Shown here: one piece after another, positions 1 through 64,000 of the stretch
How the letters are laid out: each line of letters begins with the position of its first letter
How positions within the stretch are numbered: position 1 is the stretch's first letter
NCBI RefSeq assembly: GCF_004785645.1
Contig: NZ_SRPE01000003.1
Span: 186,001-250,000, forward strand
Direction of reading: 5' to 3'
Source of the DNA: Empedobacter tilapiae
Lineage (GTDB): Bacteria > Bacteroidota > Bacteroidia > Flavobacteriales > Weeksellaceae
Length of the DNA stretch: 64,000 bases
Notes under the pieces: generated by a model
Told to the model about the DNA's origin: nothing
Databases searched by the model: none
The model's input: only the letters and a program-made list of their open reading frames with translations
Translations under genes and position numbers: made by a program

Positions 1-858
1 TTAACTTTTTATGATGAGGTTTATCCACAATTGTTAAAAGAATGTATTGATGCACCTTTGGCGATTTTTTGTAAAGGAAATTTAGAATTTAATCAATTCA
101 ATAACAAAAAGATTTCGATTGTTGGCACACGAAAAATGACCAATTATGGACGGAATTTTATTACTGAATTAATCGAAGGTTTGGCTGATTTTGATGTTAC
201 AATTGTAAGCGGATTGGCGTATGGTTGTGATATAGAAGCACACACAAATTCACTTAAAAATAAGATTGCAACGTGGTCAGTAATGGGAACAAATTTTGAA
301 CGAGTTTATCCTGCTGCTCACAAAAAAATTGCGATTAAAATTTTACAAAAAGGAGGTTGGGTTACGGAGCAACCAAGTTTTAAAATTGCTACACCTGAAG
401 CTTTTCTTCAACGAAATCGTATTATTGCAGGCTTGTCGGATATTACAATTGTTGTAGAATCTGCTTTTAAAGGAGGAAGTTTGGTGACTGCGAAGTTTGC
501 AAATGAATATAATCGCGAAGTGTTTGCATTACCAGGAAAATCAACGGATGTGTTGAGTATTGGGTGTAATTATTTGATAAAATCTCATCAGGCTTATTTG
601 GTCGAAAATTCGAAAGATATTATTGATTATTTTAACTTCAATTCGAAGAAGAAAACAAAGCAAATAGATTTGTTTATTGAGTTTTCTGACGATGAAAATT
701 TAATTGTAAATTATCTCAAAATCAATGGGAAACAACATATTGATAAAATGTCTTTTGATCTAAATTTAAAATCATATGAATTGATGCCTATTTTATTAGA
801 TTTGGAATTAAAGCAAATAATTTCGACGCTTCCAGGGAAATTTTATGATTTATTGTAG
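1..858 (+). CDS. dprA: DNA processing protein DprA, 5'-truncated by the window edge
   Basis: The reading frame is already open at base 1 and runs without a stop into the DprA core, so the true start lies outside the window. The visible part holds the DprA Rossmann-like fold: a YP..L motif just before the P-L-A-I-F-C-K-G-N segment, GTRKMTNYG, the VSGLAYGCDIEAH motif, RNRIIAGLSD, and SAFKGGSLVTAKFA followed by ALPG. The last about 70 residues form the C-terminal winged-helix-like region. In this family the protein loads RecA onto incoming single-stranded DNA during transformation. No terminator is seen before the next gene; a promoter-like motif for porZ follows closely. Confidence 0.95.
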   Translation, partial: LTFYDEVYPQLLKECIDAPLAIFCKGNLEFNQFNNKKISIVGTRKMTNYGRNFITELIEGLADFDVTIVSGLAYGCDIEAHTNSLKNKIATWSVMGTNFERVYPAAHKKIAIKILQKGGWVTEQPSFKIATPEAFLQRNRIIAGLSDITIVVESAFKGGSLVTAKFANEYNREVFALPGKSTDVLSIGCNYLIKSHQAYLVENSKDIIDYFNFNSKKKTKQIDLFIEFSDDENLIVNYLKINGKQHIDKMSFDLNLKSYELMPILLDLELKQIISTLPGKFYDLL

Positions 859-916
859 CAAGCAATACAATTTTTAGCAAGTTATTTTGTTATAAATTAC
901 AGTATTTTTGTGCATT

Positions 917-3187
917 ATGAAGACAAAATTGTTCATTTTCATCACCATGATTTTCACAAGTTTAAACGCTCAAAATAATAAAGTGCGTTGGACTGATCTT
1001 TTTTCTTACAATAATGTGAAATTGTTGGAAGAAGTAAATGGTGTGATTTATTGTGGAACTGAAAACGGAATTTTCTTGTTCAATCCTCAAAATCCAACGA
1101 GTGATTGGATTAAGCTAAATAAAACCAATTTTTTGAATAATGTTAGTGTTTCTGCAATGGCTTATGATAAAGATTCGGATTCTTTTTTGGTTGGATATGA
1201 AAATGGAGGATTAGATTTATTACGTTCCGGAGAGTCGACAATGGTTCTAGATATTAAATGGAATGGTTTTTCAGGAGATAAAAAAGTCAACCATATTTTT
1301 ATAAATGACGGAATAGCTTTCATTTCTGGAGCTTTTGGAATTGTTTCGTATGATTTGAAAGAAGAAGAATTTAAAGAAACTACGAGAACTAATTCGATCG
1401 TTGTAAATGATGCAACTATTAAAGATGATATTTTATACATTGCCACATCAAATGGTATTAGATTTAGTAAGTTATCAAATAAGAAATTAAATAATCCGAA
1501 TATTAATGATTGGTCTCCGTCTATAAATTCAGGTCAAAATATTTCAAATATAGAATTATTTGCAAATGAAATTTATTACTCTGTAGGAAATGATTTAAAA
1601 AATTTGAATGGATTTAGTCAGAGCTATAGCAATATTCAAGGTTTGAAATCATCAAATGAACAATTAATTATTGCTCAGATTGATAAAATATCGACATTAA
1701 GTGGTCAAAGTTTTTCTCCAATAGATCAAGAAAATCAGACAATAAATTTCAACATAGGAATATTTGTCAACAATATTTATTATGGAGGTTCAATAAAAAA
1801 TGGTTTAATAGATTTATCATTACAATCATTAAAAAGTTATAAACCGCAAGGACCATATAGTAACAAATCTTATTCAGTCTCAACTTCAAAAGGAAAAATT
1901 TGGATAGCACCTGGCGGAATTGAAGGATTTAATAACCTTACATTTAATGCAGATGGTTTTTCTTATTATGATACAAAAAATTGGAATCATTTTAGTTCGG
2001 AACGAGATTTAGGAGGAGCAAAAGATATTATTAAAATTGCTATAGATCCTACAAACGATGTTCATTTTATGGTTATTCCTTATGCTGAAGTGACAAAATG
2101 GGGAGGTGAACAAATAGGAATATTTGAATTTCAAGGAAATAAATCGACTCATATTATAAATTCATTGCCTGAAATTTATCGTTTTGGAGGAGGTGATTTT
2201 GATGCTTTAGGAAATTTTTATCTTTCTCAAAGTTGGTATTGTGATGCTGTTTGTATGGCGAGTGGAAAACCAAATTATAATGCATTAAAAGATAATGTAA
2301 ATTCTATTTCAGTTAAAAATTCGTCAGGAAATTGGATATCGAAACAGAGAATAAATCAAGGATCATCTAATGCTTTATCCCCAATTATTGATAATAAATA
2401 TATTTATATTCCGCAAGCTCGTTCCGGAGGTGTTGCTATTTTGAGAAAAGATAATAACGAAACTGTTGGAAATATTTTGAGAAGTGGAGAACAAACTTTA
2501 CCAACAAATGATGTCTGGTCAGCAGCTTTGGATAAAACAGGAAATTTGTGGATAGGTACAGGGCAGGGTTTAGCCGTTACTTATGGAATAGAGTCTGCTA
2601 TAGACAATAATAATTTTTCAGCAGAACCAATTGTTATTATTCAAGACGGAATTCCTGAAGCATTGTTAACAGATGTAGGTATTTATGCTATAAAAGTTGA
2701 TAATGCTAATCGTAAATGGATCGCAACAAATGGAGCTGGAGTATATTATGTTTCTGATAATGGTGAAGAGACAAAATTACATTTTACTTCTAAAAATTCT
2801 CCATTACCTTCTGATATTGTGTATGATATTTCGATAGATGAAACAACAGGAAAAGTATATTTTGCTACAGAAAAAGGTGTAGTTTCATATAATGGAGATG
2901 TTTCTACAGAATCTAATGACTTTAACAATGCGATAGCTTATCCAAATCCATATAGACCAGAATATAAAGGAAATATTACAATAAAAAATCTTCCAAATCG
3001 TGCGTTGGTTAAAATTACAGATATAGTTGGAAATTTAGTTTTTGAGAAAAAAGCAGACGGAGGAGTTATAGAGTGGAATACAAATAACGCAAAAGGAAAG
3101 CCTGTCGCTTCTGGAATTTATTTAGTTTTGATGACAAATGCAGATGGTACAGAAACCAAAACATTGAAAATTGCAGTTGTCCGTTAA
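917..3187 (+). CDS. porZ: PorZ-like T9SS attachment-complex protein, two beta-propellers plus sorting domain
   Basis: The ATG at 917 is preferred over an upstream TTG because it starts a clean signal peptide (KTKLFIFITMIFTSLNAQ). The body contains propeller-like repeats such as NLWIGTGQGLAV and KWIATNGAGVYYV, matching the PorZ N-terminal propeller family, and the last about 85 residues are a type A T9SS sorting domain (AYPNPYRPEYKG, then GKPVASGIYLVLM). PorZ in Porphyromonas is part of the surface complex that attaches cargo to anionic LPS. A TAnnTTTG motif (903-910) lies six bases before the ATG, suggesting an almost leaderless transcript. Its stop overlaps the recO start (TAATG), so the two are probably translationally coupled. 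Adjacency to recO is common in Flavobacteriia. Confidence 0.85.
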   Translation: MKTKLFIFITMIFTSLNAQNNKVRWTDLFSYNNVKLLEEVNGVIYCGTENGIFLFNPQNPTSDWIKLNKTNFLNNVSVSAMAYDKDSDSFLVGYENGGLDLLRSGESTMVLDIKWNGFSGDKKVNHIFINDGIAFISGAFGIVSYDLKEEEFKETTRTNSIVVNDATIKDDILYIATSNGIRFSKLSNKKLNNPNINDWSPSINSGQNISNIELFANEIYYSVGNDLKNLNGFSQSYSNIQGLKSSNEQLIIAQIDKISTLSGQSFSPIDQENQTINFNIGIFVNNIYYGGSIKNGLIDLSLQSLKSYKPQGPYSNKSYSVSTSKGKIWIAPGGIEGFNNLTFNADGFSYYDTKNWNHFSSERDLGGAKDIIKIAIDPTNDVHFMVIPYAEVTKWGGEQIGIFEFQGNKSTHIINSLPEIYRFGGGDFDALGNFYLSQSWYCDAVCMASGKPNYNALKDNVNSISVKNSSGNWISKQRINQGSSNALSPIIDNKYIYIPQARSGGVAILRKDNNETVGNILRSGEQTLPTNDVWSAALDKTGNLWIGTGQGLAVTYGIESAIDNNNFSAEPIVIIQDGIPEALLTDVGIYAIKVDNANRKWIATNGAGVYYVSDNGEETKLHFTSKNSPLPSDIVYDISIDETTGKVYFATEKGVVSYNGDVSTESNDFNNAIAYPNPYRPEYKGNITIKNLPNRALVKITDIVGNLVFEKKADGGVIEWNTNNAKGKPVASGIYLVLMTNADGTETKTLKIAVVR

Positions 3188-3906
3188 TGAAAATTTTAGA
3201 AACTAAAGCTATTGTACTTTCTAGCTTAAAATATGGAGACACAAGTTTAATTATTCGTTGTTATACACAAGGTTTTGGCTTAAAGTCATTTATTGCAAAA
3301 GGTGTTTTCTCCAAAAAGAAAAGAAATACTTCGTTGTATTTTCCGCTTGCAGAAATCGATTTGAGTTTTCAACCGAAATCAAATGAACAACAATTGGTTT
3401 TCTTAAAATCGGCGCAAACTTCATATTATTACGAATCGTTACATTTTCATCCTATCAAATCAGCTATTGTTTTTTTCTTGGCTGAAATTCTAAACTTAGT
3501 TTTAAAAGAAGAATCAGATAATCCAGAATTATATTTTTACATCGAACATTCGCTAAAAGAATTTGATCAAAAGAAAGACGATTTTGCAGATTTTCATTTG
3601 ATATTCTTACTTCAATTATCGCATTTTCTTGGATTTTATCCCAACTTAGAAATTGACGGAAATCTATTCGATTTAGAAAATGGATTTTTCACCAATTCGA
3701 ATTCATCCATCAATATGTTGAAAGCAGGTGAAACAGTTTTGTTCAAAAAATTATTAGAATTACACTTTTCCGAAGATTCGAAAAATACATTTAATCAATC
3801 ACAACGTTCTCTTTTACTCGATATTCTAGTGAAGTACTATCAAATTCATACCAATAATTTTAAGAAACCAAAATCACTTCAAGTTTTACATGAATTGTTT
3901 AGTTAA
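3187..3906 (+). CDS. recO: DNA repair protein RecO
   Basis: A 239-residue protein with the RecO layout: an N-terminal OB-fold beginning ETKAIVLSSLKYGDTSLIIRCYT and KSFIAKGV, followed by an all-helical C-terminal domain. RecO works with RecR to load RecA in the RecFOR gap-repair pathway. No zinc-binding cysteine cluster is visible in the C-terminal half, which is usual for many Bacteroidota RecO proteins. The start overlaps the porZ stop by one base, and the stop overlaps the start of the next gene in the same TAATG arrangement, so the three are likely co-translated. Confidence 0.92.
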   Translation: MKILETKAIVLSSLKYGDTSLIIRCYTQGFGLKSFIAKGVFSKKKRNTSLYFPLAEIDLSFQPKSNEQQLVFLKSAQTSYYYESLHFHPIKSAIVFFLAEILNLVLKEESDNPELYFYIEHSLKEFDQKKDDFADFHLIFLLQLSHFLGFYPNLEIDGNLFDLENGFFTNSNSSINMLKAGETVLFKKLLELHFSEDSKNTFNQSQRSLLLDILVKYYQIHTNNFKKPKSLQVLHELFS

Positions 3907-4502
3907 TGGGAAGAAAGAATAAAAAATCAAAAAAGGAAGATATAGCAAAAAATACTATAAGAAAAGAGTTTGTTTCTACTAAGACATCAAATTTAATTTC
4001 AATTTTATTATTTGTTATTGCATTTGTCTTCTATAAGAAAGATGAACTAATATTATTTAATGTAGGATGGAGGTATTATATTGTATTATTTATATTTACA
4101 CTGATTTTCGTTTTTTTAATATTAAATATACCAATACTTAAACGTAAATTAGTAGAAACGGGATATAGGAAAGATATTGTTTTAATTTCCATTTATTACT
4201 CGATTTTTCTCTCAATATCATTTTATTATGTATCGAAATTTATTGTGAATGATTTAGCAAAAGAACCAATAATTATAGAAAATTGCGAGATATTAAAATT
4301 GAAGGAATCTCGCTATTCATATGATATTAATATCAATTTCAAAGGATACGAAGAGTCTATAAATTTAGATAAAGATGCATTTCAAAAATTAGAAAATGCT
4401 GATTTAAATAAAAATCATGCAATTATAAAAGTTAGACCTTCTATTTTTAATATTTATGTAGTGGAGAATGTTCTAATTGAATCCAAAAATCTCCCGAAAT
4501 AA
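3906..4502 (+). CDS. Hypothetical membrane protein with three predicted TM segments
   Basis: I do not recognise a family. The 198-residue protein starts with a very basic stretch (GRKNKKSKKED), then has hydrophobic segments at about residues 30-45, 57-78 and 92-115, and ends in a soluble C-terminal domain of about 75 residues with beta-like alternation (RYSYDININFKGYEESINLDKDAF). The start codon shares one base with the recO stop codon, which supports this start and implies co-expression. About 70 bases separate it from the following gene, which has its own promoter-like motif. Confidence 0.75.
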   Translation: MGRKNKKSKKEDIAKNTIRKEFVSTKTSNLISILLFVIAFVFYKKDELILFNVGWRYYIVLFIFTLIFVFLILNIPILKRKLVETGYRKDIVLISIYYSIFLSISFYYVSKFIVNDLAKEPIIIENCEILKLKESRYSYDININFKGYEESINLDKDAFQKLENADLNKNHAIIKVRPSIFNIYVVENVLIESKNLPK

Positions 4503-4543
4503 ATTCTAACAAATCTTTAAAACAAAGAATAAATAAAACTCCA

Positions 4544-4551
4544 TATATTTG
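4544..4551 (+). promoter_or_regulatory. Candidate -7 element for the trans-sulfuration gene
   Basis: TATATTTG matches the Bacteroidota -7 consensus TAnnTTTG and lies 21 bases before the ATG at 4573. No good TTTG -33 element is seen at the usual spacing. Confidence 0.45.
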
Positions 4552-4572
4552 CTATAGTTAAAAGCATTCACA

Positions 4573-5724
4573 ATGAAATTCAATACAAAAGCTATACACG
4601 GAGGTCAACAACATGACCCTTCTACTGGAGCCGTAATGACTCCAATTTACCAAACATCAACATTCGCACAAAGATCACCTGGAGATTACAAAGGATACGA
4701 ATATTCTCGTGGCGCAAATCCAACAAGAACAGCTTTAGAAAATGCATTAGCATCTATCGAAGGTGGAGTTGCAGGTTTTGCATTTGGTTCTGGTTTAGCT
4801 GCAATCGATGGCGTGTTGAAATTGTTCAAACCTGGTGATGAAATCATCGCGATGGACGATTTATACGGAGGTTCTTACCGTTTGTTTACACGTGTTTATG
4901 AAAAATTTGGTTTGAAATTCCATTTCGTAGATATGACAAATGTTGAGGCTGTTGTCGCTTTAATCAATGAGAATACAAAAATGGTTTGGGTTGAAACGCC
5001 TACAAATCCATTGATGAAAGTAGTTGATATCAAAGCTGTAAATGATGCTGCAAAAGCAAAAAAAGCAGATATTTTGGTAGCGGTTGATAATACATTTGCG
5101 TCGCCATATTTACAACGTCCAATCGAGTTGGGAGCAGATATCGTGATGCATTCGGCTACGAAATATTTAGGAGGTCACTCAGATTTAGTTGCTGGAGCAA
5201 TTGTGGTAAACTCGGAACAATTGGCAACAGATGTTCACTTCAATTTATTTGCAACAGGAGGAATTTTAGGACCACAAGATTCTTACTTAGTTTTACGTGG
5301 AATCAAAACATTGGCTGTTCGTATGGATCGTCATTGTTCAAACGGAATGAAAATCGCACAATTTTTAGAAGCTCATCCAAAAGTAGCGCGTACTTATTAT
5401 CCTGGTTTAGAAAATCATCCACAACACGAAATTGCGAAAAAGCAAATGAAAGATTTCGGAGGAATGGTAACGTTTACGTTGACTTCTGGGAAAAAAGAAG
5501 ATGCTTTCAAAATTTTAGAAAACTTAAAAGTATTCACTTTGGCTGAATCATTAGGAGGAGTTGAATCGTTAGCAAATCATCCAGCTACGATGACACACGC
5601 ATCTATTCCTGCAGAAAAACGTGCTGAAATTGGTATTACAGATGATTTAATTCGTTTGTCTGTTGGTATTGAAGATATAGATGATTTATTAGAAGATTTA
5701 GAACAAGTTTTGAACTTGATTTAA
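4573..5724 (+). CDS. Cys/Met-metabolism PLP enzyme (cystathionine gamma-synthase, gamma-lyase or Met gamma-lyase type)
   Basis: 383 residues with the complete trans-sulfuration fold: YSRGANPTR at about 44-52 (phosphate and subunit contacts), VDNTFASPY with Asp172 for the pyridine nitrogen, and HSATKYLGGHSD with the PLP lysine at about 197. The C-terminal SLGGVESLANHPATMTHA motif is shared by cystathionine gamma-synthases, gamma-lyases and methionine gamma-lyases, so the exact reaction cannot be fixed by eye. It stands alone between its own promoter-like motif and a strong hairpin terminator. MetB-like cystathionine synthesis or sulfur-amino-acid breakdown are both possible. Confidence 0.9.
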   Translation: MKFNTKAIHGGQQHDPSTGAVMTPIYQTSTFAQRSPGDYKGYEYSRGANPTRTALENALASIEGGVAGFAFGSGLAAIDGVLKLFKPGDEIIAMDDLYGGSYRLFTRVYEKFGLKFHFVDMTNVEAVVALINENTKMVWVETPTNPLMKVVDIKAVNDAAKAKKADILVAVDNTFASPYLQRPIELGADIVMHSATKYLGGHSDLVAGAIVVNSEQLATDVHFNLFATGGILGPQDSYLVLRGIKTLAVRMDRHCSNGMKIAQFLEAHPKVARTYYPGLENHPQHEIAKKQMKDFGGMVTFTLTSGKKEDAFKILENLKVFTLAESLGGVESLANHPATMTHASIPAEKRAEIGITDDLIRLSVGIEDIDDLLEDLEQVLNLI

Positions 5725-5740
5725 TCGATAAAAGGAAAAT

Positions 5741-5775
5741 AAAAAAAACGGAATCTTATAGATTCCGTTTTTTTT
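5741..5775. terminator. Bidirectional intrinsic terminator
   Basis: Inverted repeat CGGAATC-ttata-GATTCCG flanked by A-runs on the left and T-runs on the right, placed between two convergent genes; it can serve both strands. Confidence 0.85.
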
Positions 5776-6847
5776 ATTGAATTGGAGTTAATGCTTCAGA
5801 ATTACGAAGAATTGCAACGTATTGAAAATAATCAGTTGTTTTTAAATTTTCTTTTGGCGTAAAGTTTTCTCCAAATAATCTTGATTTTATTTGAATTAAA
5901 TTTTGAGAAGATTTATATGGTGAATTTTTCACATTAAGATTAAAAATTGAGATGGAATTAGGTTCTGCAAGTTCTTTAAAATCAAGAATACCTTTTATTA
6001 ACATCATTGGTCCATCAGCATTTACCCAGTTTATTTTTTCATTTTCTGGAGTAGGAAATTGGTCATTTTTAGGTAAATACATTTCACTATCCAATGTATA
6101 ACTTACGATGCTTGTTACTTTATATTTATTATCTAAAAGTCTTTCTGCAAAAGGCTTTTCTTTGTCATTCATACCTTTTTGAAGTGTATGAAAAAGACCA
6201 AATAATCCATAGAATTTTTCATTTTGTAGATGATTCTTTGAAATGATATGATTAAAATTCTCAATCATTGCAGAATCTCTTGAAATTTTGCTATTAGAAT
6301 CATCAAAGTTTGTATCAATACCCAAAACGACAATTTTAGAAGAATCATTTAATGTTTTATTGTAATCATACAAGTTGTTCCATTTTTTTAGTAATTCTTG
6401 ACTTGATTGTTGAGGAATTCTTTTCTTAATAGCTAAAACAACTTCTTTTAATAATTTTTCATTTTTAATATCAGAGCTTAGAAATGTGTTTAATTTTTTA
6501 GAATTTAAACTGTCCATTTCGGCAATGTAATAGTTGAAACCAAGATTCTTATTCAAATATTTAAACATAAATTCATCTAATTTTTGATTGTCAGCAAAAC
6601 CATGAATTTCGCCTAATAGAATAACATTTGAAGTGTTGACATTATTATCAAAAATCTGAGTATTAAAGTTATTGCCAATTGTTGTTTTGTTATTTTTTAG
6701 ATAGTCAATATTTGTTTGATTTTTTGATGCTAAGAAAATTTTATTGCTAATAAATAAATACAAAAAAGTAAGTATAATTATTGAAATCAGTGCAATAAAG
6801 AAGATTTTTAGAGTTTTGATAAGTGTTTTCATGTTGTTAATTTTCAT
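5774..6847 (-). CDS. Membrane-anchored protein resembling the EreA/ChaN (erythromycin esterase/Tiki) superfamily
   Basis: One N-terminal hydrophobic anchor (about residues 10-32 from ATG 6847) is followed by an extracytoplasmic domain. VILLGEIHGFADN resembles the G-E-x-H-G motif of erythromycin-esterase-like and ChaN/Tiki proteins, followed by YIAEMDS and later GLFHT, in the same order as conserved residues of that fold. The activity is unknown; assignment to the superfamily is an inference from these short motifs. An upstream TTG at 6850 and an internal ATG at 6832 are alternative starts; none has a clear ribosome site. It converges on the preceding gene across the shared terminator. Confidence 0.7.
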   Translation of the reverse strand: MKINNMKTLIKTLKIFFIALISIIILTFLYLFISNKIFLASKNQTNIDYLKNNKTTIGNNFNTQIFDNNVNTSNVILLGEIHGFADNQKLDEFMFKYLNKNLGFNYYIAEMDSLNSKKLNTFLSSDIKNEKLLKEVVLAIKKRIPQQSSQELLKKWNNLYDYNKTLNDSSKIVVLGIDTNFDDSNSKISRDSAMIENFNHIISKNHLQNEKFYGLFGLFHTLQKGMNDKEKPFAERLLDNKYKVTSIVSYTLDSEMYLPKNDQFPTPENEKINWVNADGPMMLIKGILDFKELAEPNSISIFNLNVKNSPYKSSQNLIQIKSRLFGENFTPKENLKTTDYFQYVAILRNSEALTPIQ

Positions 6848-6954
6848 CAAAACTATAGTTAGTAAAAGACTTGTATAAATATATATTTACGAATTGTTGA
6901 TTTTTTAGGATGAATTGAGAAATCTGTTTACTGAAAACTTTTTATTTTTACAAA

Positions 6955-7548
6955 ATGAAATTTATTTTCTTCTTTTTACTTTCTGTGATGAGCTTTGCTC
7001 AAAAGTTCGATACAATTAATCTTAATCAAGTTGAGTTGATTAATTATTCCAACTACAAACAATTTCACCCAAAGTTTAAGAAAATTGAAAGGTTGACTGA
7101 TCATACAAGTTTTGGACTCAAAATATTTTCAACTTTACTTCTTCCAAATGAAAAAGAAATCGAAATTGTCGCGATTGAAATTTTGTTCGAATCAAAAGTG
7201 AAGAAGAAAAATTATTGCAACGAATATTATTATTTCAAACCAATGATTTTAAAATCGATAAAAGATAAACAAAGTTTAATTGAAGAAAAATGGTTTGAAG
7301 TTGATAAAGATTATCAAGGGAAATATATTTTTCCAATTCATTTAAAGCTCAAAATTTCCGAAGCTAAAAACTATATTATTGGCTTAGAAACGTCTTATGA
7401 AAATTCTTTTTGTCCAGAAGAAAATGGTTATTTTGATTTGATTCAAACAAAGGAATCTGTCGATTTATATTACGAAATCAATTCAGAATTGAGAAAGCAA
7501 GATTTTTTGAAAAATTATTCGATAAACTATAAATTGTATTATAAATAA
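6955..7548 (+). CDS. Hypothetical secreted protein
   Basis: 197 residues starting with a clear signal peptide (KFIFFFLLSVMSFAQ). The remainder is lysine and aromatic rich, with two cysteines in the middle (NYCNEYYYF and NSFCPEENG) that could form a disulfide after export. I do not recognise a domain. It sits alone, divergent from the EreA/ChaN-like gene and convergent with the beta-helix gene, with a palindromic terminator just downstream. Confidence 0.7.
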   Translation: MKFIFFFLLSVMSFAQKFDTINLNQVELINYSNYKQFHPKFKKIERLTDHTSFGLKIFSTLLLPNEKEIEIVAIEILFESKVKKKNYCNEYYYFKPMILKSIKDKQSLIEEKWFEVDKDYQGKYIFPIHLKLKISEAKNYIIGLETSYENSFCPEENGYFDLIQTKESVDLYYEINSELRKQDFLKNYSINYKLYYK

Positions 7549-7580
7549 AAAAGGATATTACTAGTAATATCCTTTTTTTA
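7549..7580. terminator. Bidirectional intrinsic terminator
   Basis: GGATATTACTAGTAATATCC is a perfect palindrome between an A-run and a T-run, located between convergent genes. Confidence 0.85.
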
Positions 7581-7598
7581 TAATAAATCGAGATTAAT

Positions 7599-9056
7599 TT
7601 ATTTCACTATAATTTTAGAAGAATCCTGATTCGTATTTAGAATGTAAATACCTTTTGATAAACCTGTTTGTATAGTATTTTTTCCTGTTTTTAATTCTCC
7701 TTGTTTTACTAATCGTCCATTCACATCAAAAATTTGATAAGGAGATTTTTCTTTCGTTTCAATTGTAAAAGTTCCATTGTTTGGGTTTGGAAATAAAGTG
7801 ACTTTTTTAGAAGTTATTTCAGATGTTGATAAATTACTACATAAGAAGTCTGAATAATCTACTAGTCCCAAAGTTGAATTGTCTTTTTGATGAACAATGA
7901 CATTTTCGACTTCTTCTTCTGTAGATTTCTGATTTTCAATCCAACAATTTCCAATAGCAGATACATTGTTTACAGAATTGTTGTATAGAGCATAGACGAT
8001 TCCTCCATTTCCATTATTAGAAAATATATTGTTTCCTGGACGTTCAGTAGTTCCTAAGTTTATAAAAGCACCTTTTTCTATATTTGTGATTCCCCAAAGA
8101 CTCCCACGAATTTGATTGTCAAAAATATCAATAATATTTGTTGTAGGATTTGAAGCTAAATAAATCGAAATCCCACTTCCTCCGTTAGCAGGATTGGTTT
8201 CTACATTATTATTTTCAAGCATATTTCCGATTATTTTTCCTTTTGAATTACTTCCAGAAATGGTAATACCATAACGATTATCTCGAATTGTATTATTTTC
8301 AATAACAGCTTCATTTGTAACGCCCAATAAACTTGAAACTGAGACACCTCCAACTCTTGTCAAAGCTCGATCTCCAATAATTGTATTTCCACGAATAACA
8401 GTAGGATTATTTCCGCTTGGGCCCATATTAATTTGAGGACGGTTTGAGTTTTCTTGATTATTTCCTTCCAAATGATTGTTTTCAAAAATTAAAGCAACTG
8501 CTTGATTGGCTCCCGAGCCAACAGCTGGAGTTTTATTAAATTTGAAAGTAGAATTTTTAATAATAGGATTTCCACGTGAAAAATTAATTGCACCTCCAGT
8601 AGAGGTTCCTCCATATTGATAAGAAATTTCAGAATTATCCATTGTAAAAGTTTCATTTAAAGAGCGGATTCCTCCTCCATAAATCATTTTGAAATGATTG
8701 AAAGTTGCAATTGCGCCTTCTTCTAATCTAATTCCTTTAAAATAACTTGAGCCTGGATGATCAGATGTGAATAAAACTTCTTTTGGAGCATTAATATCTA
8801 TTTTACCTGCAACTGTGATTAATTTACCTTCAGAAATAACTAATGTATAATCTGTATCTGCTAAAAAAATATCATTAGAAGATATTATTAAATCATCGGT
8901 TAATAAATATTGTTTTGAAGATTCATCAAATGTGATAATATCAGTTAAAACATCAAGATCTGAAATACGATAAGTTTTTCCATCATTTGGAGTTGTGTAT
9001 TGAGCAAAAAGAAGCTGCCCTAAAAATGCTAGGGAAAATGTAAGTGTTTTCTTCAT
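7599..9056 (-). CDS. Secreted parallel beta-helix protein with T9SS type A sorting domain
   Basis: 485 residues. The signal peptide (KKTLTFSLAFLGQLLFAQ) is followed by a long run of parallel beta-helix-like repeats with recurring asparagine-rich turns (RGNTIIGD, IENNTIRDNRYGITISG, IGNMLENN, IFDNQIRG), as in right-handed pectate-lyase-like folds. The final about 75 residues carry the T9SS motif VTLFPNPNNGTFTI and end SKGIYILNTNQDSSKIIVK. It is predicted to cross the outer membrane through the type IX system and stay at or leave the surface. No catalytic residues are evident, so a carbohydrate-related or adhesive role remains a guess. Confidence 0.85.
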   Translation of the reverse strand: MKKTLTFSLAFLGQLLFAQYTTPNDGKTYRISDLDVLTDIITFDESSKQYLLTDDLIISSNDIFLADTDYTLVISEGKLITVAGKIDINAPKEVLFTSDHPGSSYFKGIRLEEGAIATFNHFKMIYGGGIRSLNETFTMDNSEISYQYGGTSTGGAINFSRGNPIIKNSTFKFNKTPAVGSGANQAVALIFENNHLEGNNQENSNRPQINMGPSGNNPTVIRGNTIIGDRALTRVGGVSVSSLLGVTNEAVIENNTIRDNRYGITISGSNSKGKIIGNMLENNNVETNPANGGSGISIYLASNPTTNIIDIFDNQIRGSLWGITNIEKGAFINLGTTERPGNNIFSNNGNGGIVYALYNNSVNNVSAIGNCWIENQKSTEEEVENVIVHQKDNSTLGLVDYSDFLCSNLSTSEITSKKVTLFPNPNNGTFTIETKEKSPYQIFDVNGRLVKQGELKTGKNTIQTGLSKGIYILNTNQDSSKIIVK

Positions 9057-9136
9057 AATTTTAAACTAAGTGTTAATTAGATTTGAAATTAATAACATTA
9101 GTTTAATAATCAAAAAAAAATCAATTAAAAAGATTT

Positions 9137-9172
9137 CAAAAAAAATAGCCCTCAATTTTTGAGGACTATTTA
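9137..9172 (-). terminator. Terminator downstream of ppa
   Basis: The hairpin formed by ATAGnCCTCAA and TTGAGGnCTAT is followed, on the minus strand, by a run of eight T, 26 or so bases after the ppa stop. Confidence 0.8.
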
Positions 9173-9197
9173 TATGATATGAAATTATAATTATTTC

Positions 9198-9680
9198 TTA
9201 GTGAGTTGGTACAAAACGCTCTCTTGCATCTTGCAATAATTGCTCTGCTTCTGCTTTGTCTCCGTATCCTTCGATTGTTGTTGTTTTATTTTCTAAGTCT
9301 TTATAAACTCTGAAAAAATGTTCAACCTCTTTCAATGTATGAGGATTCATATCAGTGATGTTTTCTAATTGGTTCCATGTTGGATCAGCAACAGGAACAC
9401 AAATTAATTTTTCATCTTGACCTTTATCATCAGACATTTTAAGAACACCGATTGTTTTAACTTCAATTACACATCCAGGAACTGTAGGTTCTGTTAGGAA
9501 AACTAATACATCAATTGGATCTCCGTCTAAGCCTAATGTATTTTCTACAAAACCGTAATCAGCTGGGTAGAACATTGGAGAGTATAAAACACGGTCAAAA
9601 CGGATTCTTCCTGTTTCGTGATCCATTTCGTATTTATTGCGAGATCCTCTTGGGATTTCGATAATAGCATCAAAAGTCAT
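9198..9680 (-). CDS. ppa: Inorganic pyrophosphatase, family I
   Basis: 160 residues beginning IIEIPRGSRNKYEMD, with YPADYGFVENT and the signature DGDPIDVLV at about 52-60 holding the three metal-binding aspartates (52, 54, 57), then ADP and KDLE segments typical of soluble PPases. It hydrolyses pyrophosphate to phosphate, pulling biosynthetic reactions forward. Length is slightly short of the bacterial norm of about 175 but no core motif is missing. It lies 30 bases downstream of the DUF5686 gene on the same strand and ends at its own terminator, so it could be cotranscribed. Confidence 0.96.
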   Translation of the reverse strand: MTFDAIIEIPRGSRNKYEMDHETGRIRFDRVLYSPMFYPADYGFVENTLGLDGDPIDVLVFLTEPTVPGCVIEVKTIGVLKMSDDKGQDEKLICVPVADPTWNQLENITDMNPHTLKEVEHFFRVYKDLENKTTTIEGYGDKAEAEQLLQDARERFVPTH

Positions 9681-9710
9681 TGTTAACTATGTATTTAATT
9701 TATTTTTTAT

Positions 9711-12248
9711 TTAAAAATTCCAATCTAATCCGATTGTTATGCCAAATTTACGAACATCTGGCAAATTATTATAATTTCCGCGCCAATTAAAATCAACTCG
9801 AATTGGCCTAATGTTTCCAAAACCAATGTTTTCGATACCAAAACCGTATTCATAGTAGATTTGTTGATTAGGAGCGAAATATTGTATTGTAGAGTGGTTA
9901 ATTGCTTTACTCTTTTCTGAAATATCTCCGTATGCTGCTCTTAAGAATCCAACTTCTCTGAGTTTCAATTTCTTGATCAATGGAATTTTATTTAAAATCC
10001 AACCGTTGAAATGATGTTCCCAGTTTAATGTAGCATATTCATCTGTTACAAATTCGTAATAGTCTAATTGAGAAAATGTTCCATAAACTTGTCCATAACT
10101 TTCATTTCCTGGGATTGCACTCATTAATGAAAGAGGAACTCCTTGAAAAGTTTTACCAGCTTCAATTGTTAATAATGATTTACCAAAAGATCCAATCAAA
10201 ATTGGTTGAGTATATAAAAATTGAAGTTTATCGTATTCAAAATCTGAGTTGATTACGCCTTTCAATCCTTTTGTATAACGTAACATTAATGTTGGTGCAA
10301 GTGTAGTCATTTCATACCGATCAATCCCATATTGAGAATATTTTGCACCTGGACGAGCAATAACTGAAACGCTAACACTAGAGTTTGTTAAGGTTTCTTT
10401 TATTTGTCCATTCTTTTCATATGCAATAGAGAAGTGCTCTGTATCTGCTGGCTTTATTAATTGATAATTTCCATCAATACGAAATGTTACATTTTTCCAA
10501 GGTTCTATTGAAGTATAAATATTTGTCAAATTATTATTACTCAAAAATCGATTATCACCTTGATTTATAATAGAAGAAGATGCAAAACTACGTGTCATGA
10601 TTCCATCAGAAGAAGTTAATGAAGCTGCTAATTGTTCTACATCACGTTTAGTCCCAATTCCAGCTTGAAAACGATTGTATCTATTGAACATATAACGAAA
10701 GTCTGCTCCATATTTAAATTTATTATCTTTAAAACCATAGGCCATGAAACCTTGTGCGCGCCACATATCATTTTGAGAAAAATATGTACGAGCTCCAGCT
10801 CTCAAGCGAACGCCTTCTATTTGATTATATCCAAATGAAGAATATAAATTACCAATGTCAATTGAATTCCAAATATTGTAATATCCTGAACCAAGAACTT
10901 CAACTGCTTTTACGATATTATTGAATTTTGGAACTTTGTTTAATTGCTCTAAAGTTTCATAAATACCTTCTTGATCTTTTGTTAAAACTTCAGGACGATT
11001 TTCTGCCCAAAATTGTTTGTCTTTTTCATTTAAAGCTGCTTTTGCAGGATCCAATTTTTCGTAATAATAGTTTTCAGGATGTGTTGTATTAAAATCGTAA
11101 TTGTAATAATTAACTGTTTTATGAGCAAAAATTCCCTTCGCACTTTCTTTTTTACTTAATAGCGACATATCCAACATTGCATATTCTTTTTTCGGGTAGA
11201 AAATAGAATCGTTTGGAATATCATATTCAAGATTCATAAAAATATTTCGGACGAAGTTTACATTGATTTCTTTAGTTGTCTCCATTACAACTTCTTTTAC
11301 AGCATAAGCATCTTTCGAAATATATAATTCTCCTTTGAATGTTAATTCTCCTTCACGACGAGGGTAATATTTGATTCGGTAAGACTCTATTCCATCTACA
11401 TCAACTGTATCTTTTAATTCATAATCATAGACAGCAAAACCATCTGTAGCAATTGGACTTACAAATTTAATATCTAAAATATTTACACGATTATCATAAA
11501 TATCAATATCTCGGAAAAGGTTTTTAACAGTAGCAGCAACTACTTCATTTTTCTCAAAACCAGATGTTTTATTGGCGATTAATTCACGTCGTTCTTTAGT
11601 AGAAGGTTTATTGATTCCTGCAACATTATAAATTGATTCGTTTAAAAAAGCGGGTAAATAAGTTTTTCCGTTGATAGAAGAAGTGTCTACTTTTTCGAAA
11701 ACAAATTCCATTCCTTTGAAAATCTTTCGTTTCATAAAAGTTGAATCGATATTACTGATATCAAATTGCAACTTCTCGTATTCATTATATTGATAATGAG
11801 GAGTCAATTTTAATCCATTTTTCTTTTTACGCTTCCAAACTTCTCGTAAAATAGCATAAGCTGGATTTTCTTTCTTTTTAAGCCGTTTTTTCTTTGCAGA
11901 GACAACAGCTTCTTTTAATTCAACTGATGATGAATCATCAGTTTCGAGATCTTTTTCAGCTAAAAATAATTGAGCTACAAAATTATAATCGATTTTATTT
12001 TCGATAATATAATCAGCAGTTTCATAACCACTTTTTGAAATTACAATTTTAGTGGTATTTGTAGCAGATTCAATATAAAAAGTTCCGTCTGAATTAGATG
12101 TAGCACTAATTTTTAATTCTGGTAAACGAATGTCTGCATAAGGAATAGGTTTCAATGTTTCAGAATCGATAACCTTTCCTTGGATTTTTATTTGCGCGTG
12201 CAAAGACGCCAAAACAACTATAAAAAAAGCTGTTATATAACTTTTCAT
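9711..12248 (-). CDS. DUF5686 outer-membrane protein with carboxypeptidase-regulatory-like N-terminus
   Basis: 845 residues from ATG 12248 (the TTG three bases upstream is less likely). A signal peptide (KSYITAFFIVVLASLHAQ) leads into a carboxypeptidase-regulatory-like beta-sandwich (IQGKVIDSETLKPIPYADIRLP, residues about 20-105), a central periplasmic region, and a C-terminal beta-barrel ending in the outer-membrane signature Trp-Asn-Phe. This matches the DUF5686 family of Bacteroidota outer-membrane proteins of unknown function. It follows the pdhB terminator and has a TAnnTTTG-like motif on the minus strand at 12309-12302, so it probably has its own promoter. Confidence 0.85.
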   Translation of the reverse strand: MKSYITAFFIVVLASLHAQIKIQGKVIDSETLKPIPYADIRLPELKISATSNSDGTFYIESATNTTKIVISKSGYETADYIIENKIDYNFVAQLFLAEKDLETDDSSSVELKEAVVSAKKKRLKKKENPAYAILREVWKRKKKNGLKLTPHYQYNEYEKLQFDISNIDSTFMKRKIFKGMEFVFEKVDTSSINGKTYLPAFLNESIYNVAGINKPSTKERRELIANKTSGFEKNEVVAATVKNLFRDIDIYDNRVNILDIKFVSPIATDGFAVYDYELKDTVDVDGIESYRIKYYPRREGELTFKGELYISKDAYAVKEVVMETTKEINVNFVRNIFMNLEYDIPNDSIFYPKKEYAMLDMSLLSKKESAKGIFAHKTVNYYNYDFNTTHPENYYYEKLDPAKAALNEKDKQFWAENRPEVLTKDQEGIYETLEQLNKVPKFNNIVKAVEVLGSGYYNIWNSIDIGNLYSSFGYNQIEGVRLRAGARTYFSQNDMWRAQGFMAYGFKDNKFKYGADFRYMFNRYNRFQAGIGTKRDVEQLAASLTSSDGIMTRSFASSSIINQGDNRFLSNNNLTNIYTSIEPWKNVTFRIDGNYQLIKPADTEHFSIAYEKNGQIKETLTNSSVSVSVIARPGAKYSQYGIDRYEMTTLAPTLMLRYTKGLKGVINSDFEYDKLQFLYTQPILIGSFGKSLLTIEAGKTFQGVPLSLMSAIPGNESYGQVYGTFSQLDYYEFVTDEYATLNWEHHFNGWILNKIPLIKKLKLREVGFLRAAYGDISEKSKAINHSTIQYFAPNQQIYYEYGFGIENIGFGNIRPIRVDFNWRGNYNNLPDVRKFGITIGLDWNF

Positions 12249-12263
12249 CAATAAGATTTGGTT

Positions 12264-12301
12264 AAAAAAATAAAGTCTAGCAAAATGTATGCTAGACTTT
12301 A
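12264..12301 (-). terminator. Terminator downstream of pdhB
   Basis: AAGTCTAGCA pairs with TGCTAGACTT around a short loop; the minus-strand copy is followed by a T-run. Located about 25 bases after the pdhB stop. Confidence 0.75.
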
Positions 12302-12325
12302 CAAATATAGTTGATAAATCTTATA

Positions 12326-13303
12326 TTATTTATACATAACTGATTTTACAGCTTCAATTACATCTTTTGCTTTTGGAATCCAAGTTTCGTATAAATTTGG
12401 AGCGTAAGGAGCTGATGTATCTTTAGTTGTAATACGTTTAATTGGAGCATCTAAATAATCGAATGCTTTTTGTTGAACCATATAAGTAATTTCAGATGCA
12501 ACTGAAGCAAAAGGCCAAGCTTCTTCTAAAACAACTAAACGATTTGTTTTCTTAACAGACTTGAAAATTGTGTCGTAATCTAATGGACGAACTGTACGTA
12601 AATCGATAACTTCTACACTAATCCCTTCTTTTGCTAATTCATCTGCAGCAATGTAAGCTTGCTTTATAATCTTACCAAAAGATACTAATGTAACATCTGT
12701 TCCTTCTCTTTTAATTTCTGCTTTACCGATTTCGATTGTATATTCTTCATCCGGCATTTCCATTTTATCTCCATACATCTGTTCAGATTCCATGAAAATA
12801 ACAGGATCATTATCTCTAATTGCAGATTTTAATAAACCTTTTGCATCATAAGGATTAGAAGGGACAACTACTTTAAGACCAGGTACATTTGCGTACCAGT
12901 TTTCGAAAGCTTGAGAGTGTGTAGCACCTAATTGTCCAGCAGATGCTGTAGGTCCTCTAAATACAATTGGACAATTAAATTGTCCTCCTGACATTTGATA
13001 GATTTTAGCTGCATTATTGATGATTTGATCAATAGCAACTAATGAAAAGTTAAATGTCATATATTCCACAATAGGACGACAACCAGTCATTGTAGATCCA
13101 ATTGCAATACCAGAAAACCCTGATTCAGCGATTGGAGCATCAATAACACGTTTTGATCCAAATTCGTCTAACATTCCTTTTGAAGCTTTATATGCTCCGT
13201 TATATTCTGCTACTTCTTCTCCAATTAAAAATATAGATTCATCGCGACGCATTTCTTCACTCATTGCCTCCGCGATTACTTCTCTAAATGTTTTTATAGC
13301 CAT
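12326..13303 (-). CDS. pdhB: Pyruvate dehydrogenase E1 component subunit beta
   Basis: 325 residues spanning the whole E1-beta: LIGEEVAEYNGAYKASKG near residue 25 with the glutamate that activates thiamine diphosphate, RVIDAPIAESGFSGIAIG, then PIVEYMTFNF, GQLGATHSQAFENWYANVPGL and the C-terminal transketolase-like domain (VIDLRTVRPLDYDTI, VVLEEAWPFASVASEI). With E1-alpha (not in this window) it decarboxylates pyruvate for acetyl-CoA synthesis. The split from pdhA, which is elsewhere here, is usual in Flavobacteriia. A TACATTTG motif on the minus strand (13349-13342) is a candidate -7 element, 38 bases before the ATG. Confidence 0.95.
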   Translation of the reverse strand: MAIKTFREVIAEAMSEEMRRDESIFLIGEEVAEYNGAYKASKGMLDEFGSKRVIDAPIAESGFSGIAIGSTMTGCRPIVEYMTFNFSLVAIDQIINNAAKIYQMSGGQFNCPIVFRGPTASAGQLGATHSQAFENWYANVPGLKVVVPSNPYDAKGLLKSAIRDNDPVIFMESEQMYGDKMEMPDEEYTIEIGKAEIKREGTDVTLVSFGKIIKQAYIAADELAKEGISVEVIDLRTVRPLDYDTIFKSVKKTNRLVVLEEAWPFASVASEITYMVQQKAFDYLDAPIKRITTKDTSAPYAPNLYETWIPKAKDVIEAVKSVMYK

Positions 13304-13384
13304 TTTATGCGATTTCGTTCTTTATTATATTTTTCCTAAAGCAAATGTAGTAAAAAACTTGCGAATTATTAAATATGAATTATG

Positions 13385-13424
13385 TACAAAAAAATCCCAA
13401 AACAACTTATTAAGCGTTTTGGGA
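13385..13424 (-). terminator. Terminator downstream of the TM2 gene
   Basis: ATCCCAAAAC and GTTTTGGGAT form a 10-bp stem followed by seven T on the minus strand, just after the TM2 stop. Confidence 0.85.
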
Positions 13425-13457
13425 TACATAATATTTTAAAAGAATGTAATCTCTGTT

Positions 13458-13712
13458 TTAGAACCAACCTTTGTGACCTTCTACATATGTTTTATCAAAT
13501 TCTTCGTCAGATTTTGTTAAATAGATAATTCCTTCAATTAGTCCTGTAAGAGAACCTATTGCACCACATGTAACAAGACTTAAAATTAACTGAATTGTAC
13601 CCTCTTTTGTATACCCTAAGTAAAATTTATGAACAGCGAAAACGCCTAAAATAATTCCTAAAATTCCAGCAATAAGTTTTTTTTCTGATTTGTATGGTTG
13701 ATTGTTTTCCAT
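13458..13712 (-). CDS. TM2 domain membrane protein
   Basis: The ATG at 13712 gives an 84-residue protein; a longer upstream frame adds 24 residues without family support. KKLIAGILGIILGVFAVHKFYLGYTKEGTIQLILSLV is a TM2 domain: two hydrophobic helices with the G-x-H-x-F-Y-L-G turn between them, followed by a second segment ending in the negatively charged tail. TM2 proteins are small inner-membrane proteins of unclear role, often accessory to envelope or signalling functions. A TAAATTTG motif lies on the minus strand at 13758-13751, 39 bases before the ATG. Confidence 0.85.
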   Translation of the reverse strand: MENNQPYKSEKKLIAGILGIILGVFAVHKFYLGYTKEGTIQLILSLVTCGAIGSLTGLIEGIIYLTKSDEEFDKTYVEGHKGWF

Positions 13713-13887
13713 AGTTTTAAAGTTTAAATAATAATTGTTTTTGTTGGTTACAAATTTAATTTGTCCATCTTTCTTAAAAATCACTAGATATAATGATTTT
13801 GAATATTGTACAAATAAAATAAATCTGATCTTAATATAAGGTTAAGGATTTAACAATCTACTTATTATAATATCAATCGGTTTTCTT

Positions 13888-13895
13888 TACATTTG
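13888..13895 (+). promoter_or_regulatory. Candidate -7 promoter element upstream of the B12 riboswitch
   Basis: TACATTTG fits TAnnTTTG and would start transcription right before the riboswitch core at about 13903. No clear TTTG -33 box is present at the expected spacing. Confidence 0.5.
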
Positions 13896-13899
13896 TACA

Positions 13900-14045
13900 A
13901 AATGGTGCTCAACGAGTGAGTTAAAAGGGAATTTGGTTCAATTCCAAAACTGTCCCCGCAACTGTAAATTCTAATATACTTTTTGTAAAAGAATAAGTCA
14001 GGAAACCTGCCATTGCTAACTAATAATAGAAAATGTTTTCGGAGG
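13900..14045 (+). ncRNA. Cobalamin (adenosylcobalamin/B12) riboswitch
   Basis: The segment contains the ordered conserved blocks of the B12 box: GGTGCTC near the 5' end, AAAGGGAA, a pairing arm ATTTGG/CCAAAA, the core CCCCGCAACTGTAAAT, and GTCAGGAAACCTGCC. It stands 16 or so bases before the ATG of a BtuB-like receptor, with a GGAGGAA purine stretch (14041-14047) at the ribosome position that an expression platform could mask. Class members bind cobalamins and turn off downstream uptake genes when B12 is plentiful, here by either termination or translation control; no separate terminator is clear. Confidence 0.93.
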
Positions 14046-14061
14046 AAGAACAGATTTTAAT

Positions 14062-15870
14062 ATGAAAAAACTTTTTCTTTGTTTTAGTCTTATCGCTGGA
14101 ATTGCTTTTGCACAGACGGATACAATCAATTTGAAACCTTTGATTTTGAATGATGCTTTTCTTAAAAATCATTATAAATCTCAAAGTATTATCAAACTAA
14201 ATGATAGTATTTTAGAGCAAAACCCTAATCAACTGACGCAAGTTTTACAAGCACAAACGCCAATTTATTTTAAAGAAAATGGACGAGGAATGGTTTCTTC
14301 GCCTTCGTTTCGTGGAACTTTAGCTTCTCATACAGCAGTAATTTGGAACGGAATAAATGTCAATTCGCAAACAACAGGGCAAACCGATTTTAATTTATTT
14401 GCAAGTAATTCGTTCGATGGAATTTTGGTAAAACCAGGCGGAGGAAGTATTGCGTACGGAACAGGTTCTATCGGCGGTACAATTCATTTGTTGAATAAAT
14501 TTGAGTATGAGAAAGGTTTACAGCAAAAAATCAATTTAGGATATGGACGCTACGATACGTGGTCGGGAAAATATCAGTTGAAATATAGTACAGAAAAATT
14601 TAGTTCTTCGATAGATTACGAACGCAATCAATCTGATAATGATTACAAAATTCCGAATCACATGAAGAAGAATTTGAACGGAAAATATTATTTCAATACA
14701 ATTAATGGGAATTTTGGTTATAAAATCAATCCTAAAAATGAGTTGAAACTTTATTCGATGTTCAATTTTGGAAAACGAGAATTTCCTTTGGTTGACATTG
14801 GTTCAACGCCTTCTGGATACGAAAATCAAGATTATCGCTTGATGACAGAATGGAATTTTAATCCAAATGAAAAATGGCAATCACAGTTAAAATTAGCTTA
14901 TATCCGAGAAGAAAGCAGTTATTTCAACAATATTCACAAATCTTATTCGGACGATTTACAGGTTGATAATTATATTTTAAAATATTATCTGAATCACCAA
15001 ATCACTAATAATTTTGAGCTTTCACTTTTATCTGAAGCTAATTATAATCAAGGAAGTGGAAATAATTTGACCAAAAGTGATCAAAATTCAATCAATTTTG
15101 CCTTAATCGCGAAGTATAAATTATCAGATGTTTTGGAATACGAAGCGAGTATTCGCCAAGATTTTTCTGATACTTTTCAAAATCCTTTTATTTATTCGTT
15201 AGGATTTAATTATCGTCCGATGCATTCGTATCAATTGAGAGGAAATGTTTCTAAAAATTTCAGAAATCCAACGTACAATGATTTATTTTGGAAAACTGGT
15301 GGAAATCCAGATTTGAAATCAGAATCAGCTTATCAATTTGAATTAGGAAATGATTTTATCAGCAAGAATTTAAACATTCAAACTAATATTTTTTATAATA
15401 AGTTGAGTGATATGATTCAATGGATTCCGAGTTCGCAAAACAGTTCTTATTGGGTTCCTGAGAACATTCACAAAGCAGAAACCTATGGTTTTGAAATGAT
15501 TGGAAATTACAAATGGAATGCGTTTAGTTTCAATACAACTTATGCATATACCAAGACAAAAGATAAATTTAATAATAAGGAATTGATGTATTCGCCAAAT
15601 CATAAATGGACGGCGAGCGCGCAATACACTTACAAACGTTTATCTGCTTTTGTACAAAATATTTATACAAGTAAAGTTTTTACTGATTCTGAAGAAGAAA
15701 GAACACTTGATGGATTTTGGCTAACGAATTTAGGAATTAATTATACGATTACACCACTTTATAGCGTTTCTATGAGAGTGAATAATTTGTTTGATCAAGA
15801 GTATCAAACCCAAGAAAATCGTTGGCAAGCAGGCACAAATTATAATATACAAATACAAATAAAATTTTAA
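14062..15870 (+). CDS. btuB: BtuB-like TonB-dependent outer-membrane receptor for cobalamin
   Basis: 602 residues with signal peptide (KKLFLCFSLIAGIAFAQ), a TonB-receptor plug at about 45-140 (LTQVLQAQTPIYFKENGRGMVSSPSFRG, TAVIWNGINVNSQTTGQTD, VKPGGGSIAYGTGSIGGTIHL) and a beta-barrel ending in Phe (QIQIKF). The typical regular receptor start for the barrel is kept and the plug is shorter than in SusC-type proteins. The cobalamin riboswitch directly upstream assigns the substrate better than the sequence alone. Only four bases separate it from the BtuG-like lipoprotein gene, so the two are one transcript and probably form a surface lid-and-pore complex. Confidence 0.92.
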   Translation: MKKLFLCFSLIAGIAFAQTDTINLKPLILNDAFLKNHYKSQSIIKLNDSILEQNPNQLTQVLQAQTPIYFKENGRGMVSSPSFRGTLASHTAVIWNGINVNSQTTGQTDFNLFASNSFDGILVKPGGGSIAYGTGSIGGTIHLLNKFEYEKGLQQKINLGYGRYDTWSGKYQLKYSTEKFSSSIDYERNQSDNDYKIPNHMKKNLNGKYYFNTINGNFGYKINPKNELKLYSMFNFGKREFPLVDIGSTPSGYENQDYRLMTEWNFNPNEKWQSQLKLAYIREESSYFNNIHKSYSDDLQVDNYILKYYLNHQITNNFELSLLSEANYNQGSGNNLTKSDQNSINFALIAKYKLSDVLEYEASIRQDFSDTFQNPFIYSLGFNYRPMHSYQLRGNVSKNFRNPTYNDLFWKTGGNPDLKSESAYQFELGNDFISKNLNIQTNIFYNKLSDMIQWIPSSQNSSYWVPENIHKAETYGFEMIGNYKWNAFSFNTTYAYTKTKDKFNNKELMYSPNHKWTASAQYTYKRLSAFVQNIYTSKVFTDSEEERTLDGFWLTNLGINYTITPLYSVSMRVNNLFDQEYQTQENRWQAGTNYNIQIQIKF

Positions 15871-15874
15871 AACT

Positions 15875-16951
15875 ATGACTAAATTTAAATCACTAGCATT
15901 TATAGCTTTAGCAGGAATATTTTTACAATCTTGTTCAAATGATGATGATGGACCAAACAATGATCCTGAAAAAGGTAATTATTCGAAAGGAGTTTTTATT
16001 TTAAATGAAGGAGGTTTCAATTCAGCTAATGCAGAAATCACTTATTTTGATCCAACAAAAGATGTAAGTACAACAAATCCTATTCAAGAAATTTTCAAGA
16101 CTGCGAATGCCGGTGCACAATTGGGTTCTGTAGGACAAAGCATGTATTTCAAAGGAAATAAGGCTTATATTGTTCTTAATGTTTCTAATAAAGTAGAGGT
16201 TGTAGACAACACAACTTTCAAAAAGATTAGTACAATTCCATCATCAGATAATATGAGTAATCCTCGTTACATCGTTTCTGATGATCAATTTTTGTATATC
16301 TCAAACTGGGGAGATCCTAATGTTAAGACGGATGATTTCATTGCAAAATATAAAATCAGTGATTTAACTTTCGTTGAAAAATATAAGGTTGACGAAGGTC
16401 CTGAAAAAATGGTTCTTGAAAACAACAAACTTTATATAGCGCAAAAAGGAGGTTGGGGAACTGGTAAAACTGTTACTATTATTGACCTTAAAACAACTGA
16501 TAAAAAGAGTGTAAATGTTGGTGATGTTCCGACGGATTTAACAATTCAGAACGGAAATCTATTTGTACTTTCTCAAGGTGTTTCTTACGGAAATACTACA
16601 AAAGGAAAATTGGTTCGTTATAATTTAACTTCAGAAGACAAATTAGAAATGAATTTTCCTGATGGACAACATCCAAATTTCTTAGTTGCGGAAAATAGTA
16701 AATTGTATTACATAGTTAATAATTCTGTTTATTCTATGGCTACAAATGCGACAGCTTTACCTACAAAAGCAGATTACATAACAGGAGCTGATAATGTATA
16801 TGGTTTTCATGTAAAAGGTGATACTTTTTATGTTTTAGACGCAAAAGATTACAATTCTAATGGACGATTATTAATTCAGAATGTACAAGGTGGTCTTAAA
16901 AATCCAGCGATTACAACTGGAGTTTCACCAAATTCTGTTTACATCAAATAA
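15875..16951 (+). CDS. BtuG-like surface lipoprotein, DUF5074/YncE-type beta-propeller
   Basis: 358 residues. The lipobox LQSC places the lipidated cysteine at residue 20, and the following SNDDDG is rich in acidic residues like the Bacteroidota surface-export signal, so it should face outward. The body is a propeller with repeats such as GVFILNEGGFNSANAEITYFD, KAYIVLNVSNKVEVVD and KLYIAQKGGWGTGKTVTIIDLK. In Bacteroides, BtuG is a surface lipoprotein that binds B12 very tightly on the BtuB pore; this gene has the matching architecture, position and riboswitch control, but its B12 binding is inferred. Confidence 0.82.
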   Translation: MTKFKSLAFIALAGIFLQSCSNDDDGPNNDPEKGNYSKGVFILNEGGFNSANAEITYFDPTKDVSTTNPIQEIFKTANAGAQLGSVGQSMYFKGNKAYIVLNVSNKVEVVDNTTFKKISTIPSSDNMSNPRYIVSDDQFLYISNWGDPNVKTDDFIAKYKISDLTFVEKYKVDEGPEKMVLENNKLYIAQKGGWGTGKTVTIIDLKTTDKKSVNVGDVPTDLTIQNGNLFVLSQGVSYGNTTKGKLVRYNLTSEDKLEMNFPDGQHPNFLVAENSKLYYIVNNSVYSMATNATALPTKADYITGADNVYGFHVKGDTFYVLDAKDYNSNGRLLIQNVQGGLKNPAITTGVSPNSVYIK

Positions 16952-16972
16952 TATTTCCTGAAAAATCAACAT

Positions 16973-17007
16973 AAAAAAATCTGAAGTCTAAACTTCAGAT
17001 TTTTTTA
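16973..17007. terminator. Bidirectional terminator
   Basis: AAATCTGAAGT-ctaa-ACTTCAGATTT between an A-run and a T-run. The stop codon of the minus-strand transporter falls inside the loop, so the element is shared closely by both genes. Confidence 0.85.
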
Positions 17008-17893
17008 TGTGTTTTATTTTGAAAATTGTTTGTGAATTAAACACTAAAATCGCAAGTAAAATCAAACTATAACCAATCATTTGCATTGGCGAAACGACTT
17101 CTTTATAATAGAAAATTGCCAAAACAAAATTCATAATAGGATTCAAATAAATTAAAATTCCTACCGTTGAAGAATCAATTCCTTTTAAAGCAAAATTGTT
17201 TAAGAACATAGGAATAATGGTGAACAAAACCACAATCATCATAATACATTGATAAAAAATAGTTTCTGTCGGAATGGGTCCTGAAAAAATGAAAACTAAT
17301 GGTAGCATAAGAATGGCTACGATTAATAATTGCGTCATCAATAAATTGAAACTATCAAAAACATTCAAACTTCTCTGAATGATGATGTACAGCGCAAATG
17401 TACATGCTACAATCAAACTATAAACCAGATCTATAAGATGACCTATAGAAAGAACCAAACATGCTAAAAGACTAATACCAACTGCAATCCATTTTATTTT
17501 GGTTAAATTTTCTTTCAGAATAATGAAAGCCAAAACGGTTGTAATAATCGGACAAACCAAGTAAGAGAGCGATGCAGCTTGCACACTAATATGATTCATC
17601 ACAATAATAAACATCAACCAATTTGTCATCAAAATCAATGATCCGCCAACAATTAAACTTCCTAATTTTTTCTGTTTCTTTTTATCAAATGATTTGAACA
17701 AATCATAATCAGCTTTGATTTTATTGCGTCGAAATCCAACATTAATCACAACTAAAAAGAAAACGGAAACGTACAATCTAAAAAATAGAATATCCAAAGG
17801 CGGATAACCTGCGATTGGTTTCAATCCGAAACTAAAAAATCCCCACATAAAGTAGGTTATAATGGCTGCAATGATATATTTTGATTGATTCAT
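16988..17893 (-). CDS. EamA/RarD-family transporter
   Basis: 301 residues with about ten hydrophobic segments, typical of a drug/metabolite transporter with two EamA repeats. The start (MNQSKYIIAAIITYFMWGFFSFGLKPI) has the aromatic W-G-x-x-F motif seen in RarD-like members, and YLVCPIITTVLAFIILKE and LIYLNPIMNFVLAIFYYKEV are the conserved EamA segments. The substrate is not known; it may export metabolites or amino acids. A TACATTTG element on the minus strand (17921-17914) is 20 bases before the ATG. It is divergent from tadA with only 77 bases between starts. Confidence 0.85.
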   Translation of the reverse strand: MNQSKYIIAAIITYFMWGFFSFGLKPIAGYPPLDILFFRLYVSVFFLVVINVGFRRNKIKADYDLFKSFDKKKQKKLGSLIVGGSLILMTNWLMFIIVMNHISVQAASLSYLVCPIITTVLAFIILKENLTKIKWIAVGISLLACLVLSIGHLIDLVYSLIVACTFALYIIIQRSLNVFDSFNLLMTQLLIVAILMLPLVFIFSGPIPTETIFYQCIMMIVVLFTIIPMFLNNFALKGIDSSTVGILIYLNPIMNFVLAIFYYKEVVSPMQMIGYSLILLAILVFNSQTIFKIKHIKKSEV

Positions 17894-17945
17894 AAAAGAG
17901 GCGTCAATTTGTACAAATGTATCGAATATCCAATTTGGAAATGAT

Positions 17946-17953
17946 TATTTTTG
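17946..17953 (+). promoter_or_regulatory. Candidate -7 element for tadA
   Basis: TATTTTTG matches TAnnTTTG, 17 bases before the chosen ATG of tadA at 17971, and helps decide against the longer upstream frame. Confidence 0.45.
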
Positions 17954-17970
17954 CCTTAAATTTTTTGGAA

Positions 17971-18411
17971 ATGGAAAATCTTTTTACAGACGAATATTTT
18001 ATGCGAATAGCCTTTAACGAAGCGATTACAGCTTTCGAGCGAGACGAAATTCCAGTTGGAGCTGTGATTGTTTGTAACAACAAAATTATTGCAAAAGCGC
18101 ATAATTTAACCGAAACGTTGACTGATGTTACAGCGCACGCTGAAATGCAAGCGATTACGTCAGCAGCAAATTATTTGGGTGGAAAATACTTACAAGATTG
18201 TACATTGTATGTAACCTTAGAACCTTGTGTAATGTGCGGCGGCGCATTGTATTGGAGTCAAATCTCAAAAGTGGTTTATGGAGCTTCGGATGAGAAACGT
18301 GGTTTTAAAGCAAAAATTGGCGAATTACATCCAAAAACTGAAATTGTTTCGGGAATTATGGAAGACGAATGTGGTCAATTAATGAAAGAATTTTTTCAGC
18401 GTAAGCGCTAA
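17971..18411 (+). CDS. tadA: tRNA-specific adenosine deaminase
   Basis: 146 residues from ATG 17971; the frame extends upstream to 17917, but the family begins about here and a promoter-like motif sits in that extension. Zinc and catalytic motifs are visible: HAE at 56-58 and PCVMC at 85-89, with IPVGAVIV before them. TadA converts A34 of tRNA-Arg(ACG) to inosine so that it reads CGU, CGC and CGA codons. Its last four bases overlap the end of the convergent hydrolase gene. Confidence 0.95.
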   Translation: MENLFTDEYFMRIAFNEAITAFERDEIPVGAVIVCNNKIIAKAHNLTETLTDVTAHAEMQAITSAANYLGGKYLQDCTLYVTLEPCVMCGGALYWSQISKVVYGASDEKRGFKAKIGELHPKTEIVSGIMEDECGQLMKEFFQRKR

Positions 18412-19154
18412 ATCGACTTTAAAATCGATAGAACTTCGTCATAATTTTCCATATAAGTCATGTGTCCACTATTAAACTTATAGAGATGAATGTTGGGTAA
18501 ATCTGGAATTAAACTTAAAAATAATTCAGGATTAACCGTTTCATCATTCATTCCAACAATAATATAAATTTCACCTTTGAAATCATACAAAATCGACGAA
18601 CGATCTGGACGTTCTCGCATTCCTTTCAAAGCTGCACAAATGCCTTCAATTGGAGTTTTTAAAGCAATTTCTTTTACAAATTTTAACTCATCTTTGAATT
18701 GGTCCCGATGATGTGTTGCAAATAAAGTAGGCATACTAAAACTCACCAACGCATTGAAATTTTTGCGAGCAGTTTCACACGCTTTCAAACGTTGATTTTT
18801 CTTCGCTTCATCATCTGACAAAGTCGAAGAATTTACCAATACAATGTTTTCGACTCGTTCAAGAAAAATATCAGCCAATGCACACGTCACATATCCTCCC
18901 ATCGAATGTCCTACAAAAGTTACTTTTTCAAGATTTAATTCATCCAGAACCTCAATCACTTTTTCCGCCATTTCTTCCATCGTATTTACATCTTGCAAAT
19001 TTTCAGAATTTCCATGTCCAGGCAAATCAATTGTAATAATTTGATTGTGATGAAATAGACCATTCTGTAAACGATTCCATATTTTATGATTTTCCAAAAA
19101 ACCATGTAAGAAAACTATAGGTTTCCCAACTCCAATACTTTCGTAGAACAACAT
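18408..19154 (-). CDS. Alpha/beta-hydrolase family protein
   Basis: 248 residues with the canonical alpha/beta-hydrolase order: oxyanion HGF at about 17-19, the PGHGNS segment, nucleophile elbow GHSMGG with Ser84, then the acid loop GMNDETVNP and a catalytic His in NSGHMTYMEN near residue 230. It lacks a signal peptide, so it acts in the cytoplasm. Similar proteins include MenH-like enzymes and esterases; the substrate cannot be set by sequence. The minus-strand TAAATTTG at 19194-19187 is a fair promoter -7 match, with a leader of about 30 bases. Confidence 0.85.
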   Translation of the reverse strand: MLFYESIGVGKPIVFLHGFLENHKIWNRLQNGLFHHNQIITIDLPGHGNSENLQDVNTMEEMAEKVIEVLDELNLEKVTFVGHSMGGYVTCALADIFLERVENIVLVNSSTLSDDEAKKNQRLKACETARKNFNALVSFSMPTLFATHHRDQFKDELKFVKEIALKTPIEGICAALKGMRERPDRSSILYDFKGEIYIIVGMNDETVNPELFLSLIPDLPNIHLYKFNSGHMTYMENYDEVLSILKSI

Positions 19155-19199
19155 ATTTTGGTTCAGAATTTGTAATTAATTAAATACAAATTTACAACA

Positions 19200-19679
19200 A
19201 TGAAAAAATATAATCCTATTATAATACTCACAATAGCTATTAGTGCTATTATTATTTATTGTATTACAAGAAATAAATCACTTATAATTGGAGATTCTGT
19301 ACAAAAAGAAATTAAAAAAGATTCTTCTATTAAGGAAGTTGCTTTGGCATTACCAAAAATTATGAATAACTCGGAGCTAAAATTAATTCAAGGAAAAGGT
19401 AAATTTGAAATTGAAAAAGTAGCGAAAGAACAACAAACATTTAGTTTTAGGAATGATTCTTCTTCATCTGTTTTTATCCAAATAATTCCTCAAAATAAAC
19501 TAGGAAACATTAGAATTAATCAACTTATCTCTCCAAATAATGAAAAAGATGGTCCTTTTGGACAAGAAATCAATTATGACTTAACTGAAAAAGGCTTGTA
19601 TCAAATCCGAATTGGCGAAAGTTTGATGCAAGGTGATCCATTTGAAGGAAAATATACCTTGAAATTGCAGTTAAAATAG
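19200..19679 (+). CDS. Hypothetical envelope protein with C-terminal beta domain shared with the next gene
   Basis: 159 residues: an N-terminal hydrophobic anchor (IIILTIAISAIIIYCI, about 6-21), a lysine-rich linker, then a C-terminal domain (about 78-159) with FSFRNDSSSSVFIQI, GNIRINQL and GPFGQEINYDL. The C-terminal domain is plainly homologous to the corresponding part of the gene 27 bases downstream (NIRIN, GPFGxE, GxYQxxI and GKYxxxL motifs in the same order). No known family recognised. The close spacing indicates an operon of two paralogues. Confidence 0.75.
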   Translation: MKKYNPIIILTIAISAIIIYCITRNKSLIIGDSVQKEIKKDSSIKEVALALPKIMNNSELKLIQGKGKFEIEKVAKEQQTFSFRNDSSSSVFIQIIPQNKLGNIRINQLISPNNEKDGPFGQEINYDLTEKGLYQIRIGESLMQGDPFEGKYTLKLQLK

Positions 19680-19706
19680 TTACTTTTACAACAGAATTTT
19701 TCTGTT

Positions 19707-20291
19707 ATGAAATGGACTTTTATCACTTTTATTACATTGATTGCATTTACTAGTTGTGAAGACAAATCTACACCAACCATTTATCCAAGTAAAGTTGGAG
19801 TAGATTCTGCCTACAAAGATTTAATAAAAAAAGATAAACCAACAACAGAAGAAGTAATGGAAGAAGAAGTGGTAAAAAGAACTTCTCCTCAACAAAAAAT
19901 CACAAAAAAATCACAGCAAAAAATTGTATCTAACACAGATGAAATTATTCCGTTAAGCGCTAATAACACAACCGAGAATCTTGAAGTAAGCTATGCAAAA
20001 GCAAAAGCAGAACCGAATAAAATAGCGAGACAAACGAATACTTTTACGTTTAATGCAGATTCTGCTAAGAAAGTTTGGATTAAAATTTCAGCACAAGATT
20101 CTACAGCGAATATTCGAATTAATCACATCAAAGGACCTGCAGATTCTATAAAAGGGGGACCTTTTGGAAAAGAAACTATTTTCGAACTACCTGTGCGAGG
20201 AGTTTATCAATTCTCGATTTCTGAGAAACCGACAAATCCAAAACCGTATGCAGGAAAATATAAAGTTGAATTAAAATTACTTTGGAAATAA
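19707..20291 (+). CDS. Putative lipoprotein, paralogue of the preceding gene
   Basis: 194 residues with a lipoprotein signal (IAFTSC, cysteine near residue 17, followed by EDKS), a long charged low-complexity linker (EEVMEEEVVKRTSPQQKITKKSQ region, lysine and glutamate rich), and a C-terminal domain at about 105-194 with ANIRINHIKGP, GPFGKETIFEL and GVYQFSI. The acidic residues after the Cys resemble a surface-export signal. It repeats the C-terminal domain of the upstream gene, suggesting a tandem duplication in which one copy became lipidated and the other kept a transmembrane anchor. Function unknown. Confidence 0.75.
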   Translation: MKWTFITFITLIAFTSCEDKSTPTIYPSKVGVDSAYKDLIKKDKPTTEEVMEEEVVKRTSPQQKITKKSQQKIVSNTDEIIPLSANNTTENLEVSYAKAKAEPNKIARQTNTFTFNADSAKKVWIKISAQDSTANIRINHIKGPADSIKGGPFGKETIFELPVRGVYQFSISEKPTNPKPYAGKYKVELKLLWK

Positions 20292-20332
20292 AATAATCAT
20301 TCATTATTAAAATTTTAGTGTATTTTTTACTT

Positions 20333-20370
20333 AGTATTTCTAAAAACATTTTTAAGTTTATAGAAATACT
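20333..20370 (+). repeat. Inverted repeat just before the M28 peptidase start
   Basis: AGTATTTCTA (20333-20342) and TAGAAATACT (20361-20370) are perfect complements separated by 18 bases; the right arm ends five bases before the ATG at 20376. It could be an operator or a 5'-leader hairpin, or an unremarkable terminator without a T-run. Confidence 0.5.
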
Positions 20371-20375
20371 TACAC

Positions 20376-21809
20376 ATGAAATCGAAATTTTTATTAACAC
20401 TAGGTTTAATCTCTACAACCATGAGTTTATCAGCTCAAACTAATCAACAAGTTTTAGACTTGATTAACAAAGAAGTACAACAAAATTCTGAAGCTTATCA
20501 ACAATTAAAAAAAGCAACCGAAACAATTGGGCATCGCGCTACAGGAACAGAAAATGGACGAATAGCAGAAGAATATGCTGCCAATTTGTTGCGTTCGTAT
20601 GGCTATGATGTGTCTTTTCAAGAATTTACATTTAGCGGCTGGAATCGTAAAAGTTTAGATCTAAAAATCAATAATCAACCCATAAAAGCAGTTGCTTTAG
20701 CGCATTCGCCAGCAAATGTTAATCTTTCGGGAGAGTTGATTGATTTGGGAAATGGATTTGAAGAAGATTACAAAAAGATTGGTGATAAAGTAAAAGGAAA
20801 GATTGTTTTTGCTGCGCTTGGTTTGTTAGATGGAACGCCAAAAGAAATCGAAAATCTACATCGTTCAGAAAAAACAGCTTTAGCAGAAAAGTACGGAGCG
20901 AAAGGAATTATTTTGTTTAATCGTCCTGCTGGAGGAATTCTATTGACAGGAACGGCCTCTGTGACGGGAGAAATTATTAAAATTCCTGCGATTAATATCA
21001 GTTTAGAAGATGGATTAAAAATTAAAGAAAATCTATCAAAAGGAAAAGAAATTGCTAAAATCGAAATGAAAAATGATGTTGGACAAATGAAAGGTCGTAA
21101 CATTATTGCAAAGAAAATCGGTTCTAAAATTCTGGACGAGAAAATAGTTCTTGGAGGGCATTTAGATAGTTGGGATTTGGCTACAGGAGCGATTGATAAT
21201 GGTGTTGGAAGCTTTTCTGTGATGGATATTGCGAGAACGTATAAGAAGTTAAATCTTCAAAATGATCGAACAATAGAATTTGTTTTATTTATGGGCGAAG
21301 AAGTTGGTTTGGTAGGTTCTAAATATTACGTCAATCAAGCATTGAAAGATGGTTCTATCAATCAAATCAAAGCAATGTCGAATATGGATATGACAACAAA
21401 TCCAAAGTCTTATTATTCGACAATGGAAAGTAATTTGCCTATTTTAACTGATTATGCAAATGATGTGCAAAAAGTAATTCCAGATTTTAAATTGAAAATA
21501 TTTGCGAGTGTAGATTTACATTCAGATCATCAACCGTTTATGTTGCAGGGCGTGCCTATTATCGGGTTGTCGGATAGTCAATTTACAAAAGGAGCGCTAA
21601 ATTGTTATCACGCAAATTGCGATACATTTGATTATGTAGAAGAAATTGGTTTGAAAAATAATGTGATTTTGGAAACCTATTTGTTGTATCGTTTGAGTAA
21701 TTTGAAAGAAATTCCTTCAAAGCATTGGGACGAGCAAGAAATAAAAGAAGCCTTAATCAAAGGAAATTTAGAAACTCCACTTCGTATTTCGGGCGATTGG
21801 AGATGGTAA
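20376..21809 (+). CDS. Secreted M28-family zinc aminopeptidase with PA domain
   Basis: 477 residues with signal peptide (KSKFLLTLGLISTTMSLSAQ), an N-terminal helical part, an inserted PA domain (about 100-230, GDKVKGKIVFAALG, AEKYGAKGIILFNRPAGG), and an M28 catalytic domain with GGHLDSWDLATGAIDNGVG, MGEEVGLVGS, DHQPF and CYHANCDTFDY zinc and general-base motifs. This matches plasma glutamate-carboxypeptidase-like Xaa aminopeptidases of Bacteroidota, thought to be exported to the periplasm or beyond for peptide use. A 10-bp inverted repeat sits right before the start. It ends at a strong terminator. Confidence 0.93.
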   Translation: MKSKFLLTLGLISTTMSLSAQTNQQVLDLINKEVQQNSEAYQQLKKATETIGHRATGTENGRIAEEYAANLLRSYGYDVSFQEFTFSGWNRKSLDLKINNQPIKAVALAHSPANVNLSGELIDLGNGFEEDYKKIGDKVKGKIVFAALGLLDGTPKEIENLHRSEKTALAEKYGAKGIILFNRPAGGILLTGTASVTGEIIKIPAINISLEDGLKIKENLSKGKEIAKIEMKNDVGQMKGRNIIAKKIGSKILDEKIVLGGHLDSWDLATGAIDNGVGSFSVMDIARTYKKLNLQNDRTIEFVLFMGEEVGLVGSKYYVNQALKDGSINQIKAMSNMDMTTNPKSYYSTMESNLPILTDYANDVQKVIPDFKLKIFASVDLHSDHQPFMLQGVPIIGLSDSQFTKGALNCYHANCDTFDYVEEIGLKNNVILETYLLYRLSNLKEIPSKHWDEQEIKEALIKGNLETPLRISGDWRW

Positions 21810-21812
21810 TAT

Positions 21813-21848
21813 CAAAAAAAATCCTTCAGAAATTCTGAAGGATTTTTT
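21813..21848. terminator. Bidirectional terminator
   Basis: AATCCTTCAGAA-att-CTGAAGGATT type hairpin with flanking A and T runs, shared by the M28 peptidase and the convergent tryptophanase gene. Confidence 0.85.
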
Positions 21849-21850
21849 AT

Positions 21851-23227
21851 TTATTTCTTTTTCAATTTTACAGTGAAATGTCTTAAAATTTCAGATTCCC
21901 ACGAAATTTCATAACCAGAATTAATTTCATTTCGTCGATCAAAAATATTTTTCAAAGCTACTGCAATATAATCCATATGACTTTGAAAATAAGTTCTTCT
22001 TGGAATTGCCAAACGCAATAATTCTAATTTTGGATAACGATTTTCTCTCGTTTCAGGATCACGATCTGCCAAAATAGTTCCGATTTCTACACCACGAATT
22101 CCAGCTTCTTTATACAATTCGATTCCCAAAGTTTGTGCAGGATATTCTTCACGTGTTACATTTGGTAAAAATTTTACTGCATCAACAAAAATAGCATGTC
22201 CACCGATTGGTTGCTGAATTGGAATTCCAAATTCAATTAATTTATTCCCTAAATATTCAATTTGTTTGATACGCGATTGTAAATAAGAATATTCTGTCGA
22301 TTCTTGCAAACCTTGTGCTAAAGCTGCTAAATCACGTCCAGCTAAACCACCATAACTTAAATATCCTTCGTAAATAATTCCGAAATTTCCGCAAATTTTA
22401 TATAGCTCTTCATTATTCAGTGCAATAAATCCACCAATATTTACCAAACCATCTTTTTTCGCAGACATCGTCATTCCATCTCCGTAAGAAAACATTTCTA
22501 AAACAATTTCTTTAATAGTTTTATGTTTAAATTCTTCTTCTCTTTCTTTGATAAAATAAGCATTTTCTGCAAAACGAGCGCCATCAAAAAAGACTGGAAT
22601 TCCATATTGATTAGACAATTCACGAACTTGACGAATATTTTCTATCGATACAGGTTGACCGCCAGAAGAATTACATGTAACAGTGATTAATGTGAACGGA
22701 ATTTGTTCTTTTCCGTATTCTTTGTAGACATTTTCTAACTTTTGTAAATCGATATTTCCTTTGAAAGGATGAATCAATTCACTGTCAAAAGCCTCATCAA
22801 TAGTACAATCAATTGCGTGTGCTTTTCTAAATTCGATGTGACCTTTTGTGGTGTCAAAATGTGAATTACCAGGAACAACATGACCTTCTTTTACAAGAGC
22901 TGAAAATAATACATTTTCCGCTGCACGACCTTGATGCGTAGGTAAAAGAAACTCAAATCCTGTAATGGCATTAATGGTTTCTTTCAGTTTTAAGAAAGAT
23001 TGAGAACCTGCATAACTTTCGTCTCCAGTCATCATCTCAGACCACTGTTTATCAGACATTGCTCCAGTTCCAGAATCAGTTAATAAATCAATAAATACTT
23101 TGTGGCTTTCAAGGTTAAATAGGTTGTAATCTTTTTCTTCGATCCACTTTTCACGTTTTTCTCGAGTAGATTGATAAATTTCTTCGACCATTTTTATGCG
23201 AAATGGTTCGGCAAAAGGTAATTCCAT
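21851..23227 (-). CDS. tnaA: Tryptophanase (tryptophan indole-lyase)
   Basis: 458 residues matching the beta-eliminating lyase family in full: FIDLLTDSGTGAMS, ESYAGSQSF, LLPTHQGRAAEN, SNSSGGQPVS-like segment TCNSSGGQPVS, DGARFAENAYFI, the PLP lysine in SAKKDG (about 255-260), YGGLAGRD and HAIFVDA. Tyrosine phenol-lyase is the alternative, since the AGRD and PKLELLRLAIPRR stretches look TPL-like. The residues that discriminate favour tryptophanase: Asp125 in FDTTKGH (Thr in TPL), Ile382 in RGVEIG (Arg in TPL), and His450 in ILRHFT (Phe in TPL). It breaks tryptophan to indole, pyruvate and ammonia. No leader peptide or rho-like tnaC is visible upstream. Confidence 0.93.
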   Translation of the reverse strand: MELPFAEPFRIKMVEEIYQSTREKREKWIEEKDYNLFNLESHKVFIDLLTDSGTGAMSDKQWSEMMTGDESYAGSQSFLKLKETINAITGFEFLLPTHQGRAAENVLFSALVKEGHVVPGNSHFDTTKGHIEFRKAHAIDCTIDEAFDSELIHPFKGNIDLQKLENVYKEYGKEQIPFTLITVTCNSSGGQPVSIENIRQVRELSNQYGIPVFFDGARFAENAYFIKEREEEFKHKTIKEIVLEMFSYGDGMTMSAKKDGLVNIGGFIALNNEELYKICGNFGIIYEGYLSYGGLAGRDLAALAQGLQESTEYSYLQSRIKQIEYLGNKLIEFGIPIQQPIGGHAIFVDAVKFLPNVTREEYPAQTLGIELYKEAGIRGVEIGTILADRDPETRENRYPKLELLRLAIPRRTYFQSHMDYIAVALKNIFDRRNEINSGYEISWESEILRHFTVKLKKK

Positions 23228-23291
23228 TTTTTTGTGTTTAATGTAAAACTAAGAAACCTTTAGAATATTATCAATTATTAAATGAAAATCA

Positions 23292-23325
23292 TAAAAAAAA
23301 ATCCTCTATCAAAAAGATAAAGGAT
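23292..23325 (-). terminator. Terminator downstream of the thioesterase
   Basis: ATCCTcTATC-aaaaa-GATAaAGGAT with a minus-strand T-run, 25 bases after the thioesterase stop; one internal mismatch. Confidence 0.75.
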
Positions 23326-23349
23326 TAATAAAATTTCTATAGCTCGTTA

Positions 23350-23769
23350 TTAATCAATAACAGGAACAGGTCTTTTATTCTCGTTGATTGCAACTAATGT
23401 AAAAGTTCCCGATATAGCTTTATCTCGTCCGTCTCTATACATACTTTCAATATAAACATCAATTTGCACATCCAAACTTGTGCGTCCTACGCGTACAACT
23501 TTTCCTACAAATTCAACAATTGTTCCAGCAGGGATAGAATGTTTAAAATCTATTTTATCGCTACTAACTGTAACAATAGGTTTACGACAAAAACGAGTTG
23601 CTGTCATAAAAGCAATTTCATCCATTAAATACATTACTGAACCTCCAAACATAGTGTTATGATGGTTTGTATCTCCTGGAAAAACAGCTTTGAAAATTCG
23701 AGTTTCAGAATTATTGATGCGTTGTTCAATTAACTCTTCTCTTGGTGTTTTTTCCACTTCCATTATCAT
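23350..23769 (-). CDS. Acyl-CoA thioesterase, hotdog fold (YciA/BACH type)
   Basis: 139 residues with the single hotdog domain of the acyl-CoA hydrolase family: FPGDTNHHNTMFGGSVMYLMDEIAFMTATRFC (helix with catalytic Asp in the MDE motif), TVSSDKIDFKHSIPAGTIVEFVGKVVRVGRTSLDVQIDV. It hydrolyses acyl-CoA to free acid and CoA and is likely cytosolic. There are two nearby in-frame starts, at 23769 and 23763. It is divergent from the LOG-family gene across a 337-base gap. Confidence 0.88.
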   Translation of the reverse strand: MIMEVEKTPREELIEQRINNSETRIFKAVFPGDTNHHNTMFGGSVMYLMDEIAFMTATRFCRKPIVTVSSDKIDFKHSIPAGTIVEFVGKVVRVGRTSLDVQIDVYIESMYRDGRDKAISGTFTLVAINENKRPVPVID

Positions 23770-24106
23770 ATATTTACACGTTACTTTTCTTAATTAATTT
23801 TTGAGTTGATAATGTTTTTTTGTGGTGGTTTGATGATTTCATAGAACATAATTTTTACTTTTTTCGCGAAAGCTTTTGATTAATTATTAACTCAATTTAG
23901 TGGCATTCTGACTTATCAAAAATATTGATTTACAGTTGCGCGACAGTTCGTGAATTACACACGATTCCCCAATAAGTTGAGCACGAATTTGCTGCAAATA
24001 TAGATTAGAAAAATGAAAATTTACAGATTTATTGTGCCGAATTCGTTGGTTTGGAATAATTCGTGTAAATTCATTTTCCGAATTTTTAATGAAGTAAGAA
24101 ACAAGA
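23770..24106. other. Intergenic region without a recognised gene
   Basis: No convincing ORF or RNA. It holds a 10-bp palindrome TTTCGCGAAA (23872-23881) and a minus-strand TATATTTG (24002-23995) that fits a -7 promoter element but is 230 bases from the thioesterase start. The stretch around 23945-24060 is richer in G and C than the rest and has no repeat that I can support. It probably contains the divergent promoters. Confidence 0.5.
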
Positions 24107-25258
24107 ATGAAAATAAAACCAATTAAAGATCTAATTCACAATATAAATGAATGGAATGAATTAGTTTCTCAAACCAAAGATTTAACTAATAAAGTGGTTC
24201 AGGATGTTAATTTTTTGCGTCAAGAAATCAATTGGGAAGATTATAATCTATGCAATACATCTTTTTTGGGATGTAAGTTTAAACAACATGAAGCGATCTA
24301 TTTAATCGAAAAAGGCGCGTTTGTTTATCCAAAATTCGAATCAGTTCCTTACAATCCATATCGTGGAAAATTGTACACTTGGCAAGAGTTGATGGAAGGT
24401 TATGATTCGGATAATGATCAAAGTATTGATCTTAAAATTTATAAACATTTTAAAAAACATAAATATAATCCGTCTGTTTCAGAAGCTTTGGCACAACGTT
24501 TACACGATTTGTCTATTGATGATGGTTTGCGTCGAATTTTAGAATATGATGAAAACGGAATGACGAAGAAAAAAGTGGTTGGTTTTATGGGTGGACATTC
24601 TACTGCGCGCAATTCTGAGTTTTATAATGAAACGGCGAAAGCAGCGAAATTGGCAACTGAAAAAGGTTATTTTGTTGTTTCTGGTGGAGGACCTGGAATT
24701 ATGGAAGCAGCAAACTTAGGTGCTTATATGGCAAACTATGCAGATGAAGATTTGATGAATGCTATTAATATTTTAGCAGATTTAGATTTTATTGATGATC
24801 AAAGAACCGAATACTTGGCAAAAAATTATATGACTAATGCGCAGAAGGTTTTAGAGATTTACCCAAATGGTGCAGAAAGTTTGGCTATTCCTACTTGGTT
24901 TTATGGTCATGAGCCAAGTAATTTATTTGCCACGAATATTGCGAAATATTTTTCTAATAGTATTCGTGAAGATATGTTGTTAACAATTAGCTTATTTGGT
25001 TTAGTTTATGCGCCTGGAAGTGCAGGAACGACACAAGAAATTTTTCAGGAAGCAGCTCAAAATCATTACGGAACTTCAGGATATTATAGTCCAATGATTT
25101 TTTTGAGTAAGAAAAGATATGTAGAAGATACGGCGATTTATTCGGTTTTGCATCAATTGGCAATAGGAAGACCATATAAGGAGTTATTATTTTTAACAGA
25201 TAGTGCCGACTTAGCAATCGATTTTATTGAAAATCATCCACCAATCAGAGTTAATTAA
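24107..25258 (+). CDS. LOG-family (lysine-decarboxylase-like Rossmann) protein with N-terminal extension
   Basis: 383 residues. The C-terminal half has the nucleotide-binding LOG motifs: VVGFMGGHS at about 158-166, YFVVSGGGPGIMEAAN at about 187-202 and YAPGSAGTTQEIFQEA near residue 305, with the conserved glutamate and threonine region that hydrolyses cytokinin nucleoside monophosphates in plant LOG proteins. The first about 150 residues are an extra domain not typical for LOG, including FLGCKF and GYDSDNDQSID segments. The enzyme probably acts on a purine ribonucleotide or related compound; substrate unknown. Confidence 0.82.
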   Translation: MKIKPIKDLIHNINEWNELVSQTKDLTNKVVQDVNFLRQEINWEDYNLCNTSFLGCKFKQHEAIYLIEKGAFVYPKFESVPYNPYRGKLYTWQELMEGYDSDNDQSIDLKIYKHFKKHKYNPSVSEALAQRLHDLSIDDGLRRILEYDENGMTKKKVVGFMGGHSTARNSEFYNETAKAAKLATEKGYFVVSGGGPGIMEAANLGAYMANYADEDLMNAINILADLDFIDDQRTEYLAKNYMTNAQKVLEIYPNGAESLAIPTWFYGHEPSNLFATNIAKYFSNSIREDMLLTISLFGLVYAPGSAGTTQEIFQEAAQNHYGTSGYYSPMIFLSKKRYVEDTAIYSVLHQLAIGRPYKELLFLTDSADLAIDFIENHPPIRVN

Positions 25259-25365
25259 AAAATAATTTTAAAATATTTAAAACTACGTAAGCTGTTTTAT
25301 TATAATAGTTTATGTGGTTTTTATTTGTTTTTTGTCCGAATAAAATAAAATAATTTCGAATAATG

Positions 25366-25396
25366 TTTGGTATTTTAAATAATGAACGTATATTTG
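25366..25396 (+). promoter_or_regulatory. Consensus Bacteroidota promoter for the initiator tRNA pair
   Basis: TTTG (25366-25369), 19 bases, TATATTTG (25389-25396): an exact fit to TTTG-N19-TAnnTTTG. Transcription would begin just before the first tRNA at 25408. Confidence 0.75.
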
Positions 25397-25407
25397 CAGT
25401 CCAATAA

Positions 25408-25480
<73 letters not shown>

Positions 25481-25486
25481 CTAAAT

Positions 25487-25559
<73 letters not shown>

Positions 25560-25562
25560 CTA

Positions 25563-25598
25563 CAAAAGAGAGTTTCTAATAAGAAGCTCTCTTTTTTT
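25563..25598 (+). terminator. Terminator for the initiator tRNA pair
   Basis: AGAGAG-TTTCT-aata-AGAA-CTCTCT stem followed by seven T, right after the second tRNA. Confidence 0.85.
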
Positions 25599-25631
25599 AT
25601 GTCTTTAACTGAGAATTAAGATTGGATAAAC

Positions 25632-25639
25632 TATTTTTG
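25632..25639 (+). promoter_or_regulatory. -7-like element placed four bases before the SUFU gene
   Basis: TATTTTTG followed by CATC and the ATG at 25644. With the standard start site of this promoter class, the mRNA would have almost no leader. Confidence 0.45.
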
Positions 25640-25643
25640 CATC

Positions 25644-26279
25644 ATGAATTTAGAAGAATACAAAAAACAATATAAATCAGATCAAGCGGTTGGTGCAATT
25701 GCGGTCGAAAATCGCTTAAAAGAAGTTTATGGGACTTTAGAGCCTCGTTTTTATTCGCCGCAGGTGATGTCTTTTCAAGGAGGTGATGATCCAATTGATG
25801 GAGTTGCGGTTTTTGATGTCAATGGTTACTATCATTTGGTGAGTTACGGGATGTCACATTTATACTATTCGGAAGAGAGTGTAGGAGCAGATTTTAGTAA
25901 ATGGGGATTTGAGTTTTCTTTTCGTGTGAAACCTGTTAAAGATGATAATGGTGAAGATCCTTTTTGGGTGGTTCAATTAATGAATAATTTGGGACGATTC
26001 GTGAACGAAACAAAAGTTTGGTTTGATGAATACCAATTTTTACCATTAGGAGGTCCAATTCGTACAGATTCGGAAACGGATATTGTTGGTTTGGCTTTTA
26101 TCAAGGATGATGATTTAGATGAAATTGATACGCCTCATGGTAAAGTAATATTTATACAAATGATTGGTTTGAATTCAGTACAATTGAAACGATTGGAAGA
26201 TAATTCAACCAAAGAAGAAATAATGTCAGTGATAGCTGAAATAAAGTCAGTTAATCCAAAGTTTGTGTGTGAATTATAG
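25644..26279 (+). CDS. Suppressor-of-fused (SUFU) domain protein
   Basis: 211 residues that match the bacterial SUFU family: PIDGVAVFDVNGYYHLVSYGMSHLYY, followed by WGFEFSFRVKP, FWVVQLMNNLGRFV, and LPLGGPI with the terminal IQMIGLNSVQLKRLE. No signal peptide or membrane segment is present, so it is cytoplasmic. SUFU domain proteins in bacteria are often associated with toxin immunity, but no toxin is visible beside it; it stands alone with a leaderless-looking promoter. The function stays open. Confidence 0.82.
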   Translation: MNLEEYKKQYKSDQAVGAIAVENRLKEVYGTLEPRFYSPQVMSFQGGDDPIDGVAVFDVNGYYHLVSYGMSHLYYSEESVGADFSKWGFEFSFRVKPVKDDNGEDPFWVVQLMNNLGRFVNETKVWFDEYQFLPLGGPIRTDSETDIVGLAFIKDDDLDEIDTPHGKVIFIQMIGLNSVQLKRLEDNSTKEEIMSVIAEIKSVNPKFVCEL

Positions 26280-26389
26280 TAGAAATTTTAAAAATAAAAC
26301 ATATTTACGTTAACCTATTTCTTAAATTGTGTTAAATGTAAAAAACAGATTGTCAGTATTTTAAACTTGGTATTTGTTTTGATTATATC

Positions 26390-26490
26390 TAAATGTTAGT
26401 AGCACTAACAGTAGAATAAATTTTTCATAGGTTAGGTTAATAATTAGTAAAGCTAATTATGAAGCACTTCTTCGGAAGTGCTTTTTTTAG
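26390..26490 (+). ncRNA. Candidate structured RNA or leader: three consecutive hairpins ending in a terminator
   Basis: Three perfect hairpins follow each other: TGTTAGT-agc-ACTAACA (26394-26410), ATAATTAG-taaag-CTAATTAT (26440-26460), and AAGCACTTC-TTCG-GAAGTGCTT (26462-26483) with a stable C(UUCG)G tetraloop then seven T. There is no ORF between the SUFU stop and trxA. It may be a small RNA, a trxA 5' attenuator, or the terminator of the SUFU gene. Confidence 0.5.
26462..26490 (+). terminator. Strong intrinsic terminator with UUCG tetraloop
   Basis: Nine-bp stem AAGCACTTC/GAAGTGCTT closed by TTCG and followed by a T-run, upstream of trxA. It would stop transcription arriving from the SUFU side. 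Confidence 0.8.
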
Positions 26491-26514
26491 TATATTTAAG
26501 AAGAAAAAATAAAG

Positions 26515-26871
26515 ATGTTTAAAAATTTATTCAACCGAAATAAAAATCAATCAAATAACAAAGAAGAATCAAAAACGATGACTTTCGAAGAAATTATTAA
26601 TTCAGATAAACCAGTTTTGTTAGATTTTTTTGCAACTTGGTGTGGCCCTTGTCAAATGATGGAACCAGTTTTGCAACAAGTGAAAGAAGAATTGGGAGAT
26701 GATGTCAAAATTCTAAAAGTGGATGTTGATAAATATCAAGATTTAGCTGCTCGATATCAAGTGCAAGGAGTTCCGACTTTTGCCATTTTCAAAAATGGTG
26801 AATTATTATGGAAACAAAGCGGAGCACGACCAAAAGAACAATTGGTGGCAGAAATCAAAAAATATATTTAA
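26515..26871 (+). CDS. trxA: Thioredoxin with basic N-terminal extension
   Basis: 118 residues; a Lys/Asn-rich 21-residue extension (FKNLFNRNKNQSNNKEESK) precedes the thioredoxin fold, so MTFEEIINSDK at 26578 is an alternative start. The active site WCGPC is present in ATWCGPCQMMEP, with the cis-proline motif GVPTF. Thioredoxin reduces disulfides in the cytoplasm, with thioredoxin reductase elsewhere in the genome. It lies after a strong terminator and before its own terminator, so it is a single transcript. Confidence 0.94.
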   Translation: MFKNLFNRNKNQSNNKEESKTMTFEEIINSDKPVLLDFFATWCGPCQMMEPVLQQVKEELGDDVKILKVDVDKYQDLAARYQVQGVPTFAIFKNGELLWKQSGARPKEQLVAEIKKYI

Positions 26872-26908
26872 AAATAGGTTTGCTTTGCAACCAAGGTCGA
26901 TTATTAAA

Positions 26909-26937
26909 GAAAATCCGCTCATTGAGCGGATTTTTGA
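26909..26937. terminator. Bidirectional terminator
   Basis: AATCCGCTCA/TTGAGCGGATT palindrome with A and T runs between trxA and the convergent permease. Confidence 0.85.
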
Positions 26938-26939
26938 TT

Positions 26940-28376
26940 TTATAAACTTTTTTTCTTTTTATTGGCTTTCACAATTAAATAAGAAATATAAAGAAAGATT
27001 AACCAAGCTGGTATTAACTCTACAGATATTTTAAGTCCTGTAAACCACATAACTATTAATATTCCAAATAGAAATATTAAGCAAATGTAATTGCTAATCG
27101 GATAAATAAAAGAAGGGAATAATGTTTTAGAATTCTCTAATTCTTTTTGTTTTCTATATTTAAGATGAGTAATTGAAATCATAATCCAATTAATAACTAA
27201 AGAAGAGACGACTAAAGACATTAAAATATGAAAAGCATCTTCCGGTATTACTTTATTAATAATAATACATACGGCAGCAAAAATAGAAGAAACCACAATA
27301 GCCATAACAGGTACGTGATTTTTGTTTAATTTTTTTAAGAATTTAGGTGCATTTCCTTGTTCTGCTAAACCATACAACATTCTACTATTACTGTAAACAG
27401 AGCTATTGTAAACAGATAAAGCTGCCGTCAAAACAATAATATTTAGTGCGTTTGCAATTAATCTAGAAAAATCAATTGTGTTGCCAAAAAGATTAAATTT
27501 TAAACCATTTAAGTTTTCAAAAACCATTACAAATGGACTACTCTTATCTGTAATCGTTTCCCAAGGCGCTAATGAAAATAAGATAATTAATGCTCCAACA
27601 TAAAAGATTAAAATTCTATAAATCACTTGATTTGTAGCTTTAGGAATCGTTTTTTCAGGACTTTTGGCTTCAGCGGCTGTAATTCCAATTAATTCTAATC
27701 CTCCAAAAGAGAACATAATCAGTGCCATTGCAGCAAATAATCCACTAAAACCGTTTTCACTATTACCAGATAACCACCCTTTAGGAAAAAAACCTCCATT
27801 ATTCCAAAGGTTTTGTATAGTTGCTTGCTCACCTCCTGTTCCACTAATTAATAAATAAGAACCAAAAATAATCATAGCGATAATAGCGATAACTTTTATA
27901 ATAGAAAACCAAAATTCGGCTTCTCCGAACATTTTTACAGATCCTAAATTCAAAGCATTAATCACAATAAAAAAGAACAAACTTGAAGCCCATAAAGGAA
28001 TATCAGGCCACCAAAATTGTACATAAATTCCGATAGCTGTTAATTCTGACATACTCACTAAGACATAAAGAATCCAATAATTCCAGCCAGAAGCAAATCC
28101 AGCAAAAGATCCCCAATATTTATATGCAAAATGACTGAAACTTCCTGAAACAGGTTCGTTAACAACCATTTCTCCTAATTGACGCATAATAAAAAAAGCA
28201 ATAATTCCAGCGATTGCATATCCTAAAATAACAGATGGTCCTGCAAGAACTGCAGCTGGACCAATTCCTAAAAATAAACCAGTTCCAATAGCTCCTCCTA
28301 AAGCAATTAATTGAATGTGTCGGTTTGTAAGACCTCTTTGTAATTCTTTTTCTTCAGTATTATTTATTTGACTCAC
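26940..28376 (-). CDS. APC-family amino acid permease (AroP/PheP/ProY group)
   Basis: 478 residues with about 12 TM segments. The N-terminus LQRGLTNRHIQLIALGGAIGTGLFLGIGPAAVLAGPSVILGY is the hallmark of the AAT (GABA/aromatic/proline) permease group, with NEPVSGSFSHFAYKYWG, SFGGLELIGITAAEAKSPEKTIPKATNQVIYRI and SVYNSSVYSNSRMLYGLAEQGNAPKFL in order. It imports amino acids by proton symport. The specific substrate (aromatic amino acids, proline, others) cannot be deduced here. Confidence 0.92.
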   Translation of the reverse strand: MSQINNTEEKELQRGLTNRHIQLIALGGAIGTGLFLGIGPAAVLAGPSVILGYAIAGIIAFFIMRQLGEMVVNEPVSGSFSHFAYKYWGSFAGFASGWNYWILYVLVSMSELTAIGIYVQFWWPDIPLWASSLFFFIVINALNLGSVKMFGEAEFWFSIIKVIAIIAMIIFGSYLLISGTGGEQATIQNLWNNGGFFPKGWLSGNSENGFSGLFAAMALIMFSFGGLELIGITAAEAKSPEKTIPKATNQVIYRILIFYVGALIILFSLAPWETITDKSSPFVMVFENLNGLKFNLFGNTIDFSRLIANALNIIVLTAALSVYNSSVYSNSRMLYGLAEQGNAPKFLKKLNKNHVPVMAIVVSSIFAAVCIIINKVIPEDAFHILMSLVVSSLVINWIMISITHLKYRKQKELENSKTLFPSFIYPISNYICLIFLFGILIVMWFTGLKISVELIPAWLIFLYISYLIVKANKKKKSL

Positions 28377-28543
28377 GTGTGATATATTAATTTGTTAAAT
28401 ATATGTAAAAAGTATTTTGAATAAGGAAGAAATTGAATAATTGTCTTGTTTGAATTAATATTCACAGAATATTATATTAAGTTATAAATAGAAATAAAAT
28501 TATAATAAAAAAGATATTTTTTAAATTTATAAAAATCAATTAT

Positions 28544-29698
28544 ATGAAAAAATTACTTTTAACTTTTTTACTAACGCTATTTACTTCTGTTCAGCTCTTT
28601 GCAGATGGTCCTTTTTTGTATTCGTTACCTTTTGGTTCGAGGATTTATCCTGATGAAGCAATTTTAGAAAAAACGAAAGAAAAAGGAATTGATTATTCTT
28701 CTTTCGAAAAATATTTGTTAGATAATAAAAATGAACTAGGAAAGAAAGTTGGATTGATTTCGTCTCTTGAAGTTTATTTTGTGTTAAATGATAATCAAAA
28801 ATCATATTTTGTGGATTATAAAGAGAAATTAAAGAAATCTGTTGAGAAAAAATTTGGAACTAAAATTCCAATTAACGAACGGTTTTTAATTGCGTTGATG
28901 GATGATTATGATACAGAATCTCCGAAAGTAGAAGTGTATCAAAAATTTGTTGATGAAAATCCTCAAAGCAGAACTATGCAATTTATGAATGTTTTTGCCT
29001 ATAATTTTAATCTTATTTGGGATATTGATAAAAAAGATTATTCTTCTATGAATGATTTTAAAGAAAAATATCAAGACAATTGTTTACAAAATTTTGAGAG
29101 TTTTAACAATGATACTTCTGCTGATATTTTTTCTGAATTTGAAGAGATTATTGCGTTAGGATACAATTGCGATTATGCTTTGAAATGTCTTGCTCCTGCA
29201 AATGATCGATTGAATATTCTGAATCAAAAAATAGAATTTACTTTAAATAAAATTGCAAATGCAGAACCAATTCCAAGAATGGTTGTGACGTCAAATGCTT
29301 CTCAAATTGGATTGTCGGTTTATGAATGGTTAGGTGAGGAAATGATGTTAATTTCAAGCTTGAAAATTTCGGATGAAGAGAAAACTCTTCTGAATTATTT
29401 TGCAGTAAATGAAACATACAATTATATCAATCATGTCAACAATTTATATGTTTTATTTGAAGCGATTCAGAAAACGCCTTCGCAATTAGCAAATTCGACT
29501 AATAAAAAATCTGTTGAAAAAATTGCTACGAAAGAGAATTGGAAAAAAATAAATCAATTGTATGATGTTTTTAAAAAGAATTTTCAAAAAGACAATGAAA
29601 CATCTTTAGATTCTAACTCAAATCTTGATGATTTGCGTAATTTTATTTATTATTTGTATCTAAATCCAAATGAGTTGACAAAGGTTTATCAAAATTGA
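28544..29698 (+). CDS. Hypothetical secreted protein
   Basis: 384 residues with a signal peptide (KKLLLTFLLTLFTSVQLFA, cleaved before DGPFLYSLPFG). No known domain is recognised; the mature protein has mostly helical, charged segments with cysteines in QDNCLQNF and GYNCDYALKCLAP, which could form disulfides in the periplasm. It is in the same direction as the next gene, with 88 bases between; the neighbourhood gives no functional hint. Confidence 0.72.
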   Translation: MKKLLLTFLLTLFTSVQLFADGPFLYSLPFGSRIYPDEAILEKTKEKGIDYSSFEKYLLDNKNELGKKVGLISSLEVYFVLNDNQKSYFVDYKEKLKKSVEKKFGTKIPINERFLIALMDDYDTESPKVEVYQKFVDENPQSRTMQFMNVFAYNFNLIWDIDKKDYSSMNDFKEKYQDNCLQNFESFNNDTSADIFSEFEEIIALGYNCDYALKCLAPANDRLNILNQKIEFTLNKIANAEPIPRMVVTSNASQIGLSVYEWLGEEMMLISSLKISDEEKTLLNYFAVNETYNYINHVNNLYVLFEAIQKTPSQLANSTNKKSVEKIATKENWKKINQLYDVFKKNFQKDNETSLDSNSNLDDLRNFIYYLYLNPNELTKVYQN

Positions 29699-29786
29699 TT
29701 ATAACCGAAATATTATACTTTTCAAAGACTTAAATTCGTAAATGTTGTTGATTTTAGTTTAAATTTATCTTCTAAATAACAAAAAA

Positions 29787-30689
29787 ATGAAATCAATTTA
29801 TTTTCTTGGATTAGGAGCTTTAGGAGCAAAATATGCGGCGAGTTTTTATGAATATAATCTAGAAATTGTAAGTGTAATTGTAGATGAGGAGCGAAAAAAT
29901 CGATACGAAAAATCTCAAATTTTTGTGAATGATAAAGCGTATGATTTTAATTATGTGACAAAAATCGAGGATAATAATTATCCAGATTATATATTTTTAG
30001 TCGTTAAAAGTTCGCATTTACAGCAAGCTATAGAAGATATGAAGCCTTTTGTTGGTGAATATACGATGATTGTAAGTTTGATGAACGGAATTTCTTCTGA
30101 ACGTGTTTTGGCAGATCATTTTGGATGGAATCGTGTGGTGAATGCGGTTGCGTACATGGATGCGGTAAAAGTTGATAATCGCGTGACGTTTTCGAGTATA
30201 GGAAAAATTATTTTCGGGAAAATGAATTCAATTAATCATGATAAATTAGTCGATTTACATGAATTGATGAATGTTGCTGAAATTCCAAATCAATTATCGG
30301 ATGATATTCAGAAAGCGCAATGGGCGAAATATTTGGTAAATGTTGTAGGAAATCAATTGACGTTTTTATTGGAGTTTCCATATGGACAATTTCGTACCAA
30401 TCAACATCTCGAGGTGTTAATTGATATGATTTCTAACGAAGTTCTTGCGGTTGGGAATGCGCACGGAGTTGCAATTGGTCAAGAAGAAGTGGATCGAATG
30501 AAGTCTACGATGAAAATTGTGAACGAGTTTGGTAAAACTTCGATGTTACAAGATCGAGAAGCAAAACGATATTCTGAAGTGGATCAATTTGCAGGCGAAA
30601 TTATTAGTTTAGGAAAACAATATAATATTCCGACACCTTACAACAAATTCATTTATAATATGATAAAATCAATCGAAGAAACATATTAA
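29787..30689 (+). CDS. panE: 2-dehydropantoate 2-reductase / ApbA-PanE family
   Basis: 300 residues with the N-terminal nucleotide-binding GLGALG at about 8-13, FLVVKSSHL, SLMNGISSE with the conserved NG, and the C-terminal helical domain QKAQWAKYLVNVVGNQLTFLLEFPYG holding the family Lys/Asn pair. The family reduces ketopantoate to pantoate in CoA synthesis with NADPH. Some Bacteroidota members act on other oxo acids, so the panE symbol is tentative. No pantothenate genes are adjacent. Confidence 0.85.
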   Translation: MKSIYFLGLGALGAKYAASFYEYNLEIVSVIVDEERKNRYEKSQIFVNDKAYDFNYVTKIEDNNYPDYIFLVVKSSHLQQAIEDMKPFVGEYTMIVSLMNGISSERVLADHFGWNRVVNAVAYMDAVKVDNRVTFSSIGKIIFGKMNSINHDKLVDLHELMNVAEIPNQLSDDIQKAQWAKYLVNVVGNQLTFLLEFPYGQFRTNQHLEVLIDMISNEVLAVGNAHGVAIGQEEVDRMKSTMKIVNEFGKTSMLQDREAKRYSEVDQFAGEIISLGKQYNIPTPYNKFIYNMIKSIEETY

Positions 30690-30696
30690 AATAGTT

Positions 30697-30728
30697 ACAA
30701 AGTCATTCAAGTTTGGATGACTTTTTTA
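30697..30728. terminator. Bidirectional terminator
   Basis: AAAGTCATTCAA/TTGGATGACTTT stem with one wobble, followed by T-run, between convergent genes. Confidence 0.75.
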
Positions 30729-31640
30729 TTTGAAATCTATCGCTTTTGGATAAGCAATTTTCTGAATAATATAAATCGATAACATAAAAAATATACTCAT
30801 GATTAATGTTGCAACAGGTAAATATTTTATAGAATCAGAAGGCAGAATCATTGGTAAAATAACCATTGCAAAAGCGGGAGGTAAGCGTAAATCTGTTAAC
30901 TTCAAAACAAACATTACGATAATCAAATCTATTAAACCAATGATTAACCAATTGTCAAGATAATGCATTGTCAAACAGCCAGTCATAGTAGCCATAAACA
31001 TCACAAGAATACGTTTTATACGTACGGTTAATTTTAATGTTGGATTATTTAAAGATTCAAAAGAAATTACAATAATAGGCGGAATGGCAGAGAAGTGCGT
31101 AAATCCACTAAAATAACAAGCTACAAACCAAACTATGCATAATCCAATTAACCATCTGTTATGGCTTGTGTAAATCATTGGAACCGCATTTTCAGTTGGT
31201 TTTAGTTTGAATATTTTTATTGATAGAAAAAGTAAAAAGACAAATAGAAATATTGCATATAGAAATATAAAAGATTCTGCATTTGTAAGAATTGGTAATA
31301 ATCCCGTAGCTAATGCAGGCGCAAGTTGACTTTTAAAAATTTTCAAAACAATTAATATAGCGATTAAAACTAATGCTAATTTGAATGATAGTAAAATTGG
31401 TAAAAAATTAATTCCAAATCCTAAAATAGCAGTTATGGATGGAAGTAAAAATATATGAAAAGGCTGTTGTAGCCATTTGTTTTCTCGAAACGTTAAAATT
31501 CCAACAGATAATGCAGCGACTTCTGGTAAAATGATTTCTTTATCACTATAAATTATTGCCGCTCCAATCATGATTAAAATAAATAGAAAAGCGACGGAGT
31601 ATGAGATAAAAGATTCTTTATTACCTAAGATAGATTTCAT
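30726..31640 (-). CDS. Multi-pass membrane protein, possibly HPP-like
   Basis: From ATG 31640 the protein has about 304 residues; the longer frame to 31772 runs through a tRNA and must be rejected. About ten hydrophobic segments are visible, with LRLPPAFAMVILPMILPSD near residue 255, which recalls the HPP-type signature of a small channel/transport family, but the match is weak. The gene begins 13 bases after the tRNA cluster terminator. The function is not known. Confidence 0.72.
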   Translation of the reverse strand: MKSILGNKESFISYSVAFLFILIMIGAAIIYSDKEIILPEVAALSVGILTFRENKWLQQPFHIFLLPSITAILGFGINFLPILLSFKLALVLIAILIVLKIFKSQLAPALATGLLPILTNAESFIFLYAIFLFVFLLFLSIKIFKLKPTENAVPMIYTSHNRWLIGLCIVWFVACYFSGFTHFSAIPPIIVISFESLNNPTLKLTVRIKRILVMFMATMTGCLTMHYLDNWLIIGLIDLIIVMFVLKLTDLRLPPAFAMVILPMILPSDSIKYLPVATLIMSIFFMLSIYIIQKIAYPKAIDFK

Positions 31641-31652
31641 TAAATAAATGTA

Positions 31653-31686
31653 TAAAAAAAACCTTTGTAAAATTACAAAGGTTTTT
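31653..31686 (-). terminator. Terminator for the five-tRNA cluster
   Basis: ACCTTTGTAA/TTACAAAGGT stem followed by a minus-strand T-run, directly after the last tRNA-Pro. Confidence 0.85.
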
Positions 31687-31687
31687 G

Positions 31688-31762
31688 TCGGGGTGGCAGG
31701 ATTCGAACCTGCGACCTCCTGCTCCCAAAGCAGGCGCGATGACCGGGCTACGCTACACCCCG
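31688..31762 (-). tRNA. tRNA-Pro (UGG), copy 1
   Basis: Minus-strand cloverleaf: acceptor CGGGGTG/CACCCCG, anticodon stem CCTGC/GCAGG with loop TTTGGGA giving anticodon TGG, T arm with GTTCGAATC. Identical to the two other copies in this array. CCA is not encoded. Confidence 0.95.
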
Positions 31763-31782
31763 ATTCGGTCATTCAAAAAAAG

Positions 31783-31866
31783 CGGAGAGACAGGGACTCG
31801 AACCCTGGCATCGGTTTCCCGATGACAGATTAGCAATCTGCTCCATTACCGCTCTGGCACCTCTCC
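31783..31866 (-). tRNA. tRNA-Ser (GCU)
   Basis: 84-base class II tRNA: acceptor GGAGAGG/TCTCTCC (one G-T pair), anticodon loop TTGCTAA giving GCT, a long variable arm CATCGGGAAACCGATG, and G73 discriminator typical of serine tRNA. Confidence 0.95.
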
Positions 31867-31885
31867 TAGTTTTTAATAAAACGTG

Positions 31886-31959
31886 TGATCCAGTCAGGAT
31901 TCGAACCTGAGACCTACTGCTTAGAAGGCAGTTGCTCTATCCAGCTGAGCTACTGGACC
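31886..31959 (-). tRNA. tRNA-Arg (UCU)
   Basis: Acceptor GGTCCAG/CTGGATC, anticodon loop CTTCTAA giving TCT, T arm CTCAGG/CCTGAC-type with GTTCGAATC. Reads AGA and AGG codons. Confidence 0.95.
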
Positions 31960-31983
31960 GATCCAAAAATTCATTGAATTTTG

Positions 31984-32058
31984 TCGGGGTGGCAGGATTC
32001 GAACCTGCGACCTCCTGCTCCCAAAGCAGGCGCGATGACCGGGCTACGCTACACCCCG
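31984..32058 (-). tRNA. tRNA-Pro (UGG), copy 2
   Basis: Identical to copy 1 including the flanking GATTCGGTCATTC upstream on the minus strand, which indicates a recent duplication. Confidence 0.95.
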
Positions 32059-32108
32059 ATTCGGTCATTCTTTACGATAAATCTTTCTATTTTCGGATGA
32101 AAATTTTG

Positions 32109-32183
32109 TCGGGGTGGCAGGATTCGAACCTGCGACCTCCTGCTCCCAAAGCAGGCGCGATGACCGGGCTACGCTACACCCCG
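32109..32183 (-). tRNA. tRNA-Pro (UGG), copy 3
   Basis: Identical tRNA sequence to copies 1 and 2 but with different upstream flank. It is the first gene of the array and lies behind a consensus promoter. Confidence 0.95.
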
Positions 32184-32205
32184 ATAGATTTCATTATCGT
32201 GGGTG

Positions 32206-32238
32206 CAAATGTAAGGTGATTTTTGAAAAATAACCAAA
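32206..32238 (-). promoter_or_regulatory. Consensus promoter of the tRNA-Pro/Arg/Ser array
   Basis: On the minus strand TTTG (32238-32235), 21 bases, TACATTTG (32213-32206), a good fit to the Bacteroidota promoter. It lies between the trpB stop and the first tRNA. Confidence 0.7.
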
Positions 32239-32243
32239 TATTT

Positions 32244-33428
32244 TTAAGAATATTTTTCGGAAACTTTCATATATGTTTCTAAATCTTTATCTCCTCTCCC
32301 TGAAAGGTTCAGAACCACAATGTCTTGCGGTTTAAAATTAATTTTTTCTAAAGCAGCTAAAGCGTGAGAAGATTCTAATGCAGGAATGATTCCTTCCTCT
32401 TTTGTCAACATAAAAGCTGCTTCCAAGGCTTCATCATCTGTTGCATTTAAGAATTCAGCACGTCCAGTTTTGAACAAATGCGCATGTAAAGGACCAACTC
32501 CAGGATAGTCTAATCCAGCAGAAATAGAATAAGGTTCAACAATTTGTCCATCTTTATCTTGCATCAATAATGTTCGACTTCCATGAATAATTCCTTCCGT
32601 TCCTTTAATCGTTGTCGCAGCAGTTTCTCCAGATTCTACACCTAAACCAGCAGCTTCAACCGCGATTAATTTTACTTCTTCGTTATCCAAAAAGTGATAA
32701 AAAGCTCCTGCAGCATTACTTCCACCTCCAACACAAGCAATCACATAATCAGGATTTTCTTTCTCATATTTCTCTTTCATTTGCGCTTTAATTTCTTCCG
32801 AAATAATCGCTTGAAATTTGGTTACCATTGCAGGATAAGGATGAGGTCCAACAACAGAACCAATAATATAAAAAGTTTCAGGATTATTGATCCAATAACG
32901 GATTGCTTCATTTGTTGCATCTTTCAATGTTTTACTTCCCGAAGTTGCAGGAATCACCTCTGCTCCTAACATTTTCATTCGCGCAACATTTGGTGCTTGA
33001 CGAGCAATGTCAATTTCTCCCATAAAAACGATACATTCTAATCCCATCAACGCACAAACAGTAGCAGTAGCAACACCATGTTGTCCAGCACCAGTTTCGG
33101 CAATAATTTTGGTTTTGCCCATTCGTTTTGCTAAAAGTGCTTGACCAATTGCATTGTTGATTTTATGCGCTCCTGTATGATTCAAATCTTCACGCTTTAA
33201 TAAAATATTGGTGTTATATTTTTTTGAAAGATTTGGTGCAAAATACAATGGACTTGGACGTCCAACATAATCTTTTAGTAATAAATTAAATTCGTTTTTG
33301 AATTCGTCTGTATCGACATATTTTGCTAAAGCTTCTGATAATTCTTCACAATTATGATGTAATAATTCCGGAATAAATGCTCCTCCAAATTCACCATAAA
33401 AACCTTTTTCGTCAACTTCGTATTTCAT
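32244..33428 (-). CDS. trpB: Tryptophan synthase beta chain
   Basis: 394 residues covering the complete beta subunit: PLP lysine 89 in [10 protein letters not shown], catalytic Glu111 in [19 protein letters not shown] phosphate loop, and the C-terminal SGRGDKD. It condenses indole with serine to tryptophan. It is the last gene of the trp operon; trpA does not follow, and the next features are tRNAs. This matters because indole from indole-glycerol phosphate normally needs TrpA. Thirteen bases separate it from trpF. Confidence 0.96.
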
Positions 33429-33440
33429 TTTGTTTCTTTT

Positions 33441-34112
33441 TTAATTTTGCTCAATTCGTCCATCAATTGTATCGATAAACTGTTTTACTTCGTCAGTTTT
33501 TTTTATTCCTGGTGCTGACTCAAAACCACTATTGATATCAAATCCAATACATCTCGGATGTTGAAAATTTTTCAAGATCAATGCATCCTCAAGAGTTATT
33601 CCGCCACTTAATAAAAAGGGTGTTGATAACTGATAGTTTGTTAACAATTGCCAATCAAATTTCTTTCCTGTTCCACCATAATTAATTGATTTTGTGTCAA
33701 AAACAAAACCGTCAACAACTTGTTGATAAGTGGTTAATTGTTGAAAATCTTCAATCGATTTTATACCAACAGCTTTCCAAATTTTAAAGTCCAAAAAGCT
33801 TTCATCAGTTAGTAATCGTTGATGTTTTTGATTGATTAATTCTTCACAAAAGTTTGCTGTTTCATCACCATGTAATTGGACAACATCTAATTTATATTGT
33901 TCAACTTTTTCGAGAATATTTTCGATGAATTCATTCACGAAAACGCCAACTTTTTCTGCATTTGGAAAAACTTCAAAAATAGATTCGTCTTCTATAAATC
34001 GTTTTGATTTTGGATAGAAAATAAATCCAACATAATCAGGTTCGATTGCTGCAATTTCTTTGAAATTTTCTACGTTATTATTTCCGCAAACTTTTACTTG
34101 AAAGCGTTTCAT
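33441..34112 (-). CDS. trpF: Phosphoribosylanthranilate isomerase
   Basis: 223 residues of a (beta/alpha)8 barrel: catalytic Cys9 in VKVCGN, Asp in GFVFDTKS near residue 136, LLSGGITLEDA, and FDINSGFES with GIKK near the C-terminus (phosphate site). It converts phosphoribosylanthranilate to CdRP in step three of tryptophan synthesis. Its start overlaps the trpC stop by four bases (ATGA type), so expression is coupled. Confidence 0.95.
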   Translation of the reverse strand: MKRFQVKVCGNNNVENFKEIAAIEPDYVGFIFYPKSKRFIEDESIFEVFPNAEKVGVFVNEFIENILEKVEQYKLDVVQLHGDETANFCEELINQKHQRLLTDESFLDFKIWKAVGIKSIEDFQQLTTYQQVVDGFVFDTKSINYGGTGKKFDWQLLTNYQLSTPFLLSGGITLEDALILKNFQHPRCIGFDINSGFESAPGIKKTDEVKQFIDTIDGRIEQN

Positions 34113-34894
34113 TTAGATTCTTTTACGAATTGTTCAAATGCTAAACAAGGATTTTCAGCTTTCATAAAATTTTCACCAATCAAAAAAGCTTGAAAACCAG
34201 CTTGTCTTAATTCTTTTACTGTTTTAGGATCAGAAATTCCACTTTCCGCAACTTTGATTAAATCGGTTGGTAACTGTTTCAAGATTTGTTTTGATTTCTC
34301 AATATCAACTTCAAAATTTTTCAAATTACGGTTGTTAATTCCAATTAAATCAATGAATTCATTTACTTTTTCCAATTGATCTTCAGAATGTAATTCTAGC
34401 AAAACTTCTAACCCAATTTCTTTAGCTGTTTTCGATAAATGATAGACTTCATCTTTCGTCAAACATTCTGCAATCAACAACATTAAATCCGCACCAATTG
34501 CTTTTGTTTCATAAACTTGAAATTCATCAACAATAAAATCTTTGCGTAAAACTGGAATATTCAAAACTTCTTTTGCTTGATTCAAATCATCAAAACTTCC
34601 ACCAAAAAATTGTTCATCTGTCAAAACAGAAACCACAGAAGCACCAAATTTCTCGTAACCCGAAACGACTTCTTTTACGTTTGCATCTTTGTTGATAAAA
34701 CCTTTTGAAGGTGATTTTCGTTTAAATTCTGCAATAATTCCAGATTTTGATTCATCTAAAATAGAAACTTTTGCAGATTTTACAGGAAGCAAGAAATTTT
34801 CTGAATTTCTAAAACTTTCGATTGATTGAGTTTTCTGTTTTTCTAAAATTTCAACACGTTTTTGCGCGACAATTTCGTCTAATATCGTTTTCAT
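34109..34894 (-). CDS. trpC: Indole-3-glycerol phosphate synthase
   Basis: 261 residues with the full barrel: IIAEFKRKSPSKG with catalytic lysine, VLTDEQFFGGSFDDL, PVLRKDFIVDEFQVYE, GINNRNLKNFEVD and VAESGISDP, typical of TrpC. Start overlaps the trpD stop and the stop overlaps trpF start. It makes indole-glycerol phosphate, whose next step normally requires TrpA, which is not encoded in this cluster. Confidence 0.96.
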   Translation of the reverse strand: MKTILDEIVAQKRVEILEKQKTQSIESFRNSENFLLPVKSAKVSILDESKSGIIAEFKRKSPSKGFINKDANVKEVVSGYEKFGASVVSVLTDEQFFGGSFDDLNQAKEVLNIPVLRKDFIVDEFQVYETKAIGADLMLLIAECLTKDEVYHLSKTAKEIGLEVLLELHSEDQLEKVNEFIDLIGINNRNLKNFEVDIEKSKQILKQLPTDLIKVAESGISDPKTVKELRQAGFQAFLIGENFMKAENPCLAFEQFVKESK

Positions 34895-35877
34895 GGTTTC
34901 ATTAATTTTTGGAATACATTTAATGCTTTTTTACTGTCTAAACTTTCGTTCGCAATCGCTACACATTCTATTAAATCTTTGTTTGGATAAATTGTTTTAA
35001 GCGCTAAAGCAGCGTTTGCTAACACAACTTCTTTTTGTGCTTTGGTTGAATTTCCTTCTAAAACGCTCAAAAATATTTTAGAATTTTCTTCGATTGATTT
35101 TCCGCCTTTTATCTCATCAGGTTGAAGAATACTTAAACCAAAATCTTTACTTTCTAAAACAAATTCACCCGAATTATTGTACACTTTTGTAGGCGATGTC
35201 AACGAAATTTCATCATAACCAGCCAACGCAGTTGAAATCGAATATCGAATGTTTGAATTTTGCATTACATAATGATATAATCGAGCAGTTTTAACATCGT
35301 ATGTTCCTAAATTTTGAAATTCTGGTTGAACAGGATTCACTAAAGGTCCCATTAAATTGAAAAATGTTTTTACCGCCAAACCTTTTCTAATCGGAGCAAC
35401 TTTAGCTAAAGCCGGATGAAAAAGAGGTGCATGTAAAAAAGTAATCCCAACTTTGTCGAATTCACGTTTTAGTTTATCTTGATTAACAGAAAATTCGTAA
35501 CCAAAATTATCCAACATATTCGAAGAACCGCTCACAGAGGACGCTCCATAATTTCCTTGTTTGATAATTTTTTCACCAGCTCCGGCCAAAACAAAACAGC
35601 TCAATGTAGAAATATTGAAGGTGTCTTTTCCATCTCCACCCGTTCCTACAACATCAATCGCTTGTTTTGGTAAATTTATTTTTATGCATAAATCTAATAA
35701 CGCTTGACGATAACCTTTTAATTCCTCTAATGTAATATTACGCATATTAAAAATGGTTACAAAAGAAGCTAATTCAACAGCTGAATATTTTTCTTCCGAA
35801 ATTTCCACCATAATTTGATACGCTTCATCTTCGCTCAAGGTATAATTTTCGAATAATAAATTTAATAATTTTTTCAT
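34891..35877 (-). CDS. trpD: Anthranilate phosphoribosyltransferase
   Basis: 328 residues with AIDVVGTGGDGKDTFNIST (PRPP binding), KQGNYGASSVSGSSNMLDNFGYEF and NLMGPLVNPVQPE, in the family order. It transfers phosphoribose to anthranilate. It follows trpG by four bases and overlaps trpC by four, so it is in the operon core. Confidence 0.95.
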   Translation of the reverse strand: MKKLLNLLFENYTLSEDEAYQIMVEISEEKYSAVELASFVTIFNMRNITLEELKGYRQALLDLCIKINLPKQAIDVVGTGGDGKDTFNISTLSCFVLAGAGEKIIKQGNYGASSVSGSSNMLDNFGYEFSVNQDKLKREFDKVGITFLHAPLFHPALAKVAPIRKGLAVKTFFNLMGPLVNPVQPEFQNLGTYDVKTARLYHYVMQNSNIRYSISTALAGYDEISLTSPTKVYNNSGEFVLESKDFGLSILQPDEIKGGKSIEENSKIFLSVLEGNSTKAQKEVVLANAALALKTIYPNKDLIECVAIANESLDSKKALNVFQKLMKP

Positions 35878-35881
35878 AGTC

Positions 35882-36445
35882 TTAAGCCTCTAACCAATTT
35901 TTAATCATCTCATCTCCAAGTGGCGTCAAAATAGATTCTGGATGAAACTGAACACCACGAACATCGTAGGTTTTATGACGCAAAGCCATTATTTCTCCTT
36001 TTGGACCAACTGCTGTAATTTCTAATTCTTCAGGAAAATATTCGTTCGAAACTACCCAAGAATGGTAACGTCCAACTTCTATTTTTTTTGGTAAATTATG
36101 GAATAACACTTCGTCTTTTATCACTTCAATTGTTGATTCAACTCCGTGAAAAACTTCTTGTGTATTTAATAATTTTCCACCAAAAACCTCTCCAATTGCT
36201 TGTTGTCCTAAACAAACACCAAAAATAGATTTTGTTGTAGCATATTTCTCAATGATTGGTTTTAATAAATTGGCTTCATCAGGAACTCCTGGACCTGGAG
36301 AAAGTAATATTTTATCATAATTATTTACCTCTTCCAAAGTAATTCCATCATTGCGAACGACGGTAATATCATCGGCGAATTTCTTTAGCGAATGCACTAA
36401 ATTATAGGTGAAAGAATCGTAATTATCGATAACTAAAATTTTCAT
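35882..36445 (-). CDS. trpG: Anthranilate synthase component II (glutamine amidotransferase)
   Basis: 187 residues of a class I amidotransferase: oxyanion SPGPGVP, nucleophile Cys78 in GVCLGQQA, and the His168/Glu170 pair in FHPES. It supplies ammonia to TrpE. The symbol is trpG rather than pabA because of the position between trpE and trpD; a shared role in folate synthesis is possible. Confidence 0.93.
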   Translation of the reverse strand: MKILVIDNYDSFTYNLVHSLKKFADDITVVRNDGITLEEVNNYDKILLSPGPGVPDEANLLKPIIEKYATTKSIFGVCLGQQAIGEVFGGKLLNTQEVFHGVESTIEVIKDEVLFHNLPKKIEVGRYHSWVVSNEYFPEELEITAVGPKGEIMALRHKTYDVRGVQFHPESILTPLGDEMIKNWLEA

Positions 36446-36448
36446 AGT

Positions 36449-37843
36449 TTATAGGTTTTGAGCGATTTCTATTGAGCGACGAAGCGCTCCTAATTTATGA
36501 TTGACTTCTTGTAATTCATTTTCTTCGACCGATTTGGAAACAACTCCAGCACCAGCCTGAAAATATAAGGTATTTTGTTTGCTGACGAACGTACGAATCG
36601 CAATCGCCATATTGATATCTCCGTTAAAACCTAAATAGCCAATTCCACCACCATAAACGCCACGATTTTGATTTTCGTAACCGTCTAACAATTCCATTGC
36701 TTTGAATTTTGGTGCACCAGAAAGTGTTCCAGCAGGAAAAGAATCTGCAAAAACTTTCATTGTATTCACGCTAGGATTCAATTGCGCAGTTACTTTCGAA
36801 ACCATGTGAATCACATGCGAGAAATACTGAATTTCTTTGTATTGCGCAACTTTTACATCAGTAGAATTTCGACTCAAATCATTTCGAGCCAAATCGACTA
36901 ACATCACATGCTCTTCGTTTTCTTTAGGATCAGCGATTAATTTTTCGGTTAATTCTTTGTCCAAAGTTGGACTTCCAGTTCTACGAACCGTTCCTGCAAT
37001 TGGATGAATTTCTGCATGATTATTATTGATGATAATTTGCGCTTCTGGTGAAGAACCGAAGATTTTATAATTTCCGTAATCGAAATAAAACAAATAAGGC
37101 GAAGGATTTACCGAACGTAAAATGCGGTAAACATTGAATTCATCACCCGAAAATTTTTGTTTGAATTGACGAGAAGGAACAATCTGAAAGACATCTCCAC
37201 GAAAACAAGATTGTTTACATTTTGTCACCATTTCTTTGAATTCGTCATCCGTTAAATTCGATTGAATTTCACTTTCCACATTAAATGGATATTCAACAAT
37301 TGATTTGTTATAAACAACACTTTTTATTTCAGAAAATTTAGAAATTGTTTGTTCATTTTGATATTCGATAAATTGAATTTCATTGTGAAAATGATTGAAG
37401 ACCACAATATTTTGATAGAACGAATATGAAAATTCTGGGATCGTTGCTTCATTTCCTTTTGCCGAAAATTTTACTGTTTCGAAATGTGGAATAGCGTCCC
37501 AAGCAATGTATCCAAACAAACCATTTACAGGTAAATCTTCTCCATTTTGAATCATAAACTGACTTGTAAATTCTTTGAATTTTTCTGTCAATTCTTGACT
37601 ATTCAACGCATATTCTTTTGTTTCTCCATTTACATACGTTTCATTTACCATTCCGTTTGTAACCTTAAAAGTTGCGATCGGATTAAGGCAAATAAAAGAG
37701 TTAGCATCTGTCTTCGAATGATAGTCAGAACTCTCTAATAATAAGGTATTTGGATAAATATCTCGAAGTTTCAAATAAAGCTGAACAGGAGTCGTTAAAT
37801 CCGCTAAAACAGTTTCTTTCTGTATATTAAAAGTTAAATTCAT
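36449..37843 (-). CDS. trpE: Anthranilate synthase component I
   Basis: 464 residues with the N-terminal LLES motif (about 35-38) of the tryptophan feedback site, the chorismate-binding domain ESSPEAQ-like GSSPEAQIII, PIAGTVRRTG, DLARNDL and SFPAGTLSGAPKFKAMELL. It converts chorismate to anthranilate. It is the first structural gene of the operon and lies 22 bases after the attenuator terminator, so its expression is controlled twice: by the leader and by allosteric tryptophan binding. Confidence 0.96.
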   Translation of the reverse strand: MNLTFNIQKETVLADLTTPVQLYLKLRDIYPNTLLLESSDYHSKTDANSFICLNPIATFKVTNGMVNETYVNGETKEYALNSQELTEKFKEFTSQFMIQNGEDLPVNGLFGYIAWDAIPHFETVKFSAKGNEATIPEFSYSFYQNIVVFNHFHNEIQFIEYQNEQTISKFSEIKSVVYNKSIVEYPFNVESEIQSNLTDDEFKEMVTKCKQSCFRGDVFQIVPSRQFKQKFSGDEFNVYRILRSVNPSPYLFYFDYGNYKIFGSSPEAQIIINNNHAEIHPIAGTVRRTGSPTLDKELTEKLIADPKENEEHVMLVDLARNDLSRNSTDVKVAQYKEIQYFSHVIHMVSKVTAQLNPSVNTMKVFADSFPAGTLSGAPKFKAMELLDGYENQNRGVYGGGIGYLGFNGDINMAIAIRTFVSKQNTLYFQAGAGVVSKSVEENELQEVNHKLGALRRSIEIAQNL

Positions 37844-37865
37844 TTGTTAAATATTTAGGTTTAGA

Positions 37866-37902
37866 GCACAAAAAAAGGCTTGTCGGTTACGACAAGCCTT
37901 TT
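37866..37902 (-). terminator. Attenuator terminator of the trp operon
   Basis: On the minus strand a 13-bp stem AAAAGGCTTGTCG/CGACAAGCCTTTT with loop TAAC is followed by a T-run. It lies 23 bases beyond the leader-peptide stop and 22 before trpE. Confidence 0.9.
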
Positions 37903-37925
37903 CTACATATAACTGCATAGAGGTC

Positions 37926-37988
37926 TTACGAACCAACGTTTTGTTGTCCGATATTCCACCACCAGTTATTTGTAAATAATGTTTTCAT
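37926..37988 (-). CDS. trpL: trp operon leader peptide with three consecutive Trp codons
   Basis: A 20-codon frame on the minus strand starts at ATG 37988 and ends TAA 37926; the middle reads NNWWWNIG with three adjacent TGG codons. A terminator follows before trpE. This is the classic arrangement of a leader peptide whose stalled ribosome, under Trp-tRNA shortage, prevents terminator formation. A clean antiterminator arm could not be assigned: a GACAA in the leader can pair with TTGTC of the terminator stem but the pairing is short. The promoter ends five bases before this ATG, so the leader may be translated from a nearly leaderless RNA. Confidence 0.85.
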   Translation of the reverse strand: MKTLFTNNWWWNIGQQNVGS

Positions 37989-37993
37989 TGTGA

Positions 37994-38024
37994 CAAATTT
38001 AGAAAGGATTTTGAATTGTACAAA
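37994..38024 (-). promoter_or_regulatory. trp operon promoter
   Basis: On the minus strand TTTG (38024-38021), 19 bases, TAAATTTG (38001-37994), an exact TTTG-N19-TAnnTTTG fit. The -33 box begins right at the stop of the upstream LRR gene. Only five bases separate the -7 box from the trpL start. Confidence 0.75.
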
Positions 38025-40079
38025 TTATTTTTTGATAAATTTTGAAATTGTTTTTCCTTTCTCATTTTCAACTTCTACAACATAGATTCCTTTTGGAAAA
38101 CTATTTGTATCAATTGTAATTTTCTTTTTATTTGATACGTAAGATTCAATTATTTTTCCAGTTAAATCAATAATTTTAATTGAATTTTTGTTTGTATCAG
38201 TTTCTATATTTAATATATCTACAACTGGATTTGGATAGATTTTAACATCAGATTTAGTTAAATTATTTGTCGATAAAGTTCTTTCGCAAGGCTCTGTTGA
38301 GGTTGTAAGATTGTAAGGAATATCAGTTTGAGTTGTATTATTATAATAAGTTTCTCCAAAAGTCTGTTTGAATTTATTTACATCATCAACAATAATAAGT
38401 GGATTATCAGTGTCCTTTAAGTCTAAATTAAAATATGTATAATTAGTTAAAGATTTATTTCTGTAATCAATTGTTTTAGGAGAATTCCCTGCTACATACA
38501 AATAGATATCGTGATCATTACAAATATTTAATATTCCATCTAACTTATTTGGAATATTTGTTTTGATATTCTCAAAGCCAAAATACTTTAATAATGTTAC
38601 ATTTGGATCGGGATGTGTTAAATTAAAAAGTTTATTGAATTTGTTTGTTACATCCATTTCAACTGGAACATTCCAAAAATCTATCCAACTTAGGTTTGTT
38701 AATTTATCAAATTCTTTATCAAATTTAATTCTTGGTGTTTTTAAAACATTTGTATTATAATTATTAGCAAATCTATTTAACATTAAAGATTCTAAATTAA
38801 TATTATTACTAAAATCAATTTTCGGAAATAGTTCATCATCGATATATTCTATATACAAGTTTTTTAGATTAGTTAGTTTGTTAATATTAACAGGAATTTT
38901 ACTTACAGAAATATTTAAATACTCAAGATTTGTTAATTTTTCAACTCCATTTGGTAAAGAATAATCTTCTGGATGTAAATCAACTAATTGAGCTGGATCA
39001 TATTTATAAGTTAATTTTTTTAGATTATTTAAATTCTGTAAGTCAAGATTTTTTTTATTTGCATCATAAAAAAATAAAGTTAAATTTTCTAAACTATTAA
39101 CTTTCTCAAGAGGTTCCAATCCATCAATTTTATTTTGTCTAATTTCAAAAGATTGAAGATTTTTTAAGTTGCTAAAAGTTGTAGGAAGTTGAAGTTGATT
39201 TGTTCTAATTACTAAACTTTTTAAATTCGTTAAATTAGATATTTGAGTAGGTAAAATATTAAATCCGTTATAACTTTCTAAAACAATTTCTTCCAAGTTT
39301 TGAGAGTTACTCAAATTTGAAGGAAAGTTTTCAAAGCTACCTATCTGCGTGAATACTTTAAGATTAGGTAAATTACTAAAGAAATCATTATTCAAATCTC
39401 CTCTAAAACCTTCAATCGTTAATTTTTCTAATGAATCTTTAAAGCTTGAAAAATTATAATTATAGATATACTCATTATTTGAATTAAAAGGACTTATGCT
39501 AAAGTCTTTAATTTTATACTGAGTAGTAGACTCTAAAGTTGAATAGACTTCTCCATCGATTTTTAAAGAATGTAAACCTAAAGTATTCAAATTATTCAGG
39601 TTCTTAATCTTATCTAGATTAAAAACTTGTAATTCAACAGATTTGCTAATACCGCCTTTAAAGGAGAATGTTGTTAGATTTATTAAATTACTTAATTCAT
39701 GAAAATCGATTTGATACGTATTTTTAAATTCAGTTGTTTTAAAATTAGCACTTGCAGAAATTATCAAACTTTCTGACAAGTTAAATTGTTTTATTTCATT
39801 AGTGATATTAATAGTCTTAGAGTCTGTATTTTGATTCTGAGTAATATCAAAATTACTTATCTTTAAATTAATTAACTTTTCTTCACCATTTATAAATTTG
39901 AAATTAACATAAGAGCTAGATTCACTTGACGTATTAGGCTTTTCTGGTAATTCATAAATCCTTTTAGGATCCTTTTGTAGCTTTTGTAGTAAAGAAAGAT
40001 ATGCCTCTCTATCTGTATTAAACTGTCCAAAACTATTTGTTGCAAGAATTAATGCAAATAAAAATAAAATTTTTTTCAT
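38025..40079 (-). CDS. Secreted leucine-rich-repeat protein with T9SS sorting domain
   Basis: 684 residues: signal peptide (KKILFLFALILATNSFGQ), a long leucine-rich-repeat solenoid (repeated LxxLxxLxL units such as NLTNLKSLVI, NLKNLQSFEI, NLENLTLFFY, NLTNLEYLNI, KLTNLKNLYIE) and a C-terminal T9SS type A domain (VKIYPNPVVDILNIETD ... GIYVVEVENEKGKTISKFIKK). It should be displayed at the surface through the type IX system. LRR proteins often bind proteins or carbohydrates; the ligand is unknown. A minus-strand TATATTTG (40112-40105) lies 26 bases before the ATG. Confidence 0.86.
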   Translation of the reverse strand: MKKILFLFALILATNSFGQFNTDREAYLSLLQKLQKDPKRIYELPEKPNTSSESSSYVNFKFINGEEKLINLKISNFDITQNQNTDSKTINITNEIKQFNLSESLIISASANFKTTEFKNTYQIDFHELSNLINLTTFSFKGGISKSVELQVFNLDKIKNLNNLNTLGLHSLKIDGEVYSTLESTTQYKIKDFSISPFNSNNEYIYNYNFSSFKDSLEKLTIEGFRGDLNNDFFSNLPNLKVFTQIGSFENFPSNLSNSQNLEEIVLESYNGFNILPTQISNLTNLKSLVIRTNQLQLPTTFSNLKNLQSFEIRQNKIDGLEPLEKVNSLENLTLFFYDANKKNLDLQNLNNLKKLTYKYDPAQLVDLHPEDYSLPNGVEKLTNLEYLNISVSKIPVNINKLTNLKNLYIEYIDDELFPKIDFSNNINLESLMLNRFANNYNTNVLKTPRIKFDKEFDKLTNLSWIDFWNVPVEMDVTNKFNKLFNLTHPDPNVTLLKYFGFENIKTNIPNKLDGILNICNDHDIYLYVAGNSPKTIDYRNKSLTNYTYFNLDLKDTDNPLIIVDDVNKFKQTFGETYYNNTTQTDIPYNLTTSTEPCERTLSTNNLTKSDVKIYPNPVVDILNIETDTNKNSIKIIDLTGKIIESYVSNKKKITIDTNSFPKGIYVVEVENEKGKTISKFIKK

Positions 40080-40168
40080 AAGTAATATTGTATTAATCAG
40101 GTATCAAATATAATTTAAAGAATTGAAAGTATTTACTAAATTTGGATAGTAATAAAAACACAAACAAA

Positions 40169-40945
40169 ATGGAATATAATTATAACAATCTGATTGTTGA
40201 AGTAGAAAATAAAATTGCATTAGTTACCTTAAATCGTCCAGAAGCGTTAAATGCATTAAATAAAGATTTATTAGATGATATTTCTAATTTTTTTACAAAT
40301 GCAGATTCTGACTCAGATATTCGAGTAATTATTTTAACAGGTTCTGGTGAAAAATCTTTCGTTGCTGGAGCGGACATCAAAGAATTCGCTAATTTTGATG
40401 GTCATCAAGGTGAACAGTTAGCTGCAAAAGGACAAGAAAATGTTTTTGATAAAATAGAAAACTCTAAGAAACCTGTTATTGCAGCAGTTAATGGTTTTGC
40501 TTTAGGAGGAGGATTAGAATTGGCGATGGCGTCTCATTTTCGTATTGCATCAACTAATGCAAAATTAGGATTACCTGAGGTTACATTAGGTTTGATTCCA
40601 GGTTATGGAGGCACACAACGTTTGCCCAAATTAATAGGGAAAGGTCGTGCAATGCAGGCAATTATGACAGCAGATATGTTTACAGCTGAGCGTGCGTATG
40701 AAATTGGTTTAGTGAACGAAGTTGTGGAACAAGTAGAATTAATCAATCGTGCGAAAGAAATTGCGACTAAAATTTCTAAAAATTCTTCTGTAGCGATTCG
40801 TCATGCGATTCGAGCGATTAATGCATCGGATAAAGACAATGGTTTTGAAGTTGAAATTGAAAGTTTTGGAAATTTATTTGACGAAGAAGATTTCAAAGAA
40901 GGAACAATTGCTTTTATTGAGAAAAGAAAACCTAATTTTAAGTAA
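40169..40945 (+). CDS. Enoyl-CoA hydratase/isomerase family protein
   Basis: The ATG at 40169 gives 258 residues (the upstream TTG frame is not supported). Crotonase motifs are present: ALNALNKDLL, GSGEKSFVAGADIKEF (oxyanion loop), NGFALGGGLELAMASHFRIAS with one catalytic glutamate and LGLPEVTLGLIPGYGGTQRLP with the second. It probably hydrates enoyl-CoA in fatty-acid or amino-acid breakdown. A TAAATTTG motif (40137-40144) is a candidate promoter element. It ends at a strong terminator. Confidence 0.92.
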   Translation: MEYNYNNLIVEVENKIALVTLNRPEALNALNKDLLDDISNFFTNADSDSDIRVIILTGSGEKSFVAGADIKEFANFDGHQGEQLAAKGQENVFDKIENSKKPVIAAVNGFALGGGLELAMASHFRIASTNAKLGLPEVTLGLIPGYGGTQRLPKLIGKGRAMQAIMTADMFTAERAYEIGLVNEVVEQVELINRAKEIATKISKNSSVAIRHAIRAINASDKDNGFEVEIESFGNLFDEEDFKEGTIAFIEKRKPNFK

Positions 40946-40969
40946 ATTTTAATTTAAAATAGTTCATAT

Positions 40970-41000
40970 AAAAGCTTCAAGATTACTTGAAGCTTTTTAA
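40970..41000 (+). terminator. Terminator after the enoyl-CoA hydratase gene
   Basis: AAAGCTTCAAG-atta-CTTGAAGCTTT with a T-run. Confidence 0.85.
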
Positions 41001-41009
41001 TTTTACATC

Positions 41010-41786
41010 ATGAAAAAAATAGTTGTTGGATTCATTTTGATGATGAGTTCCATTGTGTTTTCACAAGAAATTTATCAAGTTATTGCACAGGAAGGTTTGA
41101 CTGTTAGAACAAGTCCGAATGGAAAACGAATTGGTAAAATTCCGTACGGATATCCGGTTAAAATTTCTGAAAAAGGTGAAGCTTTTGCAATTAAAGATAA
41201 TGGTAAAGCCAAAAGTGGAAATTGGGTAAAATTAGATGTTAGTTCATCTAAATTAATTCTTGATGAAGGGGTTAATGATTCTTCTGCTCAAGGTGATTTG
41301 TATGCGTTTAGTGGTTATTTGATTACGCAACAAAATTTTGTTAATCAATTCGAAACAGAAATTTCTACACATCCAGCTTTTAGCGAATTTTATTTAGCGA
41401 CGGCTTACAAATGTTTTGCGATAAAAGGTGATTTTTTTGGTGATGGAATTGTTGATTATTTATATAGAATGATTGATACAAAGGGAAATATTCGTTTATT
41501 TATTGTGAATAATCAAAAAAAAGGAAGTCAAATTTATGGTTTGGGTGGAGCAAAAGATCCGTTCAAAATTACAAATTATGATTTCGGAACGTTGATGATG
41601 ATTCCGAAAGGAACACCACTTTATTCGAATTACAAAGATGGAGTGAAACGAAATTTAAATGGTGTTTCTAAAAATGAAATCGTAACTTTAGATTATGATG
41701 CAATTTATGTGCATCAAGACAATGCGAAAGAAGGCGGTTTTATTTACCGAAAAGATGGTAAATGGAACTGGCTGAACCAAAAATAA
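41010..41786 (+). CDS. Secreted SH3-domain protein, paralogue A
   Basis: 258 residues with signal peptide (KKIVVGFILMMSSIVFSQ) and a bacterial SH3 domain near residues 20-75 (YQVIAQEGLTVRTSPNGKRIGKIPYGYPVKI), followed by an unassigned beta-rich domain containing AIKGDFFGDGIVDYLYRMID, an Asp-rich segment that may bind calcium. The next gene is a close paralogue in the same order. Function unknown; SH3 domains in exported proteins often contact the cell wall. Confidence 0.82.
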   Translation: MKKIVVGFILMMSSIVFSQEIYQVIAQEGLTVRTSPNGKRIGKIPYGYPVKISEKGEAFAIKDNGKAKSGNWVKLDVSSSKLILDEGVNDSSAQGDLYAFSGYLITQQNFVNQFETEISTHPAFSEFYLATAYKCFAIKGDFFGDGIVDYLYRMIDTKGNIRLFIVNNQKKGSQIYGLGGAKDPFKITNYDFGTLMMIPKGTPLYSNYKDGVKRNLNGVSKNEIVTLDYDAIYVHQDNAKEGGFIYRKDGKWNWLNQK

Positions 41787-41801
41787 CCAACAACCAAAAC
41801 A

Positions 41802-42575
41802 ATGAAAAACTATTTTCTTTTATTCTTTATAGGAATTTCTTCTTATGTGTTTTCGCAAGAAACTTTTTACGTCACTGCACCAAGTGGCTTGGTTGTACGA
41901 AATAACCCAGATGGGACACGTTTTGGTAAGATTTCTTATGGATCTGCTGTAAAAGTTGAGAAAAAATTACAATCTTTTTCGGTGACAGATAATGGAAAAG
42001 TTGTTAATGGAAATTGGGTTAAAATTGAAGGAAATAATTCTCAAATTCAGTATGATGAAAATCTTACATCAGGTGTAGATACTAATAAAATGTATGCTTT
42101 CAATGGATTTTTGACTCCGAAGAATGAATTTATTAATCAAAGTGAAAAAATCATTGCAAAACATTCAGCTTTAAAAGATTATTATTTGGCAACTTCTTAT
42201 GATGTTTTCGCGATAAAAGGAGATTTTTTTGGAGATGGAATAGAAGATGATTTATTTCGAATGATTGATCCAAATGGAAATGTTCGATTAATGATTATTA
42301 ATCATCAACAAAATGGAAGTAAAATTTATAGTTTAGGCGGAACAAAAGATCCGTTTAGTATGGAAAATTACGGAATGCCAATTTTGTATAAAGTTGGAAA
42401 AGGAACACCTTTGTGGTCTAATTATGAAGATGATTTTAGAGAATTTAAAAGTGTCCCGAAAAATGAAATTGTCAAATTAAATTATGATGCAATTTACATT
42501 CATGAAGCAGAAGCTTGTGGAGGTGGATTTATTTTTTGGAAGAATAATAAGTGGAATTGGTTACAGCAAGAATAA
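41802..42575 (+). CDS. Secreted SH3-domain protein, paralogue B
   Basis: 257 residues, same layout as the gene 15 bases upstream: signal peptide (KNYFLLFFIGISSYVFSQ), SH3 motif FYVTAPSGLVVRNNPDGTRFGKI, and the shared segment AIKGDFFGDGIEDDLFRMIDPNGNVRL. The two proteins clearly arose by tandem duplication and are probably cotranscribed. The acidic FFGDGI motif is kept in both copies, pointing to a common metal or ligand site. Confidence 0.82.
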   Translation: MKNYFLLFFIGISSYVFSQETFYVTAPSGLVVRNNPDGTRFGKISYGSAVKVEKKLQSFSVTDNGKVVNGNWVKIEGNNSQIQYDENLTSGVDTNKMYAFNGFLTPKNEFINQSEKIIAKHSALKDYYLATSYDVFAIKGDFFGDGIEDDLFRMIDPNGNVRLMIINHQQNGSKIYSLGGTKDPFSMENYGMPILYKVGKGTPLWSNYEDDFREFKSVPKNEIVKLNYDAIYIHEAEACGGGFIFWKNNKWNWLQQE

Positions 42576-42593
42576 AAATTAATAAAAATAATT

Positions 42594-43298
42594 ATGCAAA
42601 ATATAGAGGGTAAAGTAGCTTATATAACGGGTGGAACAAAAGGTATTGGATTAGGAATTGCGAAATCGTTGGTAGAAAGTGGTTTGAAAGTAGCAATTTC
42701 TGGACGAAATATTGATGATGTTGAAAAAGCACGTCATTATTTAGGAAATCAAAATGTATTGGCGATTCAGTCTGATGTTAGACATTTCGAAGATGAACAA
42801 AATGCAGTAGAACAAATTATTTCTGCGTTTGGACGTTTAGATATTGTGATTGCAAATGCTGGTTTAGGAAAATTTGCGCCAGTAGATGAACTTTCTTTAG
42901 AAGATTGGAATGCGATGATAGATACTAATCTGACAGGAGTTTTTCATACAATAAAAGCATCTGTTGAAGCACTAAAAGTTTCGAAAGGATATTATATTTC
43001 AATTGCTTCTTTGGCTGGAACAAATTTCTTTGCGAATGGAGCTGGTTACAATGCTTCGAAATTTGGAGTTGTTGGTTTTACACAGGCAGCGATGTTAGAT
43101 TTGAGAAATTATGATATCAAATGTACAACGATTATGCCTGGTTCTGTAACGTCTAATTTTAATGATCATGTGCCAAATTCGGAGGATGGATGGAAAATTC
43201 AGCCCGAAGATTTAGGACAAATGGTAGTTGATTTGTTGAAAATGAATCCAAATGTTTTGCCAAGTAAAATAGAAGTTCGCCCTACGAAAACAAAATAA
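42594..43298 (+). CDS. Short-chain dehydrogenase/reductase
   Basis: 234 residues with the classical SDR layout: nucleotide-binding TGGTKGIG (12-19), NAG (about 88-90), Asn112, and the catalytic Ser139, Tyr152 and Lys156 in SIASL ... GYNASK. It uses NAD(P) to oxidise or reduce a small carbonyl compound; substrate unknown. It begins 18 bases after the second SH3 paralogue, so it may be cotranscribed, and ends at its own terminator. Confidence 0.92.
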   Translation: MQNIEGKVAYITGGTKGIGLGIAKSLVESGLKVAISGRNIDDVEKARHYLGNQNVLAIQSDVRHFEDEQNAVEQIISAFGRLDIVIANAGLGKFAPVDELSLEDWNAMIDTNLTGVFHTIKASVEALKVSKGYYISIASLAGTNFFANGAGYNASKFGVVGFTQAAMLDLRNYDIKCTTIMPGSVTSNFNDHVPNSEDGWKIQPEDLGQMVVDLLKMNPNVLPSKIEVRPTKTK

Positions 43299-43301
43299 TT
43301 T

Positions 43302-43328
43302 AAAGATCTCGATAAGAGATCTTTTTTT
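43302..43328 (+). terminator. Terminator after the SDR gene
   Basis: AAAGATCTC-gataa-GAGATCTTT followed by T-run. Confidence 0.85.
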
Positions 43329-43421
43329 ATGAAAAAAATATTTCGTAATTACCAATAGTTTACATAGTTTCGTGAAAAAATAAGAATACAATAAAGGTAT
43401 TTTTTTAACGAGCACTTTTTA

Positions 43422-44471
43422 ATGAGTTTTAAAAAATCAGTCAATCATTTTCGTCGTACAATTATGCGTCGATTAACAGGAGGAATAGGTGATGGTAATT
43501 TGCCAAAAGTAGACAAAGAAAAACCTCTTGAACTTAATAGAGTACTGATAAACAGACCTAATCAGCGTCTGGGAAATATTCTATTGATTACACCTTTGAT
43601 TCAGGAAATTATCCGATATAATCCTGATGTTAAAATTGACTTATTTGTAAAAGGAAAGGTTGCTCCGATTATTTTTGAGAATTATCCTCAAGTTGATCAA
43701 ATTATTGAATTACCTAAAAAACCTTTCAAAGAATTGATTCAATATGCTAAAGTTTGGCTAAAAATCAAGAAAAAGAATTACGATTTAGTGATTAATGTTG
43801 ATAAAAATTCATCTTCAGGACGACTTTCAACTTCTTTTGCGAATTCTAAGTATAAAATTTTTGGGAATGAATTTGAAATGAATTCGAATCAAGAAATTCA
43901 TATTCATCAAGCGCAATATCCAGTTTATGTGTTTAGAAAATTCTTAGAATTATTTAAAAATAAAGAAGGAAATTTAGATATTCCAACTCTAAATATTCAG
44001 TTAACAGAGCAAGAGTCTACGAAAGGAATAGAAATGTTAAATGAATTGATTCAAGATACTTCAAAGAAAACACTTGCATTTTTTACGTATGCAACTGGTG
44101 CAAAATGTTATGATGAAGAATGGTGGACAGAATTTTACAATTTATTTTATCCAAAATATTCGCAAGAATATAATCTAATTGAAATTTTACCTGTCGAAAA
44201 TATTTCCATGTTAAATCATAGATTACCTACTTATTACAGTAAAGATGTGAGAGAAATTGCAGCCGTAATGAAAAGTTGCGAATTTGTGATTGCAGCCGAT
44301 TCTGGTATGATGCATTTGAGTTGTGCAGCGCCTACAAAAACAATTGGTTTGTTTAAAGATCAAAGCTTCTTAGAGCGTTATAAACCTTATGGAATAGGAA
44401 ATGCTGTAGTCTTGATTAATAATGAACATAAGGGTATTCTTGTTGAAGAAATGGATAAATTATTGGTTTAA
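43422..44471 (+). CDS. Family 9 (heptosyltransferase-like) glycosyltransferase
   Basis: 349 residues with the GT9/WaaF pattern: LGNILLITPLIQEIIRYNPDVKIDLFV, an intermediate Rossmann half, and a C-terminal domain with REIAAVMKSCEFVIAADSGMMHLSCAAPTKTIGLF, the typical acceptor/donor-site motif of ADP-heptose LPS heptosyltransferases. It probably adds a sugar to the lipooligosaccharide core. The 125-base gap with a promoter-like motif before the next gene suggests a separate transcript from the GT2 set. Confidence 0.85.
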   Translation: MSFKKSVNHFRRTIMRRLTGGIGDGNLPKVDKEKPLELNRVLINRPNQRLGNILLITPLIQEIIRYNPDVKIDLFVKGKVAPIIFENYPQVDQIIELPKKPFKELIQYAKVWLKIKKKNYDLVINVDKNSSSGRLSTSFANSKYKIFGNEFEMNSNQEIHIHQAQYPVYVFRKFLELFKNKEGNLDIPTLNIQLTEQESTKGIEMLNELIQDTSKKTLAFFTYATGAKCYDEEWWTEFYNLFYPKYSQEYNLIEILPVENISMLNHRLPTYYSKDVREIAAVMKSCEFVIAADSGMMHLSCAAPTKTIGLFKDQSFLERYKPYGIGNAVVLINNEHKGILVEEMDKLLV

Positions 44472-44567
44472 AAAAAGCTGTTTTTTGTCATTAAATAAAG
44501 TGTGTATAGATTTGATACAAAATAAATTAGCTTCTTAAGAAATATTTTAATTTCGATGATTATTTCA

Positions 44568-44575
44568 TAGCTTTG
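44568..44575 (+). promoter_or_regulatory. Candidate -7 element for the GT2-LABN-GT39 operon
   Basis: TAGCTTTG fits TAnnTTTG and lies 20 bases before the GT2 start at 44596. Confidence 0.45.
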
Positions 44576-44595
44576 TCCTTTGAAATAATAAAAAA

Positions 44596-45309
44596 ATGTC
44601 AACAGAGTTTACAATTATCATCCCAATTTATAATGAGGAAGATAACTTGATAAGATTGGAAGAAACTATGAATCAATATCTGTCAAAGTCAATAAAACAG
44701 ACTGAAATTTTATTGATTAATGATGGTTCTAAAGATAAAAGTTTGGCTCTTATCAAAGAGATTTGTAGTAGAAATCAAGCTTTTCATTATATTTCTTTTG
44801 ACAAAAATTATGGCTTATCTGCTGCTATAAAAGCTGGTTTTGACACAGTAAAATCTAAATGGGTTGGTTATATCGATGCGGATTTACAGACAGATCCAGA
44901 AGATTTCAATAAATTATTAGCGTTAACTGATCAATTCGATTTGGTGACTGGCGTTCGAGCAGATCGCAAAGATTCTTTCGTGAAAAACATGTCATCTAAA
45001 ATTGCCAATTCTATTCGTAGAGCATTTACTAATGACGGAATGGATGATACGGGTTGTCCATTAAAAGTTATAGATGCTGAAAAAGCGAAAAAAATTCCAA
45101 TGTTCAAAGGATTGCACCGATTTTTACCAGCTATGATTTTATTACAAAACGGAACAGTTACTCAAGTTCCTGTCAAACATTTTCCACGTATCGCAGGCGA
45201 ATCAAAATTCAATCTATGGAACCGTTTATTAGGTCCTTTAATGGATTGTTTTGCATTTGTTTGGATGAAGAAAAAATACATCAATTATAAAATTCAAGAA
45301 GGAGCATAA
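44596..45309 (+). CDS. Family 2 glycosyltransferase of dolichol-phosphate-mannose/ArnC type
   Basis: 237 residues: IIIPIYNEEDNL, LINDGSKDKS, a DXD-like YIDADLQTDPED and the terminal GESKFNLWNRLLG, typical of polyprenyl-phosphate sugar transferases such as DPM1 and ArnC. No transmembrane segment follows the catalytic domain, so it is a soluble or peripheral enzyme. It likely charges undecaprenyl phosphate with a sugar on the cytoplasmic side. Its stop overlaps the start of the LABN gene by one base (TAATG), which couples them. Confidence 0.88.
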   Translation: MSTEFTIIIPIYNEEDNLIRLEETMNQYLSKSIKQTEILLINDGSKDKSLALIKEICSRNQAFHYISFDKNYGLSAAIKAGFDTVKSKWVGYIDADLQTDPEDFNKLLALTDQFDLVTGVRADRKDSFVKNMSSKIANSIRRAFTNDGMDDTGCPLKVIDAEKAKKIPMFKGLHRFLPAMILLQNGTVTQVPVKHFPRIAGESKFNLWNRLLGPLMDCFAFVWMKKKYINYKIQEGA

Positions 45310-45944
45310 TGCCAAATTGGGTTATCATCAGTATTGGTTTTCTTGCGCAAGCACTTTTTTCGAGTCGTCTTATTTTACAATGGATTGTTTCTGAAAAGAA
45401 TAAGAAAGTTCTTACACCAAAATTATTTTGGGAAGTTAGCTTGTTTGCCTCTGTTTTGCTATTTTTATATGGTTATTTGCGTCATGATTTTTCGATTATG
45501 TTGGGACAAACATTGACGTATTATATCTATATCAGAAATATTCAACTACAAAATCATTGGAAAGAATTTCCGAAAATAGCACGCATTTTCTTGTATATTT
45601 TTCCTGCATTAATTGTTTTATATGGTTTCAATAACGGAATTTTTGATGTAGATTTATTATTCAAAAACGAAAAAATTCCGATGTGGCTTTTATCTTTAGG
45701 AGTCGTATCTCAGGTACTTTTCACATTTCGTTTCGTCTATCAATGGATTTATTCCGAACGAAAACACGAATCGCAATTACCAATGGGATTTTGGGCTATT
45801 AGTTTAACAGGATCATTGTTGATTTTAACTTACGCGATTATTCGAAAAGATCCCGTTTTATTTGTTGGTCATTTTATGGGATTTATCGTTTATGCGAGAA
45901 ATATATTAATCAAACGAAAAGAAAAAAATGGTTCAGTGGATTAA
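45309..45944 (+). CDS. Lipid-A-disaccharide-synthase N-terminal-domain (LABN) membrane protein, duplicated
   Basis: 211 residues with about five hydrophobic segments. Two halves repeat the LABN pattern: ISIGFLAQALFSSRLILQWIVSEK ... LFWEVSLFASVLLFLYGYL and LSLGVVSQVLFTFRFVYQWIYSERK ... GFWAISLTGSLLILTYAIIRKD. This small domain occurs in front of lipid A disaccharide synthase in some bacteria, or as a free membrane protein beside polyprenyl-sugar transferases. Overlap with GT2 (1 base) and GT39 (17 bases) suggests it moves or presents the lipid-linked sugar; that role is an inference. Confidence 0.85.
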   Translation: MPNWVIISIGFLAQALFSSRLILQWIVSEKNKKVLTPKLFWEVSLFASVLLFLYGYLRHDFSIMLGQTLTYYIYIRNIQLQNHWKEFPKIARIFLYIFPALIVLYGFNNGIFDVDLLFKNEKIPMWLLSLGVVSQVLFTFRFVYQWIYSERKHESQLPMGFWAISLTGSLLILTYAIIRKDPVLFVGHFMGFIVYARNILIKRKEKNGSVD

Positions 45945-47559
45945 GCAAAATTCAGTTTTATTTTTAATCATCGTAACAATTTTGATGTTGTTTGTCAATC
46001 TTGGCGTTTTACAAACCAACATTATGGAAGCTCGAAACATTATTTCGGCGCGAGAAATGGTACACGATGGAAATTGGATTTTTACTACTCTTAACGGTTT
46101 ACCTCGTTATGAAAAGCCTCCTTTACCAACTTGGATTACAGCTGCTTTTGGAAGTGTTTTTGGTTTCGAAAACTTTTTTTGGTTACGCATTCCAGTTGTT
46201 TTAATTACCATTTTATTGGTCGTTTGGTTTTATAAAACATTAACGCATTTCGATTTAACAAAACACCAAGTTGTTAATTCTTCATTGGTTTTAATTACTT
46301 CATTTTACGTGTTTTTCTCTGGAAGAGACAACAATTGGGACATGTACACGCATAGTTTTGTGATGGGAGCGATATTGTTTTTGGTAAAAGAATTTCAATC
46401 ATCAAAATTTAATTTATTCAACTTTATTGCTGCATTTTTCTTGTTAGGATGCTCAATTATGAGCAAAGGTCCAGTTTCGTTGTATGCGTTATTTTTACCG
46501 TTTTTAATTGCTTATTTTATTGTTTATAGATACAAATTAGGAAGAAATTTAGGAATCACAATTTTAACGATAATATTAGGTTGCGTTGTAGGATTTGCAT
46601 GGATGATGTATGTTAAATATTTTGATGCAGAACATTTTTTAGCTGCTTCTCAAAAAGAAGTAAATAATTGGCATAGTTACAACACTCGCCCAATTTATTA
46701 CTATTGGAGTTTCTTTACACAATCTGGTTTATGGACAATTCCGGCTTTGGTAAGTTTGATTTATCCTTATCTCAAAAGTAAAGTTGCAAACAAAAAAGCT
46801 TATCAATTTGCTTGGTTATGGACAATTTTATCAGTGGTTTTATTATCTGTAATTCCAGAAAAAAAATCAAGATATTTATTACCAGTTTTAATTCCATTAG
46901 CGATGAATATTGGCTTTTATATTGAATATTTACGATTAGAATTCAAAAATTTATCAAATAAAACTGAACGATATTTTACCAATTTTACGTTTGGTTTATA
47001 CGGAATAATAGGAATTGCGATTTCAGTTGGTGTTTTTATTTACACAAAAGATCGTTTATCAGAATTTTTAGTTTGGTCGATTCCTTTTGCTGTTGTAGGA
47101 TTAATTTTAGGAATCTCAATTCTCAAAGGATTAAAGATAAAATCATTCGAACAGATATTTTACTCAACTATTTTATTGATGTGCTCGGTTGTTGCGTTTG
47201 GATTTCCACTTTCTAAATTAACTTTTTCCGAAGAGTTTTATTCTTCTGCCAAAAATTTAAAGAAATTAGAACAGCAAAATCAAATTAAAACATACGAATG
47301 GCAAAGTTTTGTTCCTGAAATAGTGTTGGATTATGGGACTTCAATTTCTGCAATTAGCGATGGCAAGAAAACTATTTTCCCGAAAGAAGAGAAATTTGGA
47401 ATGTTAGCAAGTCCGTCAGATTCTACTTTTTTTGCGGATCATTTCAATAATTACTCAATCAAAAAAATTGGTGCGGTCGATTTGAATCATTCTTCAAAAG
47501 ATCAAAAAAATTATAATGATCGTATTCAAAGAAATTATTATTTGATTCAAAAAAAGTGA
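45928..47559 (+). CDS. ArnT-like family 39 glycosyltransferase
   Basis: 543 residues with about eleven TM segments. NLGVLQTNIMEARNIISAREMVHDGNWIFTTLNGLPRYEKPPLPTW contains the periplasmic GT39/ArnT signature (E-A-R and Y-E-K-P-P-L), the catalytic acidic residues of the first loop. It would transfer a sugar from a lipid carrier to an acceptor in the periplasm, for example lipid A or an O-glycan. It overlaps the LABN gene by 17 bases; the set resembles an ArnC-flippase-ArnT module. Confidence 0.88.
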   Translation: MVQWIKQNSVLFLIIVTILMLFVNLGVLQTNIMEARNIISAREMVHDGNWIFTTLNGLPRYEKPPLPTWITAAFGSVFGFENFFWLRIPVVLITILLVVWFYKTLTHFDLTKHQVVNSSLVLITSFYVFFSGRDNNWDMYTHSFVMGAILFLVKEFQSSKFNLFNFIAAFFLLGCSIMSKGPVSLYALFLPFLIAYFIVYRYKLGRNLGITILTIILGCVVGFAWMMYVKYFDAEHFLAASQKEVNNWHSYNTRPIYYYWSFFTQSGLWTIPALVSLIYPYLKSKVANKKAYQFAWLWTILSVVLLSVIPEKKSRYLLPVLIPLAMNIGFYIEYLRLEFKNLSNKTERYFTNFTFGLYGIIGIAISVGVFIYTKDRLSEFLVWSIPFAVVGLILGISILKGLKIKSFEQIFYSTILLMCSVVAFGFPLSKLTFSEEFYSSAKNLKKLEQQNQIKTYEWQSFVPEIVLDYGTSISAISDGKKTIFPKEEKFGMLASPSDSTFFADHFNNYSIKKIGAVDLNHSSKDQKNYNDRIQRNYYLIQKK

Positions 47560-47613
47560 TTAAATTTCGAGTAAAATTTTTAGCTTAAATTTTCGTTATT
47601 CTAATAAAATCTT

Positions 47614-50600
47614 TTGCAGTTTCGGATTCTATTTTTTCTATGTTTTTGGTTAGTGAACAGTTTTGTTTTTGCTCAACATTTTGGGTGGAAAAATCCTAAT
47701 TTTAGACAAGATTCTGTTCAACTTTCTGATACGATAAAGCTTACAAATAAAGGGATTTTATCCGAAAAATTTCAAGTTTTAGATTCGACAGGAAATCCAA
47801 TTTCAAAAGAATTTTATACGATAAATTTTGAACGAAACGAAGTTTATTTCAATTCTTCAATAGCCAAACAAATGGTGAAAATTCAGTATTTTGTTAATCC
47901 AAAATTAGCCGAGTCTGTTTTTTATGCCAAAAATCCGAATATCATTGTCAACGATGCAAAACCAGTTGATATTTTTCATCAAATAGAACCGAATTCTAAA
48001 CAAGCGAACAAAGATGTTTTTGATGGTTTGAATAGCAAAGGTTCGATGGTTCGTGGAATTCGTTTTGGAAACAATCAAAGTGCGTCTGTGCAATCTTCGT
48101 TAGATTTGGAATTGTCAGGAAAATTATCAGATGATATTACGGTAAATGCAGCAATTGCGGATAATAATGTGCCAATAGAATCAGATGGTTACACGCAAAA
48201 TCTGCAAGAATTTGATAAAGTTTACATCGAGTTAGCGAGTAAAAATTCAAAAATTCGAGCTGGTCATATTGATATTAATACGAATCAAGAACGAGATTTT
48301 TTCAATCCCTTTAATCAAAAAGTAACTGGTTTACAATTATCAACTCAGTTGAAAGGAGAAAAATCCTTGACCAATATTTTTGCTTCTGGAAGTATTACAC
48401 GAGGCGAATTTATGCGCGTTAATTTTGTTGGACAAGACGGAAATCAAGGTCCATACAGGCTTTCTGGGAAAAATAATGAATTGTATGTGATTATTATTTC
48501 GGGAAGTGAAAAAGTATATATTGATGGCGTTTTGTTGGAGCGAGGCGAGCAAAATGATTATGTGATTAATTACAATACGGGCGAAATTTCTTTTACTTCA
48601 AATCGATTGATTACCGCAAATACGCGAATTAATGTGGAGTATTTGTACAATTCTCGAAATTATTCACAAGTTTTACTTTATGGCGGAGCTGAATATGAAT
48701 TGGAGCGATTAAAATTGTCAGGTTTTTTCTTTTCTCAAGGAGATTCGAAAAATAATTCACTTGGAAATGATTTGACAGATGCTGAAAAGCAAATTTTGGC
48801 AAATGCAGGAAATGATCCAGATAAAATGTACACTGTTTCTGCTGAGAAAACGACCTATGATTCGAATAAAATTTTGTATCGAAAAGTAAATCAAAATGGT
48901 TTAGATATTTTCGAATATTCGACGGATCCAAATGATGAATTGTATCAAGTGGCTTTCACGTATGTTGGAGCTAATCAAGGAAATTACCGACAAATAAATG
49001 CGAATCAGAACGGAAAAGTCTTTCAATATAACGAAGCAATTGCTGGCGTTTTACAAGGTGATTATGAACCAATAAAACAATTAATTTCCCCTAAAAAAAT
49101 ACAGATTTATACGTTGAATGGTCAATATCAATTGAAAAATAATGGAAATATTGGTTTTAATTTTGGTTTGAGTAATTATGATCAAAATTTATTTTCATCG
49201 ATTGATGATCAAAATAATTCTGGTTTAGCAACTCGTGTTTATGGTGAAAAAACATTTTCTTTCAAAAATTGGAAAATTACACCTTATGCTGAATGGAATT
49301 TTATCAACAAAAATTATAAAAGTGCCGAGCGTTTACGAGCTGTTGAATTTGCTCGAGATTTTAATTTGGATCAAGAATTAAGTGGTGTTAATCAGAATTT
49401 TATTACGACGAAAATTAATTCATCTTGGAAAGAAAAATTTACTGCACAATATAAATTCGATTATCTTGAAAATACTGGTTTGTACAAAGGTTTGAGAAAT
49501 CAACTTGATGCGAATTATAAAACTGAAAAAGACGAAATCGTTGCGCAAGCAAATATTTTATCAACAAAAGCAACGCTTCAAAATACCAATTTTGCGCGTT
49601 ATATGGTAGATGGAAAACGAAAAATTGGAAATAAATTTTGGGTTGGAGCGAGAGTTTGGGGCGAAAATAATGACATGGATGATTTGACAAAAAATCAAAA
49701 ATCAGATTTGAGTTTTAAATGGAATGAATTTCAGTTGAAAGGAGGTTTTGCAGATTCGATAGGTCATAAAATTGATTTAACAGTTTATCAACGTCAAGAT
49801 GATTCGGTTCGTTTAGGAACTTGGCAAAATATTCAACAAAGTAAAGGCGCTATTTTTAATTCAACTTTAATTCAAAAACAAAATCATCAATTGAGTTTAA
49901 ATTTCCATTATCGACGAGTTAATTATCAATTTTTAGATGCGCCGAACGAAGATTTTATGACAGGAAGCGTAAAGTGGTACAAAGCTTTTTTCAATCAAGG
50001 TTTACAATTAAATGTAGATTATGAAGTGGGAAGTGGAGTAGAACCGCAGCGTGAGTTTCAGTACGTAAAAGTTTCGGATGGAATGGGAATTTACAAATGG
50101 ACGGATTATAATGGCGATGGAATTGAGCAAATTGATGAGTTTGAAGTGGCTGAATTTATCGATCAGGCAAATTATATTCGCGTTTATACGAATACAATTG
50201 AGTATTTGAAAACTAATAAAAATCAATTCAATTTTACGTTGCGTTTTCGTCCAAAACAAGTTTTTAATACCGAAAATGAATTTTGGAATCGTTGGATGTT
50301 TCAACAAAATATTTCTGCAAGTAATTCGTTACGTAAGGAGGGAACTACATTAGAGTGGAATCCTTTTACGAATTCTGCTCAAATTTTAGGCAAAACAAGA
50401 AGTATTCGTTCGTCGATTTTCTTTAATCAAGGAATACAATATAAATGGTCATCGAATTTTATTTATAATCAACAACAATCCCAAACGTATGTTTATACAG
50501 GTTCTGAATACCGTGATTCGGACAGTTATTTGTTGCAAATACGTTATAAGATTTTGCAAGATTTAATCGCAAGTTTCGATACCGAATATATGGTGATTAA

Positions 50601-51036
50601 CAGCGATTCAGAATTATTTTTGAGTAGACGATATAAGTTAAATAATCTTCGTTTATCACGAAAAATCACTTATCAAACAGAAAAAGATCTAGTTGCGTCG
50701 TTATTTTATAATTATCAAAATAAGAAAAATGTTTCGGGTGAAGAACAATTAAATCAGTCGGATTTAGGAACAGAAATTCAATGGAATAGTTCGGATAAAA
50801 TGAGTTTGTTGGGAAGTTTTAGTTTTATCAATAATAAATTTATCGGAAATCAAGAATCTGTTGTTGGAAATCAAATGATGGAAGGTTTACGTGCTGGAAA
50901 TAATTTTGTTTGGCAGTTGCAAATTCAACGACAAATCACAAGTTTTTTGCAATTGAATATTTCGTATGATGGACGAAAAACTGAAGAAAATAAGCCAATA
51001 CATACGGGAAGTGTACAAGTGCAGGCGAGGTTTTAA
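47614..51036 (+). CDS. Very large outer-membrane beta-barrel protein
   Basis: 1140 residues, ending in the outer-membrane terminal Phe (QVQARF). A signal peptide (QFRILFFLCFWLVNSFVFAQ) is only obtained if the TTG at 47614 is the start; an in-frame stop lies three codons earlier and the next Met is at residue 88. Beta-strand repeats are dense through the whole length (for example SGKLSDDITVNAAIADNNVPIESDG and later barrel strands with aromatic girdles). I do not recognise the family; it is a Bacteroidota-type barrel without plug. It follows GT39 by 54 bases, so it may be part of the same locus, but a terminator ends it. Confidence 0.82.
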   Translation: MQFRILFFLCFWLVNSFVFAQHFGWKNPNFRQDSVQLSDTIKLTNKGILSEKFQVLDSTGNPISKEFYTINFERNEVYFNSSIAKQMVKIQYFVNPKLAESVFYAKNPNIIVNDAKPVDIFHQIEPNSKQANKDVFDGLNSKGSMVRGIRFGNNQSASVQSSLDLELSGKLSDDITVNAAIADNNVPIESDGYTQNLQEFDKVYIELASKNSKIRAGHIDINTNQERDFFNPFNQKVTGLQLSTQLKGEKSLTNIFASGSITRGEFMRVNFVGQDGNQGPYRLSGKNNELYVIIISGSEKVYIDGVLLERGEQNDYVINYNTGEISFTSNRLITANTRINVEYLYNSRNYSQVLLYGGAEYELERLKLSGFFFSQGDSKNNSLGNDLTDAEKQILANAGNDPDKMYTVSAEKTTYDSNKILYRKVNQNGLDIFEYSTDPNDELYQVAFTYVGANQGNYRQINANQNGKVFQYNEAIAGVLQGDYEPIKQLISPKKIQIYTLNGQYQLKNNGNIGFNFGLSNYDQNLFSSIDDQNNSGLATRVYGEKTFSFKNWKITPYAEWNFINKNYKSAERLRAVEFARDFNLDQELSGVNQNFITTKINSSWKEKFTAQYKFDYLENTGLYKGLRNQLDANYKTEKDEIVAQANILSTKATLQNTNFARYMVDGKRKIGNKFWVGARVWGENNDMDDLTKNQKSDLSFKWNEFQLKGGFADSIGHKIDLTVYQRQDDSVRLGTWQNIQQSKGAIFNSTLIQKQNHQLSLNFHYRRVNYQFLDAPNEDFMTGSVKWYKAFFNQGLQLNVDYEVGSGVEPQREFQYVKVSDGMGIYKWTDYNGDGIEQIDEFEVAEFIDQANYIRVYTNTIEYLKTNKNQFNFTLRFRPKQVFNTENEFWNRWMFQQNISASNSLRKEGTTLEWNPFTNSAQILGKTRSIRSSIFFNQGIQYKWSSNFIYNQQQSQTYVYTGSEYRDSDSYLLQIRYKILQDLIASFDTEYMVINSDSELFLSRRYKLNNLRLSRKITYQTEKDLVASLFYNYQNKKNVSGEEQLNQSDLGTEIQWNSSDKMSLLGSFSFINNKFIGNQESVVGNQMMEGLRAGNNFVWQLQIQRQITSFLQLNISYDGRKTEENKPIHTGSVQVQARF

Positions 51037-51078
51037 AATAATAAAAGACGATTTCAAAAATCGTCTTTTATTATTTTT
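51037..51078. terminator. Strong bidirectional terminator
   Basis: An 18-bp perfect stem AATAATAAAAGACGATTT with its complement, loop CAA, then a T-run; between the barrel gene and the convergent TonB receptor. Confidence 0.9.
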
Positions 51079-51079
51079 T

Positions 51080-53446
51080 TTACATTCTGTTTACTTCATC
51101 AGAGTTCCCTGTTTCTCGGTTTTTAACAGATAATTTGTTGCTTCCGAATTTATAATTGATTCCAATTCGAATACTTTGCATATCCCATACATTTGCAAAT
51201 TTTTGTATTACTCCATTATTATTTTGAGACAAGTGTTCTTGTGCTTTAAAAATATCTGTAGCATTCAAGCTTAATTCTAATTTTTTGTCGAAGATCAAAT
51301 ATTTGAATGAAAGATTAAATCTTGCATAAGGTTTTAGTGAATAATTTTGAAATGTTTCACCAAAATTTTGAAAGTAAAGCAAGTTGACAAATAACGTTTT
51401 CTTTTCGTTCAGCGTGAAGTCATTTGATGTAAATAAAGAGCTCGACCAGCCTTTGAAACGTTGTGTGGAAATTGCTACATTAGAACTTGAATAACTTACT
51501 TGAAAAGTAGAGGTACTTGTCCACCATTTTGTAGGATTAAATGTTAAACTTTGCGTCACGCCAATTTCGTCAGAATCTACAAAATTCATCCAAATAAAGG
51601 CATTGTTTTGCGTATTAGGATCAATAATAGAAGCTTGATTAACACCGTTTCTCAAACTCGAAAGGTAAACTCGTGTATCTAATTTTTTATACGTAAAAGT
51701 CAACTCAAAGTTATGTGTAAAAGCTGGTTGTAAAAAAGGATTTCCTTCATTATAAGTGTATTCGTTTTCAATCATTCTGAAAGGATTTAAACTTTCATAA
51801 TTTGGACGATTGATTCGACGCGAATAATTAAATCCAAGCGAAGTTTTGTCATTAAACGTGTGTAACAAATAGAAACTTGGGAATAATTTTATATAATCAG
51901 TTTTATTGGTTTGATTTTTCTCTCTCGAAAATCCTTCGGTTTGTGTAGCTTCTAAACGCAGGCCAGCTTGCATTTGCCATTTTTCTCCAAACTTTTTGTT
52001 TCCAGAAACATAAACCGCTTCGTTTTTTTCTTTGTATTTGAAAAGATTTGATAGATCAGTGTCAAATGTATAATCTAAGTTTTCATTAGCTTCAAAAGCT
52101 TCAATCAGATTGTTTGATTTTGTCTGCGAAATTCTTGCACCAAAACTCAAATTAATGGTTTTCATAGGAAATTCAACATCTATTTTACCAGATAAATTCT
52201 CAATTCTATTATCCAAGTTACTTTTTCCTCCGAAGAAAGTATTGTTTATCTCATTACTATTATTATCAAATTCTTTTGAAGAAAAATTACGATTCATTGG
52301 AGAAGTATAATTTGCATAATCTGCGTCAAAAGAAATCTTTTTTCCCAGCGAATCAATTTTATATTCTGAAAATAGATTAATCAAAATTTGATTGGTCTTT
52401 TGATTTGAGAAAGAATTTCCACGATTTGTTTTAATGATTTGATTCAAATTATTTTTGAAGAATAATTGTTGTGGATTTTCAGAATCAGCCTTACCGTTAT
52501 TAATTGAAAGTTTAGTTCCAACAGACCATTTATCAGTTAATTTATAATCAACAGCCAAATTTCCACCAATGTATTTGTAAATATAATCTGTATACGAAAC
52601 ACTGTGACGACGATTATCAGTAAAAAATAATTCGTTATCCCAAGTTCTCAAAAATCGACGATCGCCAATATTCATAGAACTTTGAATTGTCCACTTCTTT
52701 TTTTGAAGATTGTATGCAGCATTAAATCTTTCTGTGTTGCGCAAAGAACGTTGATAAGAACCTCCGATATTTGCATTCCAACTATCTTTTTTGATTCGCT
52801 TCGTTACAATGTTGAGAATTCCACTATTTCCTTCGGCTTCATATTTTGCTGGTGGAGTTGTAATTACTTCTATTTTCGAAATATCACTTGCGCTCATACT
52901 TTCTAAGTAATTTGCCAAATCGGTTTGTGACATATAAGTTGGTTTATCATCAATCAAAACCATTACAGAATTTTTTCCTGAAATTGCAATTGCATCACCT
53001 GCTACATTTAGTCCAGGTGTTACACGTAAAACGTCCATCGCAGTTCCTCCTGCTGCTGAAGTAGAGTTTTCTACATTGAAAACAAACCGGTCAATTTTGC
53101 GCTCCATTACTTTTTTCTGTGCATCAACTACCACTTCTTTTAAATTTGTTGAAGTTTTTATCTCGATTCTTCCTAGATCTATTGGTTGTTGTAAAATGAT
53201 TTCTTTCTGAAAAACAACTTGTTCAAAATAGATAACTTCTAATTGATAAGTGTCTAATTTTGTATCAATACTGAATTGACCAACTTCATTTGTTGTAAGA
53301 TTAATGATTGTGTCCTGATTAGAAAGACTAATATCTAAATAAGGAACTGCTTGGTTATTTTCGAAAAATTCACCTTTTAATTCGTAAGTCTGTGCAGATA
53401 TAATAACCGAACATAATAAGAAAGAGAGTTGAATAAATGTTTTCAT
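51080..53446 (-). CDS. TonB-dependent receptor of the OMP_b-brl_3 family
   Basis: 788 residues: signal peptide, a carboxypeptidase-like beta domain (YELKGEFFENNQAVPYLDISL, about 20-95), a plug (GTAMDVLRVTPGLNVAGDAIAISGKNSVMVLIDDKPTYMSQTDLANYLESMSASDISKIEVITTPPAKYEAEGNSGILNIVTKR) and a long barrel. The TonB box region is not clear. This architecture is the Bacteroidota outer-membrane barrel type, for importing unknown substrates, often iron or peptide compounds. The 21-bp-period direct repeats (53499-53530) lie 53 bases upstream of its ATG, a likely activator site. Confidence 0.88.
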   Translation of the reverse strand: MKTFIQLSFLLCSVIISAQTYELKGEFFENNQAVPYLDISLSNQDTIINLTTNEVGQFSIDTKLDTYQLEVIYFEQVVFQKEIILQQPIDLGRIEIKTSTNLKEVVVDAQKKVMERKIDRFVFNVENSTSAAGGTAMDVLRVTPGLNVAGDAIAISGKNSVMVLIDDKPTYMSQTDLANYLESMSASDISKIEVITTPPAKYEAEGNSGILNIVTKRIKKDSWNANIGGSYQRSLRNTERFNAAYNLQKKKWTIQSSMNIGDRRFLRTWDNELFFTDNRRHSVSYTDYIYKYIGGNLAVDYKLTDKWSVGTKLSINNGKADSENPQQLFFKNNLNQIIKTNRGNSFSNQKTNQILINLFSEYKIDSLGKKISFDADYANYTSPMNRNFSSKEFDNNSNEINNTFFGGKSNLDNRIENLSGKIDVEFPMKTINLSFGARISQTKSNNLIEAFEANENLDYTFDTDLSNLFKYKEKNEAVYVSGNKKFGEKWQMQAGLRLEATQTEGFSREKNQTNKTDYIKLFPSFYLLHTFNDKTSLGFNYSRRINRPNYESLNPFRMIENEYTYNEGNPFLQPAFTHNFELTFTYKKLDTRVYLSSLRNGVNQASIIDPNTQNNAFIWMNFVDSDEIGVTQSLTFNPTKWWTSTSTFQVSYSSSNVAISTQRFKGWSSSLFTSNDFTLNEKKTLFVNLLYFQNFGETFQNYSLKPYARFNLSFKYLIFDKKLELSLNATDIFKAQEHLSQNNNGVIQKFANVWDMQSIRIGINYKFGSNKLSVKNRETGNSDEVNRM

Positions 53447-53498
53447 CTTGTATTAATTTTAAACAAATATTCGGATAGTTGGCCGTATTTCATTTATG

Positions 53499-53530
53499 TT
53501 ATCGACGAACCCGGATAGATTATCGACGAA
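53499..53530 (-). promoter_or_regulatory. Direct repeats with 21-base period, LytTR-like activator site
   Basis: TTATCGACGAA occurs at 53499-53509 and again at 53520-53530, a period of 21 bases, i.e. two helical turns on one DNA face. Shorter GGATAG copies lie nearby at 53473-53478 and 53513-53518. LytTR-family regulators bind direct repeats with this spacing. The pair lies upstream of the TonB receptor gene and its weak -7 motif at about 53464. Confidence 0.5.
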
Positions 53531-53538
53531 TTAGATTA

Positions 53539-53578
53539 AAACCAAAAACCTCGAGAAATTTCTCGAGGTTTTTGGTTT
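53539..53578 (-). terminator. 40-base perfect palindrome acting as terminator
   Basis: The element AACCAAAAACCTCGAGAAA with its exact complement overlaps the stop codon of the upstream plug protein gene; a T-rich tract follows on the minus strand. It is the terminator of that gene. Confidence 0.75.
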
Positions 53579-55931
53579 AATTTATTTTTTCTTTATAATA
53601 AACAGGGTTTCCTTTTTCGTCGAAACCAATTATAGTTAATTGATAGTCTTTTGGTTTATCATTGTTGAAATAGTCTATTTCTGTACTTTCTCCTGACTCC
53701 GAATATAAATTTGGATTCCAAAACAAAGTACTTCTTATATCATTCGGGACATCGTTATAAAGTGATTCATAATCATCCAAGCTAAAATATGGTTGTGATT
53801 GATTATAACCACCAATTTGAATTAAATTATTTGGAATCATCGGAGTGTTGTCAATGGGAGTATCACTTCCTCGTTTCGAATAAATCGCAATTGCATTTCC
53901 AAGCAAACCAGCACCTTTAAAAATCTTTACCATTGCAATATCTCGTACATTGATGCTACTTAGATTGTCCGAATTCATTTTCATTTCGTTCCAATAAATT
54001 GCAACTTCAGAATTTCTGATTTTTGGAACTCCATTAGAAACTGTTAATCCAGGAACTCTTCCAGCTAAAAAATCAACAATATTAGTATAACTTTCAATTG
54101 GTTGCGATTCATTTACAAAATCAATAACGGTTTCATTCATACTTTGAAACATTCCACTACTTAATTCATTATTCAGTTTCTCAGTTTTTGAATTTTTATC
54201 TGCTTTCACTACAACTTCTTTCAAACGGATACTTTTGTCATTGATGATTTTGATGTTATGCTTATATGTATTCTGTTTTTCGACTTCCTCTTTATTCGCA
54301 GTTTCTTCTAATAAATAAGGTGTTGCAGGCAGTTTAGCTTTATAACTTGTACTTTTATAATTTGGTACAACAGACAAGGTTAGATTGCTATTGTTGGCTG
54401 GTTTTCCATTTTCTGAATTCAAGAAATAGTTCATCGCCATTGGACCATAATAATACAGATTATTCATTTCGAAATTACCTTCATAATCGGTATCAAGCGT
54501 TGCAAACTCTTTTCCATTATTCTGCATTTTGTAAATAATACTCAAAGAAGCATTGTTCAATTCTCTTCCGTTATTATAGGCTTTTATTTTGTAAGAAAGA
54601 TATCTACGATCGTTGTCAATCGTTGGTTTTACGATATTTCCAACTACTAAATCTTCCCAATTGAATCTTTTCCATTTTTCTGTAATCAGAAGTGCATCCA
54701 AGTTTTCTGAGAATTCATTATTTTTAAAATATTGTGTTGGATGATTAATTTTCGAACTAAAATCTCGCGTCAACAACATCGCAGAAATTAAATTATCGTC
54801 ATCATTGTTTTTTTGGTTTTTGATAACAGCTGAAAAATTAATTTCTTCAGGATATTTTATTTTAATTGTATTTAATTCTCGCGGATTAGTTGTTGTTTCG
54901 AAAGAAATTTCGGGTTTTTTGTACAATTCTTTTGGATTGATAAAAATCAAACGATTGGCAACTTGCATATCATTTGCATCAAAAATAGCAATGTTCAAAA
55001 CGCCTTTATCATTATCTAAAACTTCTTTTGGAACATAAGTCGAAACTGATTCAACGCTTTTTACAATTTGAGAACTCATCACAAGTTCATTATTGATTGT
55101 TCCAAGAATTTTATGATTCAACAAAGGATTTTCTTGGTTGATACTTTTTAATTGTATCACAATATCTTTACTATTTCGAACAACTTTCAAGAGAATTCCA
55201 TCTTTTTTAGCTTCAGGTAAATCAATAATCTGCTGATTTCCTTTTTCGTCATTCAATTGTACTTGATAAGATTTTCCCTCATCAGCTCTCAATGCAAAAG
55301 TTGCAACGTTTTCATCTAGATTATCAAATGTTATAATTTTGTTGATTGGATTATTTTTTTCGAAAACAAAACCATTCCATTTTTTTGGTAAATCTCCATC
55401 TGATTTTAATCTTACAGCAAATTTAGTTGTCTGATTTTGAATAAAATTTCCACCTTCCGCAAAAGCTTTAGCATTCCATTTTAAATTTGGATTAGGAACA
55501 AGTTTTAACTTGGAATTTGGATTATAAATTTTAATTTGATTGATATGTTGAAATTCTTCCGAAAAAAAAGTCATGTAAGTCGTATAGGCTCTTACAAAGT
55601 AAATTCCTTCCTCATTTTCATTTTTGGTATTCAGTGTGCCGTCACTTTCTCCATTAACAATAGGAACCAGTTTTCGATCGATTAATTTTTTGTCTTTATC
55701 GTATAATTCAACAATAAGATTTGTAGAAATAAAACTTGGTTTGTACCCATTTAATGTATAGGCTTTGAACCAAATATTGTCGCCAGCAATGTAATCTTCC
55801 TTATCAAATAATAAATAGACTTTTTCTTGAGCGTAATTTGTATTCAGACTTTTTATCGCCGTTTCTAATTTTGATTGCGCAAAAGTTGTAATCGAGCAAA
55901 AGTATAATGCGAGTAAATAAATATATTTCAT
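53577..55931 (-). CDS. TonB-receptor-like protein with MG2-type N-terminus and plug but no barrel
   Basis: 784 residues from ATG 55931. Signal peptide (KYIYLLALYFCSITTFAQ), then a long N-terminal part with MG2/macroglobulin-like domains (EKVYLLFDKEDYIAGDNIWFKAYTL, LVELYDKDKKLIDRK, EEGIYFVRAYTTYMTFFSEEF), a carboxypeptidase-like domain, and near residue 630-700 a TonB plug motif (IVDFLAGRVPGLTVSNGVPKIRNSEVAIYWNEM ... GAGLLGNAIAIYSKRG). It ends without a beta-barrel, so it is not a complete receptor. Family members of this layout occur throughout Bacteroidota, likely serving at the surface with barrel partners; a receptor gene lies downstream on the same strand. Confidence 0.82.
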   Translation of the reverse strand: MKYIYLLALYFCSITTFAQSKLETAIKSLNTNYAQEKVYLLFDKEDYIAGDNIWFKAYTLNGYKPSFISTNLIVELYDKDKKLIDRKLVPIVNGESDGTLNTKNENEEGIYFVRAYTTYMTFFSEEFQHINQIKIYNPNSKLKLVPNPNLKWNAKAFAEGGNFIQNQTTKFAVRLKSDGDLPKKWNGFVFEKNNPINKIITFDNLDENVATFALRADEGKSYQVQLNDEKGNQQIIDLPEAKKDGILLKVVRNSKDIVIQLKSINQENPLLNHKILGTINNELVMSSQIVKSVESVSTYVPKEVLDNDKGVLNIAIFDANDMQVANRLIFINPKELYKKPEISFETTTNPRELNTIKIKYPEEINFSAVIKNQKNNDDDNLISAMLLTRDFSSKINHPTQYFKNNEFSENLDALLITEKWKRFNWEDLVVGNIVKPTIDNDRRYLSYKIKAYNNGRELNNASLSIIYKMQNNGKEFATLDTDYEGNFEMNNLYYYGPMAMNYFLNSENGKPANNSNLTLSVVPNYKSTSYKAKLPATPYLLEETANKEEVEKQNTYKHNIKIINDKSIRLKEVVVKADKNSKTEKLNNELSSGMFQSMNETVIDFVNESQPIESYTNIVDFLAGRVPGLTVSNGVPKIRNSEVAIYWNEMKMNSDNLSSINVRDIAMVKIFKGAGLLGNAIAIYSKRGSDTPIDNTPMIPNNLIQIGGYNQSQPYFSLDDYESLYNDVPNDIRSTLFWNPNLYSESGESTEIDYFNNDKPKDYQLTIIGFDEKGNPVYYKEKIN

Positions 55932-56210
55932 GCGAGAATGATTAATCAAATAGAATTAATTTGAATTCTTAAAATTATCATTATTTAGATGATTTTATTC
56001 AAAATTTTTCTTAAAGTTTATCATAACTTTTAATTAATAGTATTTAGGGTTTTCATTGTTGAGGTATTCGATAATAGGTTCTTTTCTGAAGAGATAAACT
56101 ATTTAAGTTACGAAGTTTTATTTTCTTTTTTACTATCGCATATCATTTTAAATGAGTTATTTAATGTTCAAATTTGTTATAGAAAAGTTAATCAATCAAA
56201 ATAAAGACAA

Positions 56211-56624
56211 ATGAAACAAAGAGTACCAGTATCTCAAATTATGGCGAAAGTTTTAATCGCAGTTCCTACGAATAAAAAAATAAGTGAAGTGAACGAATTA
56301 TTTAAAGAATACAATATTCGTCATATCCCTGTAACTGAAGGAACCAAATTAGCAGGAGTTATTAGTAAGAATGATGTTTCTAAATTAGGATATGGAGCTG
56401 GAGAAATGGATCAAAATGCTTTAAATGCAATTTATGATACATACGAATTAAAAGATGTAATGGTAAAAAAACCGTTAACTGTTTCTCCTGATACAAATAT
56501 TAAAGATGTTGCAGAAATTCTATCAGAGCAGAGTTTTCATTCTTTGCCAGTAGTTGATGATGATGAGGTTGTTGGGATTGTGACTACAACTGATTTAGTA
56601 AAGTATCTTTTAGAACAATATTAA
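56211..56624 (+). CDS. Two-CBS-domain protein
   Basis: 137 residues made almost entirely of a tandem CBS pair: VSQIMAKVLIAVPTNKKISEVNELFKEYNIRHIPVTEGTKLAGVISKNDV, then VKKPLTVSPDTNIKDVAEILSEQSFHSLPVVDDDEVVGIVTTTDLVKYL. CBS pairs bind adenosine-containing ligands and control partner proteins. No partner domain is attached and no operon is seen; a 260-base upstream gap shows no clear promoter. Confidence 0.88.
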   Translation: MKQRVPVSQIMAKVLIAVPTNKKISEVNELFKEYNIRHIPVTEGTKLAGVISKNDVSKLGYGAGEMDQNALNAIYDTYELKDVMVKKPLTVSPDTNIKDVAEILSEQSFHSLPVVDDDEVVGIVTTTDLVKYLLEQY

Positions 56625-56626
56625 AA

Positions 56627-56657
56627 GAAAAAGCCTTGCATTTGCAAGGCTTTTTTA
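56627..56657. terminator. Bidirectional terminator
   Basis: AAAAGCCTTGC/GCAAGGCTTTT hairpin with T-run between the CBS gene and the convergent isocitrate dehydrogenase. Confidence 0.85.
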
Positions 56658-56682
56658 TGAATAATTATTTCTTAGAAATTAA

Positions 56683-58899
<2,217 letters not shown>

Positions 58900-59074
58900 T
58901 TAAATTTTTTTGAGACTATTCTAATAATAGTCAATTAAAAATACATCTTTTCAATTTTGAATGCAGGAAATGCAAACTTTGCAAATATACAAATTTTAAC
59001 AGATTAAATTGACCATAAATCAATCATTTACACTAATATTAGTATAATATTTAACATGATTTTTGATAGGTCAT

Positions 59075-59119
59075 CAAGTTGATAATTTATTGAAAGAAAA
59101 TTGGTCAAGTTGATAATTT
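59075..59119 (+). repeat. Direct repeat of 15 bases between icd and the EEP gene
   Basis: TCAAGTTGATAATTT occurs at 59074-59088 and again at 59105-59119, a period of 31 bases. It lies in the divergent promoter region of icd and the EEP-domain gene. Confidence 0.5.
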
Positions 59120-59143
59120 TTGAATCATTTTTTTTTCAACTTC

Positions 59144-60193
59144 ATGTATAAGTTCACTTTTGAGAAAATCGTCTTTTTAGTTCTTCTTAAGAAACCAATT
59201 TTTATAAACTTAGTTTCTTTCTTAATTTTGCATAAAACAATTCTTTTGAAACAAAATTTAGCGACAATCGCATTTTATAATGTCGAAAATTTTTATTCTA
59301 AATCTTCAGATGAATCTTTTCTGCCAAGTAATTTTATCAAATGGAAAGATAATCGTTACGATACAAAGGTAAATAAGATTGCTTTTTGCATTTCTAAAAT
59401 TGGCAAATTAGAAACAGACGAATTACCTTTTTTGGTTGGATTAGCTGAAGTTGAAAATGATGAAGTTTTACAAGATTTAATTCAAAATGATTTTTTGAAA
59501 GATGGTAATTATAAAACGCTTCTATATGAATCGTTGGATGAACGAAAAATAAATGTTGGATTAATTTATCGTCAACAATTTTTTGAGGTTATAGAAAGCG
59601 AACCAATTAGATTTGTCTTTAAAGATCAGTTTGATACAAGATCTTATACACGAGATATTTTATACGTGAAAGGAAATTTGGTTGGAGAGATTGTTCATCT
59701 TTTTATTATTCATTTACCTTCTAAAATTGATAAAGAAATCAATCAATTAAAGCGTCAACATATTTTTAAAACGATTCGAAAAAGAATTAACAATTTGTTA
59801 ACCGAAAATTATTTGGAAAAAATTCTTGTTATTGGAGATTTTAATGATTCTCCAACAAATTCTGATTTAATTGAAGAACTGAATACACGTTCCCAAAAAG
59901 AACAAATAAATAGATTCGAATTATTCAATCCAATGGTTAGTTTACAATCGTATAAAAGAGGATCACTAATTTTTAAGAAGCAGTGGATGTTATTTGATCA
60001 ACAGCTTTTTTCTAAAGGATTTTTTACTTCGAAATCAAATTTAGAATATGTCAAAACTGATATTTTTGATGTAGAATTTTTGAAGAATACAGGCGGGAAA
60101 TCAACTGGTTTACCCTTTAGAACTTTTGTAGGCGGAAAATATTTCGGAGGATATAGCGACCATTTTCCCGTATATACCATTTTAAAATATTAA
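59144..60193 (+). CDS. Endonuclease/exonuclease/phosphatase (EEP) family protein
   Basis: 349 residues from the ATG at 59144; an upstream TTG at 59120 would extend the frame by eight codons. N-terminal hydrophobic segments (KIVFLVLL, INLVSFLILH) look like a membrane anchor or signal. The EEP motifs are AFYNVENFY, GLAEVEND with catalytic Glu, IIHLPSK, VIGDFNDSP and SDHFPV. The fold includes DNases, phosphodiesterases and secreted nucleases; substrate unknown. The direct repeats upstream may control it. Confidence 0.84.
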   Translation: MYKFTFEKIVFLVLLKKPIFINLVSFLILHKTILLKQNLATIAFYNVENFYSKSSDESFLPSNFIKWKDNRYDTKVNKIAFCISKIGKLETDELPFLVGLAEVENDEVLQDLIQNDFLKDGNYKTLLYESLDERKINVGLIYRQQFFEVIESEPIRFVFKDQFDTRSYTRDILYVKGNLVGEIVHLFIIHLPSKIDKEINQLKRQHIFKTIRKRINNLLTENYLEKILVIGDFNDSPTNSDLIEELNTRSQKEQINRFELFNPMVSLQSYKRGSLIFKKQWMLFDQQLFSKGFFTSKSNLEYVKTDIFDVEFLKNTGGKSTGLPFRTFVGGKYFGGYSDHFPVYTILKY

Positions 60194-60221
60194 ATTTGTA
60201 GCGGTTTAATTTTAAGGAAAG

Positions 60222-60695
60222 GTGAGAATCCACGAAAATGGTCAGGTAGAAATTGACGGAATCGATAAGTTGATTCTGAATGCCTTTATGTATAATGCAA
60301 ATATCCCTGTTTCTCAATTGGCAAAGGAATTGGGGATTTCAAATACAGCTGTTCATCAACGTATCAAGAAATTAGAAACGTCTGGTGTTATTGATTCTAC
60401 AAAGGTTATTGTTAATCCTGCAATCTTGGGATATTCTACAATGTCATTTGTTGGTGTTTTTATGGATAAACCTTCTTCATATAAATTAGTCATAAAAGCT
60501 TTGGAAGAAATTCCAGAAGTAGTGGAAGCTCATTTTACAACAGGAAATTATGGGATTTTCTTGAAAATTTTGAGTCGTGATAATTTGCATTTAATGAATG
60601 TTTTGAATAAAAAAATTCAACAAATTGATGGAGTTACACGTACTGAAACAATTATTTCGTTGGAGCAACCAATAGATAGACAAATAAAACTTTAA
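60222..60695 (+). CDS. Lrp/AsnC-family transcriptional regulator
   Basis: 157 residues starting at a GTG (60222), supported by the Flavobacteriia-type N-terminus RIHENGQVEIDGIDKLIL. The helix-turn-helix is SQLAKELGISNTAVHQRIKKLETSGVI, followed by a C-terminal RAM domain (SFVGVFMDKPSSYKLVIKALEEIPEVVEAHFTTGNYGIFLKIL) for amino-acid ligand binding and oligomerisation. It may regulate a local gene; deoC follows by nine bases and is likely cotranscribed. Confidence 0.9.
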   Translation: MRIHENGQVEIDGIDKLILNAFMYNANIPVSQLAKELGISNTAVHQRIKKLETSGVIDSTKVIVNPAILGYSTMSFVGVFMDKPSSYKLVIKALEEIPEVVEAHFTTGNYGIFLKILSRDNLHLMNVLNKKIQQIDGVTRTETIISLEQPIDRQIKL

Positions 60696-60704
60696 TATAC
60701 AAAG

Positions 60705-61448
60705 ATGAATATTAATCAATATTTAGACTCGACGTATCTTAAAACACCTGAACAAGCAGGTATTTCGAATTCTGATACATTGGATATCGTGCATAAATTA
60801 GCACAAGAAGCCATTGATAATGAAATTTATGCAGTAATGATACGACCTGATTATGTGAGATCAGTTCGTGAATTATTGAATGAAAAAAAATCGAATGTAG
60901 TTTTGGGAACTGTAATTGGATTTCCTGAAGGAACTTACGATTTGAATGAAAAGTTGAGAGAAGCGCAAAAAGCAATTGCAGATGGAGCTGATGAATTAGA
61001 TTTTGTAATAAACTATGAAGCGTTCAAGAAAGGTGACATTGATAAAGTGAAGGAAGAAGTTGAAACAGCAACTTCTATTGTTTTGCGAGAAGGAAAACTT
61101 GTAAAATGGATTATAGAAACTGCGGCTTTAACTGATGATCAAATTGTTGGAATTACACAATTAATTCGCGACATTGTTACAAAAAAGATAGGGGAAGAAA
61201 ATACTTCTAAAGTTTTTGTGAAATCTTCGACAGGATTTTATAAAACAGAAAATGGAGAACCTAATGGAGCGAATGAGCATGTAATTAAATTAATGTTAGA
61301 AAATGCAGGTTTGTTACCAGTAAAAGCTTCTGGAGGTGTTCGTACGACAGAAGAAGCGAAAAAGATGATAGATTTGGGTGTTAAGAGAATTGGAACATCA
61401 TCTGCTTTAGCAATAATACAAGGAAAAGAAATTTCAGGAAATTATTAA
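60705..61448 (+). CDS. deoC: Deoxyribose-phosphate aldolase
   Basis: 247 residues of a class I aldolase: the Schiff-base lysine 173 in VFVKSSTGFYK, second lysine 207 in VKASGGVRT, and GADELDFVIN before them, with DEL Asp99. It cleaves 2-deoxyribose 5-phosphate to glyceraldehyde 3-phosphate and acetaldehyde in nucleoside salvage. The gene follows the Lrp regulator with a nine-base gap and is followed by a terminator. Confidence 0.95.
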   Translation: MNINQYLDSTYLKTPEQAGISNSDTLDIVHKLAQEAIDNEIYAVMIRPDYVRSVRELLNEKKSNVVLGTVIGFPEGTYDLNEKLREAQKAIADGADELDFVINYEAFKKGDIDKVKEEVETATSIVLREGKLVKWIIETAALTDDQIVGITQLIRDIVTKKIGEENTSKVFVKSSTGFYKTENGEPNGANEHVIKLMLENAGLLPVKASGGVRTTEEAKKMIDLGVKRIGTSSALAIIQGKEISGNY

Positions 61449-61472
61449 AAGAAATATTTTTTTATACTATTT

Positions 61473-61504
61473 TAAAGCCTCAAATATGTTTGAGGCTTTT
61501 TTTA
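61473..61504 (+). terminator. Terminator after deoC
   Basis: AAAGCCTCAAA-tatg-TTTGAGGCTTT hairpin with T-run. Confidence 0.85.
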
Positions 61505-61583
61505 TTCATTAAAAATAAGGTGGTATTTTTTTAATTTACATAAACTCTTAAAATAGGGTATTGTGTTTTATGTTACTTTTGCG

Positions 61584-61643
61584 ATTCTCAAAATATAACT
61601 TGATTTATATCAACTGTTTTGATTGAGAATGGTTGTAATTTTG
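61584..61643 (+). promoter_or_regulatory. Promoter and putative operator region of the AraC gene
   Basis: TAATTTTG (61636-61643) is a -7-like box before the AraC start. Upstream ATTCTCAAAA (61584-61593) and TTTTGAttGAGAAT (61617-61630) are inverted near-matches, with a TTGAT-ttat-ATCAA palindrome (61600-61613) between them. Could be an autoregulatory operator; not proven. Confidence 0.4.
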
Positions 61644-61674
61644 CACACAAAACATTATAAAATTATATAGGTTT

Positions 61675-62538
61675 ATGTTATTGAATAATCGTAATGTTTA
61701 CAATAAAAAAAGTTTTGAAATAGGTTTAACAGCTTTTGAGCTTAGTAGTATTAACCAGATTGAAGATTGGAAAAATGAATTTTCAATTGTAGATTATTAT
61801 GGTATTATCTGGTCTGGGTCAAAAAAGTTTATTCATATTATTAATGGCAAAGAATATATTTTACCCAAAAATAGTTTTCTTTTTATTGCGCCGAATCTTA
61901 TACAGGATTTTGTAAAGCAACCATCAAGAAGTGATGCTTATTATATTGTTTTTAAACAAGAATTTTATTCAAAATCTATCGAAGATAATTTGAAATTAGA
62001 AAATTCTACACTTTTCTCAAGGGATTTGATCAATATTGTGGAGAATAGTATTTGTTCTGCTCCTATTTTCGAAAATAATTATATCAAATATTTTTTTACT
62101 TCTTTTGAAAATGAACTAGATATTAAATTAGCTCATAACCTTTTGGAGCGCATTATTATTAATGGACAAATGGAAACATTTGATATTCAGAGTCAGTTTA
62201 TACAAGATGATTTTGACGTTGAACTTGCAACAAAGTTTAAAAAACTTCTGCAAGATAATGTGAACGAAGAAAAGCAAGTTTCTTTTTATATAGATAAATT
62301 ATTTATAACAAAAAGAAGGCTAAATAAAGCAACGCAAATTGTTTTTGGAAAAACGGCAAAAGAAATGATTGTAGAAGAATTGATGAAAAATGCAAAGATT
62401 TTATTAGTCAATTCTAAAATGTCAATAAAAGATATTGCTCTGGAACTGAACTTCCTTCAAGAGACCAATTTTACGGCGTTCTTCAAGAAAAATGCAGGTA
62501 TTTCTCCTACTAAATTCAGACAAAGCGCTCCGAATTAA
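61675..62538 (+). CDS. AraC-family transcriptional regulator
   Basis: 287 residues. The N-terminus is a beta-rich domain (IIWSGSKKFIHIINGKEYILPKNSFLFIAPN) of cupin-like type; the last about 90 residues hold the double HTH of AraC (TKRRLNKATQIVFGKTAKEMIVEELMKNAKILLVNSKMSIKDIALELNFLQETNFTAFFKKNAGISPTKFR). It precedes a pilin-like gene and a chaperone gene in the same direction and may activate them. The 135-base gap downstream includes a TACATTTG motif (62607-62614) for the next gene. Confidence 0.88.
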   Translation: MLLNNRNVYNKKSFEIGLTAFELSSINQIEDWKNEFSIVDYYGIIWSGSKKFIHIINGKEYILPKNSFLFIAPNLIQDFVKQPSRSDAYYIVFKQEFYSKSIEDNLKLENSTLFSRDLINIVENSICSAPIFENNYIKYFFTSFENELDIKLAHNLLERIIINGQMETFDIQSQFIQDDFDVELATKFKKLLQDNVNEEKQVSFYIDKLFITKRRLNKATQIVFGKTAKEMIVEELMKNAKILLVNSKMSIKDIALELNFLQETNFTAFFKKNAGISPTKFRQSAPN

Positions 62539-62606
62539 ATAGTTAGAAATGTCGTTTTTCATCATCTTTTGGTACTTTTTTATCTTTTAAGACAGAAAAC
62601 AACTTC

Positions 62607-62614
62607 TACATTTG
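62607..62614 (+). promoter_or_regulatory. Candidate -7 element for the pilin-like gene
   Basis: TACATTTG fits TAnnTTTG; a TTGAGAAT word close by at 62624-62631 also occurs before the AraC gene at 61623-61630, so both may answer to the same regulator. Confidence 0.4.
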
Positions 62615-62704
62615 CAACCGCATTTGAGAATAACCAATCTTAAATATAAAAACTACCAGATTATTTAACAAATATTTTTTAACAAACTTTTAATAAATTA
62701 TAAG

Positions 62705-63253
62705 ATGATGAAAAAAGTACCATTTATTTTAACAATTTTCTGTGCATTAGTTTCTGGAATGGCTTTAGCTCAAAAAACAGCTCAAGCTACATTGAATGTA
62801 AAATTATATCCAATTCAAACAATTGTTATTGGTGGTGACAATACAGTAAATTTAGAATATAAAACAAAAGAAGATTATTCTAATGGTGTAACAGCAAATA
62901 TGAATGATCATTTAGTTGTTTATAGTACAGGTGGTTTTGCTGTAAAAGTAAAATCTGAGAACGAAAATTTAGTTTTCACAAAAGATGGAACTACTGATAA
63001 AATTGCTGCAAATACAATTAATTTACAAGCAACTTTAGGAACTGGAAATTTATTAAATTCTTCAACATTTAGTAATGTTGTTTTAGATAATTCTGATAAA
63101 AATTTGATTTCAAGTTCTGTAGGTGGTACAGATTTAAAATTCAATGTTGCATATAACGGAAAAGGAAACAACGATTATGTAAACAAATATTACAATGTTG
63201 AGAATCCTAATGTGTATACAACAACTGTAACGTACACAATAGAAGCACAATAA
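62705..63253 (+). CDS. Secreted pilin-like or WxL-type beta-strand protein
   Basis: 182 residues: signal peptide (MKKVPFILTIFCALVSGMALAQ), then an alternating beta-strand segment (AQATLNVKLYPIQTIVIGG), a Gly/Asn-rich immunoglobulin-like body, and a C-terminal strand TTTVTYTIEAQ like the end of chaperone-usher pilins. It lies 49 bases before a PapD-like chaperone gene, and behind an AraC regulator; the set suggests a fimbria-type subunit. The pilin fold is inferred, since no named family was recognised. Confidence 0.7.
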   Translation: MMKKVPFILTIFCALVSGMALAQKTAQATLNVKLYPIQTIVIGGDNTVNLEYKTKEDYSNGVTANMNDHLVVYSTGGFAVKVKSENENLVFTKDGTTDKIAANTINLQATLGTGNLLNSSTFSNVVLDNSDKNLISSSVGGTDLKFNVAYNGKGNNDYVNKYYNVENPNVYTTTVTYTIEAQ

Positions 63254-63302
63254 TATATAAAATAGGAAGTAATGTTGAAAAATATTACTTCTGTTTTTTC
63301 TT

Positions 63303-64000
63303 ATGAAAGTTCTTCGCTTTTTAATAATCGTTTCTTTTTTAGCATTAATTATTTCTACAAAGATTAGTGCACAATCAGGTATTTCTGTAAGTCCACCAAG
63401 GACTTATTTTACGTTAAATCCTGGAGAGTCTGAACGTAAAAAGATTTTGGTAACCAATGTTAGTGATGTAAATACATTAGAGTTAGCAGTATCTTTTAAA
63501 GATTGGAAGTATGATGAATTCGGAGCTAATGTTGTTTCGGAAGTGAATACCCTACCAACGAGTAATGCAAACTGGATCACAGTTTTACCAAATAATACAT
63601 TTACACTTTTACCAAAAGAATCGAAAGAAATAGAAGTTCTTATGCAAGTTCCAGAAAAGGTAAATGAAGAAAGTGTACATACTACGATGATGTACATTAC
63701 TCAAACTAATCCGATAGCTGGACAAAATAAAAGTGGAGAAAACATTAAGATTTCAATTCGTACAGGTGTCAAAATTTATCAACGACTAAATATTGTACGT
63801 GATATAAATGTTGAGTTTACAAATTTTGTCTACGATAAACATGAAAATCGTTTGGTACTAAATATTTCTAATGATGGAAATGTTTGGAGTGAAGGAACGA
63901 TTAGAAATGAAATTATTAATCAAGATAATGGAAAACAAATAAAATTGCAAGATGCAGTTTTTTATAGTTTACCGAATGATAAAAGAATTGTATATATACC
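63303..64000 (+). CDS. PapD-like periplasmic pilus chaperone, 3'-truncated by the window edge
   Basis: The frame from ATG 63303 stays open to the end of the window (232 codons visible). Signal peptide (KVLRFLIIVSFLALIISTKISAQ) is followed by SGISVSPPRTYFTLNPGESERKKILVTNVSD, where the Arg after PP aligns with the conserved N-terminal Arg of PapD-type chaperones, then a canonical Ig-like pattern (LELAVSFKDW) and PLPKESKEIEVLMQ-type strand. It probably donates a strand to the pilin-like neighbour. The usher or further subunits would lie beyond the window. Confidence 0.78.
   Translation, partial: MKVLRFLIIVSFLALIISTKISAQSGISVSPPRTYFTLNPGESERKKILVTNVSDVNTLELAVSFKDWKYDEFGANVVSEVNTLPTSNANWITVLPNNTFTLLPKESKEIEVLMQVPEKVNEESVHTTMMYITQTNPIAGQNKSGENIKISIRTGVKIYQRLNIVRDINVEFTNFVYDKHENRLVLNISNDGNVWSEGTIRNEIINQDNGKQIKLQDAVFYSLPNDKRIVYI

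Follow-up and report, generated by a model that had tools for sequence, protein, structure and literature searches.

Ribosome-mediated attenuation predicted for the trp operon of Empedobacter tilapiae, with a candidate antiterminator for the Bacteroid-trp RNA family

How is the trpEGDCFB operon of Empedobacter tilapiae controlled? The question is raised by the short stretch ahead of trpE in the 64,000 nucleotides of the genome analysed here (the window), which a preliminary description had read as a Trp-rich leader peptide followed by a terminator. The 20-codon minus-strand ORF that it placed at 37988-37926 is indeed present and translates as MKTLFTNNWWWNIGQQNVGS (Table 1); TGGTGGTGG occurs only twice in the 64 kb, both strands counted. 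The promoter it proposed, TTTG-N19-TAAATTTG ending five bases before the leader ATG, was recovered at 38024-37994 of the minus strand. Downstream of the stop codon, 23 nt lead to the terminator stem, a perfect helix of 13 bp (37902-37890 paired with 37885-37873), and 26 nt separate the end of the T-run from the start of trpE (37843), placing an intrinsic terminator between the leader ORF and the first structural gene. The hairpin had therefore been correctly described as a 13-bp structure 23 bases past the ORF and just upstream of trpE; of the interval assigned to it (37902-37866) the stem and T-run hold, while its end includes four extra bases (GTGC), the T-run ending at 37870. The folding energy of the leader is -42.7 kcal/mol, whereas shuffled versions average -22.3 +/- 3.3 (z -6.1), none of the 200 reaching as low.

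Table 1. Features of the trp leader and operon, in window coordinates
Feature	Position	Strand	Basis
Bacteroidota sigma-A type promoter: TTTG (38024-38021), N19, TAAATTTG -7 box (38001-37994)	37994..38024	-	sequence
Match to Rfam RF01692 Bacteroid-trp, 61.3 bits (cutoff 49), model 1-131	37891..38008	-	covariance model
Predicted transcription start, A of AUG or one base earlier (leaderless)	37988..37989	-	-7 box spacing
Leader peptide ORF, MKTLFTNNWWWNIGQQNVGS-stop; ATG at 37988, TAA ending 37926	37926..37988	-	sequence; kept in relatives
Region 1, 5′ strands of protector stem: outer 37974-37956, inner CGGACAAC 37950-37943	37943..37974	-	folding, comparison
Three consecutive Trp codons (sensor; predicted ribosome stall site)	37956..37964	-	sequence; invariant in 14-sequence alignment
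Region 2, GUUGGUUCG, end of leader ORF; partner region 1 or terminator loop + 3′ arm	37929..37937	-	comparison, folding
Outer 3′ strand of protector stem, paired over Trp codons	37904..37923	-	folding, comparison
Intrinsic terminator: 13-bp stem, UAAC loop, 7-T run (37876-37870)	37870..37902	-	sequence, folding
Antiterminator target AACCGAC: terminator loop + first 3′-arm bases	37882..37888	-	comparison
trpE, anthranilate synthase component I, first gene controlled	36449..37843	-	Pfam, NCBIfam
trpG, trpD, trpC, trpF, trpB	32244..36445	-	Pfam, NCBIfam

An element of this kind is already known and belongs to a catalogued RNA family, an entry that the preliminary description had missed. The match to RF01692 (Bacteroid-trp, the Bacteroidete tryptophan peptide leader) scores over the gathering cutoff, the downstream genes are trp genes of a member of the Bacteroidota, and the short ORF contains consecutive Trp codons. 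Weinberg et al. 2010 obtained the family in a comparative screen and reported it as a probable RNA and probable cis-regulator of Bacteroidetes (PMC2864571), and strong clues for leader-peptide attenuation of amino-acid operons have been reported in Flavobacterium psychrophilum (PMC9723704). The RF01692 model ends just before the terminator loop and therefore holds no antiterminator. Other Rfam candidates in the region (BTnc231, rli38 and others) scored far below their cutoffs, most of them overlapping the terminator hairpin, and were discarded. RF00513, the Rfam family of the enterobacterial trp leader, is not among the covariance model matches to the region even at E 10.

The extent of conservation was assessed on 80 TrpE loci picked by protein similarity alone, their leaders being ignored; one (L047) had no upstream sequence, leaving 79. 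A Trp-rich leader and a terminator precede trpE in 77 of these Bacteroidota loci, 74 detected automatically (an ATG ORF with adjacent Trp codons, plus a terminator) and three by eye (L044, WHW; L048, WWW; L089, WCW). The leader is absent from the other two, which come from Blattabacterium and Karelsulcia, both insect endosymbionts. A scan of 60 of these trpE loci gave 15 matches to RF01692 at its cutoff, and in the window's own family this cutoff is exceeded in 26 of 148 genomes. Among the family genomes that RF01692 misses, 38 of 40 fetched trpE upstream regions nevertheless carry a Trp leader and terminator, 37 found by script (L159 as WCW) and the 38th (L142) with a GTG start. In the remaining two (L127 and L128) the trpB coding sequence lies directly upstream of trpE, and in a locus of the same genus (L033) the leader sits before trpB. 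The nearest named TrpE relatives are Empedobacter species, with 97-98% identity. In 14 aligned sequences the ATG, the three Trp codons, the stem and the terminator are all kept, and the comparison of upstream regions of trpE that had been suggested as a check, Weeksellaceae included, found both the Trp-codon run preserved and compensatory changes.

Trp operons of other phyla are controlled by the trp repressor or by TRAP-like proteins, and a regulator of either type could govern this operon too, the small ORF being incidental. We regard this as highly improbable: neither Trp_repressor (PF01371) nor TrpBP (PF02081) has a profile match in the genome, control genomes being positive, and the run of Trp codons is conserved across the phylum. 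A constitutive terminator accompanied by a chance ORF, with no response to tryptophan, is equally hard to credit, given that a Trp-rich leader and a terminator are kept together at all but two of the assessed loci, that the region matches RF01692 and that its fold lies so far below the shuffles.

Attenuation by a ribosome calls attention to the alternative pairings of the leader. The protector stem pairs in 97.5% of cells among aligned relatives, compared with 30-42% when the alignment is slid. The preliminary description had resolved no antiterminator; one can be assigned by comparison, with compensatory changes. For each locus we determined which helix scores best between the terminator and the region downstream of the Trp codons. 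In the window, GUUGGUU (37937-37931, at the leader stop codon) is complementary to AACCGAC (37888-37882). Across many clades region 2 starts mostly 16-22 nt past the last Trp codon, over or near the leader stop codon, and its target is the terminator loop, usually together with the top of the 3′ arm: GUUGGUU(C) pairs with (G)AACCGAC in Empedobacter and kin, GUCGUGA with UCACGAC in Flavobacterium, and CGGGGU with ACCCCG in Marinilabilia and kin. In Dyadobacter the target is the loop plus the 5′ arm (AGAUGGACA with UGUUCAUCU), and in Chryseobacterium-like clades (g26, g9 and g21, a label guessed from their leader peptides) the partner of region 2 is, as in classical attenuators, the 5′ arm (UCAAAGUCUU with AAGACUUUGA).

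Taken alone, the antiterminator of the window (7 bp and a possible bulged extension) falls short of significance (p 0.095), and its weight hence comes from relatives. Single-locus significance is moderate, 49 of 93 distinct loci being below 0.05. A compensatory change is visible among close relatives (GUUGGUUC with GAACCGAC versus GUUGAUUC with GAAUCGAC, a G-U intermediate occurring in another species), and covariation within close relatives alone is slight and non-significant, 79 of 500 shuffles doing as well. Because pair counting among close relatives is uninformative, we used a cross-clade swap test and sliding controls. Over 33 sequence clusters, segments matched to their own loops had a mean score of 16.1, against 11.0 +/- 0.46 when the loops of other clusters were substituted (z 11; 0 of 20,000 permutations reached the own score). 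Two clades (13 distinct variants) were also aligned on anchors that the analyst chose by hand, so that some freedom remains; in this alignment 96.7% of cells pair, compared with 20-54% when slid, and three of the seven region 2-loop pairs are changed on both sides. Our first candidate, CGGACAA within the ORF facing UUGUCG in the 5′ arm of the terminator, was dropped on inspecting the alignment because the segment varies (GGACAAC, GAACAGC, GAGCAAC) while the arm stays fixed; this variation mostly preserves the pairing with region 2. Sequence and comparison thus show the anatomy, the family match and the conservation, and lend support to both the protector and the antiterminator pairings.

The pairing of region 2 with the loop could also be read as a pseudoknot with a shortened terminator, or as a means of tuning the terminator, attenuation being real and the true antiterminator lying elsewhere. 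Indeed, the region 2 pairing might in principle form alongside the outer terminator stem (AAAAGGCUU/AAGCCUUUU), the terminator is favoured in equilibrium folding, and the three Chryseobacterium-like clades use the 5′ arm instead. We nonetheless consider this reading unlikely: in many clades region 2 is placed so that a ribosome stalled on the Trp codons would expose it and one at the stop codon would hide it, and among the upstream segments of the window none has a higher score against the terminator.

To follow the preferred assignment, in which region 2 captures the terminator loop and 3′ arm, pairing probabilities were computed for the window at successive stages of 3′-arm emergence, a ribosome being represented by masking the RNA as far as about 13 nt past the first base of its A-site codon. 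Stalling on the Trp codons keeps the antiterminator at a probability of 0.9 or more up to the point where 7 (stall on W1) or 8 (W3) of the arm's 13 nt have emerged. If the ribosome is at the stop codon, or if there is none, this probability stays at 0 and 4-5 emerged nt of the arm suffice for the terminator to form. Since equilibrium always favours the complete terminator, the switch has to be a kinetic one, as in E. coli, whose trp leader was used as a positive control and gave the same pattern under the same treatment. By comparative pairing and folding, both computational, the antiterminator and the terminator would hence be mutually exclusive, the former being freed by a ribosome stalled for Trp. 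The element is probably a ribosome-mediated transcription attenuator of the trp operon, consisting of a WWW leader, a protector stem, a terminator, and a region 2 directed against the terminator loop and 3′ arm. The attenuation proposed by the preliminary description is in this way supported by the RF01692 match, by the near-universal Trp leader and terminator, by the compensatory changes in the antiterminator pairing and by the lack of TrpR and TRAP matches in the genome, and we infer it with good support.

The spacing of the promoter suggests how such a leader would be translated. In Flavobacterium the -7 box lies at -12 to -5 (PMC9723704, PMC6847099), and 4 or 5 nt from the box to the transcription start are the norm in F. 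johnsoniae (PMC6847099). Combined with the gap of 5 nt between box and ATG, this published position predicts a transcript that starts at the A of the AUG or one base before it, in keeping with the earlier remark that a 5′ UTR would be almost absent; the trp leader mRNA is thus predicted to be leaderless. The distance from box to start codon is 4-7 nt in most Weeksellaceae leaders and exactly 5 in 33 of 113 collected leaders, no exact box being found in 30, and some other clades have 18-32 nt. Leaderless mRNAs are a minority in F. psychrophilum (5.5%; PMC9723704). A precedent for a leaderless trp leader is the trpLE(G) attenuator of Sinorhizobium meliloti, whose transcript begins at the leader ATG (PMC7298713).

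We infer the following course of events, from start site and leader translation through stalling and antitermination to the response to tryptophan. Transcription would begin at or next to the AUG and ribosomes would load on the leaderless 5′ end. When charged tRNA-Trp is plentiful, the ribosome would reach the stop codon and cover region 2, the terminator would fold and RNA polymerase would come off ahead of trpE. A shortage of charged tRNA-Trp would make the ribosome stall on the Trp codons and open the protector stem, and the freed region 2 would capture the emerging terminator loop and 3′ arm, allowing the polymerase to read into trpEGDCFB. Were no ribosome present, region 2 would stay locked in the protector stem, making termination the default. 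The least certain of these steps is that capture of the loop and 3′ arm would be enough to block termination.

Comparison with known attenuators places the element more precisely. It shares with RF01692 the phylum, the gene context, the Trp-codon leader, the protector stem and the start of the terminator; the Rfam model differs in having neither terminator loop nor antiterminator and in finding, at its cutoff, only a quarter of the scanned loci. With the enterobacterial trpL of E. coli it has in common tandem Trp codons, the logic of protector, antiterminator and terminator, and the folding behaviour according to ribosome position. In contrast to E. coli, the Empedobacter leader has three Trp codons, a genome with no TrpR match and a predicted absence of 5′ UTR, and hence of a Shine-Dalgarno site. 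Furthermore, region 2 at the leader stop codon targets the terminator loop and 3′ arm, a departure from the textbook layout, which uses the 5′ arm. The S. meliloti rnTrpL/peTrpL system resembles it in its transcript start at the leader ATG, shown there and predicted here, and in the lack of a transcription repressor; it differs in being alphaproteobacterial, in its 14-aa peptide and in its known functions in trans (PMC7298713).

The surroundings of the operon, and other operons of the genome, were also inspected. The trpA gene lies about 35 kb from trpEGDCFB (G000:C21:259251-259973, outside the window); it immediately follows another gene and has no Trp leader. Five tRNA genes follow trpB (three tRNA-Pro, one Ser and one Arg; 31687-32183, minus strand), and the gene upstream of the trp leader (38025-40079) codes for a protein that has leucine-rich repeats and a type IX secretion sorting tail. 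Elsewhere in the window a Cobalamin riboswitch (RF00174) is matched at 13886-14028 and an AdoCbl-II riboswitch (RF01689) at 23893-23979. A family search for other operons of the genome showed leaders rich in His, Ile/Val/Leu, Thr and Phe ahead of hisG, ilvD, thrA and pheA, which speaks for the attenuation reading of the trp leader. Upstream of hisG (L171, G000:C21:317262-317726), the His leader MYTNQLHHHHHHTCTQASR is followed by a strong terminator, with a -7 box 19 nt before the ATG. Upstream of ilvD (L172, G000:C24:152993-153946), tandem leader-plus-terminator units, MKLVHNIINLIILVILSPKSGN and MQNNFVIIIIIILILVLRLGKVVL, form a double attenuator. The thrA-like gene and pheA (both in the L173/L175 set) are preceded by the Thr/Ile-rich leader MKQNGLNTIISITTTSSVHT and the Phe-rich leader MATFNYFNAFFFYFFGYYPQEQGLRCQN, respectively, each with a terminator after it. 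A SAM riboswitch-like sequence recognised by eye, GGAGGGAAATGGCCC...AGCAACC, followed by a terminator, lies upstream of a homoserine dehydrogenase gene (L174, C3).

No description of an RF01692 antiterminator was found in the openly accessible literature searched. What is added here, the assignment of the antiterminator and the phylum-wide conservation, is modest. On balance, we lean towards a variant attenuator common to much of the Bacteroidota (Empedobacter, Flavobacterium, distant Bacteroidales), in which a segment at the stop codon captures the terminator loop and the top of the 3′ arm rather than the 5′ arm, and which would be leaderless in Weeksellaceae; in Chryseobacterium-like clades and in Dyadobacter the target would be the 5′ arm or the loop plus 5′ arm. 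RF01692, catalogued and functionally sparse, can thereby be put to the test as a switch: its antiterminator is named, and specific point changes should abolish or restore its function. The conservation suggests that ribosome-mediated attenuation is the general mode of trp control across the Bacteroidota, far beyond the reach of the current Rfam model. The Empedobacter leader would also be an example from nature of control timed by the ribosome on an mRNA predicted to be leaderless, in a phylum without Shine-Dalgarno use.
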